A stretch of 44,775 nucleotides of DNA from positions 6,496-51,270 of the forward strand of contig JACQZJ010000131.1 in NCBI GenBank assembly GCA_016213895.1, in the 5' to 3' direction. Shown one piece after another: positions 1 to 44,775 of the stretch. The stretch comes from Planctomycetota bacterium (lineage in GTDB: Bacteria; Planctomycetota; B15-G4; JADJEK01). Position numbers and translations under genes: made by a program. Under the pieces are notes generated by a model, which worked only from the letters and a program-made list of their open reading frames with translations, made no database searches and was not told the origin of the DNA. Positions within the stretch are counted from its first letter, which is position 1. Each line of letters opens with the position of its first letter.

Positions 1-1589
1 CCGCCCGCGAGCAGATCGGCCAGCTCCCGGGCGAGCGGAGCGTCCGTCTTGAGCAGCAGGTAGCGGAACGTGCCGCCTTCGAGCTGCGCCGCCAGCTCGG
101 CGCCGCGCGCGGCGAGCGCCGCCGGCTCCGAGCCGAGCTCCTGCGGCCCTCCCTGGAACAGGCCGAGGCGCCGCAGCAGCTCGAACTTGACCAGGAAGTC
201 GTTCGTCATGGACCAGTGCCCGCAGCACACGCGGCAGGCGCCCAGGCCGGGGAGGTACATGCCGGTCATGGGGTCGGTGAAGACGCAGGGCAGCGCGTGC
301 GTCGTGTCCGCGCGGAGGGCGTCGAGGGCCTGGAACAGCTCCGCGGGCACGCGCTCCGGCCGGCGCGCGAAGCGGCTATAGGCGACCGCGGGCGAGCCCA
401 GGGCCAGCAGGCTGGCGAGCACCAGGACGGCCGCTCGCGCGCCGCGGCGGCGCAGGCGCGCCAGCACCTCCCTGAGCCCGAGCCCCGCGAGCAGGGCGAG
501 CGGCAGGGTGCAGCCGCCGCAGAGCTTGGTCAGGCCGCTGTGCAGGAGCACGAGCAGGACGAAGACGAGCAGCGACCAGCTCGCGAAGAAGGCGCATTTG
601 CCGGCGAGCAGGCGACTGCGCGCGGCCGCGGCGCCAAGCGCCGCGAGCACCCAGAGCAGCAGGAAGGCCGAGGCCCAGTCCTTGTCCCCGAGCAGGCTCA
701 CGGAGATGTCGGCGAACTCCCGCCACACCGGCTGCGCCGACACCCACAGCGAGTAGAGGGAGAAGGGCAGGATGCCGCCGGCCAGGCAGGCGAGCACGGC
801 GAAGCGCCGGCGCCGCAGGGGCCGCGGAACGGCAAAGGCGCAAGACGCGGCGGCCAGCAGGACGTAGGCCGCGAGCACCATGAGCGGTTCGTAGGGGCGC
901 GTGCCCGAGAGGCACAGGGACGCCAGCACGATGAAGAGCGCTGTGCGCGCGCGGAACGGCCGCGCCGCGTCCTCGGCGCGCGCCAAGAGCAACGCGAGCA
1001 GCGCGAGCAGGGCGAGCGCGGCCGTGTGGAACGGGTAGACAATGAACGCCGTGGCCGGGTAGAGGTCGTGGTAGACGAGGTCGGGAGGGTAGGACGAGGC
1101 GAGGCGCAGGGCGCCGCCCGCGGGCGTCGCCTGCAGCAGGAGGGGCAGCCAGGAGACGCCGCCGCCGCCCGCGGCCAGACAGACCACCGCGGTCGTGAGC
1201 CGGCCGTCGAACCCGATCTCGCGGCACAGGCTGGCGAGGGCCAGGACGAAGACAGGGATAAGGAGCAGGCCGAGCATGTTCAGCACGGCGAGAGGCGTGG
1301 TCGAGAAGAACAGGGCGAGGCGGCCCACGGCCATGAAGAAGGGGGACACGAACAGCGCCTCGTGCTCGCTCGCGGTGTAGAGGTTGCTGAACGGGAAGAC
1401 GCCGGCCCTGCTCTGCTGCGCCCAGGCGGCATAGGACAGGCAGTCCATCGCGTTGTAGGTCACGCCGTAGGCGGCGGACTCGGGATTCGCCGCGTCGAGC
1501 GTGTACGGCCGCCAGCCTGACACGAACTCGTGGAACAGGACGTTGGCCAGGAGCAGGGCCAGGAGGATGACGAAGGTCGCCTTGTTCAC
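1..1589 (-). CDS. Multi-pass membrane protein, 3' end outside window
   Basis: The frame is open from a GTG at 1587-1589 to the window edge (about 529 codons, no stop), so the C-terminus is missing. An AAGG about 8 nt upstream supports the GTG; no ATG lies in frame before it. The protein begins with a hydrophobic anchor, then a lumenal-looking loop with Tyr/Asp/Trp residues. Many Leu/Ala/Val-rich membrane segments follow, then a more polar C-terminal part with a Cys-rich patch (CRVCCGHWS). This layout resembles GT-C/GT39-like polyprenol-dependent glycosyltransferases and other 'hypothetical membrane' proteins of polysaccharide regions, but I see no diagnostic motif. It diverges from the gene at 1673, across an 83-bp gap that must hold both promoters. 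Substrate unknown. Confidence 0.7.
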   Translation of the reverse strand, partial: MNKATFVILLALLLANVLFHEFVSGWRPYTLDAANPESAAYGVTYNAMDCLSYAAWAQQSRAGVFPFSNLYTASEHEALFVSPFFMAVGRLALFFSTTPLAVLNMLGLLLIPVFVLALASLCREIGFDGRLTTAVVCLAAGGGGVSWLPLLLQATPAGGALRLASSYPPDLVYHDLYPATAFIVYPFHTAALALLALLALLLARAEDAARPFRARTALFIVLASLCLSGTRPYEPLMVLAAYVLLAAASCAFAVPRPLRRRRFAVLACLAGGILPFSLYSLWVSAQPVWREFADISVSLLGDKDWASAFLLLWVLAALGAAAARSRLLAGKCAFFASWSLLVFVLLVLLHSGLTKLCGGCTLPLALLAGLGLREVLARLRRRGARAAVLVLASLLALGSPAVAYSRFARRPERVPAELFQALDALRADTTHALPCVFTDPMTGMYLPGLGACRVCCGHWSMTNDFLVKFELLRRLGLFQGGPQELGSEPAALAARGAELAAQLEGGTFRYLLLKTDAPLARELADLLAG

Positions 1590-1672
1590 CTTAACCTTGC
1601 ATTCCGCCGGACGGCCGCGCCTGGCTTGACCGGTCGAGCGCGCCGCAACATACTGACGCCTCCCTCGCGGCC

Positions 1673-2215
1673 ATGAAAGAAGGAACCTTGGCCAAGGCGC
1701 AGCGCATCAAGACGGCGGCGGCCGCCGCTGCCCTGGCCGCCTTCCTGCTCTGGGCAGCGGGAGCGGCGCTCGTGCGCGAGGCGCGCATCCTCTCCTCGGT
1801 CAGCCTGGCGGAGCGCCGCGCCCTGTTGGACGTCGATCTCGAGGACGTCTACCGCGCGAGCGCGCGCGAACACTACGAGATGTTCACGGCCCTGCGCGCG
1901 CACGTGCCGCGGGACGTGCATCTCGTGATCTACTCGCGCGTGAGCGCGGAGCAGCAGAGCGACCCGCTGCTCGGCCAGGACCTGAAGAAGCAGCTCACGC
2001 TGCTGCGCGGCAAGCTCCAGGCCCTGCACTTCCCGGCGCAGGTCACGCCGCTGGCCGGTGAGGTCGAGAACCCCGAGACCTACCTGGCCCTGCTCGACCC
2101 GAGTTACTACGTGCTCAACATCACGCCCGAGGCCGACTTCCCCGGCCAGTCGCGCTTCGACCTCGTCGCCCGCGGAGCGACGTACGCGCTCCACCGTTTC
2201 CGAGGGGCGGACTGA
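1673..2215 (+). CDS. Small membrane-anchored hypothetical protein
   Basis: A 180-residue protein with one N-terminal hydrophobic segment (about residues 13-36, Ala/Leu-rich) followed by a soluble domain that would lie outside the membrane. I recognise no family. The start is uncertain. The ATG at 1673 has a poor ribosome site, whereas a TTG at 1688, in the same frame, follows AAGGA by 5 nt, so the protein may be 5 residues shorter. It is followed after 5 nt by the membrane-protein gene at 2221, so the two are probably one transcript. The C-terminal domain has a conserved-looking YLALLDPSYYVLN stretch. Partner of the neighbouring glycosyltransferase-like protein is inference only. Confidence 0.65.
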   Translation: MKEGTLAKAQRIKTAAAAAALAAFLLWAAGAALVREARILSSVSLAERRALLDVDLEDVYRASAREHYEMFTALRAHVPRDVHLVIYSRVSAEQQSDPLLGQDLKKQLTLLRGKLQALHFPAQVTPLAGEVENPETYLALLDPSYYVLNITPEADFPGQSRFDLVARGATYALHRFRGAD

Positions 2216-2220
2216 CGGCG

Positions 2221-3711
2221 ATGGGCGCGCTGACGCTGCTCCTCGTGCTGGCGACGCCGTGGGTCATCGGCTGCGGCGCGCTCAGCGCGCTCGGCGTGCG
2301 CTTCGCGCACGACCGCTTCGCCTACGCCGGCTGGGCGTGGCTCGCCGGCTCGCTGATCACGGCGCTCTTCCTCTGCGGCTGGCTCCTCTTTGGCCTCCCG
2401 ATCGACGCGTTTCCGAGCGCGGCGCGGGTCCTGGCTGCAGCGGCCATCCTGCTCTTCGCACGCTCCTGGCTGCGCGCGCGCCACGCGCCGCAACGGGCGC
2501 CAGCGCGGCCTGAAGGCCGGGGCGGGCGGCTCGAGCGCCTGCTTTTCCTCGCCGTGGTCGCGGCCTGCCTGGCGCTCACGGTCGATCGCGCGGTCCGGGC
2601 CAACGCCGCCGAGGTGGTCCTGCTCGGCGACGAGGCCAGGATCTGGGCGGGCAAGGCCAAGGCGATCCACGTGAGCGGCGGCCTGAACGAGCGCTTTGCC
2701 AAGTTGATGGAGCCGGAGGAGATCGTCCTGCACAAGGACTACCCCCTGCTCAACCCGCTCCTGCAGGTGTGGACCTTCGCCCACTTCGGCCGCGTCACCG
2801 ACGTCGAGAACCGCTGGGTGATCCAGGCGTGCGTGGCCGCGCTCATCCTGGCGGCGGCCGGGGCGCTCCTGCGCCTGGCGCGGCCGCTTCTCGCCGCGCT
2901 CTTCCTCGTGCTGCTCGCGACCAGCCAACAGCTCCGCGTCTCCACCGGCCTGGTCGAGGCGGACGGCCTGGTGGCGCTGGGCCTTCTCGCGGCGCTCGAC
3001 CTGCTCGCGCGCTTCGAGGAGGACGGCGAGCGCCGCTGGTGGCGCCTGGCCGCGCTCGCGCTCGCCTACCTCGCCTGGAGCAAGAACGAAGGCATGGCGC
3101 TGGCGCTCGCCGCGGCCGTGGCGCTCTTCACCCTGCGCCTCGGGCGGAGGCCGCGCGGCGAGCGGGCGTTGCTCTTCGCCGGAGGGGCGCTCGCGCTGCT
3201 TCTCCCCGTTGGGGTGATCGCCCTGCATCTCTCGCTCAACGCGCGCTTCGGCTTCGCGAACGACATCACCGCGAGCAGTGCGGCCGGGACGTTCTTCGCC
3301 CGGGTGGTCGCGCAGGCGGGCGCCCACCTCGGCGCGGTCTGCGCTTTCGCGTACGAGTACGGCGTGCGCCGGGCCGGGGAGACGCACCTGATGTTCCCTC
3401 TGGCGCTCGCGCTGCTCCTGCTCTTCCCGCGGCGTCTCGGGCGTCTGCTGCCGCTTCTCACGCTCGCGTGCGGCCTGGCTCTGCCGGGCTTCCTTCTGGT
3501 CTACCTCGGCACTCCGCACGACATCGAGTGGCACCTCTACTGGTCGATCCAGCGCATCCTCTTCCAGCTTCTGCCCGTGGTGCTGCTCTGGGTCGCCGCG
3601 GCCACGCAGGAGCTCGCTGCGGCGGCGGGCTTTGGCGCGTCCTGGCGCGCTCCTACGGCGCGGCCTGGAAGTCGAAGAACAGGTTCGTGCTTCCCTCGGG
3701 CGGGAGCGTGA
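2221..3711 (+). CDS. GT-C-like multi-pass membrane protein
   Basis: A 496-residue protein dominated by hydrophobic segments. The first large loop carries GDEARIW (near residue 137), the kind of acidic loop motif found in GT-C glycosyltransferases that use polyprenyl-phosphate sugars. A later WSKNEGMALA stretch is also typical of such proteins. The start ATG is 5 nt after the stop of the 1673 gene. The 3' end overlaps the end of the opposite-strand sigma-factor gene by 59 bp, and the last 20 or so residues are low-complexity, Arg/Pro-rich sequence, suggesting a read-through tail in a convergent overlap. Glycosyl transfer is an inference from topology and loop motif; substrate unknown. Confidence 0.65.
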   Translation: MGALTLLLVLATPWVIGCGALSALGVRFAHDRFAYAGWAWLAGSLITALFLCGWLLFGLPIDAFPSAARVLAAAAILLFARSWLRARHAPQRAPARPEGRGGRLERLLFLAVVAACLALTVDRAVRANAAEVVLLGDEARIWAGKAKAIHVSGGLNERFAKLMEPEEIVLHKDYPLLNPLLQVWTFAHFGRVTDVENRWVIQACVAALILAAAGALLRLARPLLAALFLVLLATSQQLRVSTGLVEADGLVALGLLAALDLLARFEEDGERRWWRLAALALAYLAWSKNEGMALALAAAVALFTLRLGRRPRGERALLFAGGALALLLPVGVIALHLSLNARFGFANDITASSAAGTFFARVVAQAGAHLGAVCAFAYEYGVRRAGETHLMFPLALALLLLFPRRLGRLLPLLTLACGLALPGFLLVYLGTPHDIEWHLYWSIQRILFQLLPVVLLWVAAATQELAAAAGFGASWRAPTARPGSRRTGSCFPRAGA

Positions 3712-6700
3712 ACGCGAGCGGCAGGCTGCCGCCGCTGCCCCAGCCCCAGGACACGGTGTAGTTGCCTGGCTCGAGTCCGGCGATGGAGAAGCGGCCGCCG
3801 CGCTGCGCGCCGCGTTCGAGCGGCAGGTAGAGCGCCTCGGGCTCGCCGGTGCCCTCGCCGAGGAAGCGCAGGTAGATCCAGCAGTCCGCCGGCGGCGCGA
3901 GGTCCTGCGGCGTGCTGAACGTGCCCGCGCAAGGAGCGCCGGGATCGAGTTCCAGCGTGGTCGTGAAGCCGGCCGGCACAATGACGCTCTGCCGCGCCTG
4001 GCCCGCGCCGGGGTGCGCGGCCATGAGCGTGAACGAACCCGCGGCGGTCAGCTCGATGGACACCTCGCCGTCCTCATCGGTCAAGCCGAAGGCCGACGCC
4101 TCCTGGTTCGCGGGCTCGGCTCCCCTGAAGGTCACGCGCGCGTCCTCGAGCGGTTCCTCGCTGCCCTGGCGGCACACGCGCACCGAGACGCGGTAGGTCG
4201 TGAAGTCATAGTCCTGGTTCCACTGCTGTCCGGGCGCGAGGTGGATCGTGTCGCGGCGCCTGGGCTGGAGGATCGTGCTGGTGCCCTTCTTCTGGGCGAA
4301 CCACACCACCAGCTCGACCTCGCCCGGCTGGACGCCCGTGATCTCGTAGCGGCCCTGTTCGTCGGCCTCTCCGAAGTTCTCCCGCGGGTCGCTGCTCACC
4401 GCCTGGACGCGCGTTCCCGCCATGGGCTCGCCGTTCGCGCGGATCGTCCCGCGCACGACGCACGCCGCGCCCCCTGCCGGCGAGTGGATTTCGATGTCCA
4501 GGCTCGCGACCTTGCCGGCCTCCACGCGGAACGGTCCCTCCGCCAGCGGGCTCATGCGGTTCATCTCCATGGCGGCGGCGAGGAGGTCGCCGTTCAGGCA
4601 GCGCCGGTAGACCTCGTACCGGTAGAAGCCGGGACGCATGTGGCTCAGGGCGAACGCGCCGAGCGCATCGGTGACGGCTAACCAGGGAGCCGAGAGGGAT
4701 GCGCTCGCCTCCTGCTCGAGGATCACCACCGAGTACGCCTCCCGGGGCGGCTGGCCGTCCACGGTCAGCCGGCCGGCTGCTCCGCCGCCGCTGCTCAGGC
4801 GGACCTCGAGCACCTGGTCGTCCAGGCGGATGGGCACGGACGCGTGCGCGTAGCCCGGGTGCTCCACCTGGAGCAGCGCGCCGGTCTCGGACGCGGCGTG
4901 GAACGGTCCGAGCGAGGCCGCGCCCGCGGCGTTCGTCACCTCGCGGAGCAGCGCTCCTTCTGGAGCGCCGGACGACAGCACCGCGACCTCCGCGTGCTCG
5001 ATCGCGCTGCCCGTGGCCTCCTCGAGGACGCGCACCAGCACGGTCTGACCGCGCGGCAGGACCAGCGAGGCGTGCGCGTCGTCCTCGCCGATGGTGACGA
5101 CCTCGGTCATCACCGCGAGTCCCGGCGCCTTCACCGCCAGCGTGTACGAGCCGGGCGCGAGCCCCGCGATCCGGTAGTACCCGCCGCCCACGTTCTCGAG
5201 CCGGCCGCCAGGAGCAGCGTAGGCACGCAGCGACTCGATGGGGAAGTCGTCGAGCCGAGCCGGAGACAGGCGGATCTCGGCTTCCTCGACCGGTCTCTGG
5301 CTTTCGTCCTCGAGGCGCACCGTCAGGGAGACGGCCGCGGGCAGGGTCAGCGTGACCTCCTCGGCGTCGAAGGGCCCCTCGACGCGCCACGGCTCGATGG
5401 CCGAGGTGCGCGCGGCCACCACGAGGTCGCTGTCCTCGGGAAGCGCGTCGAGCACGAAGACACCGTCCTCCGCGCCGGGCTTGGCCGGCCGGCCGAAGGC
5501 GAAGGCGCCGAGCGCCGCGACCGGCCCGCCGATCACCTCCGCGCCTGCGATTGCGCGTCCCTTGGCGTCGGCCACGCGCACCAGGAGCGTGCGGCCTTCT
5601 GCGAGCGTGATCGTCCCGAGGTCGCGCTCGCCGCCCTGGCCGCTGGGCGTGGGCCCGACCACCGCGGCCACGAAGTCCTGGTGATCGATCACCGTGGTGA
5701 CCACGCCGCGCGGCGCTCCCTCGATGCGGAAGCGGCCGTCCGCGCCGCTGTAGGCCGTGGGAACGGGCAGGCGGTCGAACCAGGCGCCGAGCCACGGCGG
5801 CAGGTCGAAGACCATCGCGGGCTCGTCCAGGCGGATGACGTCCGAGTCGCTGCGGGCGTGCTGGATGCCGAGAGCCGCGACGGGCGCCGGCACGTTGGCC
5901 GTGCGCACGCGCGCGCCGGCAATCGGCCTGCCCTCCTCGTCGACCACCAGGCCGAAGAAGGCGACCACAGGATCGAGGAGTACGTCGCCGAGGTCGGTCA
6001 GCTCGCCGGGCGGCAGGGCCACGTCGATCGCGCGCAGGGCGGCGCGCGGGCCGCCGAGGTCGATGCCCAGCCCGTGCAGCGCCCGGCCGTGCGCCCCTTC
6101 CAGCCGGAAGCGGCCGTCTGCGCCGGTGCGCGTACGCGAAAGCTCGATGCGCGGTGCAGCCAAGGCCGCGGCGAAAGCGCTTGCCTGCAGGCCGAACAGG
6201 CACTCCGGCCGCAGCTCGAGCAGGCAGACCTCCAGCAGGGCGGCGGGCTCGCCTCCGGCACTGACCAGGCGGCCGGTCACGCCCGAGAGGTGCCGGGCGT
6301 AGGAAGCTGGGTAGTTCGGTGGATCGATGGCCGCGGGCGCCGCGGGGGCGACGAGCGCCGTTTTCGGCGCCACGCTCTCGCGGCTGGGCGGCGCCGCCGG
6401 TTCCGGCCGCGGCGCGTTGCTCGCGTCCTCCTCGGTCCGGAGAGCGGCGCCGGCCGCCGCGACCTCCGCGGGCGCGCGATCCTCGGGCCAGGTGAAATAG
6501 ATGGTGCCCGACACCGCGGCCACGATGCCGAGCGCCGCCAGCAGCGAGTTCTTCGACACGACCAGACCTCCCATGACTGTGGACACGGCGGCCGCGCCGC
6601 CGCTCGCTGCGCCGAGCGCCGCGTGCCTGAGCACGCGCGCGCGCACCGCGGCCAGGGACCTCCTCGAGCCCAGGAGCAGCAGGAGCGACGCGAGCAGGCC

Positions 6701-7228
6701 GCGCGGCAGCGCGCCGCGCAGGAGCGCGAGCCCGCGGCGGATCTGCGAGCGCACCACCGCCGGGTCGCGTCCCACCTGGCGCGCGATCTCGACGCCCTTC
6801 GTCCCCTCGCGGAGACGCGGCTCGAGCACTTCGCGGTAAACGGGCGGAAGTCCCTCCAGGGCCTGCTCCACCGCGCTTGCCAGCTCGGCCTCGAGCACGA
6901 TCTCCTGAGGCTCGCGCTCGCGCGCCGGCCACAGGCGATCGGTCTCGAGGAAGCGGCTGCCGCGCCGGCGCGCGTGGCTGGCGTGCTTGACCAGGATGCC
7001 AAGCAGCCAGGGACGCAGCGGGCGCCGCACGTCGTAGGCCGGAGCGCGTTCGATGGCGGTGAGGAAGGTGGCCTGCAGCAGGTCCTCGGCCTCGCTCGCG
7101 CCGTGCGTCAGGTGTCTCGCGACCCTGAGCAGCTCCGCCGCGGTCTGGTCGAAGACAAAGCCCAGGGCGCCCGTGTCGCCCCTGGAGCGGAAGTCCTCGA
7201 AGCAAGTCTCCAGGCTGCGCTTCTGCAT
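3653..7228 (-). CDS. ECF sigma factor fused to membrane anchor and carboxypeptidase-regulatory-like repeats
   Basis: 1191 residues. Residues about 22-90 look like sigma region 2 (EAEDLLQATFLTAI, RPLRPWLLGIL) and about 115-172 like region 4 with its helix-turn-helix (LPPVYREVL, GVEIARQVG, VRSQIRRGLALLR). Hydrophobic stretches follow at about 178-188 and 203-224, with a clear membrane helix at 228-247. The remaining roughly 900 residues are a chain of beta-sandwich repeats of the carboxypeptidase-regulatory type, each with a G-x-P-h-x-G/D-A-x-V signature and a GRF/GRY-x-I-x-G-hxPGxY element. The start ATG follows AGGGGG by 5 nt. Such a protein would hold the sigma domain inside the cell and the repeats outside; whether it is released by proteolysis is unknown. 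It lies 87 bp downstream of the SGNH gene. Confidence 0.85.
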   Translation of the reverse strand: MQKRSLETCFEDFRSRGDTGALGFVFDQTAAELLRVARHLTHGASEAEDLLQATFLTAIERAPAYDVRRPLRPWLLGILVKHASHARRRGSRFLETDRLWPAREREPQEIVLEAELASAVEQALEGLPPVYREVLEPRLREGTKGVEIARQVGRDPAVVRSQIRRGLALLRGALPRGLLASLLLLLGSRRSLAAVRARVLRHAALGAASGGAAAVSTVMGGLVVSKNSLLAALGIVAAVSGTIYFTWPEDRAPAEVAAAGAALRTEEDASNAPRPEPAAPPSRESVAPKTALVAPAAPAAIDPPNYPASYARHLSGVTGRLVSAGGEPAALLEVCLLELRPECLFGLQASAFAAALAAPRIELSRTRTGADGRFRLEGAHGRALHGLGIDLGGPRAALRAIDVALPPGELTDLGDVLLDPVVAFFGLVVDEEGRPIAGARVRTANVPAPVAALGIQHARSDSDVIRLDEPAMVFDLPPWLGAWFDRLPVPTAYSGADGRFRIEGAPRGVVTTVIDHQDFVAAVVGPTPSGQGGERDLGTITLAEGRTLLVRVADAKGRAIAGAEVIGGPVAALGAFAFGRPAKPGAEDGVFVLDALPEDSDLVVAARTSAIEPWRVEGPFDAEEVTLTLPAAVSLTVRLEDESQRPVEEAEIRLSPARLDDFPIESLRAYAAPGGRLENVGGGYYRIAGLAPGSYTLAVKAPGLAVMTEVVTIGEDDAHASLVLPRGQTVLVRVLEEATGSAIEHAEVAVLSSGAPEGALLREVTNAAGAASLGPFHAASETGALLQVEHPGYAHASVPIRLDDQVLEVRLSSGGGAAGRLTVDGQPPREAYSVVILEQEASASLSAPWLAVTDALGAFALSHMRPGFYRYEVYRRCLNGDLLAAAMEMNRMSPLAEGPFRVEAGKVASLDIEIHSPAGGAACVVRGTIRANGEPMAGTRVQAVSSDPRENFGEADEQGRYEITGVQPGEVELVVWFAQKKGTSTILQPRRRDTIHLAPGQQWNQDYDFTTYRVSVRVCRQGSEEPLEDARVTFRGAEPANQEASAFGLTDEDGEVSIELTAAGSFTLMAAHPGAGQARQSVIVPAGFTTTLELDPGAPCAGTFSTPQDLAPPADCWIYLRFLGEGTGEPEALYLPLERGAQRGGRFSIAGLEPGNYTVSWGWGSGGSLPLAFTLPPEGSTNLFFDFQAAP

Positions 7229-7315
7229 GACGCCCCCTATTGACGCGAGGACGAGAAGCGTGGCGGCGATTCTGTTTTTCGCGGCGGGTTCTTCGCGGCG
7301 CCGCGCCCGCGCCTC

Positions 7316-8512
7316 TCACCTGTGCGGGGGCTTGGCCAGGAGCTGCGCCAGGGCCCGGGTGAACTTCGCGGCTCCGTCCTCGTCCAGGTGGTTGACGTCC
7401 GCGTAGTTCTCCTTGACGTAGATGGTCCAATCAGGAGGTTGGTACAGCTCCGCCTTCCTCCGGTAGTACGCCACCTGGGAGCCGGACATGGCCTCTTCCC
7501 AAAAGCCGGGGATCTCCATCTGGATGAGGCGGATGCCGTGCTTCCTGCACAGGCTGACGAAGGTGTCGGTGTAGAGGAACGTGGCCGCGTAGCGTCCGGG
7601 CGCGCGGTAGTCGATGGGCAGCCGCATGCGCTGGAAGTTCGGGTTGCCCACGGGGGCGTCCTGCCACTCGTCGACCTGCTTCTTCCCCTTCTGGTACAGG
7701 CTCGAAGTGGCCTTCACCCGATACCAGCCCTGATCCCGGATCTGCTGCGACAGGTCGGCGACCGAGGTCAGGACCACGTCGCCGGTGTACGGCGACTTGA
7801 AACCCTCGAGTGCGGCCTCGAGCCGGCTCCTGCCCGCGCCCGCGCCGCCCAGGAGCCCGGCCCAGGCGTTCTTGCCGCGGCAGTAGAGCGCGAAGATCTC
7901 GTCCTCGGGCCCGCGTCCCAGGCCCTCCATGGCGAGGTCCACGTTCGTGAAGCCCCGCTCCAGGAGGAGGAAGAACGAGTCGAACGCGTTGTCGGGTGGA
8001 TCGAGGATCAGCTCCTGCGACCGTTCGTAGCTGCGCGTGCGGTACGGCATGCGACCGAGCACGCGCAGGATGTCCGCCAGGTTCATGAAGCGCGCCGTGA
8101 TCTCGTGCGGATGCTCGGCGTGGTCGATCGAGCCGACCTCGAGGAACACCGCCTTGGGCGGCGGGAACACGGAGAGGTACTCGACGAGGGTCAGGTAGTT
8201 GATGTGCTTGGCCTTGCCGAGCATGGCGAGGTTGAGGGCGCGGATGCGTTCGCCGGTCAGCTCCTCGTAGCGCTGCTCGAAAGCCTCGGGGATCACGGCT
8301 CGCGCCGTGCGCGAGCTGCCGAGGAAGAGCACGTCAGCCGGCGGTCTCTCGGTCGAGAGCAGCTCCCGCACCAGCGCGCTGCGCATGGGCTCCAGGAGGG
8401 CCAGCCGCTCGTGGCGCGAGTGCGCCAAGAGACCGAGGCAGAGCGCCGAGTAGCACAGGCCGGCCAGGACGGTCTTCTGCAGCAGGAAGGGCTTCGGGCG
8501 CGTCTCGCTCAT
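7316..8512 (-). CDS. SGNH/AlgJ-like membrane-anchored acyl-handling protein
   Basis: 398 residues. An N-terminal membrane segment (about 14-30) is followed by an SGNH-hydrolase-like fold: block I is LFLGSSRTA (Ser 66 or 67), and the C-terminal Asp-His element is DVNHLDEDGAAKF. Proteins of this type (AlgJ, AlgX, DltD, PatB relatives) work with an MBOAT partner to place acyl groups, usually acetate, on exported polysaccharide. The MBOAT gene lies directly upstream, with one base between its stop and this ATG, so the two are translationally coupled. The target polymer is not shown by the sequence; the membrane proteins at 1-3711 may belong to the same envelope pathway. Confidence 0.8.
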   Translation of the reverse strand: MSETRPKPFLLQKTVLAGLCYSALCLGLLAHSRHERLALLEPMRSALVRELLSTERPPADVLFLGSSRTARAVIPEAFEQRYEELTGERIRALNLAMLGKAKHINYLTLVEYLSVFPPPKAVFLEVGSIDHAEHPHEITARFMNLADILRVLGRMPYRTRSYERSQELILDPPDNAFDSFFLLLERGFTNVDLAMEGLGRGPEDEIFALYCRGKNAWAGLLGGAGAGRSRLEAALEGFKSPYTGDVVLTSVADLSQQIRDQGWYRVKATSSLYQKGKKQVDEWQDAPVGNPNFQRMRLPIDYRAPGRYAATFLYTDTFVSLCRKHGIRLIQMEIPGFWEEAMSGSQVAYYRRKAELYQPPDWTIYVKENYADVNHLDEDGAAKFTRALAQLLAKPPHR

Positions 8513-8513
8513 G

Positions 8514-9956
8514 TCAGAACTGGAAGTAGATGAAGGGCGCCTGTTCGTAGGCCATGGCCGCGAGGCAGCCGGTGACCAGGACCATGACCACTGCCTGTCC
8601 CAGGGCCGGGAGCCGGGTGAAGCGGTCGCGCGCCACGTGCACCCACGCCTTGGGGGCGAAGTGGATCACCGCGGCGAGCGCCAGCGCCCGGAGCCCCAGC
8701 GGGCTCAGGCGCCCGGCGTGCGCGCCGAAGTCCACCAGGCTGGAGAGCATGTCCAGCGTTCCCTGGATGCCGCGGTTCCCTTCGGCCACGGTGCCGTTGC
8801 GGAAGATCATGATGCACAGGCTGTGGAAGTTGAACACCCAGGCGCGGCGCCACACCCGGCCGAAGAGGCTGCGGGCCGCGCGCTCCTCGTCGGTCGGCTG
8901 GCGCATGAACACGCGCACCATCATGGGGATGCCGATGAGCACGCCCCAGACGACGTAGTTCCAGCCCGCGCCGTGCCACAGCCCGACGAGCACGAAGGTG
9001 ATGAAGAAGTTGCGGACGATCTTGGCCGTGCGGCAGCGCGTGCCCCCCAGGCTGATGAACACGTAGTCGCGGAAGAAGCTCGTCATCGAGATGTGCCAGC
9101 GCCGCCAGAACTCGGCGAGGTCCTGCGACAGGAAAGGGCGGTCGAAGTTGACCGGCAGGCGGAAGCCGAGGCAGGCGGCGGCGCCGATGGCGATGTCCGA
9201 GTAGGCCGAGAAGTCGAGGTAGAACTGGAAGAGCGTGCCCCAGACCGCCACCAGGATCTGGATCGGGCCGTAGTCGCCGGGCGCCTTGAAGACTGGATCG
9301 ACCAGGTGCAGGCCGATGGTGTCGGCGAGCGCCACCTTCTTGATCAGTCCGGCCATGATCAGGAAGACGCCGCGCCCGGCGGCGCCGTCGTCGTAGCGCG
9401 CCGGCTCGTTGAGCTGCGGCAGGAAGTCGGCGGCGCGGACGATCGGCCCGGCCACGAGCTGCGGGAAGAAGGCGACGAAGAGCGCGAACTTCAGGAGCGA
9501 GTCGACCGGCTCGAGCTGCCTGCGGTAGATGTCGAGCGTGTAGCTGAGCGTCTGGAAGGTGTAGAAGGAGATGCCGACCGGCAGGACGATGTCCCAGGGG
9601 ACGAAGGCCTCGGTGCTGCCCAGGCCGAGGGCGCGCAGCAGATCGTGGAAGCTCTCGAGGAAGAAGTTGAAGTACTTGAAGAAGCCGAGCAGGGAGAGGT
9701 TGCCCGCCAGGCTCAGACAGAGGAAGAATCGTCTCTTCGCGGCGTTCTCCGTGCGGTGGATGGCCGCGCCCACGTAGTAGTCGAGCGCCGTCGAGGCGAA
9801 GATGAGCACGATGAACTTCGGGTTCCAGCTCATGTAGAACACGCAGCTGGCCACGAAGAGCAGGGCGAAGCGCAGGCGCGCGGTGCGCGACACGGCCCAG
9901 TAGGCGAAGAACACCACCAGGAAGAAGACGATGAAGGTCGTCGAGTTGAACGACAT
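8514..9956 (-). CDS. MBOAT family O-acyltransferase (AlgI-like)
   Basis: 480 residues with many membrane helices. The family hallmarks are present: GISFYTFQTLSYTLDIYRR (about 128-146), PQLVAGPIVRA, QFYLDFSAYSDIAIG, FWRRWHISMTSFFRDYVFI (283-301) and LWHGAGWNYVVWG with the invariant His at 328. These enzymes carry acyl groups across the membrane for transfer to polysaccharide or cell-wall polymers. Length is normal for AlgI-type proteins. It is the first gene of a two-gene unit with the SGNH partner and diverges from the protease gene at 10224, across 267 bp. Confidence 0.92.
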   Translation of the reverse strand: MSFNSTTFIVFFLVVFFAYWAVSRTARLRFALLFVASCVFYMSWNPKFIVLIFASTALDYYVGAAIHRTENAAKRRFFLCLSLAGNLSLLGFFKYFNFFLESFHDLLRALGLGSTEAFVPWDIVLPVGISFYTFQTLSYTLDIYRRQLEPVDSLLKFALFVAFFPQLVAGPIVRAADFLPQLNEPARYDDGAAGRGVFLIMAGLIKKVALADTIGLHLVDPVFKAPGDYGPIQILVAVWGTLFQFYLDFSAYSDIAIGAAACLGFRLPVNFDRPFLSQDLAEFWRRWHISMTSFFRDYVFISLGGTRCRTAKIVRNFFITFVLVGLWHGAGWNYVVWGVLIGIPMMVRVFMRQPTDEERAARSLFGRVWRRAWVFNFHSLCIMIFRNGTVAEGNRGIQGTLDMLSSLVDFGAHAGRLSPLGLRALALAAVIHFAPKAWVHVARDRFTRLPALGQAVVMVLVTGCLAAMAYEQAPFIYFQF

Positions 9957-10131
9957 CTCGCTGCGGTGTTCTCCTCAGCTCTGCCGCGAGCTCTGCATCA
10001 CACCAGTTGCCCGCGCGATTTCAAAGCAGGGCCGGGCGCGCGCGCAACGGCCTTCTCGGTCCAGGGCGGGGCTGCGCGGAGTCCGGGCCGCCCCGGTTTC
10101 GACCGTGCAGCGCGGGCCCCTTGAGAAAGGC

Positions 10132-10161
10132 TTGAGCGGCGCTCCGGCCAGGCGCTAGGCT
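10132..10161 (+). promoter_or_regulatory. Candidate vegetative promoter for the Lon-like protease
   Basis: TTGAGC (10132-10137) and TAGGCT (10156-10161) are spaced by 18 bp, 63 bp before the GTG start at 10224. This is a plausible housekeeping-type promoter for a GC-rich genome. The rest of the 267-bp intergenic region (9957-10223) holds no gene that I can see and must also carry the promoter for the MBOAT operon on the other strand. Confidence 0.4.
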
Positions 10162-10223
10162 CGCGGGCGCAAGAGCCGGTCCCCCCGATCTCGCGCGCCT
10201 CCCCGACCCAGGAAGGAGAAGCC

Positions 10224-12737
10224 GTGCCCGACCAGACCAGTTCCATCGACCGCCTGCAGGTCCCGCCCGAGAAGCTGCGCTGGCGCTGCGACGAGAGCCT
10301 CTTCCCCTTCGCGACCACCGCGGAAATCGAGCCGATCCTGGGCGTGATCGGCCAAGAGGACGCGGTCGAGGCCCTGCAGTACGGCCTCGAGATCGACGCG
10401 CCCGGCCAGAACATCTTCGTGCGCGGCCTGGTCGGCACCGGGCGGCTGACGCTCGTCGACGGGCTCGTCAAGCAGATCCGGCCGCACTGCGCGATCGTGC
10501 CCGACCTCTGCTACGTGCACAACTTCGCCGATCCCGACTGCCCGCGCCTCATCGAGCTGCCGCGCGGCGGCGGCCCGCTCTTCCGCGAGCGCGTCAACGA
10601 GCTGGTGGACTACATCCGCGAGAAGCTCGCGCCCGCGCTCGCCTCGGACGCGCTGCGCGTCCAGCAGGCGGAGCTCGAGGAGAAGCTGCAGCAGGAGCTG
10701 GACGCGATCGGCAAGCCGTTCGAGGAGGAGCTGAGCACGAACGGCCTGGTGGTGGTCACGGTGCAGGCCGAGGGCGGGATGCGCCCCATCATCCTGCCGC
10801 TGGTCAAGGGGGAGCCGACCTCGCCCGAGCGGCTGGAAGAGCTTCAGCACGAGGGCCAGGTCAGCGCCGAGGAGGCGGACAAGATCCGCGAGAAGGCCAG
10901 CGACTTCACCAGGCGCTTCCAGGAGCTGGGCCAGCAGATCCAGAAGGTGCGCGAGGCGCACCGCGGGCGCGTGCGCGAGCTCTTCGCGACGCAGGCGCGC
11001 TCGGTGCTGCAGTTCACGGTGCACGACATCGAGACGGCCTTTCCCCAGGAGAGGGTCAAGGTCTTCCTCGGCGAGGTGATCGAGGACGTGATCCGCCGCC
11101 AGCTCGGCGCCCAGGAGGACGAGCCCGACGGCGAGCGCCGCTACCGCGTGAACGTGATCAGCACGCGCGGTCCGGACGATTCCTGTCCGGTCGTGATGGA
11201 GAACACGCCGACGCTCGGCAACCTGCTCGGCGCGATCGGCCGCAAGTTCCTCCCCCAGGGGCTGATCCACTCGGATCACATGATGATCACCGCCGGTTCG
11301 CTCCTGCGCGCGAACGGCGGCTACATCGTCATGGAGGCGCGCGACGTGCTGCTGGAGCCCGGGGCGTGGAAGGTGCTGATGCGCACCCTGCGCACCGGCA
11401 AGCTGGAGATCGTCCCGCACGACTCCATCTGGTTCGCGACCGGCGCGCACATCAAGCCCGACCCGATCGCCATCTCGGTCAAGGTGGTGCTGCTCGGCGA
11501 TCCCGACCTGCACTACTGGCTCGACGAGAACGACGAGGACTTCTCCAACCTGTTCAAGGTGCTGGCGGACTTCGACTCCTCGATCGAGCGCGACGCGCAG
11601 TCGCTCAAGAACTACGCCGGGGTGCTGGCGCGCATCGCGCGCGAGGAGAAGCTGCCGCCGTACACGCGCGGCGGCGTCGCCGCCCTGGCCGAGCACGGCG
11701 CGCGCATCGCGGCGCGCAGCGATCGTCTGACCACGCGCTTCGGCCGCCTGGTCGACATCGCGCGCGAGGCGGCCTTCCTGGCGCGCGGCGCCGGGCGGGC
11801 GGCGGTGGGCAGCGAGGACGTGGTGGAGGCGGTGCGCCGGAGCAAGCGCCGCGCCGACCTGCCGGCGCGCCACTTCCGCAAGGCGGTGAGCGAGGGGACG
11901 ATCCGCATCCAGACCAGAGGCGAGGTCATCGGCCAGGTGAACGGGCTGGCGGTGACCCGGTCCGGGCCTCTGACCTACGGCTTCCCGGCGCGCATCACGG
12001 CCACGATCGGCGCCGGCCACTCCGGCACCATCAGCATCGAGCGCGAGGCGCAGCTCTCGGGAGCGATCCACACCAAGGGCTTCTACATCCTCGGCGGGCT
12101 CCTGCGCCACCTGCTGCGCACCGACCATCCGCTCGCCTTCTCGGCCTCGGTCGCGTTCGAGCAGAGCTACGGCGGGATCGACGGCGATTCCGCGTCCGGG
12201 GCCGAGATCTGCTGCCTGCTGAGCGCTCTCACGGACGTGCCGCTGCGCCAGGACCTGGCCATGACCGGCGCCATCGACCAGCTCGGCCACGTGCAGGCCA
12301 TCGGCGCGGTGAGCGAGAAGATCGAGGGCTTCTACGACGCGTGCGCCAGCGGCGGCCTGACCGGCACGCAGGGCGTCATCATCCCGAAGAGCAACGTCGT
12401 CGACCTGATGCTGCGCGACGACGTGGTGCAGGCCTGCGCCGCGGGCCGCTTCCACGTGTACGCCGTCGAGACGATCCAGGAGGCGCTGGAGGTCTTCACC
12501 GGCCAGGCGGTGGGGGTCCTGGACGAGGAAGGGCTCTACGCCGAGGGGACGCTGCTCTGGGCGGCGGTGGAGAAGGCGCGGGAGTACTGGATCAAGGCGT
12601 CCGGCCGGGAGGCCGTGCTCGTGGAGGAGGAGGGGCAGGGGGAAGAGGAGGGCGAGGCGGCGGAAGAAGGGACGGAAGAGGAGGAGGCGGGAGACGAGAC
12701 GCCCGAGCCCGGCCCCGGGCCTGAGCCGGAGGTGTGA
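10224..12737 (+). CDS. Lon-related AAA ATP-dependent protease
   Basis: 837 residues, cytoplasmic. The GTG start is well placed after GGAAGGAG. The N-terminal half has an AAA module with a Walker-A-like loop GLVGTGRLT (68-76), in which Arg stands where Lys is usual; I recall this variant as common in the Lon-related branch (AAA_32-type). A long coiled-coil insertion (about 130-260) and a lid domain follow. The C-terminal protease domain carries the Ser-Lys dyad: DGDSASGAE with Ser 656, and GAVSEKIEGF with Lys 699. The last 40 residues are an unusual acidic tail (runs of Glu, ending PGPGPEPEV). It likely degrades damaged or regulatory proteins; specific substrates are unknown. It is a stand-alone gene with its own promoter. 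Confidence 0.9.
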   Translation: MPDQTSSIDRLQVPPEKLRWRCDESLFPFATTAEIEPILGVIGQEDAVEALQYGLEIDAPGQNIFVRGLVGTGRLTLVDGLVKQIRPHCAIVPDLCYVHNFADPDCPRLIELPRGGGPLFRERVNELVDYIREKLAPALASDALRVQQAELEEKLQQELDAIGKPFEEELSTNGLVVVTVQAEGGMRPIILPLVKGEPTSPERLEELQHEGQVSAEEADKIREKASDFTRRFQELGQQIQKVREAHRGRVRELFATQARSVLQFTVHDIETAFPQERVKVFLGEVIEDVIRRQLGAQEDEPDGERRYRVNVISTRGPDDSCPVVMENTPTLGNLLGAIGRKFLPQGLIHSDHMMITAGSLLRANGGYIVMEARDVLLEPGAWKVLMRTLRTGKLEIVPHDSIWFATGAHIKPDPIAISVKVVLLGDPDLHYWLDENDEDFSNLFKVLADFDSSIERDAQSLKNYAGVLARIAREEKLPPYTRGGVAALAEHGARIAARSDRLTTRFGRLVDIAREAAFLARGAGRAAVGSEDVVEAVRRSKRRADLPARHFRKAVSEGTIRIQTRGEVIGQVNGLAVTRSGPLTYGFPARITATIGAGHSGTISIEREAQLSGAIHTKGFYILGGLLRHLLRTDHPLAFSASVAFEQSYGGIDGDSASGAEICCLLSALTDVPLRQDLAMTGAIDQLGHVQAIGAVSEKIEGFYDACASGGLTGTQGVIIPKSNVVDLMLRDDVVQACAAGRFHVYAVETIQEALEVFTGQAVGVLDEEGLYAEGTLLWAAVEKAREYWIKASGREAVLVEEEGQGEEEGEAAEEGTEEEEAGDETPEPGPGPEPEV

Positions 12738-12767
12738 CAGAACGCGCCGCCGCGCGCCGCGCGCGCC

Positions 12768-13211
12768 TCAGCCCGCCGCGCGCTCGCGGTCGTAGCCGAC
12801 GATGACGAAGTAGGTTGCGCGGTCGAAGAACTGGGCCACGCGGTTGCGCAGCTCGAGCGCGTTATGCAGGTCGAGCGCGTTGTCGAGCAGGCCCTCGTTC
12901 TGGATCCTGTCCCACAGGATCTGGCGCGAGAAGATGAGCGCCAGGATCACCTCGGCGAGGGCGAAGCCCTCCCGGCGGCGCTCCCGGCCGAGGGCGGTGT
13001 ACACGGCCTCGATCTCCTGCTTCGTCGTCTCGTGGGAGATCCACTTGCCCAGGCGGTGGAACACGTCGTACGCGCGGTCGTACAGCTCCTTCTCGTCGAA
13101 GCCGCGGTAGGTGGACGTGTTGGGATCGCTGCGTACCCTCTGCAGCCACTGGCGGGTCAGCTCGTCGGCGTTCTGCTCGCTGATCTCGACGAGTTTCCGG
13201 GAGGTAGGCAT
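12768..13211 (-). CDS. Stand-alone RsbRD N-terminal-like sensor domain protein
   Basis: 147 residues, all-helical by appearance. ATG 13209-13211 is preceded by a near-perfect AAAGGAGGT 6 nt upstream, which fixes the start even though the frame stays open far upstream. The pattern (ADELTRQWLQRV, then FDEKELYDRAYDVFHRLGKWI, then FALAEVILALIFSRQILWDRI) resembles the RsbRD N-terminal domain (PF14361-type) found in stressosome RsbR-like proteins and in histidine kinases. Here no STAS or kinase domain follows, so any signalling would need a partner. It is convergent with the protease gene (30 bp between the two stops) and divergent from the fucosidase gene. Confidence 0.65.
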   Translation of the reverse strand: MPTSRKLVEISEQNADELTRQWLQRVRSDPNTSTYRGFDEKELYDRAYDVFHRLGKWISHETTKQEIEAVYTALGRERRREGFALAEVILALIFSRQILWDRIQNEGLLDNALDLHNALELRNRVAQFFDRATYFVIVGYDRERAAG

Positions 13212-13306
13212 GACTCGACCTCCTTTCATGACATCGCGGCGGCGTCGCAGCCACACACTGCAGCTTACTGCGAAGCTTCCTCGGCGCCGCCGCGAGTCGG
13301 CAGATC

Positions 13307-13324
13307 GAAGTCCGAAGTCCGAAG
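13307..13324. repeat. Short heptamer tandem repeat GAAGTCC
   Basis: Two full copies of GAAGTCC plus a partial third (GAAG) lie in the 273-bp gap between the RsbRD-like gene and the fucosidase gene. Only about two and a half copies are present, so a function cannot be argued from this window. Confidence 0.5.
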
Positions 13325-13385
13325 CTGGAAGGGCCTTCGCCCCGCTTCTGCGCTTCGCGGCCCTGCGCGGCAGATGGACCGCCGG

Positions 13386-13413
13386 TTGGACTTCCGGCTG
13401 CTGCTGACACAAT
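13386..13413 (+). promoter_or_regulatory. Weak promoter candidate upstream of fucosidase
   Basis: TTGGAC (13386-13391) and CACAAT (13408-13413) with a 16-bp spacer lie about 70 bp before the fucosidase start. An AT-rich TAATAT at 13440-13445 is an alternative -10 element, without a good -35. The rest of the 13212-13484 gap shows no gene. Confidence 0.25.
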
Positions 13414-13484
13414 GATACACCGTGCGACCGGCGCGCGCCTAATATGCCTGGAGCTCCGCGCGCCGCGGAGCCGGAGGAGCCAGC

Positions 13485-15176
13485 ATGCGCCGCCTTCTTC
13501 AGTGGTTCGTCCTCGGGGCCCTCTGCTGCGCGCCGCAGGGCGCGGCGCGTGCCGGCGATGCGCCGGACATGTCCTGGTTCGAGCAGGCGCGCTTCGGCAT
13601 GTTCGTGCACTGGGGCCCGGTCAGCCTGAAGGGCACGGAGATCGGCTGGTCGCGCGGGGAAGCGGTGCCGATCGGCGAGTACGACGTCCTCTACCGCGAG
13701 TTCCGCGCCGAGCGCTTCGACGCGGCGCAGTGGGTCGGCGTGGCGCGCGCCGCGGGCATGAAGTACCTGGTCCTCACGGCCAAGCACCACGACGGCTTCT
13801 GCCTGTGGGACTCGGCGCAAACCGACTATGACGTCATGGCCACGCCGTTCCGGCGCGACGTGCTCGCCGAGCTGGCCGCGGAGTGCGCGCGCCAGGGACT
13901 GCGCTTCGGCGTGTACTACTCGATCCTGGACTGGCGCCACCCCGACTATCCGACCGGCAGTCCGGGCGGCCGCGGCCGCAAGCCGGCCCCCGACATGGAG
14001 CGCTACGTCGCCTACGTCAAGAACCAGCTCGCCGAGATCCTGGAGCGCTGCCGGCCGGTCTCCTTGCTCTGGTTCGACGGCCAGTGGGAGGAGCCCTGGA
14101 CCGAGGCGCGTGGCGCGGACTTGTACGCCTTCCTCAAGAAGCTCGAGCCAGGCCTGATCATCAACAACCGCGTGGGCAACGGGCGCGCCGGCACGGAGGC
14201 TACGGCGCCGGGCGACTACGACACTCCCGAGCAGGTGATCGGCGCCTTCAACCGCGAGCGGCCCTGGGAATCGTGCATGACCCTCTGCCGCCAGTGGGCC
14301 TGGAAGCCGGACGACGAGATGAAGTCCCGCGCCGAGTGCCTGCGGGCGCTCGTGCTCGCCGCGGGTGGCGACGGCAACCTGCTCTTGAACGTCGGCCCCA
14401 TGCCGGACGGCCGCATCGAGGAGCGGCAGGCCGGGCGTCTCGGCGAGATGGGCGCGTGGCTTGGCCGCCACGGCGAGGCGGTGTACGGCACGCGCGGCGG
14501 CCCGTATCGGCCCGGGCCGTGGGGAGCCTCGACCTGCCGCGGCGAGCGCGTCTTCCTCTTCGTCATGCGCTGGCCGGAAGAAGGACCGCTGCTCCTGCCG
14601 CGCCTGGCGCTGGCCGTGGTGAAGGCGCGCCTGCAGGACGGCGGCGAGGCCAGCATCAAGGCGACCGAGTCCGGGCTCGAGGTCTTCGTGCCGGAGGGCG
14701 CCCGCGATCCTGTGGTCACGGTGATCGAGCTGACGCTCGCCGGGGATGCGTTCGCCGTGCCGCCGCTCGACGTGCCGCGGCCGCCGTCCGGGTCCCTGGC
14801 CTTCGGCCTGCCGGCCTTGGCATCGAACGTCTTCCGGGACATGGCGGAGTACGCGCCCGAGAAGGCGCTGGACGACGATCCGGAGACGCGCTGGGCCACG
14901 GACGCGGGCACGCACGAAGCGTGGCTCGAGGTGGACCTCGGGGAGCCGCGTCACGTCGCGCGCGCCGTGATCGAGGAGGGCGGCTGGGACCGCGTGCGGC
15001 GCTTCAAGCTGCTGGTCGATGACGGCGGCTCGTGGCGCACCGTGGCGGAAGGGGAGCGGCTCGGCGCCCGCGCCGAGTTGGCCTTTGCGCCGCTCCGCGC
15101 GCGCCGCGTGCGCCTCGAGATCCTCGAGGCCGTGGAGGGGCCGACCATCCACGAGGTGCAGCTCTTCGGAGAGTGA
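13485..15176 (+). CDS. Secreted alpha-L-fucosidase (GH29) with C-terminal F5/8-type domain
   Basis: 563 residues; start ATG after GGAGGAG. An N-terminal signal peptide (MRRLLQWFVLGALCC, cleavage near residue 23) sends it out of the cytoplasm. The GH29 barrel is clear: FGMFVHWG (37-44), KHHDGFCLWDS (100-110), YYSILDW, SLLWFDGQWEE with Asp 198 as the predicted nucleophile, then LLLNVGPMPDG. The last ~130 residues (FRDMAEYAPEKALDDDPETRW, then VARAVIEEG, ending IHEVQLFGE) match a discoidin/F5-8-C carbohydrate-binding module. It should remove terminal alpha-L-fucose from glycans outside the cell. It is a single gene, convergent with the dehydrogenase gene at 15205. Confidence 0.92.
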   Translation: MRRLLQWFVLGALCCAPQGAARAGDAPDMSWFEQARFGMFVHWGPVSLKGTEIGWSRGEAVPIGEYDVLYREFRAERFDAAQWVGVARAAGMKYLVLTAKHHDGFCLWDSAQTDYDVMATPFRRDVLAELAAECARQGLRFGVYYSILDWRHPDYPTGSPGGRGRKPAPDMERYVAYVKNQLAEILERCRPVSLLWFDGQWEEPWTEARGADLYAFLKKLEPGLIINNRVGNGRAGTEATAPGDYDTPEQVIGAFNRERPWESCMTLCRQWAWKPDDEMKSRAECLRALVLAAGGDGNLLLNVGPMPDGRIEERQAGRLGEMGAWLGRHGEAVYGTRGGPYRPGPWGASTCRGERVFLFVMRWPEEGPLLLPRLALAVVKARLQDGGEASIKATESGLEVFVPEGARDPVVTVIELTLAGDAFAVPPLDVPRPPSGSLAFGLPALASNVFRDMAEYAPEKALDDDPETRWATDAGTHEAWLEVDLGEPRHVARAVIEEGGWDRVRRFKLLVDDGGSWRTVAEGERLGARAELAFAPLRARRVRLEILEAVEGPTIHEVQLFGE

Positions 15177-15179
15177 CGG

Positions 15180-15195
15180 CGCGCCTTGCGGCGCG
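15180..15195. terminator. GC-rich hairpin between convergent genes
   Basis: CGCGCC-TTGC-GGCGCG forms a perfect 6-bp stem with a tetraloop, 4 nt after the fucosidase stop and 9 nt from the stop of the opposing dehydrogenase gene. It has no U tract, so intrinsic termination is only possible, not shown. Confidence 0.3.
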
Positions 15196-15204
15196 CGAGC
15201 AACG

Positions 15205-16518
15205 CTACTGCCCCCTGGCCCAGTCGCTTCGCGCCAGGTCGCGGATGATCGCGGCGCCGCGGTGGCCGAAGATCGGGTTCAGCTCGAAGGAGCGGCGGTC
15301 CGCGATCTCCACGGCCACGCGGTGCGGCGTGCGGCCGCTCTTCTGCGCCTCAGCGAGCACCTCGAGCGAGAGGTTGAAGACGCTGTTCTCCCACTCGTCG
15401 CCGAGGTGCCGCTCGAAGCCGGGATCGTGCTCCAGGCAGCCGGACTGCTCGTCGGCGCAGTTCACGATGCCCATGCGGTTCACCAGGAAGTCGGGCAGGT
15501 AGAGGATGCCGCGCTCCTCGAGCAGGCGGTCGTCGCGCTCCGGGTTCTCGAGCTGGTTGTTCGCCGCCCCGCAGACGACGCGCGCGGCGATCGATGGGAT
15601 GGTGGCCGGGCCGAGCACCGCGCCCGTGGCGTTGGGCGAGAGGATGTCCGCCGGCTCGGCGAAGAGCGAGCAGTCGCCGCGCTCGACGATGCGGATGTCC
15701 AGGTCGGCGCCGGGGAGCAGGTGGCGCAGCTCGTCCGCGCGCGCCGGGTCCACGTCCGAGCCGATGATCCTGGCGACGCCCTTGTCGCGCAGGAAGACGG
15801 CGAGGGGCGCTCCCACGTGGCCGATTCCCTGCAGCGCGACCGTCTTCCCCAGGAGCGTGCCCATACCGAGGTGGTGCAGGGCCGCCTCCATGCCGCGCAC
15901 CACGCCGCGCGCCGTGGGCACGGAAGGGTTGCCGCTGCCGCCGAGGTGCTCGGGGATGCACGTTGTGAAGCGCGTCCTGGAGAAGATCGCCGCCATGTCC
16001 TCGACCGAGGTGCCGACGTCCTCGGCGGTCACGTAGCAGCCGCGCAGGCTCGACATGAACTCGCCGTACTCCTCGTAGACGCGCCGCCTGAGCGCGGGAA
16101 CGCACGAGTCCGCGCCCGTGCCGCGCGCCATCACGCCCTTGCCGCCGCCCCACCAGAGGCCCGCGAGCGCGTTCTTCTGGGTCATGCCCTTGGCCAGCCT
16201 GAGGCCGTCCCGCAGGTAGTCGAGGACGGTGTCGTAGGTCCAGAAGCGCACGCCGCCGGCAGCCTGGCCGCGGCAGGTGCGATGCACGAAGGCGCCTTGC
16301 AGCGTGCCGGTCTCGGGCGCGACCTGCACGAACACTCCCTCGTGCCGATCGAAGTCGCGCCGGTCCTGCTCGAGAAGGCGCGCCAGGGGCTCGACCTCGC
16401 GCTGCGAGGCCTCGACGCGCCGCGTCTCCTCGTTCCACACCAGGAAGAAGCGCTGGATCTTCTTGTCCTTCAGGAACGCGCACAGCTCCCTGGGCGACAT
16501 CCGGGCGATATCGGTCAT
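15205..16518 (-). CDS. Glu/Leu/Phe/Val dehydrogenase family protein
   Basis: 437 residues, cytoplasmic NAD(P)-dependent amino-acid dehydrogenase. The substrate region has RLAKGMTQKNALAGLWWGGGKGVM (108-130) with Lys 110 and the catalytic Lys 127, and TAEDVGTS (164-171) with the conserved Asp. The Rossmann fold is marked by LQGIGHVG (229-236) followed by GSDVDP. Family members interconvert an amino acid and its 2-oxo acid with release of ammonia; which substrate is used cannot be told by eye. An N-terminal ~60-residue stretch precedes the usual core. It lies 49 nt downstream of a branched-chain aminotransferase-like gene on the same strand, suggesting a joint amino-acid role. Confidence 0.85.
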   Translation of the reverse strand: MTDIARMSPRELCAFLKDKKIQRFFLVWNEETRRVEASQREVEPLARLLEQDRRDFDRHEGVFVQVAPETGTLQGAFVHRTCRGQAAGGVRFWTYDTVLDYLRDGLRLAKGMTQKNALAGLWWGGGKGVMARGTGADSCVPALRRRVYEEYGEFMSSLRGCYVTAEDVGTSVEDMAAIFSRTRFTTCIPEHLGGSGNPSVPTARGVVRGMEAALHHLGMGTLLGKTVALQGIGHVGAPLAVFLRDKGVARIIGSDVDPARADELRHLLPGADLDIRIVERGDCSLFAEPADILSPNATGAVLGPATIPSIAARVVCGAANNQLENPERDDRLLEERGILYLPDFLVNRMGIVNCADEQSGCLEHDPGFERHLGDEWENSVFNLSLEVLAEAQKSGRTPHRVAVEIADRRSFELNPIFGHRGAAIIRDLARSDWARGQ

Positions 16519-16567
16519 TGCGTCCTCGTCTCGCTTGATGGTCCGGGCGCGCCGGCCCGCGGCCGCG

Positions 16568-17659
16568 TCAGCCGAGCGGGAAACGGCTGAGCGCGAGGCC
16601 CGGCGGCGCCTCGGCGCGGCCGCGGTAGATGTCCCAGTAGACCTTGCGCGCCTCGCCGAGCGCGTTGTACAGGTTGTGGCCGGGATCGGCCTGTTGCGTG
16701 CCGGCGATCGCGTTCTTGTCGTCCACCAGGACGAGCTTCTGGCAGCGGTTCAGGATGCCGGCCGTGCCGATGCTGCATATGGCGACCACCTCGCGCGCCT
16801 TGCTGCGCTCGAGCAGCTCGCCGTAGGACATGTCGCGCTCGACCACTGTCACGCCCATTTGCCGCAGGATCGTGACGATGCCGAGGATGGTCACGGAGGG
16901 CAGGATCAGGTTGCTCTCCGGGATCTTGATCACGGCGCCGTCCCGCAAGGCGAAGAGGCAGCAGGACGAGTCCCACTCGGTGACGTTCCGGTCCGCGAGC
17001 GGGAGGTGCGTGCGGTCGTCGAGGAAGAGGGCCGAGGCGGCCTCGGGCACCAGCGCCTTGGCCGCGTCCACGGCCTTCACGCTCGTCAGGTAGTTGACGC
17101 CCAGCTTGAGGCAGCCGGTGCCGTTCACGCCCACGGCGCGCACCAGGCCGGGGACGACCACGCCGGTGAACGGCTCGCCGAGGTAGCGGTCGTAGCGGCA
17201 CGCGACCGCGCGGATGGCGGGCTTGCCGGGGAAGGTCACGCCGATCGACTGCTCCTCGTCGATGGTGAAGGGTCTCAGGTACCCCTGGGCGCCGAGGTCG
17301 GCCATCTCGCTCAGGAAGGGCAGCATGTCGGTCGAGGCGAAGAACTTGTTCACGAAGAGGTCGATCATGTCCTCGGTCGTGGGCACGAGAGACTGTTGGC
17401 TGCGGCCGAGGTTGAAGGCGATGCCGCGCTGGAAGCGCTTGAGGTTGTGCTCGAGGTTCAGAAACACCAGCTCGAGGCGGCCCTGGGCGTTCCTGTGGCA
17501 GAAGAAGCGGATGCCCTCGAACGCCAGGCAGAGCCCGTAGTGGATCGAGCGCGAGACCGCGCTCACTTTCGACGTGGCCGCGAGCAGGTCGAACTGGCGC
17601 GAGCCCAGCACGTAGCGCATCTGCCGCGCCGCCCACTTGATGCCTTCGAAGCCTGCCAT
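16568..17659 (-). CDS. Branched-chain aminotransferase-like (class IV PLP) protein
   Basis: 363 residues from ATG 17657-17659, chosen because GGAGG lies 6 nt upstream; an in-frame ATG 39 nt earlier lacks such a site. Fold-type IV signatures: SIHYGLCLAFEGIRFF (38-53), an Arg/His-rich LNLEHNLKRF, YDRYLG, and NGTGCLKLGVNY with the predicted PLP-binding Lys 185. Later come FLDD, VTEWDSSCCLFAL and a SIGTAGILN phosphate-loop region. It would transfer an amino group between a branched-chain or related amino acid and an oxo acid. Divergence from typical IlvE (for example Cys-rich DSSCC and a long N-terminus) leaves the exact substrate open. Probably co-transcribed with the downstream dehydrogenase. 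Confidence 0.75.
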   Translation of the reverse strand: MAGFEGIKWAARQMRYVLGSRQFDLLAATSKVSAVSRSIHYGLCLAFEGIRFFCHRNAQGRLELVFLNLEHNLKRFQRGIAFNLGRSQQSLVPTTEDMIDLFVNKFFASTDMLPFLSEMADLGAQGYLRPFTIDEEQSIGVTFPGKPAIRAVACRYDRYLGEPFTGVVVPGLVRAVGVNGTGCLKLGVNYLTSVKAVDAAKALVPEAASALFLDDRTHLPLADRNVTEWDSSCCLFALRDGAVIKIPESNLILPSVTILGIVTILRQMGVTVVERDMSYGELLERSKAREVVAICSIGTAGILNRCQKLVLVDDKNAIAGTQQADPGHNLYNALGEARKVYWDIYRGRAEAPPGLALSRFPLG

Positions 17660-17796
17660 TAGTGGCCTCCGAGTACGTGCGCCCTGAACCCGCGCCACCG
17701 TAGAGGAACGCGGGCCGGCGAGTCAACAAGGGCGGTTGGGCGCGGCCTCCTGCGCTCGAGCCGAGCGGCCGGGGCTGGCCGGTCCCTCGCGGCCAC

Positions 17797-18870
17797 GTGC
17801 TCTTCACCGACTCTCGCAAGCTCGGCCGCGTGGTCGATCGCACGCACCGGGAACTCACCGGCGAGGACATCGCGCGCATCGCTCGCAGCTGCCACGCCTG
17901 GCGAGGCGAGGAAGACGCGGGCGAGTACGCCGACGCCGCCGGGTTCTGCAGGAACGCGCCGCTGGAGGAGGTCCGCAAGCACGGCCACGTGCTCACGACC
18001 GGCCGCTACGTCGGCGCCGAGGCCCAGCAGGACGACGGCGAGCCGTTCGACCAGAAGATGCAGCAGCTTGCTGCACAAATGCGCGATCAGCAAGCCGAGG
18101 CCGCGAGGCTCGACGCCGCCATCGCCGCCAACCTGAGGGAGCTGGGTATGGCGGGTAGGAAGAAGACGTCGAAAGTCCCTGTCCGGGCAGTGGTTCCGGC
18201 GCGCGGCTCTCGCGGGAGGACCCGAGAGGGAGCCTCGTTTCCGGTTCCCCCACCGCGTGCTGAGCTGTCTCGTGACTACGGCGAGACCCTCAACGCGATC
18301 AAGCAGCGCATCCAGGAAGAACGGCTTCGCGTCGTCCTGGCCGCCAACTCGGCGATGGTCTTGTTGTGTTGGGACATCGGCCGGATGATCCTGGATCGCC
18401 AGCAGCGCGAGGGCTGGGGCGCGAGGGTCATCGACCGCCTCGCCGCGGATCTCCGCGAGAGCTACCCCGACATGAAGGGACTATCGGCGCGCAACCTGCT
18501 GTTCATGCGCAGCCTCGCTGAGGTCTGCCCGGACGCGGAGAAAACGAAACAGCTTGTTTCACGATTGCCCTGGGGCCACGTCATCCGCCTTCTGCAGCGG
18601 GTGAAGGAGTCCGATGTGCGCGAGTGGTACATGCGGGAGTGCATCGAGCACGGCTGGAGCAGGAGCATCCTCGAGCTGCAGATCGACGGCCGGGGCGACC
18701 GGCGGCGCCGAGTGCGCGGCAGAGCCGTCTCTTCGACCCGTGGCGCCGGTATACTGCCGGCCCGGTTTCGCCGCGAGGGCGTGAACGCCCTGGCGGGAGA
18801 GGCCGGGCTACCGCGCCCGCCGCAAGCGTGCACGGCTCGAAGGATGGAAGCGCACGATGGTCATGCTTGA
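17797..18870 (+). pseudogene. Chimeric remnant: HsdM C-terminus joined to truncated DUF1016 protein
   Basis: The open frame has two unrelated parts. Residues 1 to about 120 match the C-terminal end of type I restriction methylase Hsd[52 protein letters not shown], then DDGEPF and a coiled-coil tail. The methylase catalytic domain is missing; the same frame meets a TAG at 17701. Residues about 155-300 match the N-terminal domain of DUF1016/YhcG proteins ([54 protein letters not shown]). The C-terminal nuclease-like domain is replaced by unrelated Arg-rich sequence that includes a GGGCG-TGAA-CGCCC hairpin (18777-18790). This is best read as a deletion scar of a lost restriction island. Its end overlaps the next gene by 14 nt. 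Confidence 0.7.
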
Positions 18871-19465
18871 CGAAGCCGCGCTGATCGCCAAGCTCGCGAA
18901 GCTCGAGGCGCTGTACGCTCGGCCGGGGACGGATGGAGAGCGCGTGGCCGCCGGCATGGCGCGCGACCGGATTCGCGAACGCCTGCGCGAGATCGAGCGC
19001 GTGGAACGTCCCATCGAGTTCCGCTTCACCGTCTCGGACAACTGGTCGCGGTCGCTCCTGTCGGCCCTGTTGCGGCGCTACGGGATCGCCCCCTACCGCT
19101 ACCGCGGGCAGCGCTACACCACCATCATGGCCATGGCCACGCGCACCTTCGTGGACGAGACGCTCTGGCCCCAGTTCGAGCAGGCGGACGCGATCCTGCG
19201 CCAGTATCTCCAGGAGGTCACGGACAAGGTCATCTCCAAGGCGATCTCGGGCGACCTGACCGACGTGGAGGAGCGCGCGAAGAGCGCTGGACCGAGTCCC
19301 GCTGCACCCGCTCGCGAGGAGAAGAGGGGCGCGTCGCAGGCCGAACGGCCGCAGCCGCCGCCGCGGCCGGGGAGGGACGGACGGAAAGTCGGGCGCAATG
19401 ACCCGTGCCCCTGCGGCAGCGGGCGGAAGTACAAGAAGTGCTGCGGCCGGACCACCGGCCGTTGA
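18857..19465 (+). CDS. SEC-C motif protein
   Basis: 202 residues. The N-terminal 140 residues are charged and helical, with a distinctive middle ([48 protein letters not shown]) that I do not recognise as a named family. A Pro/Ala-rich linker leads to a C-terminal SEC-C zinc-binding motif, [20 protein letters not shown], as found at the end of SecA and in many small adaptor proteins. The motif binds a metal and often mediates protein or nucleic-acid contacts. It follows the restriction-system remnant with a 14-nt overlap and precedes another SEC-C gene by 36 bp. Function unknown. Confidence 0.75.
19388..19446 (+). repeat. SEC-C coding repeat, copy 1
   Basis: 59-bp stretch encoding the SEC-C motif at the end of the 18857 gene. 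It is identical to 19697-19755 except at two positions, far more alike than two diverged genes would be expected to be. Confidence 0.9.
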
Positions 19466-19501
19466 TGGCTGCGATGGCATGACCAAGAGAGGAGCGAGGC
19501 G

Positions 19502-19783
19502 ATGAGGCACCAGGGAACGTCCAAGAATCCGGCCGTGGTGCGGGTCCAGACGGAGGCCAGGGCGCGGGAGATCCTCTCGATCTGTGATCAGCACGGCTGG
19601 AAGGTCATCGTGGGCCTTCAGCCCGATGAGGATGAGGACGTGTCGGACGTCGAGCGGCTGCTGCATCCGCTGGAACCGGCAAGGGCCGCGCCGACCGTCG
19701 GGCGCAACGACCCATGCCCCTGCGGCAGCGGGCGGAAGTACAAGAAGTGCTGCGGTGCGAACACCGCGGCGTCGCAGGGCTGA
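19502..19783 (+). CDS. Small SEC-C/SWIM metal-binding protein
   Basis: 93 residues; ATG after AGAGGAGCG. The body ([44 protein letters not shown]) fits the short 'SWIM/SEC-C metal-binding' proteins (PBPRA1643-like, as I recall the family). The C-terminus is the same [20 protein letters not shown] motif as in the gene 36 bp upstream. It probably binds zinc through the CPC and CC cysteines. Role unknown; the pair sits between a defence-island scar and the bam operon, on the opposite strand from the latter. Confidence 0.8.
19697..19755 (+). repeat. SEC-C coding repeat, copy 2
   Basis: Second copy of the 59-bp SEC-C coding stretch, two mismatches from 19388-19446, direct orientation, 309 bp apart start to start. 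Confidence 0.9.
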
Positions 19784-19964
19784 GGTGCGGGCGCGGAGGA
19801 CGGGTGTTCGCGGGCGCGCTGCTGCGTGGGGCGGTCGGCCGAATCCGATGGATAGGGGCGTGCCCGGCGGAGGACATCGGGGGCATCACTGGCGACTGCC
19901 GGTTTCTGGGGGCGATCAAGTTGCCGATGCGCTCAACCGCGCTCTTGGCGGCGGAGGAGCTCGC

Positions 19965-20807
19965 TCACTCGCGGCGCGCGCCCTTGCCCTTCCTGACCAC
20001 GACGCGAGCCTCCTCGGGCAGGGGCGGCGGAACGGGCGCGCCCGAGATCTTCCGCACCGCGCCGAAGCGGGGCGGGCAGACGTCGAAGCAGGTTCCGCAC
20101 TTGATGCACTTGTCCTGGTCGACCACGTGGATGAGGTTCTTGCCGCCGGCGATGGCGTCCGCCGGGCAGCGGCGCAGGCAGATCATGCACGCCTGGCACA
20201 GCTCCGGTTCGACGTAGTACGAGACCACGTCGCGGATGAGCGCTGCGACCTCGTCCGTGGCGTAGAGCTGCAGGTACTCCTCGGGGCTCTTGAGACGCAG
20301 CGCGAGCTTCTCTCTTTTCGCCAGCTTGATGTAGGGAACGAGCCGCGCGAGCGCCGCCAGGCGTGACGCGAGGTGGTCGGGCGTCGCTCCTTCGGCCGCG
20401 CCGAGCGGCCCGAGCTCGCGCAGCGTGTTGGCGAAGTCGTTCATCACCTCGGCGAAGCGGATGCCCTCGGAAGCGCCGACCCATTCCAGACGCAGCCGCT
20501 CGGGGCGGACGCCGGCGTGCTCCAGCAGCTTCTTGCACAGGTGCATCATGTTCAGGGCGTCATAGTTCCCCTCGGTGACGTAGTGGCATTCGCCCAGCCA
20601 GCAGCCGGCGATGATGACGCCGGTGGCGCCCTTCTGGAAGGCGCGCAGGACGAACGCCAGGTCGACCCGCCCGGTGCACATCAGGCGGATGATCCGGATC
20701 TCCGGTGGGTATGCCAGTCTGGAAACTCCAGACAGGTCTGCCGCGGAGTACGCTCACCAGTTGCAGAGGAACGCGACGATCCTCGGCTTGTGCCCGAGTC
20801 CAGTCAT
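19965..20807 (-). CDS. bamF: BamF-like selenoprotein (MvhD-type plus two 4Fe-4S)
   Basis: 280 residues when the in-frame UGA at 20754-20756 is read as selenocysteine (Sec 18). Translation without read-through yields a useless 17-residue peptide, while homology clearly runs on: IVAFLCNW-Sec-AYSAADLSGVSR, then RIIRLMCTGRVD. This is the start of MvhD/FlpD proteins, whose CNW-C/Sec pair binds an iron-sulfur cluster. AGGAGG lies 7 nt before the ATG, which itself overlaps the bamE stop (ATGA). Other cluster ligands are C44, C69 and C74. A C-terminal ferredoxin region adds two 4Fe-4S motifs (C204-C214 and C234-C244). It should pass electrons between an outside donor and the HdrA-like BamE in the benzoyl-CoA reductase complex. 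Last gene of the operon. Confidence 0.85.
20714..20736 (-). promoter_or_regulatory. SECIS-like hairpin for bamF Sec insertion
   Basis: On the mRNA strand a perfect 7-bp stem GUCUGGA / UCCAGAC encloses the loop GUU; a U-U mismatch and two more C-G pairs extend it. The loop begins 27 nt after the UGA and its first base is G. Bacterial SECIS elements are known to sit just downstream of the UGA, with a short stem and a G at the start of the apical loop, so position and shape both fit. Confidence 0.8.
20754..20756 (-). other. UGA selenocysteine codon (Sec 18 of BamF)
   Basis: UGA stands exactly where MvhD-like proteins carry the second Cys or a Sec in the CNW-C/U motif. Coding resemblance is strong on both sides in one frame, and a SECIS-like hairpin follows. 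A plain nonsense mutation is the alternative, but it would not explain the hairpin or the choice of position. Confidence 0.85.
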
Positions 20808-22477
20808 GATCCGACCTCCTGTTTGGCGTGAGCTTGCTCGCCGGCGCCGCTTGGTGCCTCGAAAAGGGCCGCGTCGATCTGGTTCAGAACCTCCTCGTTG
20901 GTGTAGTGCCTGAGGACGATGGCGCTGGTCGGGCACTTGGCGCAGCAGAGGCCGTCCCCCTTGCACAGGACGGGGTTCACCTCCGCCTTGTCGCCCCCCG
21001 GCGTCTTGCGCCAGTGGATCGCGCCGTAGGAACAGGCCGCGACGCAGGCGCCGCAGGATATGCACGTGGACTCGGCCACGGTGCAGACGGACCCGGAAGC
21101 CGTGACCGTGTCCTGGGACAGGAGCGTGGCGGCGCGGCCGGCCGCGCCGTAGGCCTGGCTGACCGCCTCGGAGAGGTGCTTCGGGTAGTGGCTGGAGCCG
21201 CACATGAAGACGCCGTCCGCGGCGAAGTCGACCGGCCGGAGCTTGACGTGCGCTTCCTGGAAGAAGCCGTCGGGATTCACGGGAACCTTGAAGAGGCGCG
21301 CGACGTCCGGGCTGCCCGCTGCGGGGGCGGCGGCCGCTGACAGGACCAGGAAGTGGGCGTCGATGGCCAGGCGCTGGCCGAGGATGGGGTCGGGCACGGT
21401 GACCCGCAGCACGGGCTTCTCCTCCTCGTCCCTGGCGGCCTCGACCTCGGGTTTGGCCGAAGGAGTAAAGCGCACGAAGCGGACGCCCTGGTCGGCGGCC
21501 TTCAGGTAGTAGTCCTCCTTGAAGCCGTAGGTCCGCATGTCGCGATAGAGGACATAGATGTCCAGCTCGGGGTTCAGTGCCTTGAGGCTGAGAGCGTTCT
21601 TGACGGCCTGGCTGCAGCAGACGCGCGCGCAGTAATCACGGCCCTCCTGCCGGCAGCCGACGCACTGGATCATCACCAGGCTGCGGGCGCGCGCCAGGCC
21701 TTCGTCTTTCCTGCTGATCCGTTCCTCCAGCTCAAGCTGGGTCCATACGCGCTCGTCCACGCCGTAGAGGTACTCGGTGGGCCGGTGCTCGTCCGCGCCG
21801 GTGGCGAGGATGGCGGCGCCGTGCTGGATGATCGTGACCTGGCCCTCCGCCTGGACCGTGGTGACGAAGCTGCCGACGTACCCGGACACGTCCGTGATGG
21901 TCGCCTCGTGGTAGACGTGGACGAGAGGGTGCTGATAGACGCGGCGGATGAGGTCCTGGAGATAGTCCTGGACGTCGAGCCCCTCGAGCGTGGTCTGGAT
22001 GCGGCGCGCCATGCCGCCCAGGTCCTTCGCTTTCTCGACCAGGTGGACCTCGAAGCCCTGGCCGGCGAGGCCGAGCGCGGCGTTCATCCCGGCCACGCCC
22101 CCGCCGACCACCAGGGCCGCCTTGTTGACGGGCAGCTCGAACTCCTTGAGCGGCTCCAGGTTGATGGTCCGGGCCACGGACATGCGCACGATGTCCTTCG
22201 CCTTCTCGGTGGCCTCCTCCTTCTGCTTGGAGTGGACCCAGGAGCAGTGCTCCCGGATGTTGGCCATGTCGAAGAAGTACTGGTTTATCCCAGCCTCGCG
22301 CAGGGTATCCCGGAAGAGCGGCTCGTGCGTGCGGGGGGTGCACGCCGCCACCACCACGCGGTTCAGGCCCTTCTCCCGTATGGTGTTCGCGATCTGCTCG
22401 GCCGCGTCGGTCGAGCAGATGAAGAGACCCTCCTCGGCGTGAGCGACCTCAGCTTGCCCCTCCTGGACTTCAACAGC
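20804..22477 (-). pseudogene. bamE: BamE/HdrA-like, 3' portion (out of frame with 5' portion)
   Basis: About 557 codons of the second half of a long HdrA-like flavoprotein: EEGLFICSTDAAEQIANTIR, VVVAACTPRTHEPLFRDTL, REHCSWVHS, a second nucleotide-binding loop ALVVGGGVAGMNAALG, QCVGCR with YCARVCCSQAVKNAL, and two C-terminal 4Fe-4S motifs (CISCGACVAACSYG, and CKGDGLCCAKCPTSAI). It has no start of its own that I can support. Its reading frame is -1 relative to the 5' part, and the switch must fall between about 22477 and 22440. Its stop overlaps the bamF start (ATGA). If not a sequencing or assembly fault, this half is not made as a normal protein. Confidence 0.75.
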
Positions 22478-23766
22478 GCCCCTGCCAGGGCGTTGGCCCC
22501 GCTGGCGCTCATCACCGATTCGGGGATGTCCATTGGCCCCTGGAAGGCGCCGCAGACGAATACCCCCGGGCGCGTGGTCTCGATGGGGTTGGCCGGGTTG
22601 GTCCGGCAGAAACCGTGCGCGTTGAGCTCGATGCCGAACTGCTCGGCCAGGCGCTTGACGTTGGTGGGCGCGGCGAGCCCCACGCCCAGGACCACCAGGT
22701 CGAACTCCTCCTCCTTCACGCCGTCCGCGTCCGTGGCGTAGCGGACGGTGACGTTCTTGCTCTCCGGGATCTCCCGCCCGATCTCCACGTAGCTGCGGAT
22801 GAACCTGACCCCGGGCAGCCGCTCCGCCCTCTGGTAGAAGCGCTCGAAATCCTTGCCGTACGAGCGAATGTCGTTGTGGAAGATGACGGCCTCGACGCCG
22901 GCGTCGTGGTCCTTGGCCAGGATGACCTGCTTCTGCACGTACGAGCAGCAGACCGAGGAGCAGTAGCTGTGGCCGCCCGGGAGCACCTGCCTGGAGCCGA
23001 CGCAGTGAATCCAGGCGATCTTGTGCGGGTGCTGGTGGTCCGAAGGACGCAGGATCTCGCCTTCGTGGGGCCCGGTGGCGCACAGCAGCCGCTCGAATTC
23101 GAGGCTGGTCACCACGTTCGCGATGGTCCCGTAGCCGTAATCGCCTCGCGCCCTGGGATCGAACGGCGCATAGCCGGGCGAGAGAACGATGGCGCCGACC
23201 TTGATGACCTGCTTCTTCGCCGTCTGGTGCAGGTCGATCGCGCGGTTCTTGCACACGCCCTCGCAGATGGAGCACTTGCCGTCCTGCAGGTAGAGGCAGC
23301 GCTCGTCGATGTAGGGCACGAGGGGCACGGCCTGGGAGAAGTAGATGTGGACGGCCTTGTTGGCCGACAGCTCCTGATTGAACGGATCGGGAACGCGCAG
23401 CGGGCAGTACTCCGCGCAGGTCGTGCAGCCGGTGCAGACGTCCTCGCGCACGTAGCGCGGCTTCCTGATCAGGGTGACCTCGAAGTCGCCAGCCTGCCCC
23501 TCGACGGCGGCCACCTCCGTGTGGGTCAGGATCTCGATGTTGGGATGCCGATCGCACTCGATGAACTTCGGGGACTCGATGCACATCGAGCAGTCGTTGG
23601 TGGGGAAGGTCTTGTCGAGCTGCGCCATCTTCCCGCCGATGGTCGGGTCCTTCTCGACCAGGTAGACCTTGTAGCCCGAGGTGGCGAGATCGAGGGCGGC
23701 CTGGATGCCGCTGATCCCGCCGCCGAGCACCATGACGTCTCCGAAGCTGCTGCCGGGCGCGCTCAT
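22363..23766 (-). CDS. bamE: BamE/HdrA-like flavoprotein, 5' portion (frame lost near its end)
   Basis: Open from ATG 23764-23766 (AGGAGGAGG upstream; ATGA overlap with the bamD stop) for 467 codons, of which about the last 35 are out of frame with the homology. It carries an FAD loop VLGGGISGIQAALDLA, then GGKMAQLDKTFPTNDCSMC and ESPKFIEC. A 4Fe-4S motif CTGCTTCAEYCPL, IHCVGSRQ with SYCSSVCCSYVQKQ, and FVCGAFQGPMDIPESVMSASGANALAGALL follow. HdrA-type proteins use the FAD to split an electron pair. After GALL the family normally continues with a ~45-residue PRIGVFVCxCG-type segment; here it is absent and the sequence jumps to VAHAEEGLFICS in another frame. Genuine loss, sequencing or assembly error cannot be separated here. 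Confidence 0.85.
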   Translation of the reverse strand: MSAPGSSFGDVMVLGGGISGIQAALDLATSGYKVYLVEKDPTIGGKMAQLDKTFPTNDCSMCIESPKFIECDRHPNIEILTHTEVAAVEGQAGDFEVTLIRKPRYVREDVCTGCTTCAEYCPLRVPDPFNQELSANKAVHIYFSQAVPLVPYIDERCLYLQDGKCSICEGVCKNRAIDLHQTAKKQVIKVGAIVLSPGYAPFDPRARGDYGYGTIANVVTSLEFERLLCATGPHEGEILRPSDHQHPHKIAWIHCVGSRQVLPGGHSYCSSVCCSYVQKQVILAKDHDAGVEAVIFHNDIRSYGKDFERFYQRAERLPGVRFIRSYVEIGREIPESKNVTVRYATDADGVKEEEFDLVVLGVGLAAPTNVKRLAEQFGIELNAHGFCRTNPANPIETTRPGVFVCGAFQGPMDIPESVMSASGANALAGALLKSRRGKLRSLTPRRVSSSARPTRPSRSRTPYGRRA

Positions 23767-24944
23767 CGCGCCTCCTCCTGTCCGAGCAGCGCTTCCTGGA
23801 CGATCTCCGTGACGTCCTTGATCAAGAGCGGCTCGCCGCCTGGCAGGGCGAGGCTGCTTTCCTCGAAGTTCGTGATGCAGTACGGGCACGCGGTCGCCAG
23901 CACCTCGGCGCCGGTCGCGCGCGCCTGGGCCACGCGCAGGTCGGAGAAGCGCTCGCTCTTCGGCGTCTCCATCCAGATCCTGCCGCCCCCGCCGCCGCAG
24001 CAGAGGCTGCGCTGGCGGGAGTCTTGCATCTCCACCAGCTCGAGCCCGGGGAGCCGCCGCAAGACGTCCCGCGGCTGGTCATAGATGCCGTTGTGGCGCC
24101 CCAGGTAGCAGGGGTCGTGATAGGTGACTTTCTTGGGGTAGCGCCCACTGAGCCGCAGCCGTCCCTGCTCGATAAGCTCCGCCAGGAACTGGGCGACGTG
24201 GACGACCTCGAACTTCACCATGAACTCGGGGTACTCGTTCCTGAAGGTGTGGTAGCAGTGCGGAGAGGAGACCAGGATCCTCTTCACCCCGTTGTCGATG
24301 AAGGCCTTGATGTTCTCCCTGGCGAGCGTCTTGAACACGTCCTCGTTGCCGGTCTTGCGGATGCTCTCGCCGCAGCAGCTCTCACGCGTGCCCAGGATGC
24401 CGAAAGTCACACCGGCCTTGTCGAGGATCCGGGCCGTGGCGGCCGCCACCTTCTGCAGTCTCGGGTCGTAGCTGTTGTAGCAGCCGACGAAGTAGAGGAG
24501 CTCCATGCCCTCGGCGAAGGGCTTCACCGGCAGGCCGTTGGCCCAGGCGGCGCGCTTGCCTCTTTCCTCGCTCAGGGGGTTGCCGTGCGCGAGGAGACTC
24601 GTGGCGGCGGCGCGCACCGGACGCACGGAGCCGGGGAACACCTCGTAGCTCGTGGCGACCCTTCTTATCGCCGTCCCCACGCCGATCTGGTCCACGCCCC
24701 TGGGGCAATGGGACGGGCAGGAGCCGCAGGTCGTGCACCGCCAGATGTCCTCGAGCTCGATCTCGGGAAGGCCGAGGCTCGCCTGCCACATGATCTTGCG
24801 GATGCTGAAGTTCCTCACCCTGTTCCAGGGGCAGACGACGTCGCACTTCCCGCACTGATAGCAGAAGCGGTAGGCCTCGCCGCGCGCCTCCCTGATCTCG
24901 GCGACGACCTGCGCGAAGGGGGCGACCGTCTCCAGCGTGTCCAC
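23763..24944 (-). CDS. bamD: BamD-like HdrC-HdrB fusion iron-sulfur protein
   Basis: 393 residues from a GTG, 3 nt after the bamC stop. The N-terminal HdrC-like part has two 4Fe-4S motifs (C28, C31, C34, C38 and C70, C73, C76, C80). The rest is HdrB-like with two CCG domains: the first has GCYNSYDP, RESCCGES and SSPHCYHTF; the second has HDPCYLGRHN, SLCCGGGGGRIW and ACPYCITNF. The CCG domains of HdrB hold unusual iron-sulfur clusters. Here the first CCG ends in PHCYH rather than CxxC, a difference from the full motif that may mean only one such cluster forms. In the benzoyl-CoA reductase complex it would link BamC to BamE. Soluble; no membrane segment. Confidence 0.85.
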   Translation of the reverse strand: MDTLETVAPFAQVVAEIREARGEAYRFCYQCGKCDVVCPWNRVRNFSIRKIMWQASLGLPEIELEDIWRCTTCGSCPSHCPRGVDQIGVGTAIRRVATSYEVFPGSVRPVRAAATSLLAHGNPLSEERGKRAAWANGLPVKPFAEGMELLYFVGCYNSYDPRLQKVAAATARILDKAGVTFGILGTRESCCGESIRKTGNEDVFKTLARENIKAFIDNGVKRILVSSPHCYHTFRNEYPEFMVKFEVVHVAQFLAELIEQGRLRLSGRYPKKVTYHDPCYLGRHNGIYDQPRDVLRRLPGLELVEMQDSRQRSLCCGGGGGRIWMETPKSERFSDLRVAQARATGAEVLATACPYCITNFEESSLALPGGEPLLIKDVTEIVQEALLGQEEAR

Positions 24945-24947
24945 GGT

Positions 24948-25496
24948 CTAGTCTTCCTGCGCCAGGCGGCCGAGGGCGTCGCGGACCCTCGCCCAGCCGT
25001 GCTTGTTCGCCAGGGCCTCGAGCCCGGCGTCCACGTCCTCCGGGGCCGCCTGCGGCGCCGCCTCCTCGGTTCTCTCCTCGAAGGTCAGGGCGTCCGCCAG
25101 GCACCACTGGACGCAGAGGGGCTCCTTGAGCGTCGGGTCGGATTCGCACATGTCGCACTTCAAGGGGAGATCGGAGTCCGGCTCCTTGAAGAAGTCACGG
25201 GACGGGCAGGAAGCCCGGCAGAAGGCGCACTCCGCGTACTCCTTGCCGCCGATGACGTACTTGTCCCGGCCCGCGCACTCGGCCGCGGTGTATTCGCCGG
25301 CGTAGACGGGTATGTAGATGTCCGCCAGCGGCTCGCGAATGACGCGAACGCGCGCCCGCGCCGGATTGGTGCTGCTGTAGCGCGGCGAGGCGTGAGAGGC
25401 GGAGCAGATCACCTCGCAGGCGCGGCAGCCGTTGCACTTGTCGACGTTGATCTTGATGGTCTTGATGGTCTTGGGCTTGCTCTTCTCGGAGGTCAC
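24948..25496 (-). CDS. bamC: BamC-like electron-transfer iron-sulfur subunit
   Basis: 182 residues from GTG 25494-25496, which overlaps the bamB stop (GTGA). Ferredoxin-like with several 4Fe-4S motifs: CNGCRACEVIC (21-31), then ECAFCRASCPS, KCDMCESDP and CVQWCLADAL, enough cysteines for about three or four clusters. Family knowledge: BamC forms a tight heteromer with BamB and passes electrons to its iron-sulfur cluster. The Tyr/Pro-rich loop YIPVYAGEYTAAECAG is, as I recall, also seen in BamC. The acidic Ala/Glu-rich tail is variable. Gene order B-C-D supports the assignment over a generic ferredoxin. Confidence 0.85.
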   Translation of the reverse strand: MTSEKSKPKTIKTIKINVDKCNGCRACEVICSASHASPRYSSTNPARARVRVIREPLADIYIPVYAGEYTAAECAGRDKYVIGGKEYAECAFCRASCPSRDFFKEPDSDLPLKCDMCESDPTLKEPLCVQWCLADALTFEERTEEAAPQAAPEDVDAGLEALANKHGWARVRDALGRLAQED

Positions 25497-27502
25497 GCGG
25501 CGCCTCCCTTGCTCGAGCCTGGCGGCGACTGGCTCGCTGCCTCGCCCGGCAGGATGCCGCGCTTCTTGAAGTCCTCGGTCACGTAATCCAGGTCGAGTTC
25601 ATGCAGCGTCTCGTGCGTGGGGACCCCGTCCAGGTTCCAGCCCTTGAACTTGTAGTACTCGTCCAGGAGCTTCTTCTCGAGCTCGGGGAAGCGCTTCCTC
25701 CAGTGGTCCTCGGGGGGCTTCTCATCCTCTCGCGTCAGGCCCCTGCGAATGTTGTTGGCGCGCACCAGAGTGCGATTGCGCTTGGTGACGTGATTGAGTT
25801 TGGCTTCGTCCAGGTCGAGCCCGGCGCCGCAGGAGATGAGCTTGGGGAGGATGTGGATGTGGAAGGGCGGCTTGAGAGGGAACGAGGAGAGGCCGGCGCA
25901 CATGCCGGTGGCGTCGTCGATGTAGTGCATCTTCTCCTGCCAGTGCACGATCTCGCAGGTGGCATCCACGGGCGGGTACTGGGGAATGGACTTCTCTCCG
26001 CGCAGCTCCCATTCCACGAACCACTGCTTGAACCTCTCGTCGGGCACCTGTTCCCAGTCCGCGGCGAACGCCTCGCGCTCCGCTCTCGTCTCGAAGGGCG
26101 CCTGGGGGAAGTTGCCCTCGATTTGCGTGATGTTGGCCTTCTCCCCGGTGCAGTACATGAGGAAGTAGATCGGGTTGAGCATTCCGAGCTTGAGCGGGAG
26201 CTGCTCGGTCTTCTTGATGTTGTTGTGGGCGTACTCCTCCGCGCCCTTGCCGATCTCCTTGGCCGCCCAGTAGGTGCCGTTGGCGAGGATGTCTCCGATT
26301 CCCTCCCGGCGGACGATCCTGTCGAGCAGCCAGTAGAACTTGCCCTCGTTGTCGGCCGGCAGTCCCGGCATGTCCTTCTCGGTCAGGATGCCGGCCTCGA
26401 GCAGTTCCAGGGCGAAGGCCATGGTCTGCGGGGCGGAGAATGCGTCGACGCCGTGCTCGGTGGCCTTCTGGGCGATTCTCAGGCCGAAGTTGAGGTCGGA
26501 GAAGGCGGCCATGGTGTAAGTGAGCTTGGAGAAGCACTTCATCATGTAGGAGCACATGCGCGTGTCGACGGAGATGGCCGCGCCGCACTTCATCGGGCAG
26601 TTGTAGCAGCTCAGCAGGCGCGTGCGCATGGTCTCCATGGTGCCCGTCCACGCCGCCTTGACGTCGTCGGTCCAGAAGTCCTTGCGGCGGTGGCGGGCGT
26701 TGCCCCAGGCGAAGTTCTCCGTGTGCCACTTCTCGTCGTGGATCGCCATCTCCTGCGGTGACCCGAGCCCGGCGAGAATGGGCATGACCCCGGGAATCGG
26801 GTTCTTGGCGCGCACCCTTATGAACTGCAGCGCCTCGTTGCACATCTGCAGGAACTCGGCCGGCCGGGCGACGTTGACGTCCTGCGAGCCCTTGACGGCC
26901 ACGGCCTTGAGGTTCTTGTCTCCCATGACGGCGCCCACGCCCAGGCGGCTGGCGCTGGAGCGGCCCTGCTCGATGGAGGCGAAGAAGACCCGGTTCTCTC
27001 CGGCCAGGCCGATGGACGAGACCTGCGCGTGGGGCTCGTTCAGCTCCTGGCGAATCAGCTCGGCGGTCTCGAGCGAGCCGAGCCCGCGCAGGCGCGAGGC
27101 GTCGCGTATTTGCACCTTGTCGTCATTGATCCACAGGTAGACCAGCTCGGGCGACCTGCCGCGCACCACCAGCTTGTCGTAGCCGGCGAGCTTCAATTCG
27201 GGTCCCCAGAAGCCGCCCATCATGGAGAAGGCGAAGAGCCGGGTTTGCGGCGAGATGCAGGAGACGACCGTGCGGTTGCAGCCGGGGGCGGGCGTTCCGA
27301 CCAGGAGACCCGTGCCGAAGACGAGCAGGTTGTCAGGTGAGAAGGGCTCCACCTCCGGGGGAACCCGGTCCCAGAACAACTTGGCGTTGGTGCCGAGCCC
27401 GCCGAGGTGAAGCTCGGTCAGCCGCGGGTCCGTGGGCACCCTCTCGATGCTTCCCCGGGTGAGATCGACCTCGAGATTGAACCCTGTCTCTGCGTACCTC
27501 AT
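25493..27502 (-). CDS. bamB: Class II benzoyl-CoA reductase active-site subunit BamB
   Basis: 669 residues, tungsten-pterin enzyme of the aldehyde:ferredoxin oxidoreductase family. It keeps the pterin-binding N-terminus (MRYAETGFNLEVDLTRG, LGGLGTNAK, SMMGGFWGPELK) and the 4Fe-4S ligands C299, C302, C306 and C535. By hand count, E251, H255 and H260 (in QEMAIHDEKWH) and C323 (in MMKCF) fall on the residues I recall as forming the BamB active site, where a Cys binds tungsten; ordinary aldehyde oxidoreductases lack that Cys ligand. It should reduce benzoyl-CoA, or a related aryl-CoA, to the cyclic diene without ATP. First structural gene; its ATG overlaps the tetR stop. No TAT signal, so it is cytoplasmic. 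Exact aryl-CoA substrate is inferred. Confidence 0.88.
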   Translation of the reverse strand: MRYAETGFNLEVDLTRGSIERVPTDPRLTELHLGGLGTNAKLFWDRVPPEVEPFSPDNLLVFGTGLLVGTPAPGCNRTVVSCISPQTRLFAFSMMGGFWGPELKLAGYDKLVVRGRSPELVYLWINDDKVQIRDASRLRGLGSLETAELIRQELNEPHAQVSSIGLAGENRVFFASIEQGRSSASRLGVGAVMGDKNLKAVAVKGSQDVNVARPAEFLQMCNEALQFIRVRAKNPIPGVMPILAGLGSPQEMAIHDEKWHTENFAWGNARHRRKDFWTDDVKAAWTGTMETMRTRLLSCYNCPMKCGAAISVDTRMCSYMMKCFSKLTYTMAAFSDLNFGLRIAQKATEHGVDAFSAPQTMAFALELLEAGILTEKDMPGLPADNEGKFYWLLDRIVRREGIGDILANGTYWAAKEIGKGAEEYAHNNIKKTEQLPLKLGMLNPIYFLMYCTGEKANITQIEGNFPQAPFETRAEREAFAADWEQVPDERFKQWFVEWELRGEKSIPQYPPVDATCEIVHWQEKMHYIDDATGMCAGLSSFPLKPPFHIHILPKLISCGAGLDLDEAKLNHVTKRNRTLVRANNIRRGLTREDEKPPEDHWRKRFPELEKKLLDEYYKFKGWNLDGVPTHETLHELDLDYVTEDFKKRGILPGEAASQSPPGSSKGGAA

Positions 27503-28137
27503 TCGGTCTCCCTGCGGCCATCGCCGGAGGCGGAAGCGGTATACCCGTCGAGGAAGAGCGCGGTCTGTTGCGCCGCGAGGTCGTCGAGGCTCACGCGGAT
27601 GCGGTCGGGGTCATACCACTGGTAGAACCAGTTCAGCATGCCGAACAGGTTGGCCGTGGCGAGCCACGAACCGAGGGGAACCCCGTGCCTTGGCCGCAGC
27701 TCCTTGACCAAACCGTGGACGGCCTCGAAGTAGGAGCGGCGGCGTTCGCGCACGTCGTCGTATGCTTCGCCTTCGAGCGTCTCGAGCTCGCGGGCGCACA
27801 CTTTGAGCTTGTGCATGTTCTCGCCGAAGTGGCGCACGTGATTGCGTATGGCCGCGGCGAGACGCTGGCGCGGGTCGACCAGGCCATCCAGGCTGTTCTC
27901 CAGCCCGCGCAAGAGCGAGTCGAACGTGTGCAGCTGGATCCAGTAGAGGAGCTCCTCCTTGCTCGCCACGTAGTGGTAGATTCCCGCGAGGCTGACCCGG
28001 GCTTCGGCGGAAACGCGCCGCATGGAGGCCTTGTCGTACCCGACCGCGCAGAAGACCCTCGCCGCCGCGTCCAAGAGGTGGAGCCGCTTGCCGTCGAAGG
28101 CCGGGGTCCGTTTGCGCGCGGTTTGAAGTGGCAGCAT
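27499..28137 (-). CDS. TetR/AcrR-family regulator of the bam operon
   Basis: 212 residues. N-terminal TetR helix-turn-helix at about 20-65 (LLDAAARVFCAVGYDKASMRRV, then VSLAGIYHYVASKEELLYW). A C-terminal all-helical ligand domain follows (LRNHVRHF-like segments, VRERRRSYFEAVHGLVKEL, WLATANLFGMLNWFYQWYDP). The stop overlaps the bamB start (ATGA), so it is co-transcribed and probably controls the operon. Many TetR proteins in aromatic and fatty-acid catabolism release DNA on binding an acyl-CoA; benzoyl-CoA or a ring-cleavage product is a natural guess. A palindromic element lies 8 nt upstream of its start codon, suggesting self-repression. Confidence 0.88.
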   Translation of the reverse strand: MLPLQTARKRTPAFDGKRLHLLDAAARVFCAVGYDKASMRRVSAEARVSLAGIYHYVASKEELLYWIQLHTFDSLLRGLENSLDGLVDPRQRLAAAIRNHVRHFGENMHKLKVCARELETLEGEAYDDVRERRRSYFEAVHGLVKELRPRHGVPLGSWLATANLFGMLNWFYQWYDPDRIRVSLDDLAAQQTALFLDGYTASASGDGRRETE

Positions 28138-28144
28138 CGTGGCC

Positions 28145-28166
28145 CGTTCGAACGTCCGTTCGAGTG
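28145..28166. promoter_or_regulatory. Candidate TetR operator upstream of tetR-bam
   Basis: CGTTCGAACG (28145-28154) is a perfect 10-bp palindrome, followed at a 12-bp step by the related CGTTCGAGTG (28157-28166). The pair lies 8-29 bp upstream of the tetR start codon, over its leader, where bound repressor would block transcription. Confidence 0.5.
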
Positions 28167-28275
28167 AACTCCAAGGGAAACGTACTGGGTGGCGGGCGAA
28201 GTGTCAACCGCTCTGCCCGCGGCGGGGGCCCGGTTTCGGCGGCTGCGCGGGATGGAGAAACACGCGCAAGTGGCG

Positions 28276-28308
28276 ATAGACATAAGATACTATTGCCAAA
28301 TAAGTTGC
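28276..28308. promoter_or_regulatory. AT-rich divergent promoter region
   Basis: A 33-bp AT-rich island in an otherwise GC-rich segment lies between the divergent tetR and cysteine-synthase-like genes. TAGACA, TACTAT and TTGGCA (minus strand) are possible promoter hexamers, but no pair has convincing spacing. Confidence 0.35.
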
Positions 28309-28349
28309 TGCGAACACCTTCGTGGCGGAGCGCGGTCGGCGGAGTGAAC

Positions 28350-29273
28350 ATGGACATCCTCAGCTCCATCGGAAACACGTCGCTGGTCCGACTTCGCCGG
28401 GTCGTCCCGCCGAGTTGCGCGGAGGTCCTGGTGAAGCTCGAGTCGGAGAACCCGACCGGCTCCATGAAAGACCGCATGGCGGAGGCCGTGATTTCTCGCG
28501 CGGAAGATGACGGCCGGCTGAAGCCCGGGGGCACGGTCGTCGAGTACACGGGCGGCAGCACCGGCGCGTCGCTGGCGCTGGTGTGCGCGGCCAAGGGCTA
28601 CCGCCTGCGCATCGTCAGCTCGGACGCGTTCAGCCGGGAGAAGCTCGATCACATGACGGCGCTCGGGGCGGAGCTGACGCTCGTCCGGAGCGAGGACGGC
28701 CTGACCACGAAGAAGCTGATCCTCGACATGATCGAGGCCGCGCGCGCTCTCAGCCGGGAGCCGGGCTGCTTCTGGACGGACCAGCTCCACAACCACGACA
28801 GCATCGCGGGCTACCACGCGCTCGGCGAAGAGATCTGGAGGCAGACGGAGGGGAAGATCGACGCCTTCGTGCACTGCGTGGGTACGGCGGCTTCCTCGCG
28901 CGGGGTCGCCACCGTGCTGAAGCGCTGCAAGCCGAGCGTCCGGGTCGCGGTCGTGGAGCCGGCGGAGTCGCCCGTGCTGGGGGGAGGCGCGGCTGGACCG
29001 CACAGGATCGAGGGAGTCGGAGTCGGCTTCGTGCCGCCGCTCTACGAGCCGGCGCTCGTGGACGAGATCGTGCCGGTGAGAACGGACGACGCCAAGGACA
29101 TGGCGAGGCGCCTCGCGCGCGAGGAGGGGCTGTTCGCCGGAACGTCCTCGGGAGCGAACGTCGTGGCCGCGATCCGCGTGGGGGAGCGGCTCGGCTCGGG
29201 CGCCAGGGTGGTCACGCTGCTGGCCGACTCCGGCCTGAAGTACCTGAGCACCGACGTCTACCGGAGAAGGTGA
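28350..29273 (+). CDS. Cysteine synthase family PLP enzyme
   Basis: 307 residues; the start at 28350 is set by GGAG 5 nt upstream and by MDILSSIGNTSLVRL, the normal N-terminus of the family. The longer upstream frame is not coding. The PLP Lys is K40 in SENPTGSMKDRM; the substrate loop is EYTGGSTGASLAL; the later loop GTAASSRGVATV and the end SSGANVVAAI, then LLADSGLKYLSTDVY, are typical of CysK-like enzymes. It most likely forms cysteine from O-acetylserine and sulfide, but a substrate variant (for example cystathionine beta-synthase-like) cannot be excluded. It diverges from the tetR-bam operon, and a sulfur or selenium link to the iron-sulfur-rich operon is speculative. Confidence 0.85.
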   Translation: MDILSSIGNTSLVRLRRVVPPSCAEVLVKLESENPTGSMKDRMAEAVISRAEDDGRLKPGGTVVEYTGGSTGASLALVCAAKGYRLRIVSSDAFSREKLDHMTALGAELTLVRSEDGLTTKKLILDMIEAARALSREPGCFWTDQLHNHDSIAGYHALGEEIWRQTEGKIDAFVHCVGTAASSRGVATVLKRCKPSVRVAVVEPAESPVLGGGAAGPHRIEGVGVGFVPPLYEPALVDEIVPVRTDDAKDMARRLAREEGLFAGTSSGANVVAAIRVGERLGSGARVVTLLADSGLKYLSTDVYRRR

Positions 29274-29319
29274 GGCGTGCCATCGATCGCCGGGGAGCCG
29301 AAAAGCGCCGCGAGGCCTC

Positions 29320-31035
29320 TCAACGGGGCTTGAGCTTGTCGCCCAGCCAGGTGGCAAGGGTCTCGAGGAACTCCGCGTCCACGGGCCTTTCGGTGAAGTA
29401 CTCCGCCAAGGTCGACTTCTCGCCTTCCACCTTCTTGAAGAGGTGGTCGAGGCCGGGGAATACGTGGAGCTCGTGATCCCGATGCTCCGCGTGGTCGAGG
29501 GCGGCCGCGAGGGGCGCGGCGTCCTTCTCCGGGGAGACCTGGAAGTCGAGAGCCCCCTGCAGGACGAGCACGGGGCACTGGACCCGACCGAGATTCTCCA
29601 CGGGGTCTTGCCGCGCGTGGTCCTGCAGCCACTTCCGGTTGGCGAGGAGCGCGCGGAACTCCTCGGGCAGGTCCGCGGGGTCGATCTCCCCCTCGCCTGC
29701 GACCCGCTCCAGGTTGCGGCGCACCTCCGCCAGCATCTCGGCGCGCTCCTCGCCGGCGACTCCCGCCGCGTCCAGCGCCAGCGCGTTCTGGTCGACGATC
29801 ACGTCCACCAGCGACCGGCCGGTGGAGGCCATGAGCACGATCGCCGCGATGCGCGGCCGCGTCGCCGCGAGGAGCGGCGCGGTGATCCCGCCTTCGCTGT
29901 GTCCGATCAGGGCGACGCGGTCGGGATCGACGTCATCCTGCTCGAAGAGGAAGTCGACGCAGGCCAGGGCGTCAGCCACGAGGTCGTCGTACCCGAGGTT
30001 CGACATGGGCCCGGCGCTGCCGCCCGCGCCGCGGTCGTCCACCCTGAGGACCAGGAAGCCGGCCGCGGTGAGATGGTCGAGGATCTCGTGCGTGCCGGTG
30101 TCGACTCCCGAGGAGAAGCCGTTGCGGTCCTGCAGGCCGGAGCCGGAGATGAAGAAGACCGCCGGCAGCCGCCCCTCTGCCTCCTTCGGCTTCGTCACCG
30201 TGCCGGCGATCGTGACGTCGCCCCGCACGATCGCCACGTCCCGGCTCGAGAAGCGCTCGTCGGGCCTTCTCGGGGCCGGCGCCTCGATCTCGAAAGCCTC
30301 GACCGGCTCGTCGCTCCGCCGGATGACCAGCTTCTGCGCCGCCACCTCCAGCCGGATCAGTCGGCCCGCGTCGCTCAAGTGAATGGTCTCGCCGAACGAG
30401 TCCTCGAGCACGACGCCCTTCACCGTGCGGCCGTCGATCTCCTCGGCGAACTCATCCACCCGATTGAACCGGTAGGGGATCACCCGCAGCACGTTGGTCG
30501 AGACGAGATCGACGGTCCGGACCGTCTCGTCGATCGGCGCCGCGAGCGCCAGCAGGACCTCGAAGTAGCCGATGAAGTTGTTGGCCTGGAGGAACACCGT
30601 CTCCGGCAGGTCGATCTCGACATCCCTCACGGCCCCACCCTGGACCAAGTGCACCGCGGCCTTCCGCGCCGCGACCGTGATCTCGACGCGCGACGTTGAC
30701 ACGCCCGCCTTGGCGTCGAGGACGTGCCGCAGCGGCCGCCCCGAGTCATCGGTCCAGAGCTCGGCCTGGTAGCGCTGCTCGACCGGCAGGGGGCCGCTTG
30801 GCGCCAGCCGGGTGCGCGCGGAGAAATGATGGGCCGTGAGCCCGAGGAGGCTCGTGGGCCCCTCGTAGCGCTGCCAGTGTTCGCCGATGCGCTTGCCGCC
30901 GGATTCGAAGATCCAGACGGCCTCCTCGCCCGGCTGGTAGAGGTCGCCGACCTTGCGGCCGGCCGTTTGCGCCGCGGCCAGGGCGCACGGGAGGACTGCG
31001 ATCAGCAGGGCAAGCGAGCCGAGAACGCGACGCAT
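29320..31035 (-). CDS. Secreted alpha/beta hydrolase
   Basis: 571 residues from ATG 31033-31035, chosen because GGAGG lies 5 nt upstream. The signal peptide (MRRVLGSLALLIAVLPCALA) is cut near residue 23. Residues 25-250 form a beta-rich N-terminal domain; residues 265-571 form an alpha/beta hydrolase: FFISGSGLQDR (oxyanion region), LRVDDRGAGGS, the nucleophile elbow IGHSEGG (Ser 380), LQGALDFQV (Asp) and FPGLDHLFK (His). It resembles secreted dienelactone-hydrolase or S9-like esterases/peptidases. It lies 49 nt downstream of the ATP-grasp-GNAT gene, so it could be the last gene of that operon, perhaps cleaving an exported conjugate, but this is inference. Confidence 0.82.
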   Translation of the reverse strand: MRRVLGSLALLIAVLPCALAAAQTAGRKVGDLYQPGEEAVWIFESGGKRIGEHWQRYEGPTSLLGLTAHHFSARTRLAPSGPLPVEQRYQAELWTDDSGRPLRHVLDAKAGVSTSRVEITVAARKAAVHLVQGGAVRDVEIDLPETVFLQANNFIGYFEVLLALAAPIDETVRTVDLVSTNVLRVIPYRFNRVDEFAEEIDGRTVKGVVLEDSFGETIHLSDAGRLIRLEVAAQKLVIRRSDEPVEAFEIEAPAPRRPDERFSSRDVAIVRGDVTIAGTVTKPKEAEGRLPAVFFISGSGLQDRNGFSSGVDTGTHEILDHLTAAGFLVLRVDDRGAGGSAGPMSNLGYDDLVADALACVDFLFEQDDVDPDRVALIGHSEGGITAPLLAATRPRIAAIVLMASTGRSLVDVIVDQNALALDAAGVAGEERAEMLAEVRRNLERVAGEGEIDPADLPEEFRALLANRKWLQDHARQDPVENLGRVQCPVLVLQGALDFQVSPEKDAAPLAAALDHAEHRDHELHVFPGLDHLFKKVEGEKSTLAEYFTERPVDAEFLETLATWLGDKLKPR

Positions 31036-31084
31036 ACTCACCTCCGCACGGGGGCACTGGTCGCCTCTGGGCGCCTGCCCCGTT

Positions 31085-32632
31085 TCAGCCGTCGAGGCGC
31101 TTGCCGAACGTCAGGCGCGGATCGCCCGGCCGGTAGGCGTCGGGCACGCAGCCGACGAGGGTGTAGCCGCAGGCCAGGTAGAAGGCGCGCGTGGCCGCGT
31201 ACATCGGCGAGCCGGAGGTCTCGGCCAGGAGCCAGCGGCCGCCCGCCTCGCTCACCATGCGCTCGGCGCGCGCGATGAGGAAGCGGCCCAGGCCGGAGCC
31301 CTGGAGCGCCGGGTCCACCGCGATCCAGTAGAGGTCGTAGGTGGCGTCCGTGAGCGGCACCAGGCCGTGGGTGGAGAAGCCGACAGGCCGGCCCTCGCGC
31401 TCGGCCACGATCGTCACGTAGCCAGACTTCACGCCGTCGCGGATCTCCTCCTCGAGGACCTCGCGGCCCACGTCGACCTCGTCGTCGCGGAACACCTTGG
31501 TCCTGGCGAGGATCTCCACCAGAGGCTCGAGGTCGTCGCGCCGCAGCCCGCGCAGCTCCGCGGGCGGCCCGGCGCTTCGCGGCTTCAGCCGCAGCGGCGC
31601 GGCCGGGGCGCGGCGCCCGCGCGCGCGGCCCGCGGCCGCCTGCGCCAGGCGCACGGCGAAGTCCTGGAAGCGGATGCCCGCGACCTCGAGCGCCCGGTCG
31701 AAGCCCGCGTCCGGACCCAGGTCGGGATTGGCGTTCACCTCCAGGATCCAGGGCTCGCCCGCGGTGTCCACCCGCAGGTCGATGCGCGCGTAGTCGCGGC
31801 AGCCGCAGGCCGCGAACGCGCGTAGCGCCAGGTCTTCCATGCGCCGCGCCAGCGACGCGTCCACCTCGGCCGGGCACCTGGGCGGCGTGTCCCGGCACTC
31901 GGCGCTCTCCGGGTCCCACTTGGCGTCGTAGCTCACGATCGCCCACTTGCTCAAATCGCGGCGGTCGAACACGATCTCCGCGAGCGGCAGGACGCGCGCC
32001 TCGTCTAGTTCGACGATGGCCGCGTTGAACTCGCGGCCGGGGACGAAGCGCTCGATCAGGACCTCGCCGAAGCGCTCGGCCACGGAGTCGACCTGACGGC
32101 GCAGGGCCTGCAGGTCCGTGACCACGCTCTTCTGCTCGAGGCCCAGGCTGGCGTCCTCGCCCGCGGGCTTGACGATGAGCGCGCCCGCGCGCAAGGCCTC
32201 AGCGATCTCGCGCTCGGGGAGCGCCGCGCCCGGGCGGATCCAGAAGAAGTCGGGCGTCGGCAGCCCCGCCCCGCGGAGCAGCAGCTTGGTCCGCGCCTTG
32301 TGGCGGGCCAGCGCCAGGCACTCGGGAGTCGAGCCCGTGTACCCCAGCCCTGCTGCCTCCAGCCAGGAAGCGACCCACGGCTCGCCCTCGGCCAGGCCGG
32401 CGAAGGACTCGCACAGGTTGAAAACCGCGTCGGGCAGCGGCCCGGCGCGCAGCGCCTCGAGATCGCGCAGGTCGTCCCCGACGCTGATCGTGCGCACCGA
32501 GTGGCCAGCCGCGCACAGCACGTCGGCGAAGGCCGACACGGAGTCCATGACGCCGCGCTCGGCGGCTGCTTCCGGATGCCCGGGCGCGAGCAGCGGCCGG
32601 TTGTGGATCACGGCGATGGAGAGCGTCGGCAT
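31085..32632 (-). CDS. ATP-grasp ligase fused to GNAT acetyltransferase
   Basis: 515 residues in two parts. Residues 1 to about 330 are a D-Ala-D-Ala-ligase-type ATP-grasp domain: AVFNLCESFAGL, GYTGSTPECLALARHKARTK, ALIVKPAGEDASLGLE, IERFVPGREFNAAIV, YARIDLRVD and the metal-binding ILEVNANPDLGPDAG. Residues about 360-510 are a GNAT domain: LRGLRRDDLEPLVEI, YWIAVDPALQGSGLGRFLI (acetyl-CoA loop) and ATRAFYLACGY. The ATG follows the stop of the preceding ATP-grasp gene with no gap. It would join a carboxylate to an amine with ATP, while the second domain acetylates an amine. With lysine 2,3-aminomutase upstream, beta-lysine is a likely substrate. No described family is claimed. Confidence 0.85.
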   Translation of the reverse strand: MPTLSIAVIHNRPLLAPGHPEAAAERGVMDSVSAFADVLCAAGHSVRTISVGDDLRDLEALRAGPLPDAVFNLCESFAGLAEGEPWVASWLEAAGLGYTGSTPECLALARHKARTKLLLRGAGLPTPDFFWIRPGAALPEREIAEALRAGALIVKPAGEDASLGLEQKSVVTDLQALRRQVDSVAERFGEVLIERFVPGREFNAAIVELDEARVLPLAEIVFDRRDLSKWAIVSYDAKWDPESAECRDTPPRCPAEVDASLARRMEDLALRAFAACGCRDYARIDLRVDTAGEPWILEVNANPDLGPDAGFDRALEVAGIRFQDFAVRLAQAAAGRARGRRAPAAPLRLKPRSAGPPAELRGLRRDDLEPLVEILARTKVFRDDEVDVGREVLEEEIRDGVKSGYVTIVAEREGRPVGFSTHGLVPLTDATYDLYWIAVDPALQGSGLGRFLIARAERMVSEAGGRWLLAETSGSPMYAATRAFYLACGYTLVGCVPDAYRPGDPRLTFGKRLDG

Positions 32633-33622
32633 CTAGCGTGAAGTCCTCGCCACCGCGGCGTCCAGGATGCGGCCGATGAGGTCGCGGTAGGGCACCCCCA
32701 TGGCTTTGGCGATCATCGGCAGGTCGCCGTACTCCGGCGACAGGCCGGGCAGCGGGTTGGCCTCGAGGAAGTACGGCACTCCGTCCCGCACGCGAAAGTC
32801 GATGCGCGCCACGTCGCAGAGGCCCATGGCCTGGAAGGCGGAAAGCGCGGCCCGTTCCACGGCCGCGAGCTGGGCGGCCGGCAGGCGCGGCGGGCACTGG
32901 TATTCGACCTGGCGCTTCCAGTCGCGCTTCACCTCGAGGTCGTAGACGAAGCGCTGGCGCGGCTGGCGCGGAACCACGCGCATCATCCCGAGCACGCGCG
33001 CCGGGCGGTTGCCGAGCACGCCCACCGTGATCTCGTCGCCGTGGATGAACTCCTCGACGAGCGCCGGCTGGCGATAGGCCGCCAGGCAGCGTTCGATCAC
33101 CGCGGCCAGGGCGCTCGGCTCCTCCACCACCGAGTCCGGCAGGATTCCCTTGCTCGATCCCTCCCAGGCCGGCTTCACGATCACGGGCAGGGGCAGGGCG
33201 GCCAGCTCGGCCGCGTGGTCCGCGGCGCGCTCGCGCACCAGCACCCAGCGCGCGGTGGGAACGCCGGCGCTCGCGACCACGCGCTTGGAGCAGTCCTTGT
33301 CGAGCGTGAGGGCCAGCCCCAGGGGATCGGAGCCGGAACAAGGGATGCCGATGAGCTCGAGGAACGCCGGCAGGCGCGCCTCGCGGCCGCGGCCGGCGCC
33401 CAGCCCCTCGGCGATGTTGAACACCAGGTCCGGCCGCGGGCCGGCGAGGAAGGCGCGCACCGCCTCCTCGCCGTCGCCGTAGCGCACGACCTCGTGGCCG
33501 AGGGAGCGGAGCGCCTCCTCGATGGACGCGATGGTTTCCGGGGGATCGAACTCTTCTTCGACGTCGTCCGTCGCGCCGCCCGCGGAGGGGGCGCGCATGT
33601 CGAAGGTCAGCCCGATCCTCAT
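32633..33622 (-). CDS. D-Ala-D-Ala-ligase-like ATP-grasp enzyme
   Basis: 329 residues. ATP-grasp signatures: LVFNIAEGLGAGRGREARLPAFLELIG, PCSGSDPLGLALTLDKDCSK, VIVKPAWEGSSKGI, LVEEFIHGDEITVGVLG, VARIDFRVRDGVPYFLEANPLPGLSP. Size and motif order match D-alanine-D-alanine ligase, yet its surroundings are not cell-wall genes: it sits 7 nt after the lysine 2,3-aminomutase gene and directly before a second ATP-grasp gene. I therefore infer a peptide- or amine-ligase working on a product of the aminomutase. It is distinct from the second ATP-grasp copy and shares only the general fold. Confidence 0.85.
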   Translation of the reverse strand: MRIGLTFDMRAPSAGGATDDVEEEFDPPETIASIEEALRSLGHEVVRYGDGEEAVRAFLAGPRPDLVFNIAEGLGAGRGREARLPAFLELIGIPCSGSDPLGLALTLDKDCSKRVVASAGVPTARWVLVRERAADHAAELAALPLPVIVKPAWEGSSKGILPDSVVEEPSALAAVIERCLAAYRQPALVEEFIHGDEITVGVLGNRPARVLGMMRVVPRQPRQRFVYDLEVKRDWKRQVEYQCPPRLPAAQLAAVERAALSAFQAMGLCDVARIDFRVRDGVPYFLEANPLPGLSPEYGDLPMIAKAMGVPYRDLIGRILDAAVARTSR

Positions 33623-33629
33623 GACCCGG

Positions 33630-34985
33630 TCACGCCTTCGGCCTGGCGGCGCGCCGGCGCCGCAGGCGCGGCATCCCCTCCGGCAGCAGGAAGCGCCCGT
33701 TGCCCGTGACCAGGTTGCAGACGCCGAGCTGCGCGGGCTTGTCGTCGCGCGAGACCACGGCGTCCTCGGGCTCGTAGCGGAAGAGCATGCCTTCGTAGTT
33801 GCGCAGCACCACCGCGCCTTCGCCGGCGGAGACCAGGTAGTTGGGCATGATCGGGATCTTGCCCGCGCCGCCCAGGCCGTCCACCACGTAGGTCGGCACG
33901 GCCAGGCCGGACACGTGCCCGCGCAGGCCCTCGATGATCTCCATGCCCTTCCAGATCGTCGTGCGGAAGTGGCCGTTGCCGATCACCGGGTCGCAGTGGA
34001 ACAGGTAGTAGGGCCGCACCTTGATGCGCAGGAGCGCCCGCACCAGCTCGCGGTAGACCTCGACCGAGTCGTTCACGCCCTTCAGCAGCACCGAATGGTT
34101 GTTCACCGGGATGCCCGCGTTCACCAGGGCGCGCACGGCGCGCGCCGATTCCGGCGTGACCTCGCGCGGGTGGTTGAAGTGCGTCTGGATCCAGACCTTG
34201 CCCACGGATTGCAGCAGCTGGACGAGCGACGAGTCGAAGAGCCTCTGCGGCAGGGTGACCGGCACGCGCGACCCGACGCGGATGACGTCCACGTGCGGGA
34301 TGGCGGCGAAGGACTCCAGGAACCAGCGCAGCCGCGCCGGCGGCAGCATGAGCGGGTCGCCGCCGGAGAGGATGACGTCGTGGATCTCGCCGTGCTCCTG
34401 GACGTAGCGCACCATGCGCCGCTCGTCGCGCGTCGGGCCCTTCCAGCCGTCGCGCGCGATGGTGACGCGCTTGCGCGTGCAGAAGCGGCAGTACATCGAG
34501 CACAGGGGCGTGGTCAGGACGAGGACGCGGTCCGGGTAGCGGTGCGTGAGGCCCGGGACCGGGCAGTCCTTGTCCTCCTCCAGCGGGTCCTCCTGCTCGA
34601 GCGCCGACTCGTTCTCCTCCTCGACCGACGGCACGGACTGCCGCCGGATGGGGTCCTGCGGGTCATCGGCGTCGATGAGCGAGAAGTAGTACGGAGGAAT
34701 GGTCAGCTTGAAGCTCTGCTCCATCCGTTCGAGACGCGCGCGTTCGGCGGTCGGGAAGTGGAGGAGTCGGGCGAGCTGGCCGATGGAGGTGATGGAGTAG
34801 CGGAGCTGCCACTTCCAGTCGTCCCACAGCTCGGTCGGGATGTTCGCCCAGGAAGGGTGGCGGCGGGGGCGAACCCGCTCGCTGAGGGAGGGAAGGGACA
34901 GTGGGTCAGGATCGTCGGACGGGCTCGAGCAGGTCTCGCTCCCGCCAGACACGGTAGCCACAGAGCCGGTTCCGCTCATGTTCAT
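33630..34985 (-). CDS. kamA: Lysine 2,3-aminomutase (radical SAM)
   Basis: 451 residues. The radical SAM cluster motif is CSMYCRFC (C162, C166, C169). The PLP Lys is K376 in VVDGLGGAGK. D332 (in HCDP) and D369 (in VVDG) are 37 residues apart, the same spacing as the two aspartates I recall (D293 and D330) that bind the lysine side-chain amine in clostridial KamA, so lysine rather than glutamate is the expected substrate; the product would be beta-lysine. The ~50-residue N-terminal stretch is low-complexity Ser/Pro, and an ATG 6 nt later is equally possible. First gene of the unit with two ATP-grasp genes. A hairpin covers the ribosome site. Confidence 0.9.
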   Translation of the reverse strand: MNMSGTGSVATVSGGSETCSSPSDDPDPLSLPSLSERVRPRRHPSWANIPTELWDDWKWQLRYSITSIGQLARLLHFPTAERARLERMEQSFKLTIPPYYFSLIDADDPQDPIRRQSVPSVEEENESALEQEDPLEEDKDCPVPGLTHRYPDRVLVLTTPLCSMYCRFCTRKRVTIARDGWKGPTRDERRMVRYVQEHGEIHDVILSGGDPLMLPPARLRWFLESFAAIPHVDVIRVGSRVPVTLPQRLFDSSLVQLLQSVGKVWIQTHFNHPREVTPESARAVRALVNAGIPVNNHSVLLKGVNDSVEVYRELVRALLRIKVRPYYLFHCDPVIGNGHFRTTIWKGMEIIEGLRGHVSGLAVPTYVVDGLGGAGKIPIMPNYLVSAGEGAVVLRNYEGMLFRYEPEDAVVSRDDKPAQLGVCNLVTGNGRFLLPEGMPRLRRRRAARPKA

Positions 34986-35008
34986 GGAGAGGTGCTGACC
35001 TCATCTCC
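34986..35008 (-). promoter_or_regulatory. Imperfect hairpin over kamA ribosome site
   Basis: Immediately before the kamA ATG, GGAGA pairs with TCTCC, and an inner AGGT/ACCT pair sits around a GCTG-type loop. The only purine-rich candidate ribosome site (GGAGATGAGG on the mRNA) lies in the 5' arm, so translation could be gated by folding. Confidence 0.3.
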
Positions 35009-35155
35009 AGGGTTAGTGCTTCAGGCGTCCTCGCACCGAGCGAAGAGTCGAACCTGAAGTGTGCGTGGTTGTAGCCCTGCGCATCGGGTGCTGCAAGAGC
35101 AAGGCGAGGCAGTAGAAAAAATCCGTCAGATTCGTCGCGCTGGCGGTCCGGCCGA

Positions 35156-37516
35156 TCAGCGCGGCCGGCCGAGCTTGCGGATTCCGGCGAGAACGCGCTC
35201 CGGCGTGGCGGGCAGCTCGTCGATGACGACCCCGGTGGCGTCGCGGATCGCGTTCAGGATGGCCGGGATGGTCGGCATGATGCCCCCCTCGCCGACCTCC
35301 TTGGCGCCGAAGGGCCCGTTCGGCTCGTGGCTCTCGACGATCAGGGCCTTGAGCTCGGGCGAATCGAGAGCCGTGGGGATCTTGTAGTCCGAGAGGTTGG
35401 GGTTCTGGATCCTCCCCCGGGCGTCGAACAGGACCTGCTCGTAGAGCGCTTCCCCGTGGCCCATCGACATCGACCCGTGCATCTGCCCCTCGACCTGGGT
35501 GCGGTTCACGGCCTGCCCGCAGTCGTGGGCGCCGGTGATCCTCAGCACCTTCACCTGGCCGGTCTCCAGGTCGACGGCCACCTCGGCCACCTGGGCGGAG
35601 CAGCCGTAGGCCGGGGAGGTGCCGACCGCGGCGCCTTTGAAGCCGCCGCCCAGGGGCGGCGGCCGGTACTGCCCGGTGCCGATGATCAGCCCGCGCTCGA
35701 GAAAGGCGAAGCGGGAGACCTCGCGGAAGGTCAGCGGCCCCTCGGCCGGCAGCCCGCCGAACCCGCGGTGCTCCTTCTGGAACTCGGCGCGGATCGCCTC
35801 GTTCAGGTAGGGCGCGCCGCGCAGGTGGAGGAGCCCGCGCACGAACGAGAAGTCCTCCGCGGGCTCGCCGGCGGCGCGCGCCAGCGCCTCGAGGATCTGG
35901 CGGAGCACGCTCTCGGCAGCCTCTTTCGCCGCGTGGCCGGTCATGAGCGTGGTGCGGCTGGAGTAGGCGCCGAGGTCGAGCGCCAGGTCGGTGTCGCCCG
36001 AGAAGACCGTGACCAGGTCGAGCGGAATGCCCAGGGCCTCGGCCGTGATCGTGGCGAGCATGGTGTCCGAGCCCTGGCCGATCTCCGCGGCGCCGGAGAG
36101 CACGTGCACGCCGCCGCCGTTCTCGTCCACGCGCACGCGCACCGTGCAGTGCGGGGTGCGCGAGCGGTAGATCGGGTAGCCGGCGCCGGACACGAAGAAG
36201 CCGCAGGCCATGCCGATGCCGCGCCCCGCGGGCCGCCGCTCAAGGCGTTTCTCGTCCCAGCCGCAGTCCGCCCGCACCGCCTCGATGCACTCGCGCATGC
36301 CCAGGCTCGACATGTTCAGGTCGTTGCAGGTCACGTCGCCGGCCTGCATCACGTTCTTCAGGCGCAGCTCGATCGGGTCCATGCCGATCTCCTCGGCCAA
36401 GAGGTCGAGCTGCTGCTCGAACAGGGCGCGCGCGTGCACCGCGCCGTGGCCGCGCTGCGCCCCGCAGGCCGGCTTGTTCGTGACCACGCGCCAGCCGTCG
36501 TACTTCATGTTGGGCAGGCGGTAGGGCCCGCCGAGCAGGCTGCCGGAGTAGTAGACCGTGGCGATGCCGAAGCTGGCGAAGGCGCCGCCGTCCAGGACCG
36601 CCCGGTGCTCGAGGAAGACGAGCGTCCCGTCGCGGCGGATGCCGGTCTCCATCTCGTGGCGGAACTGGTGGCGCGCCCGGCCGTGCAGGAAGACCTGCTC
36701 GCGGCTGAAGACGGTCTTGACCGGCCGGCCGGTGGCGCGCGCCAAGAGGCAGGTGGCGATCTCCATGCTGCTCGCCGAGGCCTTGGGCCCGAAGCCGCCG
36801 CCCACGTAGGGCTTGACCACCCGCACGCGGTGCTCGGGCAGGCCGAGGACCATGGCGAGCGTGCGCTGCACGTAGTGCGGGGTCTGCGTGGCGCTCCACA
36901 GGGTGAGGCGGCCGGCGTGGTCGAACTCGGCGAGCGCGCACTGCGGCTCGAGGAAGGCGCCGCTCTGCATCTTGGAGGTGAACGTGTCCTGGCGGATGAC
37001 CTCGGCCTGGCCGCGCGCGCGCGCCACGTCGCCGAACTCCTGGTGCACCTCGGCGCAGATGTTCCCCGGGTACATGTCGTGGAGCTTGGGGGCGCCCGGG
37101 GCCATGGCCGCGGGCGCGTCCAGGACCGCCTCGAGCTCCTCGTACTCGACCTCCACCAGGGCGGCGGCCGCGAGCGCCGTCTCGGCGTCGACGGCCGCCA
37201 CGGCCGCCACCTCGTCTCCCGCGTAGCGCACCTTGTCCTGCGCGAGCACGGTCTCGTCGTAGCGCGCCGGGCTGACGCCGAAGCGCACTTGCGGCACGTC
37301 CTTGCCGAGGAGGACCGCCTTCACGCCCGGCAGGCGCAGGGCCCGGTCGGCGTTCACGCGCACGATGCGCGCGTGCGCCAGGGGGCTGTGCACCAGGGCG
37401 CCGAAGAGCATGCCCGGCCGCTTCAGGTCGGCGGCGTAGAGCGCGCGGCCCGTGACCTTGTCGCGGGCGTCGACGCGCGGGGCGCGGCCGCCGAGCACCT
37501 GGAACTCCCTGCTCAT
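35156..37516 (-). CDS. Xanthine dehydrogenase family molybdenum-binding subunit
   Basis: 786 residues; ATG overlaps the stop of the 2Fe-2S subunit gene (ATGA), and in the frame upstream of this ATG there is no coding resemblance. Family features: RVDARDKVTGRALYAADL, VRYAGDEVAAVAA, SGAFLEPQCALAEF, YVGGGFGPKAS, GAAEIGQGSDTML, PPLGGGFKGAA, and the catalytic Glu region GAKEVGEGG. It would hydroxylate or oxidise a heterocycle, aldehyde or CoA thioester with the molybdopterin cofactor, working with the FAD and 2Fe-2S subunits upstream. The substrate cannot be read from the sequence. No export signal, so it is cytoplasmic. Confidence 0.9.
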   Translation of the reverse strand: MSREFQVLGGRAPRVDARDKVTGRALYAADLKRPGMLFGALVHSPLAHARIVRVNADRALRLPGVKAVLLGKDVPQVRFGVSPARYDETVLAQDKVRYAGDEVAAVAAVDAETALAAAALVEVEYEELEAVLDAPAAMAPGAPKLHDMYPGNICAEVHQEFGDVARARGQAEVIRQDTFTSKMQSGAFLEPQCALAEFDHAGRLTLWSATQTPHYVQRTLAMVLGLPEHRVRVVKPYVGGGFGPKASASSMEIATCLLARATGRPVKTVFSREQVFLHGRARHQFRHEMETGIRRDGTLVFLEHRAVLDGGAFASFGIATVYYSGSLLGGPYRLPNMKYDGWRVVTNKPACGAQRGHGAVHARALFEQQLDLLAEEIGMDPIELRLKNVMQAGDVTCNDLNMSSLGMRECIEAVRADCGWDEKRLERRPAGRGIGMACGFFVSGAGYPIYRSRTPHCTVRVRVDENGGGVHVLSGAAEIGQGSDTMLATITAEALGIPLDLVTVFSGDTDLALDLGAYSSRTTLMTGHAAKEAAESVLRQILEALARAAGEPAEDFSFVRGLLHLRGAPYLNEAIRAEFQKEHRGFGGLPAEGPLTFREVSRFAFLERGLIIGTGQYRPPPLGGGFKGAAVGTSPAYGCSAQVAEVAVDLETGQVKVLRITGAHDCGQAVNRTQVEGQMHGSMSMGHGEALYEQVLFDARGRIQNPNLSDYKIPTALDSPELKALIVESHEPNGPFGAKEVGEGGIMPTIPAILNAIRDATGVVIDELPATPERVLAGIRKLGRPR

Positions 37517-37980
37517 GGGCCCCTCCGCGCCGCGCGCCGGATCGACTCGACGATCTTCTGGTAGCCGGTGCAGCGGCACAGGTTGCCGGCGATCGCCTCG
37601 CGGATCTCCTGCTCGCTGGGATCGGGATTGGCGGCGAGCAGGCTCGTCGCCGCGAGCAGCATGCCGGGCGTGCAGAAGCCGCACTGCACGCCTCCCTCCT
37701 CGACGAAGGCCTGCTGCAGCGGGTCGAGCTGGCCCTCCCTGGCCAGGCCCTCGACCGTGACCACCTCGCGGCCCTCGGCCTGGAGCGCGAGCACCAGGCA
37801 GGAGGAGACCGGCAGGCCGTCGAGCAGCACCGTGCACGCCCCGCAGTCGCCTTCCCCGCAGCCCTCCTTGGCGCCGGTCAGGCCGAGGTCGTCGCGCAGC
37901 ATCTCCAGCAGCGTGCGGTTGGGGGGGACCGCGGTCTCCACCGGCTCGCCATTCACGCGCAGGCGGATCAGGCGCTTCAT
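37513..37980 (-). CDS. 2Fe-2S subunit of the molybdenum dehydrogenase
   Basis: 155 residues. Plant-type 2Fe-2S motif EGCGEGDCGACTVLLDG with further Cys in SSCLVLA, then the second 2Fe-2S domain QCGFCTPGMLLA and GNLCRCTGYQKI. This is the standard small subunit of xanthine-dehydrogenase-family enzymes and carries electrons from molybdenum to FAD. Both ends overlap neighbours by ATGA, so the three subunits are translated in a coupled way. Confidence 0.93.
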   Translation of the reverse strand: MKRLIRLRVNGEPVETAVPPNRTLLEMLRDDLGLTGAKEGCGEGDCGACTVLLDGLPVSSCLVLALQAEGREVVTVEGLAREGQLDPLQQAFVEEGGVQCGFCTPGMLLAATSLLAANPDPSEQEIREAIAGNLCRCTGYQKIVESIRRAARRGP

Positions 37981-38861
37981 TGGCCGCCTCCGGCGGAGGC
38001 CAGGGCCGCGGCCAGGGCGCGGCGCACCAGCACCGCGACCATCTCGCGGCGGTAGGCGGCGCTGGCGCGCAGGTCGTCGATGGGGCGCGCCTCGCGCGCG
38101 GCTGCGGCCGCGGCCGCCGCGAGCAGCTCCTCGCGCGGCTCTCGGCCGGCGAGCAGGCTCTCGGCGGCGCGCGCGCGGAGCGGCACGGGCGCCACCGAGC
38201 CGAGCGCGATGCGCGCTTCGAGGACGATGCCTCCGGGCCGGTCGAGCGTGATCCTGGCGGCGGCGCTGGCGATGGCGATCTCGAGCGCGGCGCGCTGCCC
38301 GAGCTTGAAGAAGGCGCTGCCCGAAGAGCCCGCGGGCAGCTCGATCTCGACCGCGACGAGCAGCTCGTCCAGCCGCAGGGCGCTCGCGCCTGGACCCGTG
38401 AAGAAGTCGTGGAGCGGCACGGAGCGCTCTCCTCCAGTGCTCTCGAGCCGGACGCTCGCGTCCCAGGTGAGGAGCGGCGGAGCCGTGTCGGCGCAGGGCC
38501 GGGCGCTCGCCAGGTTGCCGCCGAGCGTAGCCAGGTTGCGGATGAGCGGCGAGCCCACCGCGCGCGCGCCCGCGGCCACGTTCGCGCAGGCCTCGCGAAG
38601 GAGCGGGTCGGCGGCGATCTCCGTCATGGTCGCGAGCGGGTCGATGGTGAGCCGCGCCCCGTCCCGCGCCACGGCCGGCCGGCCGGCGCGCAGCCGGCGG
38701 ATGGAGACGACCCGCTGCGGGCAGAGGAGTCCGCGCTTCATCCTGACCAGGAGGTCCGTGCCGCCGGCGAGGAGCGCCGCCTCCGGGCCGGCGCCGGCGA
38801 GCATGCGGCAGGCCTCCGCGGCGCTTTCGGCTTCGGCGAACTCGAACATCGGCAGGCGCAT
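37977..38861 (-). CDS. FAD-binding subunit of the molybdenum dehydrogenase
   Basis: 294 residues. FAD-binding motifs LLAGGTDLLVRMK and RNLATLGGNLASARPCADTAPPLL, then ALEIAIASAAARI near the C-terminal domain. The region after NLASARPC lacks the long Cys-rich insertion that carries the extra 4Fe-4S cluster in 4-hydroxybenzoyl-CoA reductase, so I do not call it that enzyme. GAGG lies about 10 nt before the ATG. First gene of the three-gene operon; 59 bp separate it from the divergent ThiS-like gene. Confidence 0.9.
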   Translation of the reverse strand: MRLPMFEFAEAESAAEACRMLAGAGPEAALLAGGTDLLVRMKRGLLCPQRVVSIRRLRAGRPAVARDGARLTIDPLATMTEIAADPLLREACANVAAGARAVGSPLIRNLATLGGNLASARPCADTAPPLLTWDASVRLESTGGERSVPLHDFFTGPGASALRLDELLVAVEIELPAGSSGSAFFKLGQRAALEIAIASAAARITLDRPGGIVLEARIALGSVAPVPLRARAAESLLAGREPREELLAAAAAAAAREARPIDDLRASAAYRREMVAVLVRRALAAALASAGGGQ

Positions 38862-38920
38862 GGCTGCACGTCCTCGGCCGCTTGTGCGCCGGTAATCGTC
38901 CTGTTACGGTCGGCGAGCGG

Positions 38921-39121
38921 ATGCGGATCCTTCTTAACGGCTTCGAGCGCGATGTTCCAGCGGGCATGACCGTGCTGGAGCTGCTCGAGGCCGAGGGCGA
39001 GCCGCTCCGGCAGGTGCTCGTCGACCGCAACCACGTCCACGTTCGGCCCGACGAATACGCCAGGGTCGTGCTTGTCGAGGGGGATCGCGTCGAGGTGGTG
39101 CGTCCCCTGTTCGGGGGGTAG
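38921..39121 (+). CDS. ThiS/MoaD-like sulfur-carrier protein
   Basis: 66 residues with the beta-grasp pattern of ThiS (MRILLNGFERDVPAGMTVLE) and the obligatory C-terminal Gly-Gly (VRPLFGG), which is activated and thiolated. ATG at 38921; GAGCGG is a weak ribosome site. No ThiG, ThiF or MoaE lies nearby, so it may serve thiamine synthesis or supply sulfur to the molybdenum/tungsten pterin of the neighbouring enzymes. Divergent from the molybdenum dehydrogenase operon; TTGTGC and TACGGT with a 17-bp spacer (38882-38910) form a weak promoter candidate. The next gene starts 49 bp downstream. Confidence 0.8.
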   Translation: MRILLNGFERDVPAGMTVLELLEAEGEPLRQVLVDRNHVHVRPDEYARVVLVEGDRVEVVRPLFGG

Positions 39122-39169
39122 CGCCCGCTGCGCGCGGCGGCTGTGCCGGCGCAAAGGACCGAGGTTGCC

Positions 39170-40321
39170 ATGAAGTTCGCGTCGTTCGGCAGGATCGCGT
39201 TCTGGCTGATCGTGGCCGCTCTCGCCGCGATCGGCGTCTACCGCTTCAAGTTCGCTCGCGTGCCGGTGACGAAGGTCGAAGCGCAGGCCGGGCTCATCGT
39301 CGCCGAGACCATGGGAACGGGCACGCTGGAGGCGCGCGTCAAGACCACGATCAGCCCGCGCATCCAGGAGCGGCTGGCCGAGGTGCTGATGGACCAGAAC
39401 GACGTGGTCAAGGCCGGCCAGCTCCTGGCGCGGCTGGATGACGGCGAGCTCAAGCAGCAGGTCGAGGTCGCCACCGCCTCTCTCGCCTGGGCGCGCGCCA
39501 GCGTCGAGCGGGTCAAGGCCGAGGAAGTGCGCGCGCAGGCGGTCCTGCAGCAGGCGAAGGTGAACCAGAAGCGCGTGGCCGAGCTGCAGGCCGGGGACAT
39601 CGCCTCGGAGGGCGAGCTGGACAAGGCGATGGAGCAGTTGAACGTGGCCGAGGCGGACGTGAAGCGCGCCCAGGCCGCCATCGTCGAGGCCGACTACCAG
39701 GTGAGAACCGCCGAAGAGAACTTGCGCTACCAAGAGGAGCGCCTCGGCTTCACCCGGATCGTCAGTCCCTATGACGGGATGATCGTGCGCCGCGACCGCG
39801 ATCCCGGCGGCGTGGTGGTGCCGGGCGGCTCGCTGCTGCAGCTCATCTCCACGGACGAGATCTGGGTCTCGGCGTGGGTGGACGAGGTCGCCGCGGCCGC
39901 GCTCGCGCCCGGCCAGCCGGCCCGCGTGGTCTTCCGCTCGGAGCCGGGCAGGAGCTACACCGGCGAGGTGGCGCGTCTCGGGCGCGAGACGGACCGGGAG
40001 ACCCGCGAGTTCCTGGTGGACGTGCGCGTGAAAGCTCTGCCAATGAACTGGACGGTCGGCCAGCGTGCCGAGGTGTACATCGAGACCGGGCGCAAGCCGC
40101 AGGCCGTGGTCGTTCCCCAGGGGTTCGTCCAGTGGCGCGGCGGCAAGCCCGGAGTCTTCGTCAGCGCTGGCGGCAAGGCGCGCTGGCGCGCGGTCTTGCT
40201 CGGCCTGCGCGGCCAGGACGTGGTCGAGATCGCGGAGGGTGTGGCAGCGGGCGAGGTTCTGGTCAAGCCAGCCGAGGCCAAGGTGGAGCTTGCCGACGGC
40301 CAGAGGGTCGCCGCGCCGTGA
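39170..40321 (+). CDS. HlyD-family membrane fusion protein of ABC exporter
   Basis: 383 residues from ATG 39170 (GAGG 5 nt upstream). One N-terminal membrane helix (about 9-26) is followed by the classic adaptor layout: beta-barrel and lipoyl half (ETMGTGTLEARVKTTISPRIQERLAEVLMDQND with VVKAGQLLARLD), a long coiled coil (about 95-185, Ala/Glu/Gln-rich), the second lipoyl half (FTRIVSPYDGMIVRRDRDPGG) and a C-terminal barrel. It bridges the inner membrane pump to the periplasm or outer membrane. The stop overlaps the permease GTG (GTGA). The set resembles DevBCA/MacAB-type exporters; cargo is unknown. Confidence 0.88.
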   Translation: MKFASFGRIAFWLIVAALAAIGVYRFKFARVPVTKVEAQAGLIVAETMGTGTLEARVKTTISPRIQERLAEVLMDQNDVVKAGQLLARLDDGELKQQVEVATASLAWARASVERVKAEEVRAQAVLQQAKVNQKRVAELQAGDIASEGELDKAMEQLNVAEADVKRAQAAIVEADYQVRTAEENLRYQEERLGFTRIVSPYDGMIVRRDRDPGGVVVPGGSLLQLISTDEIWVSAWVDEVAAAALAPGQPARVVFRSEPGRSYTGEVARLGRETDRETREFLVDVRVKALPMNWTVGQRAEVYIETGRKPQAVVVPQGFVQWRGGKPGVFVSAGGKARWRAVLLGLRGQDVVEIAEGVAAGEVLVKPAEAKVELADGQRVAAP

Positions 40322-41529
40322 ACCTGGCCATCAGGGACATCCGCCACAACGGCGGCCGGTTCGCGCTGACGGCGGTCGGGGTCGGCCTGCTGCTGATGAT
40401 CGTCATGGGCATGGGGGGGATCTATCGCGGGCTGATCCGCGAGGCGACGCTCCTCGTGGACAAGATCGGCGCGGACCTCTGGATCGTGCAAGGGGGCACG
40501 CGCGGACCCTTCGCCGAGGTCTCCCGCATCCCCGCGGACCTCGAGGACCGGGCCCGCGGCGTGCCGGGAGTGGCCAGTGCTCAGCGGTTCGTGTCGCACA
40601 CCATCCAGCGCGAGCATCGGGGGCGGCGGCTGCGCCTGGTAGTGCAAGGGCTCGGCTGGCCCGAGGACCGCGGCGACTGGCTGCCGCTGGTCGCGGGCCG
40701 GCCTCTCGGGCAGGCGCACTACGAGATGATCGCGGACCGCTCGCTGGGCCTGGCGCTGGGCGAGGAGCTGAAGCTCGGCAAGGACGCCTACCGGGTCGTC
40801 GGCCTGACCAAGGGAATGACGGGCACGGCAGGGGACGGCCTGGGCTTCTTCAGCGCCAGCGACGCCGCGGCCATCCAGTTCGACGTGCCCGGGGAGGCGA
40901 CGCGCCTGGAGCGCCAGGCCCGGCGCGCGCGCGCCGAGGCCCTGGACGTCGGGCAGGTCTCGCCGCTCCTGCTCGAGCGCGCGGCTGGCCCGGCCAGCGG
41001 AATCCCGGCCTTGGCGCCGCCGCGGGTGAGCGCCGTCACGGTCACGCTGCAGGCCGGCGTGGACGCGGCTCGGGTGGCGGCGACCTTCGCGACCTGGCCG
41101 GACATCACCGTGTACACCCACCGGCAGCAGGTGGATCTCCTGCTCTCGGGCATGGTCGACCGCTCGCGGCGGCAGCTGGGCTTGTTCCGCGCGCTGCTCA
41201 TCGTCATTTCGACGATCATCATGGCGCTCATCATCTACACGCTGACGCTCGACAAGGTCCACGACATCGCGCTGCTCAAGCTCATCGGGGCGCGCAACCG
41301 CGTCGTGGTCGGGTTGATCCTGCAGCAGTCGCTCTTGATCGGCGCGCTCGGCTACGGTCTGGCCTACTGGCTGGGCAAGTTCGCGTTTCCGCTGTTCCCC
41401 AGGTTGGTCGTGGTCGAGCAGGGCGACCTGCTGGCGCTGGCCGGCATCGTGCTGGCGATCTCGGTCGTGGCCAGCCTCCTCGGCATCGGAAAGGCCATGA
41501 GCGTGGAACCGGGCAAGGTCCTGGCATGA
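40318..41529 (+). CDS. FtsX/MacB-type ABC transporter permease
   Basis: 403 residues starting at GTG 40318-40320 inside the GTGA overlap. A first membrane helix (about 16-40) follows NLAIRDIRHNGGRF. A periplasmic MacB_PCD-like domain (about 45-285, LVDKIGADLWIVQGGT) and three more helices follow, with the FtsX signature KVHDIALLKLIGARNRVVVGLILQQSLLIG. It is the membrane part of a tripartite exporter with the genes on both sides. The stop overlaps the ATPase ATG (ATGATG). Confidence 0.88.
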   Translation: MNLAIRDIRHNGGRFALTAVGVGLLLMIVMGMGGIYRGLIREATLLVDKIGADLWIVQGGTRGPFAEVSRIPADLEDRARGVPGVASAQRFVSHTIQREHRGRRLRLVVQGLGWPEDRGDWLPLVAGRPLGQAHYEMIADRSLGLALGEELKLGKDAYRVVGLTKGMTGTAGDGLGFFSASDAAAIQFDVPGEATRLERQARRARAEALDVGQVSPLLLERAAGPASGIPALAPPRVSAVTVTLQAGVDAARVAATFATWPDITVYTHRQQVDLLLSGMVDRSRRQLGLFRALLIVISTIIMALIIYTLTLDKVHDIALLKLIGARNRVVVGLILQQSLLIGALGYGLAYWLGKFAFPLFPRLVVVEQGDLLALAGIVLAISVVASLLGIGKAMSVEPGKVLA

Positions 41530-42263
41530 TGGGCGAGGTGGACTGTGGCGCGCCGGCCATCGAGGCCTTCGGGCTGAGGAAGGTCTACGGCAGCGGCGAC
41601 ACCGAGGTTTTGGCGGTGAGCGACGTGTCGCTGCGCGTGGAGCGCGGCGAAGTGGTGGCGCTGCTTGGTCCGAGCGGCGCGGGCAAGACCACGCTGCTCC
41701 TGGCCATCGGCCTCATCAGCCGCCCGACCTCGGGCCGGATCGAAATTGGCGGCGTGCCGGTGATGGACGGAGCCCGCCCGCTGGTGAACCTGGCGGCCTT
41801 CCGGCGCCGCCATCTCGGCTTCGTCTTCCAGAAAGCGAACCTGATCCCCTTCCTGAGCGCGCGCGAGAACGTCCAGGTGGCTCTCGAGATCAACGACGTT
41901 CCCGCGCGCCTGGCGCGCAGGCGCGCGCTGGACCTGCTGGAGTATCTCGGCATGGCCGACCGCGCCCGCTACCTGCCGGAGGCGCTCTCCGGCGGCCAGC
42001 AGCAGCGCGTGGCCGTGGCGCGCGCGCTGGCCAACGGGCCGAGCCTGGTTCTCGCGGACGAGCCGACCGCGGCCCTGGACAGCCAGCGCGGCCGCCAGGT
42101 GATGGAGCTGTTTGCCAAGGTCGCGCACGAGCGCGGGGCGGGAGTGGTCGTCGTGACCCACGACCACCGCTCGCTCGACGTGTTCGACCGCGCCTTCGAG
42201 ATGGAAGACGGACGGCTCTGCGCCCCGGACAGCACGCGGCAGCGACCGGGCGTTACGACCTGA
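41526..42263 (+). CDS. ABC transporter ATPase (LolD/DevA-type)
   Basis: 245 residues. Walker A GPSGAGKTT, Q-loop FVFQKANLIPFL, signature LSGGQQQRVAVARAL, Walker B LVLADEPTAALD, H-loop VVTHDHRS. It drives the exporter formed with the two preceding genes. The 3' end overlaps the opposite-strand TSUP gene by 11 bp. Confidence 0.93.
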   Translation: MMGEVDCGAPAIEAFGLRKVYGSGDTEVLAVSDVSLRVERGEVVALLGPSGAGKTTLLLAIGLISRPTSGRIEIGGVPVMDGARPLVNLAAFRRRHLGFVFQKANLIPFLSARENVQVALEINDVPARLARRRALDLLEYLGMADRARYLPEALSGGQQQRVAVARALANGPSLVLADEPTAALDSQRGRQVMELFAKVAHERGAGVVVVTHDHRSLDVFDRAFEMEDGRLCAPDSTRQRPGVTT

Positions 42264-43173
42264 GGAAGTCGGCGACGTACTTGGCCGCGGTGAAGACGAT
42301 GACGCCGGCCAGCATCCACTTGATGGTCCTGGCGGGCACGAACTTCTGGCAGCGCGCGCCGAGGTACATGCCGGCCGCTCCGCCCAGCCCGAACAGGCTT
42401 CCCAGCAGCCAGTCGGGAGCCACGGACATGCCGGGATGGAAGGGCGCCATGGCCTGGTAGAAGGCGACGCCGGCGATCGACGTGACGAAGGTCCCCATGA
42501 GCGCGGCGCCCGCCACGGTAGGGACCGGCAGCGCGAAGAAGGCCACGAGGAACGGAGCGATGATCGCGCCGCCGCCGATGCCGTAGATGCCTCCCACGAT
42601 CCCCACGAGAAGACTGAGGACGAAGACGCCCCAGATCGAAACCGCGAAGGTCTGGCCCTGGAAGGTATAGCTGAGCCGTCTCGCATCGAGTCGGGCGGCG
42701 CGGACCGCCGCGGCGGCCGTTCCCGAGCGACGCCTGAGATCCTGGTCCGGGGGGCAGCCCGCGCCGCCGGCCGGTTTCCTCTTCAGCAGGTCCCGTATCA
42801 GTCTCGCGCCGATGTAGAGAAGGACGGCGGCGGCGAACAGCTTGAAGCGCCTTGGATCGGGCAGGTAGGTGATGCGGACGTAGGCGCCGGCGAAGACCCC
42901 GGGCAGCGTGCCGGCGATGACGACCCAAGTGAGCGGCCAGACCATCCTCCCTTCCTTCCAGTAGCGATAGACCCCGCTCGGGATGGCCACGACGTTGAAC
43001 AACTGGTTGGTGGCGCTGACCGACGGGTTCGTGTAGCCGAGGAAGGACATCTGGAAGGGCAGGAGGAGGAAGGCGCCGGACACGCCGCCCATGGACGTGA
43101 AGAAGGAGATCGCGAGAGCGACGAGGGGGGGAATCCAGAGGGCGACCTCGATGCCGGCGGTGGGAAAGAACAT
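42253..43173 (-). CDS. TSUP (TauE/SafE) family permease
   Basis: 306 residues from ATG 43171-43173, the start that gives the family N-terminus (MFFPTAGIEVALWIPPLVA); the longer frame upstream is not coding, though a start at 43236 is possible. Two repeats of membrane helices carry family signatures: FFTSMGGVSGAFLLLPFQMSFLG, SATNQLFNVVAIPSG, VGGIYGIGGGAIIAPFLVAF, GTFVTSIAGVAFYQAMAP. TSUP proteins move sulfite, sulfonates or other small organic anions. Transported solute unknown here. Convergent with the ABC ATPase gene, divergent from the methyltransferase gene. Confidence 0.85.
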   Translation of the reverse strand: MFFPTAGIEVALWIPPLVALAISFFTSMGGVSGAFLLLPFQMSFLGYTNPSVSATNQLFNVVAIPSGVYRYWKEGRMVWPLTWVVIAGTLPGVFAGAYVRITYLPDPRRFKLFAAAVLLYIGARLIRDLLKRKPAGGAGCPPDQDLRRRSGTAAAAVRAARLDARRLSYTFQGQTFAVSIWGVFVLSLLVGIVGGIYGIGGGAIIAPFLVAFFALPVPTVAGAALMGTFVTSIAGVAFYQAMAPFHPGMSVAPDWLLGSLFGLGGAAGMYLGARCQKFVPARTIKWMLAGVIVFTAAKYVADFLRS

Positions 43174-43287
43174 CGCGACCTGCGCGGCGGGAGCGATTCG
43201 GAGGATGTTGACGGAAACGGCTGAGCGCTCGATCATACAAGGCGGCATGGGCATGGATGTCAAGGCGGACGGCGCGGGAGCGGCGCG

Positions 43288-43944
43288 GTGACGAAGAGCG
43301 CCAGTCCCTGGCTCTCGATCCCGGCGGAGGACTACGAGGGCCACATGGGCCAAGGCGGCGTGGGCCAGCTCTCGGCGCTGAGCCGCCTGTTCGCCGAGGC
43401 GTACGCCGCGCTCCGGCCCGGCCGGCTCGCCATTCTCGGCTGCGCCACGGGCAACGGCTTCGAGCACGTCGATCCGAAGGTCACGCGGCGCGCCGTGGGC
43501 GTGGACCTGAACCCTCGCTATCTGGAGATCGCGCGCTCCCGGCACGGCAGCCTCGGCGGCGTGCTGGAGCTGATCTGCGCGCGGCTCGAGGAGTGCGCCT
43601 TCGAGCCGGCGAGCTTCGACCTGATCTTCGCCGGCCTGATCTTCGAGTACCTGGACCCTGGGCCGCTCGTCGAGAAGATCGCCGGATGGCTCACTCCCGG
43701 CGGCGCATTCGTGGCCGTGCTGCAGGCCGCGAGCACGAACTCCCCGCTGGTGACGCCGACCGGCTTCACGAGTCTCGAGGCGCTCTCGGCGGTCATGCGG
43801 CTCGTCGTGCCCGCTGATCTCGATCGTCTGGCGCGCGCGGCCGGGCTGGAGCTAGTCTCTTGCTCCGAGGTGTCTCTGCGCTTTTCCAAGAAGTTTCTGG
43901 TGCGGACGTTCGAGCGGCCCGCGCGCGCGAGAGCCCGAGCATGA
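43288..43944 (+). CDS. Class I SAM-dependent methyltransferase
   Basis: 218 residues from GTG 43288 (GGGAG 7 nt upstream). Methyltransf-11-type fold: motif I AILGCATGNGFEHVD, acidic VGVDLNPRYLEIAR (motif II), FDLIFAGLIFEYLDPG (motif IV) and WLTPGGAFVAVLQ. Substrate unknown. The stop overlaps the ATG of the membrane iron-sulfur gene (ATGA). Confidence 0.85.
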   Translation: MTKSASPWLSIPAEDYEGHMGQGGVGQLSALSRLFAEAYAALRPGRLAILGCATGNGFEHVDPKVTRRAVGVDLNPRYLEIARSRHGSLGGVLELICARLEECAFEPASFDLIFAGLIFEYLDPGPLVEKIAGWLTPGGAFVAVLQAASTNSPLVTPTGFTSLEALSAVMRLVVPADLDRLARAAGLELVSCSEVSLRFSKKFLVRTFERPARARARA

Positions 43945-44775
43945 GCAAGAAGTCGCTGATCCGCCTGGACGTGCTCCGGCCATCCGCCTGCCGCTCCGTG
44001 CTGCGGGCGCGCTGGTTCCCGGTTGCGCTGCAGGTCCTCGCGCTCCTCGCGGTCGTCGGACTGGCCTGGATCGGCTTCAGCGTCGGGCCGGACCGCCCGG
44101 CGAGCGAGCTGCTCACCCTGCGCAAGACGAACATCACGACCCTCGTGGTCTGGGGCCTGTGGTGGCCCGGGCTGATCGCCCTCACCCTGCTCTTCGGCCG
44201 CGTCTGGTGCACGGTCTGCCCCATGGAGCTGGTCCACCGCCTGGGGGACGCGGCCGGCCGCGGGCTCGCGCTGCGGCGTCCGCCCCTCGGCCCGTTCCTG
44301 CGCGCCGGCTGGATGACGCTCCTCGCCTACTTCCTGCTGCAGGTGCTCGTGGCCGGCGCCGCGCTGCACAGGAATCCGCACTACACGGCGTGGCTGCTGG
44401 CGGCGCTCTTCCTCGTGGCGTTCGCCAGCGGCCTCGTGTTCCGCGGGGGCCGCGCCTTCTGCGCCGGTTTCTGCCCCGCGTCCGCGCTGCTCTCCGTGTA
44501 CGGCCGCTTCACGCCCGTGCAGCTCGAGAAGCGCGACGCCGCCGCCTGCGAGGAGTGCCGGGACCGCCAGTGCGTCGCCGCGAAGAACCGCGCGCGCTTC
44601 GACCGGCGGAGCTGTCCCTCGTACCTCCGGCCCTACGAGCGCGCGCCGTCGGACGGCTGCGTCCTTTGCCTGCAGTGCGCAAAGGTCTGCCCGCAAGGGA
44701 ACATCGGGCTCGGCCTGGTGTCGAGGGCGGCCGGCGTGCGGCGGCAGAGCCTGCTGCGGCCGTTCGAGGTGCTCT
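43941..44775 (+). CDS. NapH/NosR-like membrane polyferredoxin, truncated by window
   Basis: Open to the window end (278 codons seen). Several membrane helices alternate with Cys motifs: FGRVWCTVCPMEL and GRAFCAGFCPASALL are the paired CxxCP elements of membrane-bound NapH/NosR/CcoG-like proteins, followed by a Cys-rich loop (CEECRDRQC) and a ferredoxin motif CVLCLQCAKVCPQGN. It likely passes electrons from quinol or ferredoxin across the membrane. The specific partner lies outside the window. It is translationally coupled to the preceding methyltransferase gene. Confidence 0.8.
   Translation, partial: MSKKSLIRLDVLRPSACRSVLRARWFPVALQVLALLAVVGLAWIGFSVGPDRPASELLTLRKTNITTLVVWGLWWPGLIALTLLFGRVWCTVCPMELVHRLGDAAGRGLALRRPPLGPFLRAGWMTLLAYFLLQVLVAGAALHRNPHYTAWLLAALFLVAFASGLVFRGGRAFCAGFCPASALLSVYGRFTPVQLEKRDAAACEECRDRQCVAAKNRARFDRRSCPSYLRPYERAPSDGCVLCLQCAKVCPQGNIGLGLVSRAAGVRRQSLLRPFEVL

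Follow-up and report, generated by a model that had tools for sequence, protein, structure and literature searches.

Three adjoining genes on the minus strand of the window (the stretch of 44,775 nucleotides of planctomycete DNA that was analysed, taken from an assembly of 5.5 Mb in 218 contigs) encode a KamA aminomutase, a Ddl-fold ATP-grasp ligase (AG1) and a fusion of a second such ligase (AG2) with a GNAT domain. The best explanation of the evidence as a whole, which we consider rather probable, is that these genes form an operon yielding a small, probably cytosolic, peptide that contains beta-lysine. The KamA-AG1 pair is the minimal conserved unit, and AG2 and GNAT are an add-on in most lineages. 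AG1 is predicted to be the core partner of KamA, ligating beta-lysine to another amino acid, and GNAT is predicted to be an N-acetyltransferase that works together with AG2.

Gene set and recurrence across genomes

The kamA gene (33630–34985, minus strand) is an ORF of 451 amino acids with an ATG start, the product of which carries the Pfam domains Radical_SAM and LAM_C. It is followed after 7 nt (33623–33629) by AG1 (32633–33622, minus strand; 329 amino acids, ATG start; Dala_Dala_lig_C, E = 5e-35) and then, with a gap of 0 nt, by the AG2-GNAT fusion (31085–32632, minus strand; 515 amino acids, ATG start), in which Dala_Dala_lig_C is combined with Acetyltransf_7/1. Within the fusion, the AG2 domain occupies residues ~1–337 (31622–32632, minus strand; Dala_Dala_lig_C, E = 2.5e-27) and the GNAT domain occupies residues ~359–515 (31085–31558, minus strand; Acetyltransf_7, E = 7.6e-10), and the Pfam domains of all three proteins exceed the gathering cut-offs. 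The original prediction had described three genes with gaps of 7 and 0 nt that encode a KamA, two D-Ala-D-Ala-type ligases and a GNAT fused to the second of these; the ORF coordinates agree with the arrangement and Pfam agrees with the domain calls. Comparison with a genome of the same genus (G007) gave dN/dS values of 0.14 for KamA, 0.11 for AG1 and 0.28 for the AG2 part, and the three genes are therefore under purifying selection. In that genome, the copy of the fusion (L031:216–1595) has a frame change inside the GNAT domain, which is either an assembly error or decay.

An alpha/beta-hydrolase gene (29320–31041), separated from the fusion by a 43-nt gap downstream, was considered as a member of the set and was left out because it is not a recurring neighbour elsewhere. 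A gene for the large subunit of a xanthine dehydrogenase-like molybdopterin hydroxylase (35156–38861) lies on the same strand 170 nt upstream of kamA and is apparently unrelated to the set. The window also contains genes for an aldehyde ferredoxin oxidoreductase (AFOR_N/AFOR_C; 25493–27502), for a TetR-type regulator just upstream of it (27499–28137) and for a LonB/LonC-like AAA protease (10224–12737). A search for Rfam elements, including riboswitches, found none in the window and only tRNAs near six relatives.

GTDB genomes were scanned for AG1, and of the 575 matches confirmed, the 80 highest-ranking were retained, so that the counts describe the closest relatives and a biased sample. With a run defined as neighbouring domains on the same strand less than 700 nt apart, kamA lies in the run of AG1 in 57 of these 80 loci, AG2 in 49 and GNAT in 38, and the commonest layout among them is KamA-AG1-AG2-GNAT. 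Within the same best 80 of 575, the set spans about ten bacterial phylum-level groups, with loci in Planctomycetota, Chloroflexota, Acidobacteria, Omnitrophota, Margulisiibacteriota and Ozemobacter, as well as in Lindowbacteria, Auribacter, Magnetococcales, Coriobacteriales and Deltaproteobacteria/Myxococcales. Recurrence in other genomes, on which the original prediction had been made to depend, was thus found. A phylum search with the AG1 profile gave AG1 matches above 250 bits in more than 60 genomes, and another ATP-grasp gene frequently adjoined AG1.

The layout varies around this common order. In three genomes from another family of the window's class (G011–G013), KamA, AG1, AG2 and GNAT are encoded by four separate genes that keep this order, and a gene for a DUF3109 protein follows GNAT as the fifth. 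GNAT has a gene of its own in most relatives, in many of them immediately behind AG2; it is fused to AG2 in the window and at L076, L113, L124, L170 and L171. KamA-AG1 occurs without AG2 and GNAT in 10 of the 80 loci, some of which end at contig ends, and a strong match to AG2 was found elsewhere in the genome in all four planctomycete genomes with this layout that were tested. The position of AG2 is filled by a RimK-like ATP-grasp in the loci of Omnitrophota and Margulisiibacteriota. Of two single-contig genomes, one of 1,469,720 bases has KamA-AG1 and one of 1,686,510 bases has the full set.

In some lineages the set comes with further genes. An HDAC-family deacetylase (PF00850) comes after GNAT or is fused to it in 8 of the 80 AG1 loci (best 80 of 575), and several Chloroflexota and Auribacter have such a gene following GNAT. 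At one locus (L150:2215–4467), a single protein of 750 amino acids beside AG1-AG2 contains histone-deacetylase and GNAT domains, and so combines opposing acetylation activities. Loci of the Myxococcota type have two AG1-like domains fused together, followed in several cases by a peptidase S58 gene, and have no adjacent kamA; at L132, L136, L146, L148 and L153, an AG1-like pair, mostly fused, is followed by peptidase S58 with no kamA adjoining. KamA relatives are present elsewhere in all nine of the searched genomes with loci of this type. The peptidase S58 family includes beta-peptidyl aminopeptidases. In nine Chloroflexota loci, a short gene for a MarR-like winged-helix protein lies upstream of kamA.

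KamA and its substrate

Residues 41–443 of KamA align to the solved lysine 2,3-aminomutase 2A5H with an E value of 1.8e-123. The best NCBIfam match is AblA (TIGR03820), with 465.5 bits, which is under the equivalog cut-off of 525.4; the models for glutamate 2,3-aminomutase and arginine 2,3-aminomutase gave 403 and 358 bits, respectively, and the KamA-family model TIGR00238 gave 324.9 bits, above its cut-off of 199.2. All 81 operon KamAs, including that of the window, keep R134, D293, D330, the PLP lysine K337 and the radical-SAM cysteines C125/C129/C132 of the CxxxCxxC [4Fe-4S] motif. The cysteines of the clostridial Zn site (C268/C375/C377/C380) are lost in the operon KamAs, and none of them is kept in the KamA of the window; this site is not known to be a requirement for every lysine 2,3-aminomutase.

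Both lysine-binding aspartates, Asp293 and Asp330, are present, as had been noted earlier. In a control with paralogues, many KamA paralogues in the same class also keep the checked residues, including the aspartate pair, so that the pair supports beta-lysine without proving lysine as the substrate, and its use as proof of lysine specificity was dropped. In a tree, a single clade (support 0.93) holds the operon KamAs together with 2A5H, AblA and one KamA of rhizobial origin, and EpmB, TIGR03822 and the KamA paralogues fall outside it; the tree included no characterised arginine or glutamate enzyme. The KamA of the window groups with Gemmatales/planctomycete sequences and apart from G011–G013, which belong to its order; this placement is suggestive of horizontal transfer. 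The earlier conclusion that beta-lysine is the likely product is thus carried by the best score to AblA, the residues kept in 81 of 81 sequences and the tree, and no longer by the aspartate pair, which is not diagnostic. Taken together, the sequence comparisons strongly indicate lysine as the substrate of KamA.

The two ATP-grasp ligases

AG1 and AG2 share the fold, the domain family and the catalytic ATP/Mg residues with Ddl/VanA. The AlphaFold2 models have a pLDDT of 91.2 for AG1 and of 91.1 for the whole AG2-GNAT fusion, in which residues 340–354 form a low-confidence linker between the domains, and Ddl is the nearest solved structure to both. Against the NCBIfam Ddl model, with a cut-off of 243 bits, AG1 scores 175.5 bits and AG2 scores 127.7 bits, and AG1 is under every Ddl cut-off listed. 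AG1 also has a profile match to the L-amino acid ligase BL00235 (3VOT), a dipeptide-forming ATP-grasp, but this match is weak (E = 1e-11), far weaker than that to Ddl.

The columns equivalent to K144, K215, R255, D257, E270 and N272 of Ddl were read as ATP-grasp catalytic residues and those equivalent to E15, S150, Y216, G276, S281 and L282 as D-Ala-site residues. The catalytic residues are kept in 81 of 81 AG1 and 19 of 19 AG2 sequences, except at E270, where AG1 has 79 Glu and two Asp and AG2 has 16 Glu and three Asp. The D-Ala site of both ligases differs from that of Ddl/VanA by changes that are specific to each subfamily. In AG1, the equivalent of Y216 is Arg, Glu or Lys (Arg in 73 of 81) and that of L282 is Ser, Gly or Ala, with S150 and G276 retained; the column for E15 is aromatic, in a region of uncertain alignment. 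In AG2, S150 is replaced by Ala, Y216 by Trp and G276 by Asp or Cys in all 19 sequences. The canonical D-Ala-site residues are present in the other Ddl of the same genome (L204).

Proposed pathway and competing explanations

In the proposed pathway, KamA would convert L-lysine to beta-lysine with the aid of SAM, [4Fe-4S] and PLP, and AG1 would then use ATP to activate a carboxylate as an acyl phosphate and join beta-lysine to a second amino acid, and this KamA-AG1 step would be the conserved core. AG2 would form another amide bond and the GNAT fused to it would acetylate an amino group, and the product, by the logic of the bifunctional Ngg, would be an N-acetylated beta-lysyl di- or tripeptide. 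Where an HDAC-type deacetylase stands beside GNAT, it would strip the acetyl group. We place moderate confidence in a beta-lysyl peptide as the product, and we infer the order of the steps and the second amino acid, to which the neighbourhood genes give no pointer. The original prediction that beta-lysine is joined to another amino acid or a small peptide and then acetylated is partly supported: it gains from the recurrence of the set and from the support for lysine, and loses the aspartate pair as a diagnostic feature, and acetylation as the last step is one of two possible orders. A role like that of a compatible solute is weakly suggested and rather doubtful; judged by record titles, the lineages that carry the set are not particularly halophilic.

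The nearest solved structures and families of AG1 and AG2 are all Ddl, which would suit cell-wall D-Ala-D-Ala or D-Ala-D-X ligases that stand beside kamA by chance, with the set modifying peptidoglycan. This reading is very improbable, and a cell-wall role was set aside on the changed D-Ala sites of both ligases, the separate canonical Ddl of the genome and hosts that are poor in Mur ligases. Mur_ligase_M gave 0–2 weak matches in 12 Chloroflexota genomes with the operon, 11 of which are titled Dehalococcoidia, Dehalococcoidales or Chloroflexi bacterium, compared with 5–6 matches in the control genomes of a Myxococcus and an Omnitrophota, and the weak matches are consistent with folylpolyglutamate synthase alone. 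The presence of the operon in Dehalococcoidia without Mur ligases thus argues that the set does not serve the cell wall, as do three genomes of 1.4–1.5 Mb in which the sole match to the AG2 profile is AG1, adjoining kamA, and the adjacency to kamA that is repeated across phyla. That beta-lysine is attached to a macromolecule, be it protein, tRNA or lipid, is improbable, although a little less so; such attachment recalls the beta-lysylation of EF-P, which is served by EpmB, a KamA-family aminomutase making beta-lysine, and the broad distribution of the set, which extends to very small genomes, speaks for a basic function. However, EpmB forms a lineage separate from the operon KamAs and the KamA of the window scores 236.6 bits against an EpmB (TIGR03821) cut-off of 369.3, on which grounds its identity as EpmB was rejected. 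Moreover, neither an EpmA-like synthetase nor a carrier protein is a repeated neighbour of the set, and Ddl-type ATP-grasps link free amino acids.

The remaining two alternatives, both of which we regard as unlikely, concern the acetyltransferase and the aminomutase. The set might be a variant of the AblA-AblB pathway to N-epsilon-acetyl-beta-lysine, which also combines a lysine 2,3-aminomutase with a GNAT, so that GNAT would acetylate free beta-lysine and the ATP-grasps would be unrelated or act later; AblA is indeed the nearest relative of KamA, with which the operon KamAs group, and GNAT belongs to the set. However, AblB (TIGR03827) had no match in 14 genomes of the window's class, with the positive controls matching, and is absent among the NCBIfam matches listed for the AG2-GNAT fusion, and the AblAB pathway was rejected on its absence from these genomes. 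The set also differs in having two ATP-grasp ligases and a KamA without the zinc cysteines, GNAT travels with AG2, even as a fusion, and AG1 is found where GNAT is missing. Slightly less unlikely is a KamA substrate other than lysine, for instance arginine or ornithine, in which case the operon would give a different beta-amino-acid peptide. A score of 465 bits under the AblA equivalog cut-off of 525 and checked residues that are not unique to lysine enzymes leave room for this, whereas the AblA score is well above those of the glutamate and arginine models and true lysine 2,3-aminomutases fall between operon KamAs, in a tree without a characterised arginine or glutamate enzyme.

The beta-lysyl peptide pathway that we prefer resembles the N-acetylglutaminylglutamine amide (NAGGN) pathway (Ngg, AsnO and an aminopeptidase), in which a GNAT is likewise joined to a ligase and N-acetylation is coupled to ATP-driven ligation: Ngg acetylates a first glutamine and links another one to it, combining both activities in one enzyme (PMC8070244). 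By this analogy, acetylation may precede ligation in the present pathway. A peptidase is associated with NAGGN, which may be compared with the S58 peptidase of the Myxococcota loci, and the MarR-like gene upstream of kamA in Chloroflexota recalls that the NAGGN operon is under MarR control, as a resemblance only. In contrast, the NAGGN pathway has no aminomutase and only one ligase, whereas the ligases of the window set are Ddl-type, its GNAT is C-terminal and it has no asparagine-synthase-type amidotransferase. The Ngg model is absent among the best 25 of the 30 NCBIfam matches of the AG2-GNAT fusion, and asparagine synthase is absent among the gene families that recur near the operon.

A wider reading, to which we give a little less than even credence, is that intracellular beta-lysine peptides form a class spread through many phyla, including Dehalococcoidia without cell-wall genes, that they are reversibly acetylated in some and that they have gone unnoticed so far because their ligases are annotated as D-Ala-D-Ala ligases. 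No description of the kamA-AG1-AG2-GNAT set was found in the open-access literature, and the novelty of the pathway is not certain. The pathway predicts an undescribed family of metabolites, for the most part in bacteria that are uncultured but also in some that are in culture. It also corrects a likely misleading annotation as D-Ala-D-Ala ligase in bacteria without Mur ligases, and the route that it offers from lysine to a beta-peptide is testable. Cultured hosts appear to carry the set.

A search of plasmids for AG1 found only distant rhizobial ATP-grasps with 31–35% identity, and the one inspected, on an NGR234 plasmid, has no kamA beside it. On plasmids of Rhizobium sp. CB3090 (L190) and Rhizobium sp. 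NLR16a (L191), the ATP-grasp gene that adjoins kamA is of a different kind, with a biotin-carboxylase-like annotation at L190, where ectB and GNAT genes lie nearby; these loci possibly represent another kamA-ATP-grasp pathway.
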